Shown here in pieces: positions 1-36,891 of a stretch of DNA of 36,891 nt (the first letter of the stretch is position 1; every line of letters starts with the position of its first letter). The notes below the pieces were generated by a model, which searched no databases, had not been told where the DNA came from, and saw only the letters and a program-made list of their open reading frames with translations. Location: NCBI GenBank assembly GCA_016936095.1, contig JAFGPR010000048.1, positions 1 through 36,891 of the forward strand, written 5' to 3'. The translations under genes were made by a program, and so were the position numbers. Origin of the DNA: Ignavibacteriales bacterium (lineage in GTDB: Bacteria > Bacteroidota > Ignavibacteria > Ignavibacteriales > Melioribacteraceae).

Positions 1-4
1 ATTT

Positions 5-769
5 ATGTTACTCGCAATACTTTTCTTCAGTGTAAATCTAATCTTTGCACAATCAGAAGAATTTAGAAAATTGGAAAACAATGCTTTCAAAGAAGGTGAA
101 AAATTAGTATTCGATTTAAAATATGGATTTATTACCGCTGGTACTGCTGTAATGGAAATTCCAAAAATTAAAAGAATTTCCGGACGTGATTCCTATCATA
201 TCACTTTTAACGTCAATACAACATCTGCGTTTGATCTTGTCTATAAAGTCCGGGACAGATACGAAACTTATGTTGATGTGGAAGGATTATTCCCTTGGCG
301 ATTTGAACAGCACATCCGTGAAGGAGATTTTGTTCGTGATTTTTCTGCGTTCTTTGATCATAGAACAGGTAAAGCAAAAACTTCTGAAGGTTCTTATGCT
401 ATACCGAAATATGTAAATGATATATTATCTGCTTTTTATCTTGGCAGGACACTTGATTATACGGGAATGAAAGTTGGTCAAAAATACCATTTAGAGAATT
501 TTTATAAAGATAATGTCTATCCCTTAGATATAGTTTATCTTGGAAAGGAAACGATTGATGTATCTGCCGGTAAATTCAAATGTATTATGGTTCAACCTTT
601 AATTTCAGAAGGTGGCATATATAAAGGTAATGGAAACTTGGTGATTTATCTTACAGATGATCAATTTAAAATTCCTGTTAAGGTAAAAGCTGAAATTGTT
701 ATTGGTTCACTTGATGCAGAATTGACGAATTATAGTGGTTTAGTTGGATATCCAACTTCAAAAATATAA
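5..769 (+). CDS. DUF3108-like secreted protein (probably 5'-truncated by the window)
   Basis: The protein looks like a DUF3108-family envelope protein, whose biochemical role I do not know. It starts with a hydrophobic stretch ending in IFAQ, a normal signal-peptidase I site, followed by a β-rich body. The segments GEKLVFDLKYGFITAG near the N-terminus and a central region of alternating polar and hydrophobic residues are typical of this family. The first visible ATG lies directly at the window edge, and the frame is open to base 2. The usual positively charged start of a signal peptide (MKK-like) is missing, so the true start is probably a few codons upstream and this entry is 5'-partial. The gene ends at a TAA 76 bases before the next gene. 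Family assignment is from memory of the pattern and is moderately sure. Confidence 0.7.
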   Translation: MLLAILFFSVNLIFAQSEEFRKLENNAFKEGEKLVFDLKYGFITAGTAVMEIPKIKRISGRDSYHITFNVNTTSAFDLVYKVRDRYETYVDVEGLFPWRFEQHIREGDFVRDFSAFFDHRTGKAKTSEGSYAIPKYVNDILSAFYLGRTLDYTGMKVGQKYHLENFYKDNVYPLDIVYLGKETIDVSAGKFKCIMVQPLISEGGIYKGNGNLVIYLTDDQFKIPVKVKAEIVIGSLDAELTNYSGLVGYPTSKI

Positions 770-803
770 GAAATTCGAATTAGTTTATTAAGAGTTTTTT
801 TTA

Positions 804-811
804 TAAGTTTG
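804..811 (+). promoter_or_regulatory. Candidate -7 box (TAAGTTTG)
   Basis: TAAGTTTG fits the Bacteroidetes -7 consensus TAnnTTTG and lies about 35 bases before the ATG at 846. I see no good TTG at the -33 distance, so it is only a candidate. Confidence 0.35.
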
Positions 812-845
812 AAATAAATTATTTAAAGAAAATGAAGGTGATGAA

Positions 846-1292
846 ATGAAAAAGGTAATTTTAGTTGTAATATTTTTCTTATTTACTTCTTATCTGTTTA
901 GCAATGTAAATTGCAGCAGTTCAAATCAAATACAAGAAGAAAAAATAAAGAATATGGTAACAAAATTTCTTGATTACTGCGATATAAAAGATTATGAAAG
1001 TGCGGGTAAATATTTACTTTACAATGGTGAAAATGCAAACAGAAAGTATAAAGAAATTTTTAATTATAGTAATACCGATGAAAAAAAAGAAGTCGAAAGA
1101 ATATGTAAAAAAGTAAATGCAATGTTGATTATTAGTGACTCATACACGAATGGTTCAATTACTCAAGAAACAAAAGAAGGAATTACCTGGCAGGTACTCG
1201 AAGTATTCTTTAAAAGTGGTGAGCAGGTTTTAAGACAAACATTTTACATCTTAGAAATTGCTAATAATTACTATATTGGAATTATTAAATAA
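846..1292 (+). CDS. Small secreted protein of unknown function
   Basis: A 148-residue protein with an N-terminal signal peptide (MKKVILVVIFFLF, then a polar region SNVNCSSS). The Cys there is not in a good lipobox, because the residues before it are VN. It could be a lipoprotein, but ordinary secretion is as likely. The remainder, with KFLDYCDIKDYESAGKYLL, WQVLEVFFKSG and a C-terminal IANNYYIGII, recalls the small NTF2-like or DUF4878-type folds found in periplasmic proteins. I would not assign a family from this. The ATG at 846 is preceded by GAAGGTGATGAA, a usable ribosome binding site, and an ATG 14 bases upstream runs straight into a stop. Only 14 bases separate it from ispH, so the two are probably cotranscribed. 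Confidence 0.75.
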   Translation: MKKVILVVIFFLFTSYLFSNVNCSSSNQIQEEKIKNMVTKFLDYCDIKDYESAGKYLLYNGENANRKYKEIFNYSNTDEKKEVERICKKVNAMLIISDSYTNGSITQETKEGITWQVLEVFFKSGEQVLRQTFYILEIANNYYIGIIK

Positions 1293-1306
1293 AAGAATAA
1301 TTCCGT

Positions 1307-2524
1307 ATGAAAATATCCAATATACTAAGTTCATATCGTAGTGGTTTTATATCGAAAATAAAACAGATATCTTCAAGCAACGCTACCAAAAAAAATTTTA
1401 AAGCAATTAATCTAGATTTTGGTAGCGTTCGCTTTTATCTAGCAAGATATTTTGGTTTTTGTTACGGTGTCGAAAATGCAATTGAAATAGCTTACAGAAC
1501 AATTGCTGAAAATCCTTCAAGACGTATTTTCCTTCTCAGTGAAATGATCCACAATCCATTAGTCAATCAAGAACTTAGTAATAAAAACGTTCAATTCATT
1601 TTTGATAGTTCAGGTAATCAGAAAATATCTTGGGATTCAATAACATCGGATGATATTATTATTATACCTGCCTTTGGAACAAGTACAGAAATTGAGAAAA
1701 AAATTATTGAAAAGGGGATTGACATACAAAAATATAATACGACTTGTCCATTTGTACAAAAAGTCTGGAAAAGAGCTTTCTCGCTAGGTGAAAATAACTT
1801 TACTGTTATGATTCACGGCAAACATCTACACGAGGAAACAAAAGCAACATTTTCAAGAAGTGAGCAGAATGCACCTTCATTTGTCGTTCGTGATATCGAA
1901 GAAGTAAGAATTGTTTCAAAAATTATCTTAAGTGAAATTGATAAACAGGAATTTTACAGAATATTTGAAGGTAAGCACTCAATAGGTTTTGATGTTAATA
2001 AAGATCTTGAAAGAATCGGAGTAGTTAATCAGACAACAATGTTATCATCTGAAACACAAGCAATCGCAGAAGAACTTAAAAATACAATGATAAAAAAATA
2101 TGGACTTGAAAATTTACACGATCATTTTGCTGACACACGAGATACATTATGTTATGCAACGAATAATAATCAACAAGCAACTGAAGCACTGTTGAATGAA
2201 AAAGCAGATTTTGCAATTGTTGTTGGTGGTTATAATAGTTCTAATACTACTCATCTTGTGGAAATGTTAGAGAAAAAATTCATTACATATTTCATTGATT
2301 CAGCTGAAAAAATTTTATCAACAAACCAGATTAAGAATTTTGATATTCATCTTAAAAATGAAAAAATAACGGATAATTTTATTCCATCAGATAAAAAGCC
2401 GACAATTATTCTTACGAGTGGTGCTTCCTGTCCTGATTCTGAGGTTGAGAATGTAATTTCCAAACTGCTTTCATTTTTCCCTCAATCCCGCAGTTTTAAT
2501 GAAGTTTTAAGTGATTTTCGGTAA
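1307..2524 (+). CDS. ispH: 4-hydroxy-3-methylbut-2-enyl diphosphate reductase, long form
   Basis: Last enzyme of the MEP (non-mevalonate) pathway. It reduces HMBPP to isopentenyl and dimethylallyl diphosphate using a [4Fe-4S] cluster in the cytosol. The three cluster cysteines expected for IspH are visible: C52 in GFCYGVENA, C147 in NTTCPFVQK and C282 in DTLCYATNN. The HGKHLHEET segment (170-178) matches the active-site His/Glu region of the long class, and SGASCPD at 371-377 is the conserved C-terminal motif. At 405 residues it belongs to the longer class, with an N-terminal extension of about 40 residues, rather than the roughly 316-residue E. coli type. The next in-frame Met is beyond the first cluster Cys, so the start at 1307 is the only sensible one, although its ribosome binding site is weak. 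Confidence 0.96.
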   Translation: MKISNILSSYRSGFISKIKQISSSNATKKNFKAINLDFGSVRFYLARYFGFCYGVENAIEIAYRTIAENPSRRIFLLSEMIHNPLVNQELSNKNVQFIFDSSGNQKISWDSITSDDIIIIPAFGTSTEIEKKIIEKGIDIQKYNTTCPFVQKVWKRAFSLGENNFTVMIHGKHLHEETKATFSRSEQNAPSFVVRDIEEVRIVSKIILSEIDKQEFYRIFEGKHSIGFDVNKDLERIGVVNQTTMLSSETQAIAEELKNTMIKKYGLENLHDHFADTRDTLCYATNNNQQATEALLNEKADFAIVVGGYNSSNTTHLVEMLEKKFITYFIDSAEKILSTNQIKNFDIHLKNEKITDNFIPSDKKPTIILTSGASCPDSEVENVISKLLSFFPQSRSFNEVLSDFR

Positions 2525-2586
2525 AAATATTTTTATTTTTACTTAAAATTTCGTATAATTGCACGTTAAATTTTTAGGAGTTATAA

Positions 2587-2751
2587 ATGGCAAAAACACA
2601 ATCCTTTGCAGACAAAGCAAAAGGAAAAAAGAAAGCTGATTTTATTTGTGTTAAGGTTATTAAAACAATGAAGAGTGATAAAGGTACTTATTCCTTCAAA
2701 GAATCAATTGAAAAAATACCTGATATCAGTCAAGTTAATACACTTAAATAA
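2587..2751 (+). CDS. Small basic DUF4295-like protein, possible ribosomal protein
   Basis: A 54-residue basic protein. It has a good Shine-Dalgarno (AGGAG at 2576-2580, 6 bases before the ATG) and ends directly before a strong terminator, so it is a real gene. The N-terminus is Lys-rich (FADKAKGKKKAD). It is followed by VIKTMKSDKGTYSFKESI, which closely resembles the core of the Bacteroidetes DUF4295 family as I remember it (K-[MT]-x-KS-x-K-x-G-x-Y-[ST]-F-x-E). That small protein usually sits beside the L28/L33 genes, and I recall it being described as ribosomal protein bL38 in a Flavobacterium ribosome structure. Here it is 62 bases after ispH, away from any ribosomal gene. TATAATTG at 2554-2561 is a possible -7 box. 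The family link is an inference from memory. Confidence 0.75.
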   Translation: MAKTQSFADKAKGKKKADFICVKVIKTMKSDKGTYSFKESIEKIPDISQVNTLK

Positions 2752-2764
2752 TTAAGTTTTTCAG

Positions 2765-2797
2765 AAAAATCCCCTATTTCTTTAGGGGATTTTTTTT
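2765..2797 (+). terminator. Rho-independent terminator after the DUF4295-like gene
   Basis: A 10-bp stem (AAAAATCCCCTA arm, 2765-2776, with its complement at 2783-2794), a 6-base loop and a T tract running to 2797. It sits 13 bases after the stop codon and ends the ispH/small-protein transcription unit. It touches the stop codon of the minus-strand NifU remnant. Confidence 0.9.
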
Positions 2798-3024
2798 ATT
2801 TTGAAATCACATCTATATCTTCTGATACTTCTTTCTTTAAAAGATTTTCTATTGCAACTAATGTTCCTCTGATTGCACGTGGGCAACTTCCGCATGCACA
2901 CTGATAATGAATTTTTAAGACATTATTTTTCAATTCAAGTATTTCTAATCCAACACCATCTTGTTATAACACTTGTTTAACTCTACTGTTAATTATTTCT
3001 TTAATTTCAAACGTTTTATTTCAT
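2796..3024 (-). pseudogene. Decayed NifU C-terminal-domain gene
   Basis: Reading leftwards, the frame ending at 2796-2798 (TAA) encodes a NifU C-terminal (Fe-S scaffold) domain. The order is FEIKEIINSRVKQVL, a stop, [18 protein letters not shown], then [17 protein letters not shown] and NLLKKEV. The CxxC motif of the family (CGSC) is intact. Two lesions prevent expression. An in-frame TAA lies at 2964-2966, just before the QDG segment. A TGA at 3021-3023 lies upstream with no start codon between it and the domain. An ATG at 3022-3024 is one base out of frame, which suggests an indel at the N-terminus. No ATG, GTG or TTG follows the internal stop early enough to rescue the domain. A sequencing error is possible, but two independent defects make decay more likely. 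Confidence 0.85.
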
Positions 3025-3100
3025 TTTATTATTTGTGTTATAAATAAATAATTATTTTAAAAAAATAAAATAAATTTTTAAAATTTTGGACGCAAAATAT

Positions 3101-3778
3101 CTATTTTCGATTATCAATTAATAACACAAATTCACCTTTTAATTTTTCAAGTAAAACTTCATCAAGTATTTTACCGACGCTACCACGAAAAATTTTTTCA
3201 CTTTTCATTGTCAAATCAAATGCTAAAACAACTTGTTGTTTTTCAGAAAATATTTTTTTTATATCAGATAATAATACAGCCAAACGATATGGAGTGTCTA
3301 ATATTATTAATACTTCGTTTATTTTTTTCAATCTTAATAATTCTTGTATTCGTATATCTTTTTTTTGTGAAAGCCAGCCGTAATAATAGAATTTTTCAAT
3401 TTCTAATCCCGAGGAAGTGATTGCAGGAATAAGTGAGTTTGCACCTGGTAAAGGAATAATTTGAATATTTTCTACTATACATAGGTTGGTTAAATAATGT
3501 CCGGGATCAGAGAAAAGGGGACTGCCACAATCAGAAATTAATCCAATAATCTTTCCATTTTTCAAATGTCTCAAAATTTCTGGAGCAACTTCTTTTTCAT
3601 TATGCTCATTCAAGGAAATGAGCTCTTTCTGAATGTTGAATTTGGAAAGTAATCTTCGTGCTTCTTTTAGTTCTTCACAGACTATTAAGTCAACATCTTT
3701 TAATGTTGATATTGAACGTAAGGTAATATCTTCAGAATTTCCAATCGGAGTAGGGATTAAAAATAATTTTCCTATCAT
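3101..3778 (-). CDS. SAM-dependent methyltransferase, RsmI-like (tetrapyrrole methylase family)
   Basis: A member of the tetrapyrrole-methylase-like fold. RsmI itself 2'-O-methylates C1402 of 16S rRNA. Visible family motifs are LIPTPIGNSEDITLRS at residues 7-22, GLISDCGSPLFSDPG (RsmI: GLISDAGTPLISDPG) and IIPLPGANSLIPAI. RsmI normally reads CEDTR in the first loop, but here it is CEELKEARRLL. The protein is also short at 225 residues, lacking the C-terminal tail of standard RsmI (about 280). This fits a second, shorter subfamily known in Bacteroidetes, so the exact substrate is uncertain and I give no symbol. It starts 14 bases after the proS stop and is probably in one operon with proS, so both products would serve translation. 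Confidence 0.85.
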   Translation of the reverse strand: MIGKLFLIPTPIGNSEDITLRSISTLKDVDLIVCEELKEARRLLSKFNIQKELISLNEHNEKEVAPEILRHLKNGKIIGLISDCGSPLFSDPGHYLTNLCIVENIQIIPLPGANSLIPAITSSGLEIEKFYYYGWLSQKKDIRIQELLRLKKINEVLIILDTPYRLAVLLSDIKKIFSEKQQVVLAFDLTMKSEKIFRGSVGKILDEVLLEKLKGEFVLLIDNRK

Positions 3779-3792
3779 TAAAATTCAGTATA

Positions 3793-5484
3793 TTATTTTT
3801 TTAAAAGTTCTGCAATTTTATTCTTTAACTCATCCAACTTGATCTTAATTCTTTCACCAGTTTCCCTGATTTTCACTTCAACAGATTGTTCTTTAAGATT
3901 TTTTTCACCAACAATAATCTGAATTGGTATACCAATTAAATCGGCGTCATTGAATTTTACTCCCGCCGTTTCATCTAACCTGTCATCATATAAAATATCA
4001 TAACCTTTTTGAGTTAATTCTTTGTAGATATTTTCTGCTGCATTTTTTGTCTCATTATTTTTTAAATTCAATCCGACTAAATGCAAATCGAAAGGAGATA
4101 AATGCTCATTCCAAAGAATTCCTTTCTCATCATAATTCTGCTCAATGAAACATGCTAAAATTCTTTCAACTCCAATTCCATAACTTCCCATTACAATCGG
4201 GTGATCTTGTCCGTGTTCATCAAGATACCTGACTCCTAGCGATTCTGAATATTTTGTACCTAATTTGAAAATATGTCCTAACTCAATCGCTTTGAATACT
4301 TCCAATTTACTATTACATCTTCCACATTTTTCACCTGACTGAGCAAATCGTAAATCAGCGTACTCTATATTTTTTACATCACGAGTAAAATCAATTCCAC
4401 CAATATGATAATCATTTTTATTTGCACCGCTAAAAAGGTTATTTCTATCTTTTAATTTTAAATCAGCAATAATTCTCATTTTAATTCCGACTGGCCCAAT
4501 TGAACCTGCATCTGCACCTGTGATTTCTTTTAGTTCATCTGGATGAGCAGGACGAACAGTTCCACCAAGGAATGAATTTAGTTTGTTTTCATTTACTTCT
4601 TCATTGCCTTGCATTAAAATTAAAACTGGAACATTATCGTGGATATATATTCTGCTTTTTGCACATTGTATTTCATTGATTTTTAAGAATTCACATAACT
4701 CATCAATACTTTTTACATTTGGTGTAGAAATTTCATAAATCTCTTTTGATTTTTCTTCTCTTTTAATTGGTTCTATTATTGATGATGCAACTTCAACATT
4801 TGCAGCATAACCACATTTTGAACAGTAAGCAACAGTATCTTCCCCTGCATCTGATTTAAGCATAAACTCTTCGGATTTACTTCCTCCCATTGCTCCACTT
4901 GAAGCACCAACGATAAAATATTTCAACCCACATCTAACAAAAATTTTTCTGTATGCTTGGTCGTGTGCTTCGTAAGATTTATCTAAACCATCAAAATCAA
5001 CATCAAAAGAGTACGCATCTTTCATAAGGAATTGTCTTCCACGAATTACTCCACTACGAGGTCTTGGTTCATTTCGGAATTTTGTCTGTATCTGATACCA
5101 TATTTGAGGTAATTCCTTATAAGATTTCAAAGCACCTTTAGCGTGAAATGCCATAATCTCTTCGTGCGTTGGAGCAAGAACATAATCACGATTTTTTATA
5201 TGAAAAAGAGTATCGCCAAATGCTTCAACTCGTCCTGTCTGTTCCCAAATTTCCTTTGGATTTAATGCGGGAAGGTGAAACTCCTGTCCACCTATTGCAT
5301 TCATTTCTTCACGAATAACATCAGAGATTTTTCTAATTAATTTGTAACCGATTGGTAAGAATGAATAAATTCCTGCAGATAACATTCTTGTTAATCCGGC
5401 ACGAATCATTAAGATATGACTAGGAATAACAGCATCACCTGGAACTTCTTTCAATGTTGGAATAAATGTTTTACTAAATCGCAT
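3793..5484 (-). CDS. proS: Prolyl-tRNA synthetase
   Basis: Class II aminoacyl-tRNA synthetase that charges tRNA-Pro, of the bacterial type with an inserted editing domain. The N-terminal catalytic part holds APTHEE (104-109) and the motif 2 region RNEPRPRSGVIRGRQF with LMKDAYSF (137-160). The insertion domain that removes alanine mischarged onto tRNA-Pro spans roughly 225-400. It begins after CSKCGYAANVEVA and is followed by CGRCNSKLEV, a metal-site-like Cys pair common to this type. Motif 3 is GSYGIGVERILACFIEQ, followed by the anticodon-binding domain. The length of 563 residues is normal. It is the first gene of a likely two-gene unit with the downstream methyltransferase, driven by the promoter at 5514-5544. 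Confidence 0.97.
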   Translation of the reverse strand: MRFSKTFIPTLKEVPGDAVIPSHILMIRAGLTRMLSAGIYSFLPIGYKLIRKISDVIREEMNAIGGQEFHLPALNPKEIWEQTGRVEAFGDTLFHIKNRDYVLAPTHEEIMAFHAKGALKSYKELPQIWYQIQTKFRNEPRPRSGVIRGRQFLMKDAYSFDVDFDGLDKSYEAHDQAYRKIFVRCGLKYFIVGASSGAMGGSKSEEFMLKSDAGEDTVAYCSKCGYAANVEVASSIIEPIKREEKSKEIYEISTPNVKSIDELCEFLKINEIQCAKSRIYIHDNVPVLILMQGNEEVNENKLNSFLGGTVRPAHPDELKEITGADAGSIGPVGIKMRIIADLKLKDRNNLFSGANKNDYHIGGIDFTRDVKNIEYADLRFAQSGEKCGRCNSKLEVFKAIELGHIFKLGTKYSESLGVRYLDEHGQDHPIVMGSYGIGVERILACFIEQNYDEKGILWNEHLSPFDLHLVGLNLKNNETKNAAENIYKELTQKGYDILYDDRLDETAGVKFNDADLIGIPIQIIVGEKNLKEQSVEVKIRETGERIKIKLDELKNKIAELLKK

Positions 5485-5513
5485 AATTTTCTAAATTTTA
5501 ATAATTTTAGGTG

Positions 5514-5544
5514 CAAAAATAATTAAATCATTAAGCACAACCAA
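5514..5544 (-). promoter_or_regulatory. Bacteroidetes-type promoter of proS
   Basis: On the minus strand, TTG at 5544-5542, a 20-base spacer and TATTTTTG at 5521-5514 match the TTG-N19-21-TAnnTTTG consensus. Transcription would start about 20 bases before the proS ATG. Confidence 0.6.
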
Positions 5545-5589
5545 TAATTTAGTGAAAATATATTACTATAAAAAATTATTTTTAAATTA

Positions 5590-7872
5590 TTAAAATATTA
5601 AACTTACACCTATCGAAGGTAGTATACCAATTGATGATTCATTTTCTGCGATTTGTTTCTCTCTGTTCCAGCGTAGGTTGTTACTGTATTTATTATTGTA
5701 TATATTTTGAATGTCAAGATATGTTATTAAACTCCAACCATTGAAGTCCCATCTTCTGTCAACTCGAACATCCAAAGAATGAAGAGCATCAAATCTCTCG
5801 GTGTTGTATTTTTCTACACTTTGTGTTCCATCATTATTAAAAGGAGTATATGGGTTACCTGTTGCTAATCTGAATTTAAATGATGTTTCCCAATGTTCAT
5901 CAAATACATATCCGAAGACGAGATTTACAATCCATCGCTGGTCATACAGATTTGGACGTTCAACATCATCTAATCCTTTGAATTTTGAAATGTTGTATGT
6001 CAAACTGAATAAAGCATAATGAGGAATATCAGAAGATTTTTTTTGAACTGAAAATTCAATTCCATTTGAGTAACCAACACCTGTGCTAACGAGTGGCTCC
6101 AAACCAAATGATGCAAAGTTATCATTCGTACCTGTATATCCTGCTCCCGTGTTTGCTAAAACTATATATGGTCTTAAAACACTTGTTGGATAGTTGTGGT
6201 AATCTTTATAATATAACTCTACTTTTGCAAGGACATCTTTACGTAATCGTTGTTCAATTCCCACTATGTATTGGTTTACTCGAATTGCTTTAAGATTTTT
6301 ATTTTCTTTATTAGCTTGTAACCAAATATAGGATGGGAATTGGTGGTAAATTCCGATCGCAAAGTTTATTGTTGTAAAATCCGTTAGATTGTATGAAGTT
6401 GAAAATCTTGGACTGAAATATAATTTTTCTTCAATTGCATTAAAGTAATCTAGACGAACTCCGAAATTGAAGCGAATATTATCATTACAACATAATTTAC
6501 TGTATTGAGAATATATAGATGCTTTGTAATATCTTTCTGCTGAAGTAAGCTCATTTATTTCCAAAATTTCGCCAAAGGTAGTAGTATAAGGTGGGAAGAA
6601 TATATCGGTGTCAAATTTTATATATTTTCCCGAGGCACCAATATTTATTTCCGAACTTGGATCTAGTTTATATACAAAATCGAATTTCAATTCATTTTCC
6701 TGCTCACGGGATTTGTTAGTGAAGATTGGATTGAGTGATGTATCCTTTTGAAATGAATCATAATCTACGAAATTACGGCTTAAACTTAAAGTGTAAAAAC
6801 CATCTTTAATCAAACGTTGGTAAGATAGACCCACAAGGTATTGATTTTGATTAGTTCCTAAAATTCTTGAGTTGTCTTCGATATCTTCTTTGGAGTTATT
6901 GTTGAATTTAACCCTATCAAATGCACCAACAAATAGAAAAGATAATTTATTTTTTGTATCGAAATTGTGATTAAATTTTGTTATTGCATCCCAATATTCA
7001 GGTACAAAGTTAAATCCAGCAGCGTCAAAGATAAAATCAAGGTAACTTCTCCTAACAGATAGGAAAAAATTATTATATTTTGAAATTGGTCCTTCAAGAT
7101 TTAATCCGAATTGTGTCGCCGAAATTGTTGCCTTACCTCCTAATTTGTCATTTCTTCCTTCCCGCAATTTTATTTCTAGGACAGAAGAAAGTTTATCTCC
7201 ATAAATTGCAGAAAAACCACCGCTTGAAAAAGTAGTATTCGAAACGAAATCGAGATTAACATAACTCAATGGTCCACCAGTTGCTCCTTGTGTACCAAAG
7301 TGATTAATATTTGGAACTATAAAACCATCAACAATAAACAAATTTTCCGATGGTGCTCCACCACGAACTATTAGATCATTTCGACCCGCACTTACTTGAG
7401 AGATACCGGGTAAGATTGATAAGGCACGAATCACATCTTCAAATCCACCAGGTGAACGACGTATTTCTTCGTAATTGAAACTCGAAACACTAATTACCTC
7501 GGTTGTGTTAATGTCAAAATAATCTGCTTCAACTAAAACGTAATCTAATTCAACAGCTGACTGCAGTAGCTCGAAATCAACAAATGAAGTAATGGCAGAG
7601 TTTACAACTACATCAGTTTTAATCCCTGGTTCATAACCAATAAATGTGGCTTTTACTTGATATATTCCCACGTCCAAATTTTTTATTTCATAATTTCCTT
7701 CAATATCTGTTGCAGCACCAAATTCTGTCCCTAAAACGATTACATTTACACCTATCAATGGTTCTTTAGAAACTTTATCGATGACTTTTCCTGAAATAGA
7801 GCCTTTTTGTGCAAAATTGGGTGTTATCGAAATAAATATATAAACCAAAAGTAAGACAAAAATATTTTTCAT
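5590..7872 (-). CDS. TonB-dependent outer membrane receptor with carboxypeptidase-regulatory-like domain
   Basis: A 760-residue outer membrane β-barrel transporter energised through TonB/ExbBD; its substrate cannot be told from the sequence. Domain order is a signal peptide ending NFAQ (1-21), a carboxypeptidase-D regulatory-like β-sandwich (about 22-112, GSISGKVIDKVSKEPLIGVN and DIEGNYEIKNL), a plug domain (about 125-235, with IRALSILPGISQVSAGRND, LIVRGGAPSENLFIVDG), and the barrel to the end. The last residues, GVSLIF, give the terminal aromatic expected for BAM insertion. There is no SusD partner next to it, so it is not a standard SusC/D pair. GAGG 7 bases before the ATG supports the start. 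Its ligand-uptake role would depend on an exbB-exbD cluster such as the one at 20.2 kb. Confidence 0.93.
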   Translation of the reverse strand: MKNIFVLLLVYIFISITPNFAQKGSISGKVIDKVSKEPLIGVNVIVLGTEFGAATDIEGNYEIKNLDVGIYQVKATFIGYEPGIKTDVVVNSAITSFVDFELLQSAVELDYVLVEADYFDINTTEVISVSSFNYEEIRRSPGGFEDVIRALSILPGISQVSAGRNDLIVRGGAPSENLFIVDGFIVPNINHFGTQGATGGPLSYVNLDFVSNTTFSSGGFSAIYGDKLSSVLEIKLREGRNDKLGGKATISATQFGLNLEGPISKYNNFFLSVRRSYLDFIFDAAGFNFVPEYWDAITKFNHNFDTKNKLSFLFVGAFDRVKFNNNSKEDIEDNSRILGTNQNQYLVGLSYQRLIKDGFYTLSLSRNFVDYDSFQKDTSLNPIFTNKSREQENELKFDFVYKLDPSSEINIGASGKYIKFDTDIFFPPYTTTFGEILEINELTSAERYYKASIYSQYSKLCCNDNIRFNFGVRLDYFNAIEEKLYFSPRFSTSYNLTDFTTINFAIGIYHQFPSYIWLQANKENKNLKAIRVNQYIVGIEQRLRKDVLAKVELYYKDYHNYPTSVLRPYIVLANTGAGYTGTNDNFASFGLEPLVSTGVGYSNGIEFSVQKKSSDIPHYALFSLTYNISKFKGLDDVERPNLYDQRWIVNLVFGYVFDEHWETSFKFRLATGNPYTPFNNDGTQSVEKYNTERFDALHSLDVRVDRRWDFNGWSLITYLDIQNIYNNKYSNNLRWNREKQIAENESSIGILPSIGVSLIF

Positions 7873-7987
7873 TAAATCCTCAAAATTTTTGTTATTTAGA
7901 TGAAAAAAAATAAATTAGGTTCTTTTTGCTCGCAGCTAAAAAACATGTACGAGGATTATTGTTCTATTTAGAAATCTGTAAATATTA

Positions 7988-9205
7988 CTAATGAATCAAC
8001 GAAACAATTTTGTATACTTGGTCATTCACTCTTACAATTTCTTTACAAGGGAAAGTAACATCAGAACCTTTATGAACACTGGTAACTTCCTTTTTATCAA
8101 TTACCATTGATGGAATATCCATCTCGACAACACCTGTGGAATTTCCGATTATCAAGATTTTATCTTTAAGAGCAATTTCTTCTGCTTCAATCCGTATGTG
8201 TGCAATTTTAGTTTTTCTGAAATAATTTATAACTTTACCAACGTATATTTTTCTTGTAGTTGCTTGACTTCCGTATTTTTTTGCAAATTCAGTTGCCTCA
8301 GGAATACCAAAATAGAATCCGCTTGAGAACCCACGATTATAAACTTTTTTTAATTCGCTCAACATTTCTAATTTTACTTCCTTTGATAATTTACCTTCTA
8401 AATGTAAATCAATCGCTTTTCTGTAAATCGAAACAACTTTTGCAATATATTCAGGGCTTCTTTTTCTTCCTTCAATTTTGAATATATCTATACCTGCATC
8501 AATAAGTTTATCAATAAATTCAATTGTACATAAATCCTTGGGTGATAGGACATAATCTCTTCCGAGTAGCAATGAATAATCATCTTGCTTGTCATAGATT
8601 TCAAATTCACGGCGGCATGGTTGCAAACATTCACCACGATTTGCACTCTCTCCGAAAATACTTTGACTTAAAAAACATCTTCCACTAACAGCAACACACA
8701 TTGCTCCATGAATGAAAGTCTCAATTTCTATATTTACTTTTTGACGAATTTCTTTTATTTTTTCTAATGTGCATTCACGGGCAAGAATGATTCTTTTTGC
8801 ACCTAAATCCTGATAAAATTTTGCTGCTTCTGAATTTGATATTGATGCTTGTGTACTTATAATAAAAGGAATATTCAATTCTTTACATTTTTGTACCACT
8901 GACATATCCCAACATATGACAGAATCGATGCCTGCTTCTTTTACTTTCTTTAAGATTTTTTCAACATCAGTTAATTCATCTTCATATATAATTGTATTTA
9001 AAGTTAGATTTGTTTCGATATTATTTTCTTTGCAGATTTTTGAAATCTCTTGTAAATCTTCGAGTTTGAAATTGTCTGCTTTGGCACGCATATTTAATTT
9101 TTCAATACCGAAGTAAATACTATCAGCACCAGCTTTAATTGCGGTTGAAAGCATTTTCCAATCACCGACAGGTGCTAACAATAATGGTTTTTTGATTCTA
9201 TCCAT
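7988..9205 (-). CDS. U32 family protein, TrhP-like (tRNA uridine hydroxylation type)
   Basis: A peptidase-U32-family protein of 405 residues. Despite the family name, well-studied members such as TrhP and RlhA act in RNA hydroxylation (TrhP in forming 5-hydroxyuridine at tRNA position 34). The N-terminal half is a TIM-barrel-like part (LLLAPVGDWKMLSTAIKAGA at 8-27, YFGIEKLNMRA). The U32 signature is ETFIHGAMCVAVSGRCFLSQ near 162-181. It is followed by ANRGECLQPCRRE and DYVLSPKDLC, giving C170, C177, C193 and C226, a spacing suited to an iron-sulfur cluster. KIEGRKRSPEYIAKVV closes the core. The gene overlaps the end of the antiporter gene by 8 bases, so they are translationally coupled. I favour the TrhP type, but the precise subfamily is an inference. 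Confidence 0.85.
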   Translation of the reverse strand: MDRIKKPLLLAPVGDWKMLSTAIKAGADSIYFGIEKLNMRAKADNFKLEDLQEISKICKENNIETNLTLNTIIYEDELTDVEKILKKVKEAGIDSVICWDMSVVQKCKELNIPFIISTQASISNSEAAKFYQDLGAKRIILARECTLEKIKEIRQKVNIEIETFIHGAMCVAVSGRCFLSQSIFGESANRGECLQPCRREFEIYDKQDDYSLLLGRDYVLSPKDLCTIEFIDKLIDAGIDIFKIEGRKRSPEYIAKVVSIYRKAIDLHLEGKLSKEVKLEMLSELKKVYNRGFSSGFYFGIPEATEFAKKYGSQATTRKIYVGKVINYFRKTKIAHIRIEAEEIALKDKILIIGNSTGVVEMDIPSMVIDKKEVTSVHKGSDVTFPCKEIVRVNDQVYKIVSLIH

Positions 9206-10400
9206 TTTTACTTGTATCCAAATTTTGAGATTTGTTATTTTTAATTAGGTTCCAAGCCATAATTGAACAAGTTGATATTATTATAAAAAACAATATACCA
9301 TCTTGAAAATTTTTTGACACTAATTCCTGAGGTATAGAGAAAAACAATAAAATAGTTATTAATCCTCTAGGTGCAATATAGATTAAAGGTTTAATATCAC
9401 GTTTAAGAGATATTTTTAAAATAACATATCGAAAAAAGAAAACAAAAAAGAATATTAAAATACTTATAAAAATAACCTTAAAGTTTAGAAGACTGGAAAA
9501 ATTTATTGAAAAACCAAAAATTACAAAGAAGAAGGTCCTAACGATAAATGAGGATTCAATTGTTATCAATTTGAAATCTTCAAATACCTTTTTCGATTTT
9601 TCTTCATTCAGAAATCTTTTAAGAAATCCTCTAAAAAAGAGATTGCGATTGTTAATTATCAATCCAAAAATTAAAATTATTATTAGTGACGATAAATGAA
9701 GAAGTTTTCCAATAGAATAAAACAATAACAAAACTGACACAAGAAGAAAAAGTTTTGTCCTTATATTAAGATTTTGGAAAACTACTATTAAAACGTAACT
9801 TATTAAAATTGATATTAGAATAGTAATAAAAATATTACTGGTTATGCTGATTCCAATTTCTCCAAAACTCTGATAATCTGTGCTTGATAGTAAAAAATAG
9901 AAAGCCATTATTCCAAGTATATCGGAAAACGTGCTTTCATAAATCATCATTTCACGTTTTTGACTATCTAAGTTAAAAATACTTGGAATAACAATAGCAC
10001 TGCTAATTATTGATAAAGGAACAGCATAAATTAAAGCTATAATAAATTTCATTTGATAAAATACATAAAATAAAATTCCAATTGCAAGTACGTTTATAGT
10101 TAGTGATATTAGTGCGATTAAAAATGATTTCCATATAATGGAAAGCTCATTTAATTTTATTTCTAAATCTAAAGCTGCTTCTAATACAATTAAAATCAGG
10201 CCAATAATACCAAGTATCTCAAGGATTTTCATTATGTCAATTGGTTGAATTCCAAGAGTATTTACAATTATTTGAGCAATAATTCCTAAGGCAATTAACA
10301 ATAATATGCTTGGAATGTTTTTGCTTGATGAAATTAAATTAAAGAAATAAGAAATTATTACAATTGATGAAGCAATTATTATGATGAAATATGCATTCAT
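9198..10400 (-). CDS. Cation:proton antiporter (CPA family)
   Basis: A 400-residue integral membrane protein with about 12 hydrophobic segments from end to end and very few charged residues in between. It looks like a monovalent cation:proton antiporter of the CPA superfamily. The diagnostic stretch is VPLSIISSAIVIPSIF (127-142) followed by YESTFSDILGI (154-164). These correspond to the unwound helix 4 and the ion-binding helix 5 of NhaP/KefB-like carriers. The ion-binding pair here reads Ser159-Asp160 instead of the usual Asn-Asp or Asp-Asp, which may affect ion choice. There is no cytoplasmic TrkA-N domain. It is upstream of, and overlaps, the U32 gene. The ATG at 10400 lies 121 bases from the divergent metallophosphoesterase gene. 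Confidence 0.85.
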   Translation of the reverse strand: MNAYFIIIIASSIVIISYFFNLISSSKNIPSILLLIALGIIAQIIVNTLGIQPIDIMKILEILGIIGLILIVLEAALDLEIKLNELSIIWKSFLIALISLTINVLAIGILFYVFYQMKFIIALIYAVPLSIISSAIVIPSIFNLDSQKREMMIYESTFSDILGIMAFYFLLSSTDYQSFGEIGISITSNIFITILISILISYVLIVVFQNLNIRTKLFLLVSVLLLFYSIGKLLHLSSLIIILIFGLIINNRNLFFRGFLKRFLNEEKSKKVFEDFKLITIESSFIVRTFFFVIFGFSINFSSLLNFKVIFISILIFFFVFFFRYVILKISLKRDIKPLIYIAPRGLITILLFFSIPQELVSKNFQDGILFFIIISTCSIMAWNLIKNNKSQNLDTSKNG

Positions 10401-10503
10401 ATATTTATTAAATTTATTTTCGTAAATTTAAATTGTATATTAAAAATTAAATTAATTTTCAAAATTGCATCTTAAATTTACAATAAATTAAACTACTAAT
10501 TAA

Positions 10504-10511
10504 TAATTTTG
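10504..10511 (+). promoter_or_regulatory. Candidate -7 box close to the start codon (TAATTTTG)
   Basis: TAATTTTG matches TAnnTTTG exactly but ends only 10 bases before the ATG at 10522. If used, the transcript would have little or no leader. No clear TTG lies at the -33 spacing. Confidence 0.35.
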
Positions 10512-10521
10512 CATACATTTT

Positions 10522-11742
10522 ATGAACTTCATTAGAATAATAATTTTGCTGATTATAATATTTTTAATCGAAGGATACTTTGGATTAAAAATTTGGAAAG
10601 CACTTAAAAAAATAATTAAGCAAAATGTTATTAAAACCGCTAAAATTGTAATAATTATTTATTTCATCTTTTCCAATATCTACCTTTTCATAATTCTTCT
10701 AAATTTTGCTTACCGATATTTCTCAGGCAACTTTTTATTTGTAAACGTTGAAAGCAATTGGATAGATTATTTCTTGATATATCCATTCTGGATAAATTTA
10801 ATAATTATGGTTCAATCAAATTTATTTTTTATTGTTTTGGATTTGCTTCATTTAATACTATTAATCTTTGGAAACTTAAAAAAGAAGTACCTCAAGTTTA
10901 AACCGATATTAGTGATTGTGATTGCTGGAATATTTTTTCTGTTTGTTCCGATAAAAATTTATTTTGACCTAGACAAAATTGATGTTGATACAATATATTA
11001 TTGCAAACAAAATTTACCTGAAAATTTAGATGGATATAAAATTGCATTTATTTCTGACATTCATTTGGATAGATATACAGAGGGTGAGAAGATAGATAAG
11101 TTTATAAATTTATTAAATCAACAAAATCCGGATTTAGTATTGATTGGTGGTGATCTAGTTTCCTCTTATGATCATTATGTCGATAAAGTCGCTGAAATAT
11201 TAAGTCAAGTTAAAAGTAGCGATGGTATCTATTCCTGTGTTGGTGATCACGATAGTTGGATTTATCGGGAATCAGTTGAAAAAAGCAAGTATGCAATAAT
11301 GACTGCACTGAATGAAAAAAATATTTTAATGCTTGATAATGAAAATATATTTGTTCAAAAAGATAGTTCGACAATCGGTATTACATTTGCAACCAAGACT
11401 TATATTGAAAAAATTCCTCAATATAAATTAGATACATTAAGCAATTTTAGGAGCAATATAAAGATTATGGTTGTTCATCAACCTGATGAAAATATTATCA
11501 GAGAATCAGTAAGAAATAATTATGATTTGATGTTCTCTGGCCATACACATGGTGGACAGATAACATTTATCTTTCCATTTTTAAATTTAACCCCCACTAT
11601 GTTTGAGACAAAATATATCAAAGGAGAATATTGGTTTGACAATATGCTGTATGTTATTTCAGATGGATTGGGAATGTCGATCGCACCCATAAGGTATAAT
11701 TCAAATGCGAGTATCAAAGTGATTATTTGTAAAAATAAATAA
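10522..11742 (+). CDS. Membrane-anchored metallophosphoesterase (YaeI/YkuE-like)
   Basis: A calcineurin-like phosphoesterase fused to an N-terminal membrane region. Four hydrophobic segments occupy about residues 3-19, 40-63, 83-116 and 128-148. The metal-binding motifs then follow in order: ISDIHL (D179, H181), GGDLVSS (D211), GDHD (241-244), VVHQPDE (H319) and SGHTHGGQ (H341, H343). This order and the GHTHGG signature are those of the YaeI/YkuE group, whose members hydrolyse phosphodiester or lipid-linked pyrophosphate bonds. The usual GNH[DE] motif is GDHD here, so the metal-ligand Asn is replaced by Asp. Activity is still plausible because Asp can bind metal. It ends 15 bases before the broken TraB-like gene, which may once have been cotranscribed. 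Confidence 0.9.
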   Translation: MNFIRIIILLIIIFLIEGYFGLKIWKALKKIIKQNVIKTAKIVIIIYFIFSNIYLFIILLNFAYRYFSGNFLFVNVESNWIDYFLIYPFWINLIIMVQSNLFFIVLDLLHLILLIFGNLKKKYLKFKPILVIVIAGIFFLFVPIKIYFDLDKIDVDTIYYCKQNLPENLDGYKIAFISDIHLDRYTEGEKIDKFINLLNQQNPDLVLIGGDLVSSYDHYVDKVAEILSQVKSSDGIYSCVGDHDSWIYRESVEKSKYAIMTALNEKNILMLDNENIFVQKDSSTIGITFATKTYIEKIPQYKLDTLSNFRSNIKIMVVHQPDENIIRESVRNNYDLMFSGHTHGGQITFIFPFLNLTPTMFETKYIKGEYWFDNMLYVISDGLGMSIAPIRYNSNASIKVIICKNK

Positions 11743-11757
11743 ACAAACAATTATATA

Positions 11758-12638
11758 ATGAAAAAATCTTTTATAATAATTTTTATTTTTTTTCTGTCGT
11801 TCAATTTGCACAAAATGCGTCTTCATTATTGTGGAAAATAACTTCACCTGAGAATGAATTGACATCTTATTTTTATGGAATTTTTCATATACAAGATAAG
11901 AGAGTCTTTAATTTTATGGAAACATTGATCGAAAAAATTGATGAGTGCGATGTTCTAGCATTAGAAATTTCTTTTGATGATTCAACGAATAAAATAGCAG
12001 AATAGGAAATATTTTTCTCAGATAGTTCGAAAGCATTATCTTATATTTATTCCCTTAAAGATTATGAAAAACTTTATAAAGCATTTATAGAAATAATGGG
12101 AAAGAGTTTGACAGAATTTGATAATATAAAACCATTCTTTATTTTATATATGATGATGCTGAAATTATATCCCGATATTACTTACAAACCGTTAGATTTG
12201 ACTTTATTGGATTATGGAAAATTTAAAAATAAAACTATAGTTGGAGTAGAAACAATCGAAGAACATAATGAAATTACTGACTCGATGTCAAATTACAAAT
12301 TAATAGAATTTGTTGATAAAATAACTGAATATAGAAACTTTTTGGAGGAGTTAATTGTTGCTTATTCCAATAATGATTTAGATGCACTTTGTAATATTAT
12401 GAAAAAAAATCCAGTAAAAGTAAACGAAGGAGTTAAATTAAATTTTAATAGAAATCAGATTATAAGTAACAATATTTCACAAATCATTTGTTATCAAAAA
12501 GTATTTATCGCTATCGGTACAGAACATCTACTTGGAGAAAATGGAATTATTAAATTATTAAGAGAAAAAGGATTCGTTTTAGAACCGATACCATTAAAAG
12601 TGAATAAAAAACCTAAAAAAGCACAAGAGAGTGAATAA
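11758..12638 (+). pseudogene. TraB/GumN-family gene broken by a frameshift and an amber codon
   Basis: The remains encode a secreted TraB/GumN-family protein, a group with a metalloprotease-like fold of uncertain role. ATG at 11758 opens a signal peptide (MKKSFIIIFIFF). The frame must then shift by one base in a T8 run (11786-11793) to continue as SVVQFAQNASSLLWKI and YFYGIFHIQDKR, the GxxH region of the family. An in-frame TAG at 12003-12005 interrupts next (IAE, stop, EIFF). The frame then stays open to 12638 with VGVETIEEHNEI and, near the end, FIAIGTEHLLGENGIIKLLR, both typical TraB/GumN motifs. The open part from the ATG at 12096 (180 residues) has no ribosome binding site and lacks the N-terminal catalytic motif. 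It should not be annotated as an intact gene. Confidence 0.85.
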
Positions 12639-12725
12639 ATTTTCTTAAAAATTTTGTAGAAATTAAAACTTTTATTGTAGATATTTGGAATAGTAAATAA
12701 GATATTTTTTAATCAAGGAGGATTT

Positions 12726-13172
12726 ATGAGATATTTCTTCATTCCAGTTCTTTTTATCGCCTTAATTTATTCTTGTACACAGGTAACATTAGAACCTGTC
12801 GATTATTCCTGGCCATTGGAAAGTATTCTTGATATTGATGCAAATGGAGTAATTAAAGATCAAAGATTTGCTTTAATTATCAATACGAAAGCACTTATTG
12901 AAGAAGAAAAAAGAGATAATACCAATATCCCACCAAATCAGATTCGTATTATACGAAACAAAGAAGGATTCTATTTTATGACCGCTGACGGTTTTAAGAA
13001 TGTTTATGTATTTAAAGCTGGAGTTGGTTCACTTGAATTGGAAAATAAAATTCTTATTACTGATGGGGGACTTAATGCACCAGCATTTAACCAAAGACCA
13101 CCCTATATAGAGTTATTAAATGGTAACGAAAAAATTAAATTAAACCATGAAGGAATAGTAGGAGAAAAATAG
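12726..13172 (+). CDS. Putative lipoprotein of unknown function
   Basis: A 148-residue protein beginning MRYFFIPVLFIALIYSCTQ. The hydrophobic leader ends in a near-lipobox (IYSC), so a lipid-anchored mature protein starting at Cys17 is likely. The rest is β-rich, with IKDQRFALIINTKALI, IRIIRNKEGFYFMTADGF and KILITDGGLN; I do not recognise the fold. The ribosome binding site AAGGAGG at 12716-12722 is among the strongest in the window and fixes the start. The stop is one base before the start of the next gene, so the two form an operon and their products probably act together in the envelope. Confidence 0.8.
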   Translation: MRYFFIPVLFIALIYSCTQVTLEPVDYSWPLESILDIDANGVIKDQRFALIINTKALIEEEKRDNTNIPPNQIRIIRNKEGFYFMTADGFKNVYVFKAGVGSLELENKILITDGGLNAPAFNQRPPYIELLNGNEKIKLNHEGIVGEK

Positions 13173-13173
13173 T

Positions 13174-14406
13174 ATGAAAAAAATATTTAGTCTTGTTGTT
13201 TTATTTTTCTTGATTTCAAATTTTATAATTGCTCAGTCAGATGCACAGATAGTTCAAGATTATAAGACCAAGTATAAATCAATTCAAAATTCAATTGAGA
13301 GTGCAACATCGACTGAAGAATGTTCGATGATTGCTGAAGAAATTAGTATGCTCCAGTCGAAATATGCCGATCATAAGGAATTACTTGATGGTTCTTTGTA
13401 TCCCGATGATTTTAATTCTTCTATACAGAAACTCAGAAATGCACTATCAGTAAAGAAATCTGACGTAACGCAAATTACTGTCCTATATGAAGAAGTGAGC
13501 AAGCTGACTATTTTAGTTAATCAACTTAATGATGAAAACAAGCAATTGCTTAGTGAGATTAAAGTTCTTAGATTACAAGGTGAACAGGATAAAATAACAA
13601 TTGATTCACTTAATACTCTTGTAAAAAGATATTGGGCAAATATTCAAAAACGAGATGAGTTAATTTTTGAGATGGTTGATAGTGTTCTAATTGATTACAA
13701 TAATCTACCAACAGCAATGGATACCGAGACACGATTGCAGTTCAGTAATAAAACCGATAAGAAGAATTTATTCCCAAATATTAGAAAATCTATAGACGAG
13801 AAAAGAAATTATTTACAGATGATTAATTTACAACCTACTGATTATGGCAAATTAGTTGAAGACCAGAAAAATTTTGAAGAGATGTGGTCATCATCCGGAC
13901 CTAAATTTGCTGACATTTATTTGGATAAAAAAGATAGGACGAAAGAAATCGAAGAAATTGATCAACTTGTAAGCCAATGGCGGGCAGATATCTATGCTTC
14001 TGTATGGGAAAAAGTAGACAAGATTTTTGAGAAATATAAAATAAGATTAGGTAAATTTGATAATGGTAACGATTTTGAAAAATTGACACTAGATTTTATC
14101 GAGCGTGAAATTGAGAAAACTAAAAAGGGTGATATCGATGAATTAGAAAAAGTTTATACTGCGTTTGCTGATAGCGTTTGGTATGGTGAATTAGAAGCAG
14201 ATTGGTTATCAGTATTACTACAAAATGATATGCTGTCAAATGTACAAAGAGATAATATTGAAACTAAGTTGGCAGAATGGGGTGAAAACTTTGAAGCCTC
14301 CGAGACAGATTATACTTTATACATAATTATTGGAATGGGTGTAATCATTATTGCTTTGTTAATTTTTATAATCATTGGAAAGAAGAAAAAAGTTGAAACA
14401 CAATAA
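13174..14406 (+). CDS. Secreted coiled-coil protein with C-terminal membrane anchor
   Basis: A 410-residue protein of unknown function with a clear topology. Its signal peptide (MKKIFSLVVLFFLISNFIIAQ) is cleaved after about residue 21. A long helical coiled coil runs from about 100 to 165, with leucines spaced in LYEEVSKLTILVNQLNDEN and further heptads. A charged helical domain extends to about residue 370. One transmembrane helix near the C-terminus (YIIIGMGVIIIALLIFIIIG) is followed by the basic tail KKKKVETQ. The bulk should therefore be periplasmic and held by the inner membrane at its C-terminus. It starts one base after the upstream lipoprotein gene and is followed by a strong terminator, so the pair is a self-contained operon. 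It could be a scaffold or trafficking factor, but no family is recognised. Confidence 0.8.
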   Translation: MKKIFSLVVLFFLISNFIIAQSDAQIVQDYKTKYKSIQNSIESATSTEECSMIAEEISMLQSKYADHKELLDGSLYPDDFNSSIQKLRNALSVKKSDVTQITVLYEEVSKLTILVNQLNDENKQLLSEIKVLRLQGEQDKITIDSLNTLVKRYWANIQKRDELIFEMVDSVLIDYNNLPTAMDTETRLQFSNKTDKKNLFPNIRKSIDEKRNYLQMINLQPTDYGKLVEDQKNFEEMWSSSGPKFADIYLDKKDRTKEIEEIDQLVSQWRADIYASVWEKVDKIFEKYKIRLGKFDNGNDFEKLTLDFIEREIEKTKKGDIDELEKVYTAFADSVWYGELEADWLSVLLQNDMLSNVQRDNIETKLAEWGENFEASETDYTLYIIIGMGVIIIALLIFIIIGKKKKVETQ

Positions 14407-14433
14407 TTATGGTAACTAAATGATAAAATAAAT

Positions 14434-14463
14434 TTAAGCCCTCAATTTTGTGAGGGCTTTTTA
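14434..14463 (+). terminator. Rho-independent terminator of the two-gene envelope operon
   Basis: A perfect 9-bp stem (AAGCCCTCA at 14436-14444 with TGAGGGCTT at 14451-14459), a 6-base loop and a T run. It lies 30 bases after the coiled-coil gene. Confidence 0.9.
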
Positions 14464-14469
14464 TATTTG
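14462..14469 (+). promoter_or_regulatory. Candidate -7 box directly behind a terminator (TATATTTG)
   Basis: TATATTTG is a full match to TAnnTTTG. It overlaps the last T residues of the preceding terminator and lies 64 bases before the lipoprotein ATG. No convincing -33 TTG is visible because that region is the hairpin. Confidence 0.4.
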
Positions 14470-14533
14470 TGTTGAGTCGGAACTAATTTAATCAAATTAA
14501 ATCTTATTCATAAAAAACAAAATTGGAGTTAAA

Positions 14534-15355
14534 ATGCATCAAGAAAAAATTAAATGGTTAAGTTTTTATTTTATTTCACTATTATTCGTATTTTTTGCAT
14601 TTGCGTGTAATGATAAATCAAATCCCGAAAATGAAAAAACAACAGGTACTGACATAGAAAACGAATCAGATGTTGAAGTCCTAAACGAAATAGTGAATAG
14701 AGAATACATAGGAACAATAAACGAAAATCTAAAAATTAAGATGGAATTAAAATTTAGTGGAGAGGATGTATCAGGTACTTATAGATATGAAGGTAAAAAA
14801 GAAGATCTAACAGTAAACGGTCAATTTATAAATGATATTTTAACATTAAACGAATATGATTCTAAGGGAAATATTACAGGTTCGTTTGAAGGTAATTTAA
14901 CTGTGCATATTCAAATAGTCGGGACTTGGTCAAATCCACAAAATACTAAAAATTTCAATTTTGTTCTGGAAGAAGTAACGAACGATTTACCAGAGGGGAA
15001 AAACATTTCAGGAGCCTATTCAAAAGGTGATGGCGACATTGATATCTTATATATTGGTGATGATATGGTAAAATTTCAAGGTTTAGCATTCTGGAATAAT
15101 TCAGTAACTGGGGGTTGTAATACTGGTGAAATCGCAGGAATCGAAAAAATGGTTAAAAATGAAATTCATTATTCAACAGGTCCTGATGAATATGATTGTG
15201 TGCTAACTATTAAAATCACTGAGAATGGTTTAGCAGTTACAGAAGAAAAAATTGGAACCTGTGGTGGTATGAACGTAACCTTCAATGGTGATTATGAAAA
15301 GGTTTCTGATGAAATTACAAGTTGGGATACTTATAACTGGATGAATATTTACTAA
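14534..15355 (+). CDS. Two-domain lipoprotein of unknown function
   Basis: A 273-residue lipoprotein. The N-terminus MHQEKIKWLSF leads into a hydrophobic segment ending FAFACND, giving a lipidated Cys25. A low-complexity acidic linker (NPENEKTTGTDIENESDVE) follows. The first β-rich domain (about 55-150) contains YIGTINENLKIKMELKF, SGTYRYEG and GTWSNPQNTKNFNF, an arrangement of Gly-x-Tyr and Gly-x-Trp strands. The second domain (about 158-265) contains GGCNTGEIAGIEK, DEYDCVLTIKI and TCGGMNVTFNGDYEK, with three Cys that could form a disulfide. This second part resembles small periplasmic binding or inhibitor domains, but I cannot name it. GGAG 10 bases before the ATG supports the start. It faces polA across a convergent intergenic region. 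Confidence 0.8.
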   Translation: MHQEKIKWLSFYFISLLFVFFAFACNDKSNPENEKTTGTDIENESDVEVLNEIVNREYIGTINENLKIKMELKFSGEDVSGTYRYEGKKEDLTVNGQFINDILTLNEYDSKGNITGSFEGNLTVHIQIVGTWSNPQNTKNFNFVLEEVTNDLPEGKNISGAYSKGDGDIDILYIGDDMVKFQGLAFWNNSVTGGCNTGEIAGIEKMVKNEIHYSTGPDEYDCVLTIKITENGLAVTEEKIGTCGGMNVTFNGDYEKVSDEITSWDTYNWMNIY

Positions 15356-15358
15356 TAA

Positions 15359-15522
15359 TAGCAAATTTAAATCCCAAATAGTAAATATAATCAGATTCTG
15401 AAAAACTAATTTCGAATGTAATTTTTTCTCTGAAATTTTATTTAAATTTGTACTAGATTATTATTACTAAATGGTTAAATATTTTTTGGAATTTGAGATT
15501 TGTTATTTGGGATTTTTTGCTA
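15359..15522. repeat. Imperfect inverted repeat between convergent genes
   Basis: The left arm 15359-15381 (TAGCAAATTTAAATCCCAAATA...) and right arm 15500-15522 pair as TAGCAAA plus AAATCCCAAATA, with a 3-base bulge. They are separated by about 118 bases. The right arm includes the polA stop codon. The spacer also carries TTTGGAATTTGAGATTTG, a run of short TTTG-type units, and a TAAATTTG at 15443-15450. No gene is visible in this 164-base gap. Confidence 0.6.
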
Positions 15523-18294
15523 ATGAGCATCCAACCAATTATCCGCAACACCGATATTCACAGAAATTGGGACAGTTAAAATCATTGCTCCTTCCATAAG
15601 TTCTTTTATTATTGCTGAGGATTCATTCACTTCGTTATTTGGAATGTCAAATATTAATTCGTCGTGAACTTGAAGAACCATTTTACTCTTCAATTTTTGT
15701 TTGTTAAATTCATCATATATTTTTATCATTGCAAGTTTTATCATATCGGCTGCAGTACCTTGAATAGGCATGTTAATCGCAACTCTTTCTTCAAATTGTC
15801 TTATTGTCCTATTATTGCTGTTGATATTTCTCAAAAATCTTCTTCGTCCTAAAAGCGTTTCTGAGTATTCTTTTTCTTTGGCTTCTTTAATACATTGCAA
15901 CATAAAGGATTTTACTTGTTTAAAAGTATAAAAATAATTATCAATTATTCGCTGAGCTTCTGCTTGAGGAATTCCCAAGCGGGTTTTTAAACCAAAGGGA
16001 CCGAGACCGTATAAAATTCCGAAATTTACTTCTTTTGCTTTTCGACGCATATCTGAATTTACATCTTTCGGTCCAACACCAAATATTAATGCTGCGGTTT
16101 TTGTATGGATATCTTCACCTTTGTTAAATGCCTCAATTAAAGTTTCGTCACCACTTAGATGGGCCATTATTCGCAATTCGATCTGATTGTAATCAGCACA
16201 TAGTAATTTATGATTTTTATCAGCTGCAATAAACGCTTTTCTGATTTCCTTACCCATATCAGTTCTAATCGGTATGTTTTGCAAATTAGGCCTTAAGCTC
16301 GATAATCTTCCTGTAGCTGTAACTTGCTGGTTGAATGTAGTATGAATTCGTTTTGTTTTTTCGTTGATCAATTCAGGTAATGCATCAGTGTAAGTGGTCT
16401 TTAATTTTGAAATCTGACGGATATCTAATATTAAATCAATTATTTCGTGTTCACCTTTCAATGCTTCAAGTGCCTGTGCATCTGTTGAGAAGCCTGTTTT
16501 TGTTTTTTTTGATGGATTTAATTTTAACTTCTCGAATAGTATTTTTTGCAATTGTTGAGGTGAATTTATATTAAATTGCTCACCACTTGCTTTATATATC
16601 TTTTCTGAAATCTCAAATATTTTTTTCTCTAATTCAATAGATAATTCCTGAAGAATTTCCTTGTCAATTTTTATCCCAGTTCTTTCCATATCTTCTAAGA
16701 CATAAACAAGTGGGAATTCAACTTCATTTGCTAATTTTAGTAGGTTAGCATTTTCTAACTCTTTTTCGAAAATTTTAAATAATTGAAATGTTATATCAGC
16801 ATCTTCACAAGAATAGTCTGACAATTTATTTATTTCAACATCGTAAATGTCATTACCTTTCGTTTTAGAGGCAATTAAATCAGAGTATTCAATTGGTGTA
16901 TAATTCAAATATTTTTTTGCAAGATTATCGAGACTATTTTTTTGATCTGGATCAAGCAAATAAGCTGCAAGCATTGTATCAAAATATAAATTCTTTACAT
17001 TAAATTTATAATTTCGCAATACAGCCATGTCAAATTTTGCATTTTGGCATACTTTTTTTATTGTTTCGTTTTCAAATATTGGTTTGAATAATTTTATAAA
17101 AATATCGATATCCAACCTATCAGTTAAATCCCGATTAAATAAATCACTCCCTTGAATTTTTGGTGCTAAGGCTATAAAATATGATTGTTTAGGTTGCATT
17201 GAAAATGATACTCCAACCAAATTAAGGTTCTGAAAATCAAGTGAATCAGTTTCAGTATCAAATACAAATAATTTTGATTTAGATAATTTATCAGCAAATT
17301 TTTTTGCGTCATCTTCTTTTGTTATTAACTTGTAAATTATTTTTTCCTGATCGAAGATATCGTATTGTGCTGGTGTGGTTTCAGTTACTGCGGTCTCTAT
17401 TGTATCTTGTCCGGGATATAATTCTTTCAATTTGGTAATAAAAGATTTGAATTCTAATTCCTGAAATATTTTTACTAATTCATTTACATTTGGTTTTTTT
17501 ATTTTTGCCTCTTCGAGTGAAAAATTAAAATCAATTTCTGTTGTAATTGTCACAAGTTGTTTTGATAATAATGCGCTATCTTTTCCATCAATTAAATTTT
17601 TCCTTAAACTTTCGGGAGAAATATTATCTATGTCATTGTAAAGATTTTCAATAGTTAAATATTTCTGAATTAATGGTAAAGCTTTTTTAGGGCCTATATT
17701 TGGAACACCTGGAATATCATCCGAACTATCACCGGTCAATGCAAGATAATCAATAAAATTGATAGGAGGGAAGCCATAGTCTTCTTGTATCTTTGCTTCA
17801 TCTAATATTTTAAATTCTTGAGATGTCTTATCTGGTCTAGCAATTTTTGTTAAGTCTGTTATTAATTGAATAAGATCCTTATCTGAAGTAACTGCTATAG
17901 TCTGAATTTCAGATTTCTCATTCTTTCTCGAAATAACTCCGATAATGTCATCAGCTTCACAACCAGGGACCAAGTATATTGGGATATTAAAAGCGTTTAG
18001 AATTTGTTTAATTCTTCCTATTTGGGGAATAAGATCTTCAGGTATTGGTTGACGTGTTGATTTATATTTATCATACACTTGATGTCTGAATGTCTTTTCT
18101 TTTGAGTCTAAAGCTACTGCAAGATAATCTGGTTTTGTATCTTGAATTATTTTAAATAGTTGATTTAAGAAACCATAACTGGCTGATGTAGGTTCACCTT
18201 TAGAATTTGATAATTGCCGCCCTTTGAAAGCATAAAATGCTTTATAAATAAGTGCCATTCCGTCAATTAATATATATTTATTCTTTTCTTTCAT
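15520..18294 (-). CDS. polA: DNA polymerase I
   Basis: Repair and Okazaki-fragment-processing polymerase with all three classical domains in 924 residues. The 5'-3' flap exonuclease is at 1-290 (LIDGMALIYKAFYAF, GCEADDIIGV, SDKDLIQLI, ALTGDSSDDIPGVPNIGPK). The 3'-5' proofreading exonuclease is at about 330-510. Its first motif FDTETDSL (D346, E348) is intact, so proofreading should be active, unlike in Taq-type enzymes. The polymerase domain follows to the end, with motif A CADYNQIELRIMAHLSGD, motif B RRKAKEVNFGILYGLG and motif C LQVHDELIFD. The C-terminus GVADNWLDAH is the usual one. It is transcribed alone, with a possible -7 box at 18357-18364. Confidence 0.98.
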   Translation of the reverse strand: MKEKNKYILIDGMALIYKAFYAFKGRQLSNSKGEPTSASYGFLNQLFKIIQDTKPDYLAVALDSKEKTFRHQVYDKYKSTRQPIPEDLIPQIGRIKQILNAFNIPIYLVPGCEADDIIGVISRKNEKSEIQTIAVTSDKDLIQLITDLTKIARPDKTSQEFKILDEAKIQEDYGFPPINFIDYLALTGDSSDDIPGVPNIGPKKALPLIQKYLTIENLYNDIDNISPESLRKNLIDGKDSALLSKQLVTITTEIDFNFSLEEAKIKKPNVNELVKIFQELEFKSFITKLKELYPGQDTIETAVTETTPAQYDIFDQEKIIYKLITKEDDAKKFADKLSKSKLFVFDTETDSLDFQNLNLVGVSFSMQPKQSYFIALAPKIQGSDLFNRDLTDRLDIDIFIKLFKPIFENETIKKVCQNAKFDMAVLRNYKFNVKNLYFDTMLAAYLLDPDQKNSLDNLAKKYLNYTPIEYSDLIASKTKGNDIYDVEINKLSDYSCEDADITFQLFKIFEKELENANLLKLANEVEFPLVYVLEDMERTGIKIDKEILQELSIELEKKIFEISEKIYKASGEQFNINSPQQLQKILFEKLKLNPSKKTKTGFSTDAQALEALKGEHEIIDLILDIRQISKLKTTYTDALPELINEKTKRIHTTFNQQVTATGRLSSLRPNLQNIPIRTDMGKEIRKAFIAADKNHKLLCADYNQIELRIMAHLSGDETLIEAFNKGEDIHTKTAALIFGVGPKDVNSDMRRKAKEVNFGILYGLGPFGLKTRLGIPQAEAQRIIDNYFYTFKQVKSFMLQCIKEAKEKEYSETLLGRRRFLRNINSNNRTIRQFEERVAINMPIQGTAADMIKLAMIKIYDEFNKQKLKSKMVLQVHDELIFDIPNNEVNESSAIIKELMEGAMILTVPISVNIGVADNWLDAH

Positions 18295-18356
18295 AAAATT
18301 TCGAAGTCATTATAGAATGTTTAAAGTTTTTTTAATAATTTTTGTAACTTTATAAT

Positions 18357-18364
18357 CAAAATTA
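18357..18364 (-). promoter_or_regulatory. Candidate polA -7 box (TAATTTTG)
   Basis: On the minus strand TAATTTTG matches TAnnTTTG and lies 62 bases before the polA ATG. The nearest TTG upstream gives a 24-base spacer, slightly too long. Confidence 0.35.
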
Positions 18365-18397
18365 ACAAAATAAAATTTTGAATTCTATCAATAATTA

Positions 18398-18429
18398 TTG
18401 CTTGAATTTAACTTTTTATTATATATTTG
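18398..18429 (+). promoter_or_regulatory. Bacteroidetes-type promoter for the 18469 gene
   Basis: TTG at 18398-18400, 21 bases, then TATATTTG at 18422-18429 fit the clade consensus. Transcription would begin about 30 bases before the ATG and include the strong AGGAGG ribosome binding site. Confidence 0.6.
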
Positions 18430-18468
18430 CCAATCAAAATAATAAAATTTTACTAAACAGGAGGAACA

Positions 18469-19011
18469 ATGAAATCTTTACGTTGGCTTTTGATTTCTTT
18501 TCTACTTATAGGTAGTTTAAGTGCTCAGGTATTTCAACCAGCTAAAGTATTATCACAAAGCAAATTTAGAGTGGGTATTAATCCTCTCTTGATGGAAGAA
18601 AGTTTTGCATTTTATATTCATGGTGGTGTTGGTCTTGGCTCAAGAATGGATTTAGGTTTCAAGGTCGGATTTGGAGAAGGAGATGCATACTTTGGTGCTG
18701 ATATTGACTACGGTATTTTAATTCAGGATTTTAGTCTTACATTAGGTGGTGGTTTACATCATTGTTCAGTGATGGGTATTGATGTTACCATTAAAGGTGG
18801 TTATGATATCCCAAATTCTGGAGTTGAAATACATGGTGGATTTGATTTTGATATTAATTTTCATGATGGTGGCTCGACTTCTCCTTTATGGTTTCTGCTC
18901 GGGTTAGAGTGGAGAGTCAGAAGTATGATTGCAGTTGTCCTGGACGTGGAAATTGGTGTAACTGAGGAAGCACCAAATATTTTTGGCGGTGGAATTAATT
19001 TGTATTTTTAA
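18469..19011 (+). CDS. Small outer-membrane β-barrel-like protein
   Basis: A 180-residue secreted protein. The signal peptide ends GSLSAQ (about residue 20). The body alternates glycine-rich β-strands: FRVGINPLL, FYIHGGVGLGSRMDLGFKVG, AYFGADIDYGIL and SLTLGGGLHH. It ends NIFGGGINLYF with an aromatic last residue, the signal for insertion by the BAM machinery. About 8 strands would fit. I do not recognise a named family and its role is unknown. AGGAGG 5 bases before the ATG and the promoter at 18398 support the start. The next gene begins 35 bases downstream with its own signal peptide, so the two may share a transcript. Confidence 0.8.
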   Translation: MKSLRWLLISFLLIGSLSAQVFQPAKVLSQSKFRVGINPLLMEESFAFYIHGGVGLGSRMDLGFKVGFGEGDAYFGADIDYGILIQDFSLTLGGGLHHCSVMGIDVTIKGGYDIPNSGVEIHGGFDFDINFHDGGSTSPLWFLLGLEWRVRSMIAVVLDVEIGVTEEAPNIFGGGINLYF

Positions 19012-19046
19012 AGTGATGTTTAAACAAAGAATTATTATTTAAAAAA

Positions 19047-20060
19047 ATGAAAAAAATATTTTTGATTTCGTTACTGGCTGTATGGATTACAAGTTTTATT
19101 TATTCTCAAGAAACATCAATATATGTTGCATCATGGAATCTTGAGAATTTATTTGATAATATTGATAATCCAGATAAAGAAGATGAAGAATTTCTAAGTG
19201 ATGGTAAAAAAGAATGGACGGATGAAAGAATTGCCCTTAAAATGGAAAATCTTTCTAAAGTAATTGAATATATGAATCTAAATAATGGTCCTGATTTACT
19301 TGGTGTTATTGAAGTTGAAAATGTTGAAATTCTGCAAAAATTAAATGATAATTATTTAAATGAATTCAATTTCGAAATTACCTATGCAGACGCACCTGAT
19401 ATGAGAGGAATTGATGTTGGATTATTATATAATGCCGATAAATTTGTTCTTGTAGAAAAAGAAGAATTATTTGTCAATTTAAATGATAGACCAACACGTG
19501 ATGTATTACTTGCAAAACTACTTTTTGTTGACGATACTTTTTATGTTTTTATTAATCACTGGCCTTCGAGAAGTGGAGGTCAGGCAGAATCAGAGCCCAA
19601 AAGAATATTAGCTGCAAGTGTTGTGAAAAATAAAGTGAATGATATTTTATTGGATAATCCGGATGCTAAAATTATCGTTATGGGTGATTTCAATGATGAA
19701 CCGACAAATATTTCTTTATTAGATACTTTACAAGCCAATTTTTATAATTGCGAACAGGAAATTTCGGATTCTACAGTTTTATTTAATCTATCCTCAAGAT
19801 TATTTAGTGATAGTTTAGGTACTTATATGTATAAACAACAATGGAATATGTTGGATCAGATAATTGTGTCTAAACAATTGCTTGTTGGAGAGAAATTTCA
19901 GTATATATGCGATTCTTTTGAAATAATCAAGCCTGATTTTATGGTGACGAAAAGTGGTAAATGGGAAGGTGCTCCATATCCGAGTTATGGAAGTGGAAAA
20001 TTCCTTGGTGGTTATAGTGACCATTTTCCAGTTGGTATTAAAATAATGGTTTTCCAATAA
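19047..20060 (+). CDS. Secreted endonuclease/exonuclease/phosphatase family protein
   Basis: A 337-residue exported member of the EEP superfamily (DNase I-like Mg-dependent phosphodiesterases). The signal peptide ends FIYSQ (about 21). Family motifs in order are VASWNLENLFDN (catalytic Asn), LLGVIEVEN (metal-binding Glu), RGIDVGLLYNADKF, INHWPSRSGG (catalytic His), MGDFNDEPTN (Asp/Asn pair), QWNMLDQIIVS and GGYSDHFPVGI (the final Asp-His). All catalytic residues expected for an active enzyme are present. The substrate could be extracellular DNA, RNA or a phospholipid; the HWPSRSGG stretch is common in the bacterial secreted nuclease-like subgroup. The start has no strong ribosome binding site but directly precedes the signal peptide. 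Confidence 0.9.
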   Translation: MKKIFLISLLAVWITSFIYSQETSIYVASWNLENLFDNIDNPDKEDEEFLSDGKKEWTDERIALKMENLSKVIEYMNLNNGPDLLGVIEVENVEILQKLNDNYLNEFNFEITYADAPDMRGIDVGLLYNADKFVLVEKEELFVNLNDRPTRDVLLAKLLFVDDTFYVFINHWPSRSGGQAESEPKRILAASVVKNKVNDILLDNPDAKIIVMGDFNDEPTNISLLDTLQANFYNCEQEISDSTVLFNLSSRLFSDSLGTYMYKQQWNMLDQIIVSKQLLVGEKFQYICDSFEIIKPDFMVTKSGKWEGAPYPSYGSGKFLGGYSDHFPVGIKIMVFQ

Positions 20061-20112
20061 AATATTTATTTAAATAATTAATAAAATTGTATGTAATTTT
20101 AATTTTATTTAT

Positions 20113-20120
20113 TAAATTTG
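20113..20120 (+). promoter_or_regulatory. Candidate -7 box of the exbB-exbD operon (TAAATTTG)
   Basis: TAAATTTG matches TAnnTTTG, 58 bases before the exbB ATG. A TTG at 20087-20089 is at a 23-base spacing, slightly long for a -33 element. Confidence 0.4.
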
Positions 20121-20178
20121 CACTTAAAAATAATTAAGTTATTAGATAATTAAAATTTAACATTGGAGGTAAACTCTT

Positions 20179-20871
20179 ATGCAACTTTCATCAATTTTTG
20201 AATCCGTTTCTTATTTCTTTGCACAAACCCAGAGTAATGGGGATTGGCTAAACTGGTTACAAACTAAGTTTGTTGCTGGTGGTTTCTTTATGTGGCCTAT
20301 TCTTGGATGTTTAGTAGTTGGGCTAGCATTTGTAATTGAAAGATTTTGGACTTTAACTCGCTCATCAACAAATACAAAGAAATTTGTTGTATCAATAACT
20401 GATGCACTTAAAAGTGGTGGTGTCCCAGAAGCTATAAAAGTATGTGAAAATTCTCGTGGTTCTATTTCTTCGGTTTTTCATGCCGGTCTATTAAGATATG
20501 ACGAAGGAGTGGATGCAGCTGAGAAAGCTGTTATGGCTTACGGTGCAATTGAAATGACTTTCCTTGAAAGAGGATTAATCTGGATTTCTACTTTTATTGC
20601 TATTGCTCCTATGCTTGGTTTTACCGGAACAGTTCAAGGTATGATTGATGCTTTTGATGCTATTAAAGAAGCTGCTCAAATGTCTCCGGGAATTGTTGCT
20701 GGTGGTATTGCTGTAGCTTTATTGACAACGTTATTTGGATTAGTTGTAGCAATAATTTTGCAAGTATTTTATAATTATTTTGTATCTAGAATTGACAGGC
20801 TAGTAGGTGATATGGAGGAAAGCTCTATCGAATTGATAGATGCACTTTATGAGCTTAGGAAAAAAAGCTAA
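20179..20871 (+). CDS. exbB: ExbB/TolQ/MotA family proton-channel protein
   Basis: The proton-conducting subunit of an inner-membrane energy-transducing complex that drives TonB-dependent transport or Tol-like functions. It has 230 residues with three membrane segments: about 30-51 (GGFFMWPILGCLVVGLAFVI), about 133-155 (WISTFIAIAPMLGFTGTV) and about 172-200 (IVAGGIAVALLTTLFGLVVA). The LGFTGTVQGMIDAF stretch and the GGIAVALLTT helix, whose Thr/Ala residues line the channel, are the MotA/TolQ/ExbB signature. GGAGG is 12 bases before the ATG. Two exbD genes follow with gaps of 15 and 11 bases, so the three form an operon. ExbB fits better than TolQ because of the Bacteroidetes-style double ExbD and the lack of tol genes. 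Confidence 0.93.
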   Translation: MQLSSIFESVSYFFAQTQSNGDWLNWLQTKFVAGGFFMWPILGCLVVGLAFVIERFWTLTRSSTNTKKFVVSITDALKSGGVPEAIKVCENSRGSISSVFHAGLLRYDEGVDAAEKAVMAYGAIEMTFLERGLIWISTFIAIAPMLGFTGTVQGMIDAFDAIKEAAQMSPGIVAGGIAVALLTTLFGLVVAIILQVFYNYFVSRIDRLVGDMEESSIELIDALYELRKKS

Positions 20872-20886
20872 AATGAGGATATAAAA

Positions 20887-21426
20887 ATGGTAAGTTTTAA
20901 GAAAAGAAAAAAGAATCCAGCTGAAATTCCAACAAGTTCAATGGCTGATATTGCTTTTTTACTTCTTATATTTTTCTTAGTCTCAACTAATATTGATGTT
21001 GATACTGGTATCGGATTAACATTGCCTGAATGGACTGAAGACAAACCTATAGAAATTAAAATGGGTGCAGATCGTTTAATTACACTTAATATTAATGAAT
21101 TTGGTGACGTGTTGTTAAACAATGAGATCTTTCCTGTTCCACGTATTAGAGAAAATCTTATTGAAAAAATAAGAAGTAAAATTGAGTTACCTGCTGAAAA
21201 GAAACTTGTTGTTTCTGTTAAGACAGATAGGAAAACTAATTATAATCTATATATCCAAGCTTTAGATCAGGTAAAAGCGGCATATTTCCAGGTAAGAGAG
21301 GAGTATTCTTTATCTAAATGGGGAAAGAAATTAGTTGATATAAAGGATAATTCTCCTGAAGAAAAAGAATTGCGTGAAAAGATTCCGATTACAATATCAA
21401 TCGCTGAACCAGAAGAAGTAAAATAA
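20887..21426 (+). CDS. exbD: ExbD/TolR family biopolymer transport protein (first copy)
   Basis: The rotor-side or peptidoglycan-facing partner of ExbB, with 179 residues. A short basic cytoplasmic N-terminus (VSFKKRKKNPAEIPTSS) leads to one transmembrane helix MADIAFLLLIFFLVST (about 19-34). The helix carries the single conserved Asp21 needed for proton flow. A periplasmic domain follows, with IGLTLPEWTED, VLLNNEIFPV and KLVVSVKTDRKTNYNLYIQAL. It is longer than the typical 130-140 residues because of a charged C-terminal tail (SPEEKELREKIPITIS). It lies between exbB and the second exbD, with the spacing of one operon. Confidence 0.92.
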   Translation: MVSFKKRKKNPAEIPTSSMADIAFLLLIFFLVSTNIDVDTGIGLTLPEWTEDKPIEIKMGADRLITLNINEFGDVLLNNEIFPVPRIRENLIEKIRSKIELPAEKKLVVSVKTDRKTNYNLYIQALDQVKAAYFQVREEYSLSKWGKKLVDIKDNSPEEKELREKIPITISIAEPEEVK

Positions 21427-21437
21427 GAGGTAAAATA

Positions 21438-21851
21438 ATGGCATTCGAAAAAAAACGTGCGACATCAAAACAAGATATTCCTACAGCATCTTTACCTGAT
21501 ATTATTTTTATGCTACTTTTATTCTTTATGGTTTCGACCACATTGAAAGAATTTAATGTATTAGTTAAATTTACACTTCCTGAAGCAGAAGCTATTGAAA
21601 AGATCGAGAATAAAAGACTGGTAGCGTATGTATGGGTTGGTAAAGGTGATAAAATTCAGATTGATGATAGTATTATAGAATTGAAAGAGATAGGTGAAAT
21701 TATGTATGCAAAAAGACAATCAATTCCCAATGTTATTGTTTCGTTTAGAGTCGATAAAGATTCAAAAATGGGAGTTGTAACTGACATACAACAAGAGTTA
21801 AGAAAAGTACATTGTAGGAGAATTAATTATTCCGCAAGATTCAAATCGTAA
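21438..21851 (+). CDS. exbD: ExbD/TolR family biopolymer transport protein (second copy)
   Basis: The second ExbD of the operon, with 137 residues. It repeats the plan of the first: a basic N-terminus (FEKKRATSKQDIPTAS), the membrane helix LPDIIFMLLLFFMVST with its conserved Asp, and a periplasmic domain (VLVKFTLPEAEAIEK, VIVSFRVDKDSKMGVV). Two ExbD paralogues after one ExbB is a common Bacteroidetes/Chlorobi layout and may give a mixed complex. No TonB gene follows; transcription ends at a strong terminator 16 bases on. AGAGGTAA just before the ATG is the ribosome binding site. Confidence 0.92.
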   Translation: MAFEKKRATSKQDIPTASLPDIIFMLLLFFMVSTTLKEFNVLVKFTLPEAEAIEKIENKRLVAYVWVGKGDKIQIDDSIIELKEIGEIMYAKRQSIPNVIVSFRVDKDSKMGVVTDIQQELRKVHCRRINYSARFKS

Positions 21852-21866
21852 AATATTTTAATCTTT

Positions 21867-21896
21867 GGCAGGTTATTTTAACCTGCCTTTTTTTTT
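21867..21896 (+). terminator. Rho-independent terminator of exbB-exbD-exbD
   Basis: A perfect 9-bp stem (GGCAGGTTA at 21867-21875 with TAACCTGCC at 21879-21887), a 3-base loop and nine T residues. The T run ends at the GAGG ribosome binding site of the next gene, leaving almost no room for a new promoter. Confidence 0.95.
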
Positions 21897-21905
21897 GAGG
21901 GTTCT

Positions 21906-22352
21906 ATGAGTTTAAAAGAAAAAATAACAAATGATTTAAAAGATGCAATGAAATCGAGTGATAAACTTAGATTGGAAACTATACGTTCTATTCGTGCGTT
22001 AATATTGGAATTCGAAAAATCAGGGGCAAATAGGGTACTTACAGAAGATGATGAGATCAAAATGCTTCAGTCTGCTGTTAAGTCAAGAAAAGAAGCGTAT
22101 GAAATGTATTTAAAAGCCGGACGCGAAGACCTCGCACTGAAGGAAGAAAACGAAATTAAGATAGTGTCAGAATACTTAACAAAACAACTTACGGAAGAAG
22201 AAATTTTAAACCAAGTAAGACTAATTGCGACAGAAATCGAAGCTAAGACAAAGGCTGATTTTCCGAAATTAATGCCTGCAGCTATGAAAGTTATGAAAGG
22301 AAAAGCTGATGGCAACTTGGTAAGACAAGCTGTTGAAAAAGTGTTGAGTTGA
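21906..22352 (+). CDS. yqeY: GatB/YqeY domain-containing protein
   Basis: A 148-residue YqeY-family protein related to the tRNA-binding tail domain of GatB, the amidotransferase subunit. As a stand-alone gene its exact role is unsettled. Typical stretches are LKEKITNDLKDAMKSSDKLR, LETIRSIRALILEFEK, EDEIKMLQSAVKSRKEAYEMY and PKLMPAAMKVMKGKADGNLV. The start follows GAGGGTTCT immediately after the exb terminator. The stop TGA overlaps the proposed TTG start of cvpA by four bases (TTGA), a sign of coupled translation, so yqeY, cvpA and mutS2 form one unit. Confidence 0.93.
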   Translation: MSLKEKITNDLKDAMKSSDKLRLETIRSIRALILEFEKSGANRVLTEDDEIKMLQSAVKSRKEAYEMYLKAGREDLALKEENEIKIVSEYLTKQLTEEEILNQVRLIATEIEAKTKADFPKLMPAAMKVMKGKADGNLVRQAVEKVLS

Positions 22353-22891
22353 CATTGAATTATATTGATATAATTATTTTTGCTTTTCTTATTCTCAGCT
22401 TTTTTTTGGGATTTAAGGATGGAATTGTAAGAAAAGCGATTGGACTTATAGGCTTAGTTCTTGCAATTGTACTTGCATTTGAATTATCAGGATTTATTGG
22501 TGACTTGTTGAGCCCGATTTTTGATGACCAAAATTATATTGCAGAAATTATTAGCGGAATAATCATTTTTATTGCTATCATTATTTTAACCTCAATTGTC
22601 AAAAGAATTTTACAACCGATTGATCGTGTAAATAAATTATTCAACCAAATACTTGGTGGATTAGCAGGTTTAGTCCAAGCAGTAATTTATTTAAGCGGTT
22701 TATTCCTATTCCTTAATATCTTCAACTTTCCAAAATCCGATGTCCGAAACGATTCATTATTGTATAACGATATTTTTAATGTAATTCCCTCAGGCATTGA
22801 ATTGATTGTAGGTGAGGATTCTAAAACTGATAAATGGCTAAAGGAATTTATACAGCAGAATAATGAAAATAAAACAGAAACCACAAATTGA
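22349..22891 (+). CDS. cvpA: CvpA family membrane protein (TTG start)
   Basis: A 180-residue inner-membrane protein of the CvpA family, named after colicin V production and found widely beside mutS2. Four hydrophobic helices are visible: IDIIIFAFLILSFFLGFKDG, AIGLIGLVLAIVLAFELSGF, IISGIIIFIAIIILTSIV and IYLSGLFLFLNIF. The N-terminal GFKDGIVRK is the family signature. The only start consistent with the signature is TTG, either at 22349 (used here, overlapping the previous stop) or at 22355. It is followed by mutS2 after 13 bases, the standard arrangement in this clade. Confidence 0.88.
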   Translation: MTLNYIDIIIFAFLILSFFLGFKDGIVRKAIGLIGLVLAIVLAFELSGFIGDLLSPIFDDQNYIAEIISGIIIFIAIIILTSIVKRILQPIDRVNKLFNQILGGLAGLVQAVIYLSGLFLFLNIFNFPKSDVRNDSLLYNDIFNVIPSGIELIVGEDSKTDKWLKEFIQQNNENKTETTN

Positions 22892-22904
22892 TCTACTTTA
22901 GAAT

Positions 22905-25235
22905 ATGATATCCGAGAACATATACAACAAACTGGAATTTTACAAAGTTCTAGAATTTATAGCTAAGTATACTAATACAGATGTTGGTAAAACAAATGTT
23001 CTTAAGCTTCGTCCTCTGAATGAAACAAAGCAAATATTATTTCAGGGTGAATTAGTTAATGAAGCGAAAGAAATCTTAATTTACGAAGATCTTCCTTTAG
23101 AATACTTACCTGATTTAAATAATTCAATTGATAGAGCAAAAATTAATAATGCAATCTTAGATAAGGATAATATCCTGTATGTCTTGAGTCTTGCTGAAAA
23201 TTCTCGCAAAATCTATTCATTCATCAAAAAATATGAATTTGCGAAAAATCTTATTTCTCATCTTTTACCATTATTATTTATAGATAAAAATTTTGAATTT
23301 CAAATAAAAAATATTTTTACCGACACAGGCGAGATTAAAGATAATGCGAGTAAGGAACTAAAAAAAATACGAGAGGAAATAAAAAGTAAAAATGAAACAT
23401 TGCAGAAGATTGTAAATAATCTATTAAAAAACTGGAGTAAATCTTTATTAGTTCAAGAGGAAATAATTACACTAAGAGATGGTAGAATTGTTTTACCAGT
23501 TAAGTCTGAACATAAAAGACATGTGAAAGGATTTATCCATTCAGAATCTTCTACTGGTCAAACAGTATATATTGAACCAGAGGAGACTTTAGACATTAAC
23601 AACGATATCTTATCGTTACATTTTGAAGAGAAACGGGAAATAGATAGAATACTTAAAAATATTACAAATAAAATAGGTGAATATTCTGTTCAATTAAAAA
23701 ACACTTTAAATACAATTTCACAAATTGATTCAATTTTTGCACGTGCTAAATATTCAACAGAGATTATTGGTTCTTTTATAAATATCTGTGATGAGAAAAA
23801 CTTAGAATTAATTGATGCAAGACATCCTATATTGCTTAAAAAATATGGACGCGATAAAACAGTTCCTTTGAATGTGAAATTGCAAAATGAAAAAATTATT
23901 GTAATTACAGGACCAAATGCAGGTGGTAAGACGGTTGTATTAAAAACTATTGGATTACTTACATTAATGGTTTTAAGTGGAATACATATACCAGCAAATC
24001 CAGATTCCAATATTCCTTTCTTTACAGATATTTTTCTTGATATAGGTGATTATCAATCATTAGAAGATGATTTAAGTACTTTCAGTTCTCATCTTAAAAA
24101 TATCGGAGAAATAATCGAAAAAGCAGATGATAAATCAATGGTTTTGTTGGATGAGATCGGAACAGGGACAGACCCCACTGAGGGAAGTGCAATTTCTGCT
24201 GGTATTCTTTTAAGTTTAAAAAATAAAAATTCTTTGACTTTTGCAACGACTCATCATGGAAATTTAAAAGTATTGGCAAACGACTTGGAAGGATTTAAAA
24301 ATGCTTCTATGGAATTTGATACAATTAATCTTAATCCTACTTATATTTTCAGATTAGGAATACCAGGTTCGAGTTATGCTTTTGAGATAGCTGAGAGAAT
24401 AGGATTAAATAAAAACATATTAAAAATTGCAAAAGAATATATTGATACAGATAAAACTAAATTAGAAAATTTTATAATTGATATTGAAAAAAAATCAAGA
24501 GATTTAAGAGAAATTAATAAAAAATTAGAACTTGAAAATATAAGATTAGCTAGTCTTACTAAATTATACAAGGATAAAACTGATGAGATACAAACAGAGA
24601 AAAAGAAAATAATTGTCGAGTTAAAACAGAGAGCAGAAGAGTATTTAGATAATATGAGTAAAGAATTTGAGCGAATTATAAAAGAAATAAAAGAAACTCA
24701 AGCAAAGAAAGAAGTTATAAAAGAGACGAAAAACAAAATTGAAGAGATTAAACTAGAAATTTCCAAGTTTATTCCCGATAAAGAGAGAGTAAAAAATAAT
24801 TTTAATGTTGGTGCTTATGTTTCAATAAGAAATACTACAACGTACGGCGAGATAATATCTATAAATGAGAAAGATGATTCTGCTGTAATTAAATCTGGTG
24901 CTGTAAGGATAAAAGTAAAATTAATAGATTTACTATTAGCAGATAAAATATCAGAGTATCATAATTACAATACGAATAATATTGAAGTAAATTATGTAAA
25001 AAATAAAATTGATATTAGAGGAAGAAGGCCAGAAGAAGTCAAAAATGAAATAATTAAATTTTTAGATGATGCTTATATGAATAATTTGAAAATTGTTGAA
25101 ATCATCCATGGCAAAGGAGAAGGGATTCTAAAAAATTTTATACATTCCTTATTGAAGGAATATGGAAGGATAAAAAAATATTATTTTGCTGATATAGAAA
25201 TTGGTGGTGAAGGTGTTACAATAATTGAATTTTGA
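22905..25235 (+). CDS. mutS2: Endonuclease MutS2
   Basis: A MutS-related ATPase with a C-terminal Smr nuclease domain. MutS2 proteins suppress homologous recombination and, in some bacteria, rescue collided ribosomes. The core and clamp helices span about 1-320 (REEIKSKNETLQKIVNNLL, GFIHSESSTGQTVYIEPEET). The ATPase has Walker A GPNAGGKTVVLKTIG (about 336) and Walker B MVLLDEIGTGTDPTEGS (about 412), then TFATTHHGNLK. A long charged coiled coil covers about 515-620. The Smr domain (about 700-776) has DIRGRRPEEV in place of the usual LDLRG, and HGKGEGILKN, the catalytic-type HGxGxG. At 776 residues it is complete. Confidence 0.96.
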   Translation: MISENIYNKLEFYKVLEFIAKYTNTDVGKTNVLKLRPLNETKQILFQGELVNEAKEILIYEDLPLEYLPDLNNSIDRAKINNAILDKDNILYVLSLAENSRKIYSFIKKYEFAKNLISHLLPLLFIDKNFEFQIKNIFTDTGEIKDNASKELKKIREEIKSKNETLQKIVNNLLKNWSKSLLVQEEIITLRDGRIVLPVKSEHKRHVKGFIHSESSTGQTVYIEPEETLDINNDILSLHFEEKREIDRILKNITNKIGEYSVQLKNTLNTISQIDSIFARAKYSTEIIGSFINICDEKNLELIDARHPILLKKYGRDKTVPLNVKLQNEKIIVITGPNAGGKTVVLKTIGLLTLMVLSGIHIPANPDSNIPFFTDIFLDIGDYQSLEDDLSTFSSHLKNIGEIIEKADDKSMVLLDEIGTGTDPTEGSAISAGILLSLKNKNSLTFATTHHGNLKVLANDLEGFKNASMEFDTINLNPTYIFRLGIPGSSYAFEIAERIGLNKNILKIAKEYIDTDKTKLENFIIDIEKKSRDLREINKKLELENIRLASLTKLYKDKTDEIQTEKKKIIVELKQRAEEYLDNMSKEFERIIKEIKETQAKKEVIKETKNKIEEIKLEISKFIPDKERVKNNFNVGAYVSIRNTTTYGEIISINEKDDSAVIKSGAVRIKVKLIDLLLADKISEYHNYNTNNIEVNYVKNKIDIRGRRPEEVKNEIIKFLDDAYMNNLKIVEIIHGKGEGILKNFIHSLLKEYGRIKKYYFADIEIGGEGVTIIEF

Positions 25236-25403
25236 CAGGATTAAAAATAATATTTCCTTAAGGCATTTATATTAAATGAAATAAGTTAAGTAAAGTAAAG
25301 TTGATTATTTAATAATTTTTATTTATAATTGTAATAAATAACTTTGAATAATTTCTTTATTACAAAAAATTTGCATTAAAATAATTTTTAAGGAGAAATT
25401 GCT

Positions 25404-25814
25404 ATGAAATTAAAGATTTATTTGCTAATATTTGCAGCATTACTATTTGCATATGCTTGTGTACCAGTAGAAGAAGAAACACAAGAACCACCTCAGGAAA
25501 CTCCACCTCCAGAAGAAGAAGTTTATGTGTTTGAAGAAGAACCAATAGAAGAACCAGTTGTAGAACAACCAGTCTTCCAGTATACTGTACAGATTGGTGC
25601 ATTTACAACAAGAGATAGAGCTGAAAAATTTATTTTAGAGTGCAAGGGGAAAATCAATCAACCTTTACAAGTAGTTTTTAAGAATAATGTTAATCTATAT
25701 GCTGTACAATTAAGTCCATTTTCTGATAGGTCGCAGGCAGACTTAATGGTAAGTCAACTTAAATCAGATCCGAAATTTTTTGATACGTTCATAATTATGG
25801 ATAGAATCAAGTAG
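25404..25814 (+). CDS. SPOR-domain lipoprotein
   Basis: A 136-residue lipoprotein. The leader MKLKIYLLIFAALLFAYAC gives a lipobox FAYAC. It is followed by an acidic proline-rich linker made mainly of Glu, Pro, Val and Gln (about 20-55). A SPOR domain follows (about 58-130: YTVQIGAFTTRDRAEKFI, YAVQLSPFSDRSQADLMV). SPOR domains bind denuded glycan strands of septal peptidoglycan, so a role at the division site or in wall binding is likely. AAGGAG 8 bases before the ATG sets the start. A 168-base intergenic gap precedes it in which I see no other gene. The linker is encoded by a GAA/CCA-rich stretch that also yields long open frames on the other strand; these are artefacts. Confidence 0.9.
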   Translation: MKLKIYLLIFAALLFAYACVPVEEETQEPPQETPPPEEEVYVFEEEPIEEPVVEQPVFQYTVQIGAFTTRDRAEKFILECKGKINQPLQVVFKNNVNLYAVQLSPFSDRSQADLMVSQLKSDPKFFDTFIIMDRIK

Positions 25815-25856
25815 TTTTTGAATTGCTTAAAAAAATAATTTAAGAAACTTAACATA

Positions 25857-26319
25857 TATAATAATTTGAGGGGTGTAAAATGGCGTTTTCTTTAAACAAA
25901 ATTATGTTAATTGGAAATCTTGGACAAGATGCTGAAACTACATTTACTACTAGTAATTTATCTGTAACAAAATTTTCATTAGCTACTACTCATAGTTATA
26001 AAAATAAAGAAGGTGAGTGGACTAATGAAACAACTTGGCATAATATTACTGCTTTTGGTTTGTCTGATTTCTATAAGGAAGCATTAAAAAAGGGTAAAAA
26101 ATTCTACGTTGAAGGAAGATTAACTAAAAATGAGTACACTGATAAAGAAAATATTAAAAGATATTACACTGACATAATTGCTCAATCTATTATTCCACTT
26201 GATTCAACTGCAGGTGGTACTAATTATCAACCAGAAATGATAAATAAGGAAACGACTTCGGAAGAGGCTGCAAAGAATGACGATCTTCCTTTTTAATGGT
26301 ATTGTATAATAATTTGAGG
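25857..26319 (+). repeat. 15-bp direct repeat upstream of ssb and of the CNNM gene
   Basis: TATAATAATTTGAGG occurs exactly twice, at 25857-25871 (9 bases before the ssb ATG) and at 26305-26319 (12 bases before the CNNM TTG). Each copy ends in the GAGG ribosome binding site. The coordinates given span both copies. Confidence 0.5.
25880..26296 (+). CDS. ssb: Single-stranded DNA-binding protein
   Basis: A 138-residue bacterial SSB that coats single-stranded DNA during replication and repair. The N-terminal OB fold covers about 1-105: NKIMLIGNLGQDAETTF, SVTKFSLATTH, TTWHNITAFG and GKKFYVEGRLTKNEY. A short disordered linker leads to the acidic tip NDDLPF, the docking site for repair and replication partners. 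All parts are present at normal size, though the linker is short (about 20 residues). GAGGGG upstream is the ribosome binding site. It is followed by the CNNM gene 34 bases later. Confidence 0.96.
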   Translation: MAFSLNKIMLIGNLGQDAETTFTTSNLSVTKFSLATTHSYKNKEGEWTNETTWHNITAFGLSDFYKEALKKGKKFYVEGRLTKNEYTDKENIKRYYTDIIAQSIIPLDSTAGGTNYQPEMINKETTSEEAAKNDDLPF

Positions 26320-26330
26320 CAAAATATTTT

Positions 26331-27617
26331 TTGGATTATGATTTGATTTATCAGCTGATAACACTATCTCTACTTTTAGTTTTATCAGCTATTTTTTCAG
26401 GTGCGGAAGTATCTCTCTTTTCTATCGATAATGATAAGAAAATATTAAGCAAACTTAAAGGTAAAAATAAGTTATTAGAAAGATATATCATTAATTTATT
26501 ATATGAACCGAAAAGATTGCTCGTAACAATTCTTATCTCAAATACTGTTGTTAATGTATCAGCTTCGATGGTGGGTGTTATATTAGCAATAAAAATATCT
26601 AACTATTTTAACTGGGCTTTACCAATAGTTCTTACTTTTCAAATAATATTATTAACTATTTTAATTTTAATTATTGGTGAAATTACACCAAAAATCTTTG
26701 CATCTCGTAGACCATTATTATTTGCAAAAATAGTTAGTTTCCCTCTTTATTGGATCAGTATATTTATTTATCCTATTTCAAAAATTATTACAGATATGAT
26801 AAAGTCATTAGTGTCAAGAATTAAAATAAATAAAAATCGCTTTATCTTACATTCTAATGAGATAACTGACCTTGCTGATATAAGTGCTGAGAAAGGGACA
26901 ATTGAAGAAGAAGAACAAGAATTAATTCACGGTATTGTGGAATTCAAAAGAGTTACCGTCAGGGAAGTAATGACACCTCGTGTTGATATTGTTGCTGTTC
27001 CAGTAAATGTAGATCATTTTGATCTAATAAAAATTATAGATGAGTCAGGACATAGTAGAATTCCACTCTATGAAAATAATTTGGATAATATTATTGGTGT
27101 TGTTTATGCAAAAGATATTTTAAAATACCTTAATGGTGAGTCTGGTTTGAGTGATTTTTCGTTAGTGAAAATATCACGCGAAGCTTATTTCGTTCCTGAA
27201 ACAAAATTGATAAGCTCTTTGATGCAAGAATTTCAAGAAAAAAATATTCATATTGGGATTGTTGTAGATGAATATGGTGGAACTGCAGGTCTAATTTCAC
27301 TTGAAGATATATTAGAAGAAATTGTCGGAGAGATAAGAGATGAATACGACCAAGAGGAAAATGAGATAACTAAAATAAATGACAATTTATTCCTCGTGCT
27401 TGGAAAGGTATCAATTGAAGAAATTAATGATTTATTGCAAACGGATTTTTTCCCTGAGGAAGATGACTACGATACATTGGGTGGTTTTATTTATAATTTT
27501 GCTGGACAAATCCCAAATGAGAATTTTTCTTTTATTTATAAAAATTACAAATTTACAGTTAAAGAGGTAAATGATAAAAGAATCAATCAGGTATTAATTG
27601 AGAAAATTTCAGAATGA
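26331..27617 (+). CDS. CNNM/CorC-family transporter (hemolysin-like), TTG start
   Basis: A 428-residue membrane protein of the CNNM/CorC group, linked to magnesium and divalent cation efflux. The N-terminal CNNM domain (about 1-190) has four hydrophobic segments, including LLLVLSAIFSGAEVSLFS and ILILIIGEITPKIFASR, the family's characteristic GE[IT]xPK motif. Two CBS domains follow (about 205-330: VREVMTPRVDIVAVP, GHSRIPLYENNLDNIIGVV, IHIGIVVDEYGGTAGLISL). A C-terminal CorC/HlyC domain follows (about 345-428: LLQTDFFPEEDDYDTLGGF). CBS domains would bind ATP or Mg-ATP. The first codon is TTG at 26331, 11 bases after GAGG; the nearby ATG at 26338 is out of frame. A second TTG at 26343 is less well placed. 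Confidence 0.92.
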   Translation: MDYDLIYQLITLSLLLVLSAIFSGAEVSLFSIDNDKKILSKLKGKNKLLERYIINLLYEPKRLLVTILISNTVVNVSASMVGVILAIKISNYFNWALPIVLTFQIILLTILILIIGEITPKIFASRRPLLFAKIVSFPLYWISIFIYPISKIITDMIKSLVSRIKINKNRFILHSNEITDLADISAEKGTIEEEEQELIHGIVEFKRVTVREVMTPRVDIVAVPVNVDHFDLIKIIDESGHSRIPLYENNLDNIIGVVYAKDILKYLNGESGLSDFSLVKISREAYFVPETKLISSLMQEFQEKNIHIGIVVDEYGGTAGLISLEDILEEIVGEIRDEYDQEENEITKINDNLFLVLGKVSIEEINDLLQTDFFPEEDDYDTLGGFIYNFAGQIPNENFSFIYKNYKFTVKEVNDKRINQVLIEKISE

Positions 27618-27627
27618 CAATATATAA

Positions 27628-27999
27628 ATGAAATTTGGATGTTTATTTAAAAGTATTTTTTTAATTATTACAATTATTGGGATCGCATATTATATTATCG
27701 ATAAATATGGAGAGGAAATTCTCGACTACGGTGTAGACGAGATTTATAAGAACCAAATAGATAGATTAATATCAAATATTGACAAAGTCGAGGACAGTGT
27801 ATATAAAGATCGCATAAAACTTTACATTTTTGATGTAATAGCTAAAGCCGAAAAAGGTGATTATAATAAAGTAATTGATAATAATCTCAATATTTTACTT
27901 ATAATTGAAGAATCAATCAAAGACAACAGAATAGAAGAAGAAGAGTTTATTAAAATAAATCAAGAATATATTAAAAATGAAGAACTCAAAGAAAACTAA
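27628..27999 (+). CDS. Small membrane-anchored protein of unknown function
   Basis: A 123-residue protein starting 10 bases after the CNNM gene. One N-terminal hydrophobic helix (MKFGCLFKSIFLIITIIGIAY) is followed by an acidic, helical, probably periplasmic domain rich in Asp, Glu, Ile and Lys (KNQIDRLISNIDKVEDSVYK). I recognise no family. It overlaps the next gene, an MCE protein, by 23 bases in another frame (27977-27999), which implies coupled translation and a possible accessory role in that transporter. The long helical domain makes a partner or assembly role plausible, but there is no direct evidence. Confidence 0.7.
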   Translation: MKFGCLFKSIFLIITIIGIAYYIIDKYGEEILDYGVDEIYKNQIDRLISNIDKVEDSVYKDRIKLYIFDVIAKAEKGDYNKVIDNNLNILLIIEESIKDNRIEEEEFIKINQEYIKNEELKEN

Positions 28000-28882
28000 C
28001 ATTAGGGTTGGAATCACACTTTTTATAGGAATTATTATTGTAATTCTACTTTTAATGTGGGCAAAAAATATTTCCTTCTCAAGTAAAAAAGAATTGTTTA
28101 TCAGATTTGATTCAGTAGCAGGGCTTGAGTTAGGTGATCCAGCAATGTTAAATGGTGTCCGGAAGGGTTATGTAGATGAGATAAAAGTTGATGGTAATTC
28201 CGTAGTTGTTAAAGTAGTTTTAGACAAAGATGTGAGTTTAAATAGTAATGCTAAATTCAGTTTAATGATGCTTGATCTTATGGGAGGAAAGAAAATTGAA
28301 ATTAGCCCGGGAGATAGCAGTCATAAAATTAATTTTAGTACTATCCAAAATGGTGAATTTGTTGGTGATATTTCTACTGCGATGGCAATGTTAAGTTCTG
28401 TGGAGTACGATTTAGTTGGTTTTATTAAAGAAGCAAAAACAGCTCTTACGGCAATGAATGATTTACTCGGTGACGAGGCATTTGTCCAACAATTGAAATC
28501 TTCTGCCTTGGATCTTAGTTTAGCAATGCGAAAGTTGAATGTAATGATGGATGAAAATCGAAAGGATTTAAATGATTTACTTAATACTGGTGTTGAATTA
28601 GCGGATAACTTAAATAATTTTATTATTGATAATAAAGAAAATATTCATTCAACCTTGGATAATGCAAACGTCCTTTTGATTAATACGAATGAACTAGTGA
28701 CAAAGGTTGAAGAATTTCTTTTAGAAACAAAAGAACAATCAAACAATGTTGGAAAATTTTTATATGATGAGCAATTATTTAATGATATAAAAATCTCATT
28801 GGAAAAATTGAAAGAGTTAAGTAATATTTTAATTGAACAGCTGAAGAACGAAGGAGTTCGTGTTGATGCTGATATATTTTAA
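27977..28882 (+). CDS. MCE/MlaD-family lipid-transport protein
   Basis: The substrate-binding, membrane-anchored subunit of an MCE lipid transporter, which in Mla-type systems moves phospholipids between the two membranes. One N-terminal helix (TNIRVGITLFIGIIIVILLL) anchors the protein. It is followed by a single MCE domain (about 38-120: LFIRFDSVAGLELGDPAMLN, GVRKGYVDEIKVDGN, SLMMLDLMGGKKIEISPGDS). A long helical tail follows (about 150-301), typical of this group. ATPase (MlaF) and permease (MlaE) genes are not next to it and must lie elsewhere. Its start overlaps the preceding gene by 23 bases. Length and domain order are as expected for single-MCE proteins of the Bacteroidetes/Chlorobi group. 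Confidence 0.9.
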   Translation: MKNSKKTNIRVGITLFIGIIIVILLLMWAKNISFSSKKELFIRFDSVAGLELGDPAMLNGVRKGYVDEIKVDGNSVVVKVVLDKDVSLNSNAKFSLMMLDLMGGKKIEISPGDSSHKINFSTIQNGEFVGDISTAMAMLSSVEYDLVGFIKEAKTALTAMNDLLGDEAFVQQLKSSALDLSLAMRKLNVMMDENRKDLNDLLNTGVELADNLNNFIIDNKENIHSTLDNANVLLINTNELVTKVEEFLLETKEQSNNVGKFLYDEQLFNDIKISLEKLKELSNILIEQLKNEGVRVDADIF

Positions 28883-28909
28883 TAACTTTAAATAAATCTA
28901 AATGTGAAT

Positions 28910-29293
28910 ATGATTTACGGAATTGGGATTGACATAATAGAAATTGAAAGGATAAAACAAAGTATTGAAGAATATGGCGAAAGATTCTTGAATAAAATCT
29001 TTACAAAAGTTGAAATTGACTATAGCAAAAATAAAAGCAATATGTATCAGCATTTAGCTGCTCGTTTTGCTGCAAAAGAAGCTATTGCTAAAGCAATCTC
29101 AACTGGATTGAATAAAAGTTTTAGTTGGCAGGAAGTTGAGATATATAATGAACCATCCGGTCTGCCTAAAGTAAAGTTATTAGGTAAATTGAAGGAAATT
29201 GTTGGAATTGAAAGAGAATTAAAAATAACAATGAGTCATTCCGATCATTATGTTTGTTGTTTTGCAGTATTATGTTCAATTACATCAATCTAG
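28910..29293 (+). CDS. acpS: Holo-[acyl-carrier-protein] synthase
   Basis: Transfers the 4'-phosphopantetheine arm from CoA to the acyl carrier protein, activating fatty-acid synthesis. The N-terminus IYGIGIDIIEIERI with its metal-binding Asp and the later RFAAKEAIAKA, with the catalytic Glu, are the AcpS motifs. SHSDHYVCCFAV near the C-terminus is also typical. An alternative GTG start at 28904 adds only two residues (MN). The ATG at 28910 aligns better with the family's MI-GIGID start and is used here. The last 8 residues (LCSITSI) are unremarkable. Size is normal (127 residues). The upstream gap of 27 bases and lack of a promoter suggest cotranscription with the MCE gene. Confidence 0.94.
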   Translation: MIYGIGIDIIEIERIKQSIEEYGERFLNKIFTKVEIDYSKNKSNMYQHLAARFAAKEAIAKAISTGLNKSFSWQEVEIYNEPSGLPKVKLLGKLKEIVGIERELKITMSHSDHYVCCFAVLCSITSI

Positions 29294-29327
29294 ATCATCC
29301 AATTAAATTATAATAAATTGGAAAATC

Positions 29328-29359
29328 CTTTTTTATTTTTTAAAAAAGTGTTATTTTTG
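29328..29359 (+). promoter_or_regulatory. Bacteroidetes-type promoter for the HNH gene
   Basis: TTG at 29328-29330, a 21-base spacer and TATTTTTG at 29352-29359 form one of the best matches to the clade consensus in the window. It is followed by AAGGAG at 29384-29389, the ribosome binding site of the HNH reading frame. Confidence 0.65.
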
Positions 29360-29394
29360 TAGCGAAAATAAAAACTTTAATATAAGGAGATTAA

Positions 29395-29928
29395 TTCGAA
29401 CCTAATAGTAACATCCATTGTGCATTAAATGCTAAGGTCCTACTTTTAAATCAAAGCTATGAACCACTCTATATCTGTAATGTTAAACGAGCTGTAGCTT
29501 TACTATTCACTGGAAAAGCAGAAGTCGTTAGCAAAAACGAGCGGAGAGTAATTCACACTATTTCTAATCAATTTTCTTGGCCCAATGTAATTCGTTTAAA
29601 TAATTTTATTAAAATTCCTTATAAAAGGATAATACTTTCAAGGAAAAACATCCTTAAGCGTGATGGACATAAATGTGCTTATTGTGGACGTGGTGATTTA
29701 CCTCTTACTTTGGACCACATAATTCCAAAATCAAGAGGGGGAGATGATTCTTGGGAAAATCTTGTCTCAGCTTGTCTAAAATGCAATAATAAAAAAGGAG
29801 ATAGAACTCCTCATGAAGCAAATATGAAATTGCGAATAATTCCTTATGCACCAAACCATATTATGTTTATTATGAAAACCGTAAATAAACTTGATGAATC
29901 TTGGAAGCCGTTCTTATTCCAATATTAA
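29395..29928 (+). CDS. HNH endonuclease-family protein without a canonical start codon
   Basis: An HNH nuclease-family protein whose reading frame runs from after a TAA (29392-29394) to 29928, 177 codons. The N-terminal part is LNAKVLLLNQSYEPLYICNV then RAVALLFTGKAEVV, a conserved lead domain. It is followed by FIKIPYKRIILSRKNILKRD. The zinc-knuckle HNH core follows: CAYCGRG, LTLDHIIPKSRGG (catalytic His), DSWENLVSACLKCNNKKGDR. The four Cys and the His-Asn pair are intact. No ATG, GTG or TTG exists in frame before 29710 (TTG), which lies inside the HNH core. Yet a good promoter and AAGGAG sit exactly where a start at TTC (29395) would be expected. One change (TTG to TTC) would explain this. 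It may use a non-standard start, be a fresh pseudogene, or hold a sequence error. Confidence 0.75.
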   Translation, partial: FEPNSNIHCALNAKVLLLNQSYEPLYICNVKRAVALLFTGKAEVVSKNERRVIHTISNQFSWPNVIRLNNFIKIPYKRIILSRKNILKRDGHKCAYCGRGDLPLTLDHIIPKSRGGDDSWENLVSACLKCNNKKGDRTPHEANMKLRIIPYAPNHIMFIMKTVNKLDESWKPFLFQY

Positions 29929-29964
29929 ATCAAGAATAATATTTTTAAGAATTAAATAGTTGCT

Positions 29965-32736
29965 ATGAAAAAATATTTTTATTTTTTATTAGTTCTTAAC
30001 ATTATCTCATTTGCTCAAGAAAATAATCAACCGAAAATTAATCCTCCAATCTATATTGCATTTCTTTGGCATATGCACCAACCAATATATTATCCTTATG
30101 AAACAGTAATACAGACAGATCAGAATAATAGATATAGCTTTTCTGTAGTTGATGTACATAACCAAAGAACAGGCCCTTACACAAGTTGGCCAAAAGATGC
30201 AGTGCAAACGGGTATTACAGCAGGAATGGCTAATTTTGGTGCACAAGTTAGTTTTTCGGGTTCTTTAATTGAAAATCTAAATGTACTTGAGACAAATGGG
30301 AATACCAATTTCCAAAATTGGAAGAATAATTGGAATACAATTAAGACACAAAATACTTCTCTTGGTAATCCTCGTCTTGATATGGTAGCATTCGGATATT
30401 TCCATCCTTTAATGGGATTGACTGATTCAACTGATATGGTTAAGCAAATCCAAAAACATAAAACATCTTTTAGTAGCAATTTTTCAGGAAGTTATTCGAA
30501 GGGGATGTTTCCACCAGAAAATGCTTTTGCTCCTGATATGATACCGGCTCTTGTTGAAGAGGGAATTGAATGGGTTATTGTAGATAATTTCCATTTTGAA
30601 AGAGCCTGTAATAGTTATCCATATAATACAGGTGGTAGCGTGGTGGAACCAAATACAGCTGATCAATTAAATAGCAATCCAGATGATTGGTTACAAATTA
30701 ATGGCTTATGGGCACCAACTAAAGTATCAGCACAATGGTCAAGGCAACCCCATTATGTCGAATATGTTAATCCACAAACTGGAGAAGTAAGTCAAATAAT
30801 AGCAATTCCCGGGGATAGATATTTAGGTAACGAAGATGGTAGGGGAGGATTTGGAGCGTTAAATTATGAATACGTTATGAGTCAATTAGAATCTTACAAT
30901 ACTGATCCAAATCATCCTATTTTAATTGTATTACCACATGATGGTGATAACTATGGAGGTGGTACAGATAGTTATTATGGATCAAATTTTCAAAGTTTTG
31001 TAGATTGGCTATCAAACAATCCAAGTAGATTTGTTTGTACAACTATTGAAGATTATCTTGAAATGTTTCCACCAGATCCTAATGATGTAATTCACGTTGA
31101 AAATGGTTCGTGGGTAGGTGCGGATGCTGGTGATCCCGAATTTAAGAAATGGCTTGGTGATCCTAATCAATCTGGTTATAGTTATGATAGAAATAGTTGG
31201 GCTGTAGTAACTGCTGGTAAAAATTGGGTTGAAACAGCTGAACATCAATCGTCTGTGAACAGCAATACTATTGAGGCATGGAAATGGTATTCAGTTTCTC
31301 AAACAAGTTGTTATTGGTATTGGGATGGAACAGAAATATGGGATTCAAATCCAACAAGGGCAATCAATCAGTCAATAAATTATGCTCAATTAGTTGTCAA
31401 TAAAAATAATGATTTAACACCACCATCTATTTTTAGACCCCAGAGAGATCCATACAATCCAGGTGGAACAGAATGGGGCACAACAATGACTAATGATCTG
31501 ACGATTTGGACATTAGTATATGATTTAAATGGATTAGATTCGGTTAAATTAAAATATAGAATTGATCAAGATGGAATAAATTCTACTTTAACAAATCAAA
31601 ATGAAATTTATGAGGGGGGTGTGGATGTTGGAGAGTGGATTACAATTGATATGGATTCTTCTACTTGGACATCCATAACAGATCCACTACCAAATATAAA
31701 AGCAAAATTATTTTTTGCAACGATTAATGATTCAAATAATGTATTATTGGACTATTATGTTGAAGCTAAAGATAAGAAAGGAAATGTATCAAAATCTATT
31801 ATTCAACATGTATGGATAGGTGCCAGCACCGGTGGTGCAGGTGGAGACGAAGGTGTCTATTGGGAACCAGCTCAACCTACGATTGATGATACTATTACTG
31901 TATATGTTTCTGATGCAACTCAAGGGGGTAAGTTACATTGGGGAGTTAATAACAGTGGTTCAAATTGGAATAAACCTGATTCAGTTTATTGGCCTGAAAA
32001 TACTACAGTATGGACGGATGGTAAAGCAGTTGAAACTCCTTTTGTCGGTCCGGATGGCGAGAACAAACTTAAAATAAAAATTGGTCCCTTTAATAAACCT
32101 GAACAAAGCGTTGGACGAGTTGTATTTGTTATACACTACAATGATGATTCTTGGGATAATAATAATGGTGTAGATTACTTAATTGGCATAACAGGGGGGA
32201 TTGCTCCAAGTTTTGTAGTAGATGGTGCTTTAGATGCTGGAGCTACAAAAGTGGCAACCAATACTAATGATTTATATGTTGATTGGACAAGCCCAATTTT
32301 ATATTTAGCTACTCAATCAGCTCAAAATGTAGGAGGAGATATTTTTATTTTTATTGCTGATACTGGTGATACCTTAACTATAGCTCCATGGGCAAAATCA
32401 GGGCAAGTTTACCAATGGGAGTCATATATTGGAGATGAAAGTAGTAATAATTGGTGTGGATGGTTCGATGCATCTACTTCGACAACTGTTGAAAATGCAG
32501 CCGAAGATTATTTAGAAGGAACAATAAATCTGTACCAAGAATTCGGTTATATTCCCTCAAAGATTTATATAGCAGTGGGTAAATATCAAACTACAGATGG
32601 AGGAGCATTGCAAAATCAGGTTCCTATATCTCAAGATAGCAACGGGAATATTGAGTTTATAGAATTTTATGAGTACATTATTTCTCAAGAACTTCGACTT
32701 AATCTTAAGATATTTCTACAGGGCGCATACAGATAA
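29965..32736 (+). CDS. Secreted glycoside hydrolase family 57 protein
   Basis: A 923-residue exported GH57-type enzyme (α-amylase/amylopullulanase-like, acting on α-glucans). The signal peptide ends ISFAQ (about 17). The catalytic domain has FLWHMHQPIYYP (HMHQP at 36-40), DMVAFGYFHPLMGL (about 140), MFPPENAFAPDMI with the likely nucleophile E185, and LPHDGDNYGGG with the acid/base-type D326/D328. A second half follows: a β-rich region to about 600, then a carbohydrate-binding-like domain (about 628-745: VYWEPAQPTIDDTITVYVSD, FVIHYNDDSWDNNNG), then a further β domain. The C-terminus reads EYIISQELRLNLKIFLQGAYR and stops there, close to a motif that usually opens another domain (see findings). 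Confidence 0.9.
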   Translation: MKKYFYFLLVLNIISFAQENNQPKINPPIYIAFLWHMHQPIYYPYETVIQTDQNNRYSFSVVDVHNQRTGPYTSWPKDAVQTGITAGMANFGAQVSFSGSLIENLNVLETNGNTNFQNWKNNWNTIKTQNTSLGNPRLDMVAFGYFHPLMGLTDSTDMVKQIQKHKTSFSSNFSGSYSKGMFPPENAFAPDMIPALVEEGIEWVIVDNFHFERACNSYPYNTGGSVVEPNTADQLNSNPDDWLQINGLWAPTKVSAQWSRQPHYVEYVNPQTGEVSQIIAIPGDRYLGNEDGRGGFGALNYEYVMSQLESYNTDPNHPILIVLPHDGDNYGGGTDSYYGSNFQSFVDWLSNNPSRFVCTTIEDYLEMFPPDPNDVIHVENGSWVGADAGDPEFKKWLGDPNQSGYSYDRNSWAVVTAGKNWVETAEHQSSVNSNTIEAWKWYSVSQTSCYWYWDGTEIWDSNPTRAINQSINYAQLVVNKNNDLTPPSIFRPQRDPYNPGGTEWGTTMTNDLTIWTLVYDLNGLDSVKLKYRIDQDGINSTLTNQNEIYEGGVDVGEWITIDMDSSTWTSITDPLPNIKAKLFFATINDSNNVLLDYYVEAKDKKGNVSKSIIQHVWIGASTGGAGGDEGVYWEPAQPTIDDTITVYVSDATQGGKLHWGVNNSGSNWNKPDSVYWPENTTVWTDGKAVETPFVGPDGENKLKIKIGPFNKPEQSVGRVVFVIHYNDDSWDNNNGVDYLIGITGGIAPSFVVDGALDAGATKVATNTNDLYVDWTSPILYLATQSAQNVGGDIFIFIADTGDTLTIAPWAKSGQVYQWESYIGDESSNNWCGWFDASTSTTVENAAEDYLEGTINLYQEFGYIPSKIYIAVGKYQTTDGGALQNQVPISQDSNGNIEFIEFYEYIISQELRLNLKIFLQGAYR

Positions 32737-32780
32737 ACTTTATATATTTAATTTGAGATAAGTTGAATTAAATGTAATAA

Positions 32781-32806
32781 AAAAGCCAGGTTATATCCTG
32801 GCTTTT
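32781..32806. terminator. Bidirectional Rho-independent terminator
   Basis: A 10-bp stem (AAAAGCCAGG at 32781-32790 with CCTGGCTTTT at 32797-32806) and a 6-base loop between the convergent GH57 and aldehyde dehydrogenase genes. T runs exist on both strands, so it can end transcription both ways. Confidence 0.9.
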
Positions 32807-32824
32807 ACGTTTTATCAGAGTTAA

Positions 32825-34357
32825 TTATATATCGAATTTGATGCCCTGAGCGAGTGGTAATTTGGAACCATAATTAATTGTATTTGTTTGTCTTCGCATA
32901 TATGCTTTCCAAGCATCAGAACCAGATTCACGTCCACCACCTGTTTCTTTTTCTCCACCAAATGCTCCACCGATTTCTGCTCCCGAAGTACCGATATTCA
33001 CATTAGCAATGCCACAATCTGAACCGACAGTAGATAGAAATTCTTCAGCTTCTTGGAGATCATCTGTAAATATTGCTGAAGATAAACCCTGAACGACATT
33101 ATTATGAATTTCAATTGCTTTGCTAACATTTCCTGTATATTTTATCAGATATAATATTGGAGCGAAAGTTTCTTCCTGTACTATTTCATAGTGATTTTCA
33201 GCTTCTACTATTGCTGGTTTTACATAACATCCAGATTTGTATTCTTCACCTTCTAAAACTTCACCACCGTATATTAGTTTTCCACCCTCTTCTTTTGCTT
33301 TTTGTAATGCATTAACAAAAGATATTACAGCTGCTTTGTCAATTAGAGGTCCAATATGATTTTTTTCGTCAAGTGGATTACCGATCTTAACAGTTTGATA
33401 TGCTTTTAGCAATGATTCTTTAATCTTATCATAAATTTCTGAATGTATAATTAAACGGCGGGTAGTTGTACATCTCTGTCCTGCAGTTCCAACAGCACCA
33501 AATACAACCGCTGGAATTGCCGTTTGTAAATTTGCATTTGGTGTAATTATGATTGCATTATTACCACCTAATTCAAGAATTGTTTTTCCAAATCTTTTCG
33601 CAATAACCTCATTAGCATGACGACCAACAGCAGTTGAACCAGTTATAGAAACAAGAGGAACGCGTTTATCAGTAAGAAATTTCTCCCCAATACTAGAACC
33701 ACGTCCTATAACTAATGAAAATAATCCTTCGGGTAGTTCGTTAGCTTTAATGACATTTGCTAAAATATTTTGAACAGCAATAGCTGTTAGTGGAGTTTTT
33801 GATGATGGTTTCCAAAGATTTGAATCTCCACATACGGTTGCAATCATAGCATTCCATGACCATACAGCAACCGGGAAATTGAACGCTGAAATAATTCCGA
33901 TAATTCCAAGCGGATGGTATTGATCATACATTCTGTGTTTTTCTCTTTCCGAGTGCATCGTGAAGCCGTATAATTGACGAGATAATCCAACAGCAAAATC
34001 GCAGATGTCAATCATTTCTTGAACTTCGCCAAGACCTTCCTGTAAAGATTTTCCCATTTCATAAGAGACTAATGTCCCAAGTGGTTTCTTGTATTTTCTT
34101 AATTCTTCACCAATTAGTCTGACTATTTCGCCTCTCTTAGGTGCAGGAATTGTTCGCCAGTATTTGTATGCTTCATGTGCTTGTTCAACTACTTTGTCAA
34201 AATCTTCAGCTGATGCCTGATATACAGTAGCAATTTGTTTCCCATCAACAGGTGATACTACTTTTAATTCACCTTGGTCAGTTGTTTCAAACCATTTTAA
34301 TCCGGTCGATGCACCGTAGTTTTTCTCTTTGATTCCTAATTCCTTTAAGAATTCCAT
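32825..34357 (-). CDS. Aldehyde dehydrogenase, ALDH7-like
   Basis: An NAD(P)-dependent aldehyde dehydrogenase of 510 residues. Motifs in order are AFNFPVAVWSWN (catalytic Asn), WKPSSKTPLTA (Lys183 of the cofactor site), SITGSTAVGRHANEV, LELGGNN with catalytic Glu262, GQRCTTTRRL with nucleophile Cys296, and EETFAPILYLIKY. The overall sequence, including GRESGSDAWKAYMRRQTNTINYG at the end, follows the ALDH7/antiquitin group. That group oxidises α-aminoadipate semialdehyde in lysine degradation, but the substrate here is not proven and no lysine-pathway gene lies nearby. It starts 15 bases after the Rrf2 gene, with GGAG in between, so the regulator and enzyme form an operon. Confidence 0.93.
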   Translation of the reverse strand: MEFLKELGIKEKNYGASTGLKWFETTDQGELKVVSPVDGKQIATVYQASAEDFDKVVEQAHEAYKYWRTIPAPKRGEIVRLIGEELRKYKKPLGTLVSYEMGKSLQEGLGEVQEMIDICDFAVGLSRQLYGFTMHSEREKHRMYDQYHPLGIIGIISAFNFPVAVWSWNAMIATVCGDSNLWKPSSKTPLTAIAVQNILANVIKANELPEGLFSLVIGRGSSIGEKFLTDKRVPLVSITGSTAVGRHANEVIAKRFGKTILELGGNNAIIITPNANLQTAIPAVVFGAVGTAGQRCTTTRRLIIHSEIYDKIKESLLKAYQTVKIGNPLDEKNHIGPLIDKAAVISFVNALQKAKEEGGKLIYGGEVLEGEEYKSGCYVKPAIVEAENHYEIVQEETFAPILYLIKYTGNVSKAIEIHNNVVQGLSSAIFTDDLQEAEEFLSTVGSDCGIANVNIGTSGAEIGGAFGGEKETGGGRESGSDAWKAYMRRQTNTINYGSKLPLAQGIKFDI

Positions 34358-34372
34358 TTGCTCTCCTTTTTG

Positions 34373-34807
34373 TTATTTATAATTGGATTTAATATTGATT
34401 TTTTCCATTAGAGAATTCAGCGAAATATTTCGCATCTTATCTTCAATATCTACTTGAATTTCTGAAAATAAATTGATAAAATATGAATAAAACGTTTTAG
34501 ATTGTTTGAAATTTTTCCCACTTACCTTATTTACATCAAGATGAAAGGCTTTTCGATTTTCAATTCCACAATACACTTCTTGCATATTTATTTCAATTGG
34601 ATTTTTATTTAGAATGAATCCACCTTTTTTTCCTTTAATACTTGAAACAATATTAACAGCAGATAATTGAGAAAGTAACATCCTAATTTTCGATGCATTT
34701 ATTCCGATGGACTTTGATATTTCAGCACTGCTTTTTGGAGTAGGAAATGATTCAGCGAGATAACAAAGTGCCTTTATAGAGGCTGATAATTTCGTAGATG
34801 TTGACAT
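34373..34807 (-). CDS. Rrf2-family transcriptional regulator
   Basis: A 144-residue winged-helix repressor of the Rrf2 family. The N-terminal HTH region is SASIKALCYLAESFP, SAEISKSIGINASKIRMLLS, then the wing VSSIKGKKGGFILNKNP. The three-Cys iron-sulfur cluster of IscR and NsrR is absent: only two Cys (about 15 and 79) are seen and they are not in the cluster arrangement. It is probably not an Fe-S sensor, unless another ligand or redox signal is used. It is cotranscribed with, and upstream of, the aldehyde dehydrogenase, so it may respond to an aldehyde or electrophile. The palindrome at 34818-34842 just before its start could be its own operator. Confidence 0.9.
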   Translation of the reverse strand: MSTSTKLSASIKALCYLAESFPTPKSSAEISKSIGINASKIRMLLSQLSAVNIVSSIKGKKGGFILNKNPIEINMQEVYCGIENRKAFHLDVNKVSGKNFKQSKTFYSYFINLFSEIQVDIEDKMRNISLNSLMEKINIKSNYK

Positions 34808-34817
34808 AATTTGTTTT

Positions 34818-34842
34818 AATTGTTATAGCAAGTGTAACAATT
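34818..34842. promoter_or_regulatory. Candidate operator of the Rrf2 regulator
   Basis: A perfect 8-bp palindrome AATTGTTA (34818-34825) and TAACAATT (34835-34842) with a 9-base spacer. It begins 11 bases before the Rrf2 start codon. Similar half-sites (TTACAAAATT, TTACAATTTT) follow at about 34859-34879 in the same divergent region. No binding data; inference from position and symmetry. Confidence 0.5.
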
Positions 34843-34949
34843 TAATATTTAATAATCAATTACAAAATTTTACAATTTTATGTTGATTTGATTAAAAATT
34901 TATGTATTTTTAGATAAAGTAATAAAATTATTAAATGAAAAGGTAAAAA

Positions 34950-35246
34950 ATGAAAATTCTAAAAATATCTAGAATATTTGCAGGTTTATTATTGTTTACT
35001 GCAGTTTTTAATTTACCAATGGGTTATTATCATTTCTTACGTGCAGCTGTAATTTTGGTCGCAATATTAAATATTTTTATTGAGTTGAAATATATCAACA
35101 AAATTTGGCTTGTCTTTTTTACTATAACAATAATTATTTTTAATCCAATAATTCCATTTAAATTTAGTTCTGGAGTTTGGACATTTATTGATATTTTATT
35201 CGGAATAATCTTTATCATAAGTGGCTTATCAATGCGAAAAGCTTGA
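34950..35246 (+). CDS. Small DUF6804-like membrane protein
   Basis: A 98-residue hydrophobic protein with three to four membrane helices: IFAGLLLFTAVFNLP, FLRAAVILVAILNIF, IWLVFFTITIIIFNPIIPF and FIDILFGIIFIISGLSM. The MGYYHFLRAAV turn and the FNPIIPFKF segment followed by WTFIDI are the signature I associate with DUF6804. Its function is unknown. It is transcribed away from the Rrf2 gene across the operator region, so it might be under the same control. It is followed by a 75-base gap with no gene. Confidence 0.75.
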   Translation: MKILKISRIFAGLLLFTAVFNLPMGYYHFLRAAVILVAILNIFIELKYINKIWLVFFTITIIIFNPIIPFKFSSGVWTFIDILFGIIFIISGLSMRKA

Positions 35247-35321
35247 AACTAAAAATTATTTAATTAATCAACTTGCTAAAGATGATTTTTAATGGAGAAA
35301 CAAGAATATATTGCTAGGGAT

Positions 35322-36719
35322 TCAGATAATTTTTCTATCCTTGTCTTTTGTTAAAATTTCTTTTGCTTTGTCTCCATATCCTTCTCTACCTAATAGTCCA
35401 TAAGTAGCAATTTTTCCAGCTTCAACCCCTGGTTGATTGAATGCATCAATATTGTATAATTCACCTGCAAATGCAGTCTGAATCTCGTATAACATAATAA
35501 ATTGACCTATTGTGTATTCATTAATTTTTGGGAAAATTATTTTACAACAAGGTCGCCCTTTTGAGGAAATTGCATATTCGGTTGCTTTCATTTCGGAGTT
35601 AAATAGTTCAGATAATTTGTGCCCCGACAAATAGTCTAATGATGAATAATTAGTTCGGAATTTTGGAATTGTTGTGTCATTTCTAAATTCTTCTATTTGT
35701 AAGAAAGTAAATACTTTATTGTTTGGTCCTTCCGTGTATAATTGAACTTGTGAATGTTGGTCTGTAACACCGAGTGCTTTTACAGGTGTTTGACCGATAG
35801 CAATTATCTCACCATTTCTATTTCTATTTTTCCCAAGACTTTCTGCCCAAAGTTGTCTATACCAGTCAGCCCAATAATAAAGAGAATTAGAATAGCTAAA
35901 CATAACGGAAATGTTTTTCTTCTTTTGTGTATCCAGTAAGTAGTGGAAAGTTGCGTTCAAGTAAGCAGGATTTTCGAGTAATTTTTCTGTTTGACATTTT
36001 TTTAGCATATCTTCCGCACCTTTTAGTAAATTTTCAATTTTAATATTTGCAAAACCTGCTGTTAATAGTCCAACACTAGAAAGGACAGAAAATCTACCTC
36101 CAACATTTTCTGGAATAGTAAAAGAATTGATTTTATATTTATCAACTATTTTTCTCAAATCACCATTCTTTTCATCGGTTGTAATTACAAGGTTACGAGT
36201 GAATTTATTCTTTAATTTCCTTTTCAATAAGTCAACGATTATTAAGAATTGGGCTGCTGTTTCTGCGGTTGAACCTGATTTTGAAATTACATTAAACAAT
36301 GTCTTTTTTATATCAATTGTTCTGAGAAAATTGTAGACATATTCTGGATCAATATTATCAAGAATAAATATTTTTAGTCCTTTTCTTTCTTTTTTTGGAA
36401 GAAAATTATGAAAAGTATGTTTTAAAGAATTTAACAAAGCAATATTTCCGAGTGCTGATCCACCAATTCCAAGCACAACGAAATTTTCAAATCTATCTTT
36501 ATTTAACTTCACAAATTTATTTATATCTTTCACAAGTTTCTTATCGAAAGGTAAATTGTAAAACCCGATCTTATCACTTTCTTTATCATTGGTTAAAATT
36601 TTATGATAAGTCTTTGTTATTTCAGAAAATCTTTCAATTTCCAAAATAGAAATTCCTTCTGAACCAATATTTTCTGCAAGCAAATTGGTATAATCAAATT
36701 TTAATGGTAATTTTTTCAT
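35322..36719 (-). CDS. pgi: Glucose-6-phosphate isomerase
   Basis: Interconverts glucose 6-phosphate and fructose 6-phosphate in glycolysis and gluconeogenesis. At 465 residues it is the shorter bacterial class. Motifs: VVLGIGGSALG (81-91), VISKSGSTAETAAQF (144-158), ENVGGRFSVLSSVGL (the PGI signature), DQHSQVQLYTEGP and QPGVEAGK near the end, which carries a catalytic Lys. The start is fixed by AAGGAG at 36727-36732 on the minus strand, and a TAAATTTG box at 36759-36766 lies ahead. It is the only gene of its unit and may supply hexose phosphates made from the GH57 products. Confidence 0.96.
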   Translation of the reverse strand: MKKLPLKFDYTNLLAENIGSEGISILEIERFSEITKTYHKILTNDKESDKIGFYNLPFDKKLVKDINKFVKLNKDRFENFVVLGIGGSALGNIALLNSLKHTFHNFLPKKERKGLKIFILDNIDPEYVYNFLRTIDIKKTLFNVISKSGSTAETAAQFLIIVDLLKRKLKNKFTRNLVITTDEKNGDLRKIVDKYKINSFTIPENVGGRFSVLSSVGLLTAGFANIKIENLLKGAEDMLKKCQTEKLLENPAYLNATFHYLLDTQKKKNISVMFSYSNSLYYWADWYRQLWAESLGKNRNRNGEIIAIGQTPVKALGVTDQHSQVQLYTEGPNNKVFTFLQIEEFRNDTTIPKFRTNYSSLDYLSGHKLSELFNSEMKATEYAISSKGRPCCKIIFPKINEYTIGQFIMLYEIQTAFAGELYNIDAFNQPGVEAGKIATYGLLGREGYGDKAKEILTKDKDRKII

Positions 36720-36758
36720 TTATCACTCCTTAAATACTTTATTTGCAAAAATTTATTT

Positions 36759-36766
36759 CAAATTTA
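36759..36766 (-). promoter_or_regulatory. pgi: Candidate pgi -7 box (TAAATTTG)
   Basis: On the minus strand TAAATTTG matches TAnnTTTG, 39 bases before the pgi ATG. A -33 TTG is not obvious. Confidence 0.4.
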
Positions 36767-36828
36767 ATAATTTTTACTTTAATTTAGTATTAACTTTTAA
36801 TAAATTTTAGAAACTTCTGAAAAATTAA

Positions 36829-36859
36829 TTGACATTGATAAAAATTTTAAATATTATTG
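36829..36859 (+). promoter_or_regulatory. Promoter of the gene starting at 36884
   Basis: TTGACA at 36829-36834 followed by TATTATTG at 36852-36859. This fits the general σ70 form (TTGACA-N17-TATTAT) and, with N20, the clade form TTG-N20-TAnnTTTG with one mismatch. It precedes an AAGGGG ribosome binding site. Confidence 0.6.
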
Positions 36860-36883
36860 TAGTCAAAAAGATAAGGGGAAAAA

Positions 36884-36891
36884 ATGCGAAG
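36884..36891 (+). CDS. Start of an unidentified gene cut by the window end
   Basis: ATG at 36884, preceded by AAGGGG at 36873-36878 and the promoter above, opens a reading frame of which only Met-Arg and part of a third codon are visible. Nothing can be said of its product. Confidence 0.5.

What the first reader, a model, noticed from the sequence alone, without database searches (positions are those of the whole stretch)
2587..2751. Isolated DUF4295-like (possible bL38) gene outside the ribosomal protein cluster
The 54-residue product carries KTMKSDKGTYSFKESI, close to the core of the Bacteroidetes small protein DUF4295 as I remember it, which I recall being named ribosomal protein bL38. In Bacteroidetes it normally lies with rpmB and rpmG. 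Here it sits alone behind ispH with its own strong terminator and ribosome binding site. Genes this short are easily missed by annotation. If right, it extends the family to another lineage and shows a moved ribosomal gene.
Basis: partly seen in the sequence, partly recalled or inferred. Interest (0 to 1): 0.6.

Follow-up and report, generated by a model that had tools for sequence, protein, structure and literature searches.

The report
Solitary ribosomal protein bL38 gene
The short gene is a real, conserved gene for the small ribosomal protein bL38 in an Ignavibacteriales bacterium; related bacteria keep it beside other ribosomal genes, this group keeps it on its own, and some cousins carry a version with four cysteines that looks like a zinc-binding form.

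Summary
The ORF at 2587-2751 is a genuine gene. Its 54-residue product matches Pfam DUF4295 in the core only (26.3 bits, cut-off 27). It has full-length orthologues in 42 of 42 sampled genomes of its order. dN/dS against its closest relative is about 0.11. A bridged profile finds one copy in 289 of 296 genomes of the phylum, and the same profile hits 7jil chain 4, "50S ribosomal protein L38" (E 1.4e-9, full length). Ribosome binding in this lineage is inferred, not shown.

The solitary position is real but not peculiar to this genome: 80 of 80 Ignavibacteriales loci have none of bL28, bL31, bL32, bL33 or bS18 within the flanks held (up to 5 kb). Elsewhere in the phylum bL38 lies in at least three ribosomal contexts: bL28-bL33-bL38, bL38-bL31-bS18 and bL38-bL28. 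Which arrangement is oldest is unresolved.

Unexpectedly, several sister families carry one bL38 copy with four invariant cysteines (CxxC...CKCNEK). It looks like a zinc-ribbon form, replaced elsewhere by cysteine-free forms, as in bL31, bL33 and bL36. I found no description of it in the databases and papers searched.

The parts
2587..2751 (+). bL38 (DUF4295) gene, 54 aa
   Evidence: PF14128 E 6.8e-6; 27-sequence alignment A1 with 12 invariant columns; bridged profile A2 matches 7jil_4 '50S ribosomal protein L38' E 1.4e-9 and 9i5t_15 E 8.9e-13; dN/dS about 0.11
2576..2580 (+). Shine-Dalgarno AGGAG, 6 nt before the ATG
   Evidence: read directly; an SD core is present in 80 of 80 bL38 genes (relatives and window) against 87 of 286 neighbouring genes
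2554..2561 (+). probable promoter -10/-7 element TATAATTG
   Evidence: read directly; one mismatch to TAnnTTTG, which lies 11-80 nt upstream of 54 of 79 bL38 genes (8% in shuffles). Inferred, not shown
2763..2796 (+). intrinsic terminator of the bL38 transcript
   Evidence: 14-pair hairpin plus T run, -18.2 kcal/mol, z -3.5
1307..2524 (+). ispH (LytB), gene upstream; this pairing is seen only in the genus (window, L031, L217)
   Evidence: Pfam PF02401 E 3.3e-64; gene clusters
2805..3008 (-). decayed nfu (NifU-like) remnant; an nfu gene lies downstream of bL38 in 47 of 80 relatives
   Evidence: tblastn E 7.8e-19 with an in-frame stop; Pfam Nfu_N and NifU on the intact relative; clusters
3101..3778 (-). 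rsmI-like methyltransferase, conserved downstream neighbour
   Evidence: Pfam TP_methylase E 3.7e-23; cluster 4
3793..5484 (-). proS, conserved downstream neighbour
   Evidence: Pfam tRNA-synt_2b, tRNA_edit, HGTP_anticodon; cluster 6

Best explanation
The gene encodes ribosomal protein bL38, a 54-residue basic protein of the large ribosomal subunit. It is a stable single-copy gene of Ignavibacteriales, probably transcribed from its own promoter and ended by its own terminator, with a strong Shine-Dalgarno site. By analogy with solved ribosomes, its beta-hairpin would pack beside uL6, uL14 and 23S rRNA helices H95/H97 near the sarcin-ricin loop and stabilise the region where translation GTPases bind. 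Shown here: homology, conservation, gene contexts, signals. Inferred: transcript boundaries, binding to the ribosome, the site and the effect.
For: PF14128 match and 27/27 orthologues. Profile-profile Ignavibacteriales v Bacteroidia E 4e-7, prob 92.7, against E 0.13-0.15, prob <1 for bL31 and bL33 controls. Bridged profile hits 7jil_4 'L38' over its whole length; the Flavobacterium-like copy L189 hits it at E 1.4e-23. Single copy in 289/296 genomes. Neighbours in the phylum are bL28/bL33, bL31/bS18 or bL28. Binding-site description for bL38: PMC10618245. The predicted fold is a helix, a beta-hairpin and a helix, pLDDT 84.
Against: The direct Pfam match covers 22 residues and is 0.7 bits under the cut-off. 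Foldseek with the model did not retrieve bL38 (no hit at E<=0.001); a 54-residue hairpin at pTM 0.47 makes this weak evidence either way. No protein-level data for this lineage.
Confidence: 0.9

Rival explanations
1. A homologue of bL38 that has left the ribosome in Ignavibacteriales and now works elsewhere, for example as an assembly or regulatory RNA-binding protein.
For: No ribosomal neighbours in 80 of 80 loci; the C-terminal end differs from that of Bacteroidia (one search aligns residues 20-48 only).
Against: Present once in every sampled genome of the order. Nine columns are invariant over 60 sequences. Close relatives with the same MAKxQxF N-terminus keep it in ribosomal operons. bL28 of this genome is also solitary with the same kind of promoter and SD.
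Confidence: 0.07
2. Chance ORF, or an unrelated lysine-rich small protein that resembles DUF4295 by composition.
For: Sub-threshold Pfam score; short and lysine-rich.
Against: dN/dS about 0.11, conserved start and length in all relatives, and no profile similarity to other lysine-rich ribosomal proteins.
Confidence: 0.01
3. The gene was recently moved out of a ribosomal cluster in this genome.
For: ispH upstream is found only in this genus.
Against: All 80 Ignavibacteriales loci lack ribosomal neighbours. The downstream nfu-rsmI-proS side is shared with about two dozen relatives. In single-contig genomes bL33 is 0.45 to 1.8 Mb away.
Confidence: 0.03

Closest known systems
bL38 of Flavobacterium johnsoniae (PDB 7jil chain 4; Pfam PF14128 DUF4295)
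   Same: Same core K-[VI]-I-K-x-[VM]-K-S-x-x-G-x-Y-x-F-x-E, same MAK start, same size
   Different: N-terminal QxFADKAKxK motif and C-terminal [IV]xKVTxxK tail; one residue fewer before the hairpin glycine; solitary gene with SD instead of bL28-bL33-bL38
bL38 of Borrelia burgdorferi (bb0162; PMC10618245)
   Same: Occupies the corresponding site on 50S, per the paper
   Different: The paper could not find it with the F. johnsoniae sequence, and it is displaced by 14 A. Our profiles do not hit it in the PDB at E<=10, so homology is untested
Zinc and non-zinc forms of small ribosomal proteins (bL31, bL33, bL36; from general knowledge)
   Same: One lineage has a CxxC...CxC form and another a cysteine-free form of the same protein
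   Different: For bL38 the two forms replace each other between lineages; no genome searched carried both

Membership tests
bL38 / DUF4295 (PF14128) | Match to the family profile over the curated cut-off | tested here: inconclusive
   26.3 bits against 27 for the window protein. 8 of 58 genomes (the window's and its relatives) pass the cut-off, and all 27 aligned orthologues match at E<=0.1
bL38 / DUF4295 (PF14128) | Homology to a protein seen in the 50S bL38 site | tested here: met
   Bridged profile v 7jil_4 'L38' E 1.4e-9 and 9i5t_15 E 8.9e-13, full length; Ignavibacteriales-only profile v 9i5t_15 E 0.003; hhalign E 4e-7
bL38 / DUF4295 (PF14128) | Universal, single copy | tested here: met
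   42/42 relatives of the order; 289/296 of the phylum with one match each, 5 of the 7 misses hit by PF14128
bL38 / DUF4295 (PF14128) | Gene order bL28-bL33-bL38 | tested here: not met
   Not met in the window or 80 relatives. The order holds in Bacteroidia and some related classes only, so I do not treat it as defining
bL38 / DUF4295 (PF14128) | Fold match to solved bL38 | tested here: inconclusive
   Helix, beta-hairpin, helix at pLDDT 84; Foldseek has no significant match to anything
bL38 / DUF4295 (PF14128) | Present in 50S subunits of this lineage | not testable with these tools
   Needs cryo-EM or mass spectrometry

The most novel reading that the evidence does not exclude
bL38 is a phylum-wide ribosomal protein whose older form was a zinc ribbon (CPxC...CKCNEK, 63-67 aa). 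It lost its cysteines, perhaps more than once, giving the Ignavibacteriales, Chlorobia-like and Bacteroidia forms, and so joins bL31, bL33 and bL36 as a protein with zinc and non-zinc versions. The present evidence shows the two forms are homologous and mutually exclusive. Zinc binding, ribosome binding and the direction of change are not shown.
Probability: 0.6. Interest if true: 0.65.

Novelty: new member of a known kind. Interest (0 to 1): 0.45.

Why it matters
bL38 was identified only recently as a ribosomal protein, and its Pfam model detects it in about half of the genomes of the phylum (159/296) where a bridged profile finds it in 289/296. It is thus probably under-annotated outside Bacteroidia. 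A single ancestral protein of the phylum, with changing operon partners and a likely zinc-ribbon form, offers a test of how ribosomal proteins are gained and change metal dependence. It also gives a sequence route to ask whether the Borrelia bL38 is a true homologue.

Tried and rejected
Foldseek of the AlphaFold2 model against PDB gave only insignificant matches. phmmer of the single window protein against PDB gave one chance hit, eukaryotic L30 at E 0.49. NCBIfam has no model that matches it. I could not test the Borrelia bL38 protein: its sequence was not at hand and no profile hit it. The F. johnsoniae ribosome paper is not held. bL33 was not found in the window genome, but that genome is 78% complete and bL33 is present in 53 of the 58 genomes searched, so I draw nothing from it. 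A negative control run with hhalign inside Python printed nothing and was replaced.

Full report
Observation. It starts 62 bases after ispH, has AGGAG six bases before the ATG and a strong terminator behind it. The single-protein Pfam match is DUF4295 at E 6.8e-6, residues 20-41, just under the cut-off. The gene is under purifying selection: dN 0.064, dS 0.553 against the 87% identical copy in L031, Ignavibacteriales bacterium Zod_Metabat.179. The window genome holds one copy.

Lineage. Nearly all of the 80 loci returned from named genomes have Ignavibacteria, Ignavibacteriales, Melioribacteraceae or broader Bacteroidetes/Chlorobiota labels, a few only 'bacterium'. The tool places the window genome with them. 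The other genome of the same genus (G001) has the gene in the same place behind ispH.

The family. 27 aligned members (the window's and 26 from the order) are 53-55 residues long with 12 invariant columns, and every one matches DUF4295. In the class, 183 of 245 genomes match the order's profile, with all 42 other members of the order positive. Sequences from other classes form a continuous series towards Bacteroidia. A profile of that series (A2) finds one copy in 289 of 296 genomes of the phylum, where Pfam's own model finds 159. Five of the seven misses are hit by Pfam's model, so two remain. Caution: A2 was built from members of the same phylum, though most of the 296 genomes gave no seed.

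Identity with bL38. The Flavobacterium-like member L189 matches 7jil chain 4, named 50S ribosomal protein L38, at E 1.4e-23. A2 matches that chain at E 1.4e-9 and 9i5t chain 15 at E 8.9e-13, full length; 9i5t also contains bL28, so it is a ribosome or large subunit. Order-only against Bacteroidia-only profiles align at E 4e-7, while bL33 and bL31 give E 0.15 and 0.13.

Gene contexts. I scored bL28, bL31, bL32, bL33 and bS18 around bL38 in all loci held. Bacteroidia and several other classes: bL33, with bL28 found in most, directly upstream. Thirteen sampled families of the window's own class (f6, f7, f9, f11, f12, f17, f18, f51, f56, f57, f59, f60, f61): bL31 and bS18 downstream, sometimes followed by bL28. 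Families f15 and f16, and one member of f10: bL28 directly downstream, with bL32-plsX upstream in f15. Ignavibacteriales: none in 80 of 80 loci, within flanks of at most 5 kb (shorter where the contig ends). In single-contig genomes bL33 lies 0.45 Mb (G035), 0.76 Mb (G009), 0.88 Mb (G048), 1.2 Mb (G046) and about 1.8 Mb (G049) from bL38 (the shorter way round a circle assumed). Three unlike ribosomal partnerships support a ribosomal function more strongly than one inherited operon would. The window's downstream side (nfu remnant, rsmI, proS) is shared with about two dozen relatives, so the locus is old within the order.

Expression signals. All 80 bL38 genes examined have an SD core against 30% of neighbouring genes (start calls of neighbours are mechanical, so that figure is a lower bound), and 54 of 79 have TAnnTTTG upstream against 8% in shuffles. 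bL28 of the window's genome has the same kind of SD and upstream motif and no ribosomal neighbour on its short contig. This fits a strongly expressed single-gene unit; it is not proof of one.

A four-cysteine form. Families f4, f5, f8, f10 (part), f14, f52, f53, f55 and the more distant f19 carry a 63-67 residue version with C-x2-C and CKCNEK; in 14 sequences all four cysteines are invariant. The order's profile, which contains none of them, hits 11 of the 14 at E<0.001 and aligns with theirs at E 1e-17. Conversely the four-cysteine profile finds the known bL38 loci of Ignavibacteriales, such as G009, G037 and G046, at E 3e-4 to 2e-5. 52 of 197 genomes of the class match it at E<1e-22, one copy each; f58 is among them by score only, its cysteines were not read. 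No genome had both forms. f15 and f16 look intermediate, with a decayed CxxC segment (TCPDTGKE, DPETGKE). No Pfam or NCBIfam family describes the form above cut-off. It has no ribosomal neighbour in the loci seen, so its place in the ribosome rests on homology alone.

Mechanism. For bL38 of F. johnsoniae and Borrelia, PMC10618245 describes a shared site on the 50S subunit, and for the Borrelia protein contacts with H95 (which bears the sarcin-ricin loop), H97, uL6 and uL14. The predicted helix-hairpin-helix of the window protein, rich in lysine, suits such an RNA-binding staple. That it stabilises the GTPase-binding region is inference.

Noticed in passing
L208, L211, L223, L227-L232, L234-L238: Four-cysteine (CPxC...CKCNEK) form of bL38 in several sister families, mostly between a GAF-domain-like gene and phosphopentomutase- or EutN-like genes (neighbours named by eye).
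   Followed up: partly
window 2805-3008 (-): Decayed nfu gene: the NifU-like domain remains with an in-frame stop and the N-terminal half is gone; relatives have an nfu gene in the same place.
   Followed up: partly
L179 4834-5151: One family (f40) has bL38 starting 4 bases after bL33 and lacking the usual N-terminal motif (49 aa), a shortened form.
   Followed up: no
L031-L110, upstream of bL38: TAnnTTTG promoter-like motif, resembling the Bacteroidetes type as I recall it, together with strong Shine-Dalgarno sites: both signals in one lineage.
   Followed up: partly
window 846-1292: 148-aa ORF with an N-terminal signal-like stretch and no Pfam family, conserved upstream of ispH in the genus (L031).
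   Followed up: no

Follow-up and report, generated by a model that had tools for sequence, protein, structure and literature searches.

A conserved palindrome ahead of an rrf2-ALDH gene pair in Ignavibacteriales, a probable autorepressor operator linked to lysine catabolism

The Rrf2 regulator and its partner enzyme among described systems

Regulators of the Rrf2 family are best known for the sensing of Fe-S clusters, NO and cysteine. In IscR, the cluster is held by three conserved cysteines and the protein regulates its own gene from a dyad operator, the sequence of which is other than the one considered here. BadM of Rhodopseudomonas palustris, also a member of the family, is described in the accessible part of PMC6191541 as being released by acetamidobenzoates, a precedent indicating that an Rrf2 repressor can respond to an organic metabolite. 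Here we analysed a stretch of 36,891 nucleotides from an Ignavibacteriales bacterium (contig JAFGPR010000048.1 of assembly GCA_016936095.1; hereafter the window), in which an rrf2 gene is followed by an aldehyde dehydrogenase (ALDH) gene and preceded by a palindrome (Table 1).

The window regulator carries the Rrf2 Pfam domain and scored 61.5 against the NCBIfam Rrf2 superfamily model TIGR00738, under the cut-off of 73.3. Equivalog profiles of the described members gave scores far below their cut-offs, namely 39.9 against 207.55 for IscR (TIGR02010), 26.6 against 182 bits for NsrR (NF008240), 25.4 against 195 bits for CymR (NF047409) and 36 against 180 bits for HypR. An AlphaFold model built from 38 sequences (mean pLDDT 86.3) places helices at residues 3-20, 27-34 and 38-50, strands at 54-57 and 63-66 and a further helix at 100-126, a predicted arrangement that fits the winged helix and long C-terminal helix required of the Rrf2 family. 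The pLDDT falls below 50 at residues 86-91, inside a conserved IEDRKAFHLDV stretch (IENRKAFHLDV in the window). In Foldseek comparisons Rrf2 structures ranked first, including LP_0360 (TMq 0.78), IscR (PDB 4hf0, 4hf1, 4hf2, 4chu and 4cic; TMq 0.64-0.70, 22-25% identity), RsrR and CymR, and the 36 matches with E <=0.001 bear the titles IscR, RsrR, CymR, NsrR, Rrf2 family or putative DNA-binding/transcriptional regulator.

The likeness to IscR is one of fold. Unlike IscR, the window protein does not have the set of three cysteines and it has another gene partner. Its only cysteines are Cys15 and Cys80, in agreement with the initial annotation, which had noted that the cysteine cluster of IscR and NsrR is missing, and, at the level of sequence, the prediction that it does not belong with the Fe-S sensors of the IscR/NsrR type is supported. 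NsrR, CymR, HypR and RsrR have superfamily and fold in common with the window regulator, but the first three differ in the profile scores given above and in the metabolic context, which in the window is that of lysine, and RsrR is only a fold match. BadM would work alike, as a catabolic-operon repressor released by an organic metabolite (PMC6191541, accessible part), although it serves benzoate catabolism whereas the window regulator would serve that of lysine, and the two are likened by description, not by sequence.

With 820.4 bits against NF050084 (cut-off 730), the partner ALDH is by profile an L-piperidine-6-carboxylate dehydrogenase, a lysine-catabolic enzyme, which narrows the earlier description of an ALDH7-like enzyme coupled to Rrf2. 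Structures of ALDH7 and Pcd are among its best PDB matches, and no difference from the ALDH7/antiquitin/Pcd group was seen in its sequence. Given this identity, the natural signal of the regulator is expected to come from lysine/alpha-aminoadipate metabolism. To name the aldehyde itself as the signal is a guess with which Cys80 is compatible, since a conserved thiol could sense a reactive semialdehyde; this cysteine is kept in all 36 rows of our regulator alignment (A2) outside the two tungstate-operon paralogues, which have serine. A literature search for Rrf2 together with saccharopine, aldehyde dehydrogenase or lysine, mostly by title and with thin coverage of subscription journals, found no description of an Rrf2-lysine system. 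The new point about the ALDH7-type enzyme is its predicted control by Rrf2, and the system, with an operator that is most likely autoregulatory, is a lysine-linked branch of a known family.

Table 1. Features of the window around the palindrome
Feature	Position	Strand	Remarks
ALDH7-type L-piperidine-6-carboxylate / alpha-aminoadipate semialdehyde dehydrogenase gene, 510 aa	32825..34357	-	15 nt after rrf2
rrf2-family regulator gene, 144 aa	34373..34807	-	PF02082, 68.9 bits (cut-off 30), residues 4-135
Gap holding the palindrome, 142 bp			AT-rich; between minus-strand rrf2 and plus-strand DUF6804
Extended inverted repeat, few mismatches	34815..34845	no strand	Encloses the 34818-34842 palindrome and the 19-bp core
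Palindrome AATTGTTA-N9-TAACAATT	34818-34842		Separated by 10 nt from the rrf2 ATG (minus strand, 34807)
Predicted operator core TGTTACACTTGCTATAACA, 19 bp	34821..34839	-	Consensus TGTTACA-N5-TGTAACA; 0 mismatches to TGTTACACTTNCTRTAACA
TACACT, putative -10/-7 element	34831..34836	-	Inside left operator arm (+3); 28/30 loci
TTG, putative -33/-35 element	34857..34859	-	Starts 20 nt 5' of core; 28/30 loci
DUF6804 membrane protein gene, divergent	34950..35246	+	PF20619, 66.7 bits (cut-off 27); neighbour only

Position and conservation of the palindrome

The initial annotation had placed a palindrome just before the rrf2 start, and AATTGTTA-N9-TAACAATT is present there and matched exactly once in the 2,627,073-base (2.63-Mb) assembly. 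The core TGTTACACTTGCTATAACA is a single pair away from a perfect 7-N5-7 dyad, and its distance to the rrf2 ATG is 13 nt (core read 34839-34821). Scanning the genome with TGTTACACTTNCTRTAACA at up to two mismatches gave no second match; matches with three mismatches, 18 besides the site compared with 14 in the control, were near control level, and the second match to a looser pattern (G000:C137:15472) falls inside a 1192-aa frame. Taken by itself, the palindrome is not significant, as at least one equal repeat (perfect 8-bp arms, spacer <=20) turned up in 2792 of 5000 dinucleotide-shuffled versions of the 142-bp gap; its significance is comparative, drawn from conservation and from presence or absence together with rrf2 rather than from the single sequence. 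The related half-sites that had been reported from the same gap proved to be at chance level (two words in 34846-34949, where 1.56 would be expected; 2460 of 5000 shuffles reached this number), and the upstream stretches of relatives held no conserved half-site words besides the TTG element.

A search of 97 genomes, comprising the window's own and those of relatives, found the regulator in 33, and 30 loci (the window and 29 others) were analysed. The core TGTTACACTWNNNRTAACA stands before rrf2 in all 30 loci listed, with no mismatch in 24 and one in six, and in each 12-14 nt lie between its end and the rrf2 ATG. Of the 29 non-window loci, 27 have the ALDH gene behind rrf2; in the other two, rrf2 is a tungstate-linked paralogue of about 40% identity. 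In a second set of 52 loci from named species genomes of several phyla, which overlaps the first set, 46 have the core within one mismatch and 48 have the same type of ALDH gene (P0002). Every one of the 42 loci whose records bear the title Ignavibacteria/Melioribacteraceae, or simply Bacteroidetes, Chlorobiota or bacterium, has the core, as do two of six in Calditrichota and two of four in Desulfobacterota; the other six loci, all from the latter two phyla, comprise two with two mismatches, three with three and one (L261) with none reaching three. The proposed check, a search for the palindrome upstream of Rrf2-ALDH pairs in relatives, gave a positive result; the palindrome is real and, as a predicted DNA switch ahead of rrf2-ALDH, strongly conserved.

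Two loci of unusual structure were seen. In Desulfocapsaceae bacterium MO_192.B14 (L239), rrf2 and ALDH are divergent with the site between them and their starts 133 nt apart, and in L102 (G093:C1:1419898-1420306) the rrf2 frame is split in two pieces while the operator in front is intact.

The ALDH gene was found in 82 of the 97 genomes at E <=1e-160. Among the best 30 ALDH loci by score, the site, allowing one mismatch, occurred in 9/9 loci with rrf2 (window included) and in 0/21 without it (Fisher p = 7e-8, with loci treated as independent and kinship ignored), and two of the 21 have a two-mismatch match elsewhere in 900 nt.

At several loci (L098-L101 and L030/L031, in G035, G048, G023 and G010), an Rrf2 paralogue of about 40% identity heads a tungstate ABC transporter operon and the operator is kept. 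This operon holds WtpA (above cut-off in the one representative tested), a MoeA-like gene and, in some cases, a P5C-dehydrogenase gene; G010 has both Rrf2 paralogues, so that cross-talk is possible there. Since the tungstate-linked paralogues retain the operator, it goes with the regulator rather than with ALDH. In the tree these paralogues separate with full support, in a topology where 18 of 35 inner branches are below 80.

Promoter-like layout and alternative explanations

Across the 30 loci, the operator core overlaps a conserved TTG-N20-TACACT pattern. Column counts were taken from an alignment of 45 sites, 15 of them chosen from good-site loci and each anchored on its best match, so that the core columns are conserved partly by construction. 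In this alignment the half-sites are almost invariant, TTG at -20 to -18 is kept in 42-44 of 45 sites, TACACT at +3 to +8 in 44-45 of 45 and in 43 of 45 the ATG stands at a distance of 12 or 13 nt, with little conserved besides; the TTG and TACACT counts were repeated on the 30 unpicked loci (Table 1). A TTG-N20-TAnnnT pattern with its -10-like box in the operator would be the layout of a repressor-controlled promoter, and because the promoter-like bases are partly also operator bases, the two signals are not fully separable.

On the grounds of conservation, position, overlap with the promoter-like pattern and co-occurrence with rrf2, we consider it very likely that 34821-34839 is the operator through which the adjacent Rrf2-family protein represses its own rrf2-ALDH pair and from which a lysine metabolite releases it; to this extent the operator proposed earlier for an Rrf2-ALDH operon is upheld by the sequence comparisons. 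We infer that a dimer of the winged-helix Rrf2 protein would bind the TGTTACA-N5-TGTAACA dyad, that the overlapping pattern would be the rrf2 promoter, that rrf2 would share a transcript with the ALDH gene, which begins 15 nt further on, and that binding, by covering the -10-like TACACT and blocking RNA polymerase, would repress both genes rather than activate them. The effector is expected to be a metabolite of lysine catabolism, with lysine, alpha-aminoadipate semialdehyde/P6C and alpha-aminoadipate as the candidates. Genes of alpha-aminoadipate/homocitrate metabolism may also come under this regulator in some relatives.

Other readings of the site were weighed against this one. IscR, one of the solved proteins closest in fold, has been described as a dual regulator (PMC8119775, accessible part), and Rrf2 might likewise activate, or both activate and repress, from the site, as IscR does at some promoters; the position of the operator on the -10-like element is, however, the place usual for repression and makes this unlikely. 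It is quite unlikely that a different transcription factor binds the site and controls rrf2 while Rrf2 acts elsewhere. Binding by Rrf2 is a prediction and related sites stand before other genes, as such a reading would have it, yet the site is missing from 21/21 rrf2-less ALDH loci and from 18/18 rrf2-less promoters of homoisocitrate-dehydrogenase-like genes (described below), and it stays with rrf2 paralogues ahead of an unrelated operon. The closeness of the inverted repeat to the start codon could also point to a role in RNA, as a leader hairpin or terminator, but 34300-35300 has no match in Rfam, the bases of the arms are conserved instead of covarying, the repeat overlaps the presumed transcription start, and equivalent sites lie before other genes in either orientation, all of which leave this role very improbable. 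As for a chance palindrome in AT-rich DNA, the frequency of equal repeats in the shuffled gaps would allow one, but the conservation of the site refutes this reading, and together with the co-occurrence with rrf2 it makes chance almost inconceivable.

The annotation had further suggested that a shared operator ties the divergent DUF6804 gene to the same response. The DUF6804 start codon is about 110 nt from the operator, in the gap that the two genes share; nevertheless, we regard control of this gene from the operator as highly unlikely. No DUF6804 homologue was found beside rrf2 in the 29 non-window loci (tblastn, E <=1e-5, 1.5-kb flanks). The strongest evidence against a role of the site at DUF6804 comes from the sister genome G001, in which a 66%-identical DUF6804 gene, divergent to a 93%-identical ALDH gene, keeps its place in the same gene order (large gene behind ALDH, ALDH, DUF6804, PGI-family gene) and in which neither rrf2 nor an operator within one mismatch is found between the same neighbours. 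A promoter-like TTG-N19-TATTTT element moreover lies on the DUF6804 side of the gap, outside the operator and between it and the gene. On this synteny DUF6804 was dropped as an operator target, and the suggestion is not supported. The gene beyond DUF6804 belongs to the phosphoglucose-isomerase family (window 35322-36719; PF00342, 129.5 bits) and has an 82%-identical neighbour in G001.

Sites before other genes of relatives and a candidate lysine route

Only matches with zero or one mismatch were followed in the genome scans, because two-mismatch scans were too noisy (20 matches in the window's own genome against 24 in the reversed control, and at most 58 against 33, in G042). With the one-mismatch pattern, 24 rrf2-bearing genomes of the family gave 85 strand matches, rrf2 sites included, against 16 in the reversed control. 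Sites recurred before a homoisocitrate-dehydrogenase-like gene, so named by likeness, its best profiles being homoisocitrate dehydrogenases with scores below their cut-offs (274.8 of 500). Sites with zero or one mismatch precede it in G014, G015, G019, G025, G042 and G044, where the proteins are 79-98% identical; G021 has a two-mismatch site, and in G053 the site is at the end of one contig and the gene is on another, the two contig ends having 14 bases in common. In all, 8/22 genomes with an ALDH-linked rrf2 have such a site (seven within one mismatch and one with two), compared with 0/18 promoters of this gene in genomes without rrf2 (p = 0.004). The 22 were drawn from 29 non-window genomes with an ALDH-linked regulator, G012 being represented by only about 120 nt and G031 (no such gene in a short stretch), G026, G027, G055, G087, G091 and G093 being left out; the 18 remain from 20 rrf2-less genomes of the window's family after removal of G030 (gene absent from the stretch) and G017 (start unclear), and two of them offer only 133-163 nt upstream. 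The site is absent before this gene in 14 of the 22 regulator-bearing genomes and in the three genomes that have a tungstate-linked paralogue only; one of the 14, G010, has a three-mismatch palindrome.

Behind the homoisocitrate-dehydrogenase-like gene lies a cluster encoding an HD-domain protein, a homoaconitase (TIGR00139, 865 bits, cut-off 529.9), an MmgE/PrpD protein, CitE with a fused acyl-carrier-type domain, and CitF; the last two match Pfam domains and are below the NCBIfam citrate-lyase cut-offs (288.5 of 443.4 for CitE and 481.1 of 501.45 for CitF). Among 20 regions downstream of homoaconitase, from genomes with and without rrf2, MmgE/PrpD was found in 17, CitE in 15 and CitF in 12. 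In genus g19 the cluster is divided into two parts, the homoisocitrate-dehydrogenase-like gene and MmgE-CitE-CitF, each of which has the operator in front (L103/L142, L143/L144, and L148/L149 in G053). The arrangement of homoisocitrate-dehydrogenase-like, HD, homoaconitase, MmgE-PrpD, CitDE and CitF genes is conserved across the order (L270-L289, L103, L104, L142-L144).

The 27 rrf2-ALDH neighbourhoods (L072-L097 and L102) hold further genes of lysine metabolism. In 15 of them a gene resembling that of lysine-ketoglutarate reductase (LKR) lies directly behind ALDH, a call based on a tested representative with the expected alanine-dehydrogenase/PNT domains; in five a saccharopine-dehydrogenase (SDH) gene has this place, and in eight, two of which are cut by the locus end, lysine 6-transaminase is encoded close by (629 bits against TIGR03251 for the representative, cut-off 520.8). 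The sites in relatives suggest a lysine/alpha-aminoadipate regulon. In the window's own genome, adjacent LKR- and SDH-like genes on another contig have no operator site, and searches of the assembly, which is 77.7% complete, detected neither homoaconitase nor lysine 6-transaminase nor CitF; in this genome the regulator seems to act locally, on the rrf2-ALDH pair alone. For an Rrf2 clade found in several phyla, these data provide a likely function, operator and regulon, and the regulon can be read from the motif in uncultured Ignavibacteria and their relatives.

The direction of the pathway bears on what the regulon would do. A lysA gene over the cut-off is present in 68 of the 97 genomes, including the window's, G014, G015, G019, G021, G042 and G053, so the alpha-aminoadipate route is probably not needed for lysine synthesis in those genomes; in G025 and G044 no lysA scored above the cut-off, and a biosynthetic role of their homoaconitase genes is possible. 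A biosynthetic, fungal-type reading of the homoaconitase genes was dropped in view of lysA in most genomes and CitDE-CitF in the cluster. Together, lysA, the lyase genes and the lysine-catabolic partners favour degradation by way of homocitrate cleavage, although the cluster also occurs without rrf2 and G042 has a site next to genes of homocitrate-synthase-like and LysX-like proteins. A LysW-type biosynthetic locus is reported for Caldithrix abyssi in the accessible part of PMC5317091.

In such a route, lysine would be converted through saccharopine (LKR/SDH) or by lysine 6-transaminase to alpha-aminoadipate semialdehyde, and further to alpha-aminoadipate and 2-oxoadipate. The latter would be carboxylated back to homoisocitrate by a putative reversal of the dehydrogenase, homoaconitase and/or MmgE-PrpD would isomerise it to homocitrate, and a CitDE-CitF lyase would cleave this to 2-oxoglutarate and acetate. 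The full-text literature searched held nothing on a homocitrate lyase, nor on lysine degradation with homoaconitase and citrate lyase. We advance only tentatively, as a possible but doubtful reading, that lysine catabolism is what this Rrf2 clade represses, that its regulon in relatives constitutes this undescribed route, and that the regulator senses the semialdehyde or another intermediate without Fe-S, with the conserved Cys80 beside the IEDRKAFHLDV stretch as a possible sensor residue. The cluster from the homoisocitrate-dehydrogenase-like gene to CitF, under predicted common control in some genomes, is a candidate lysine-degradation route.

Many of the 45 loci inspected in the scans had sites inside genes, which were taken as chance. 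Intergenic sites seen in a single genome were left uncounted, namely those at receiver/kinase-domain (L151), GH94 (L158), FG-GAP (L161) and rimO (L173) genes, as were those at a lamin-tail-domain gene (L111) and at two genes without a family match (L153, L177), for which there was no second genome. The G042 site mentioned above (L106), which lies between the homocitrate-synthase-like/LysX-like genes and fumC, occurs in one genome and was not counted as conserved. A one-mismatch match that lies within a 219-aa gene, 86 nt from its start, in each of G014, G026 and G042 (L152, L159 and L162) most likely reflects coding conservation; one representative of this gene gave no NCBIfam match. Inspection by eye of promoters of homoisocitrate-dehydrogenase-like genes (L178-L217) also revealed a recurring CTTGC(T)...TATCTAATTTT, perhaps the promoter type of the clade.
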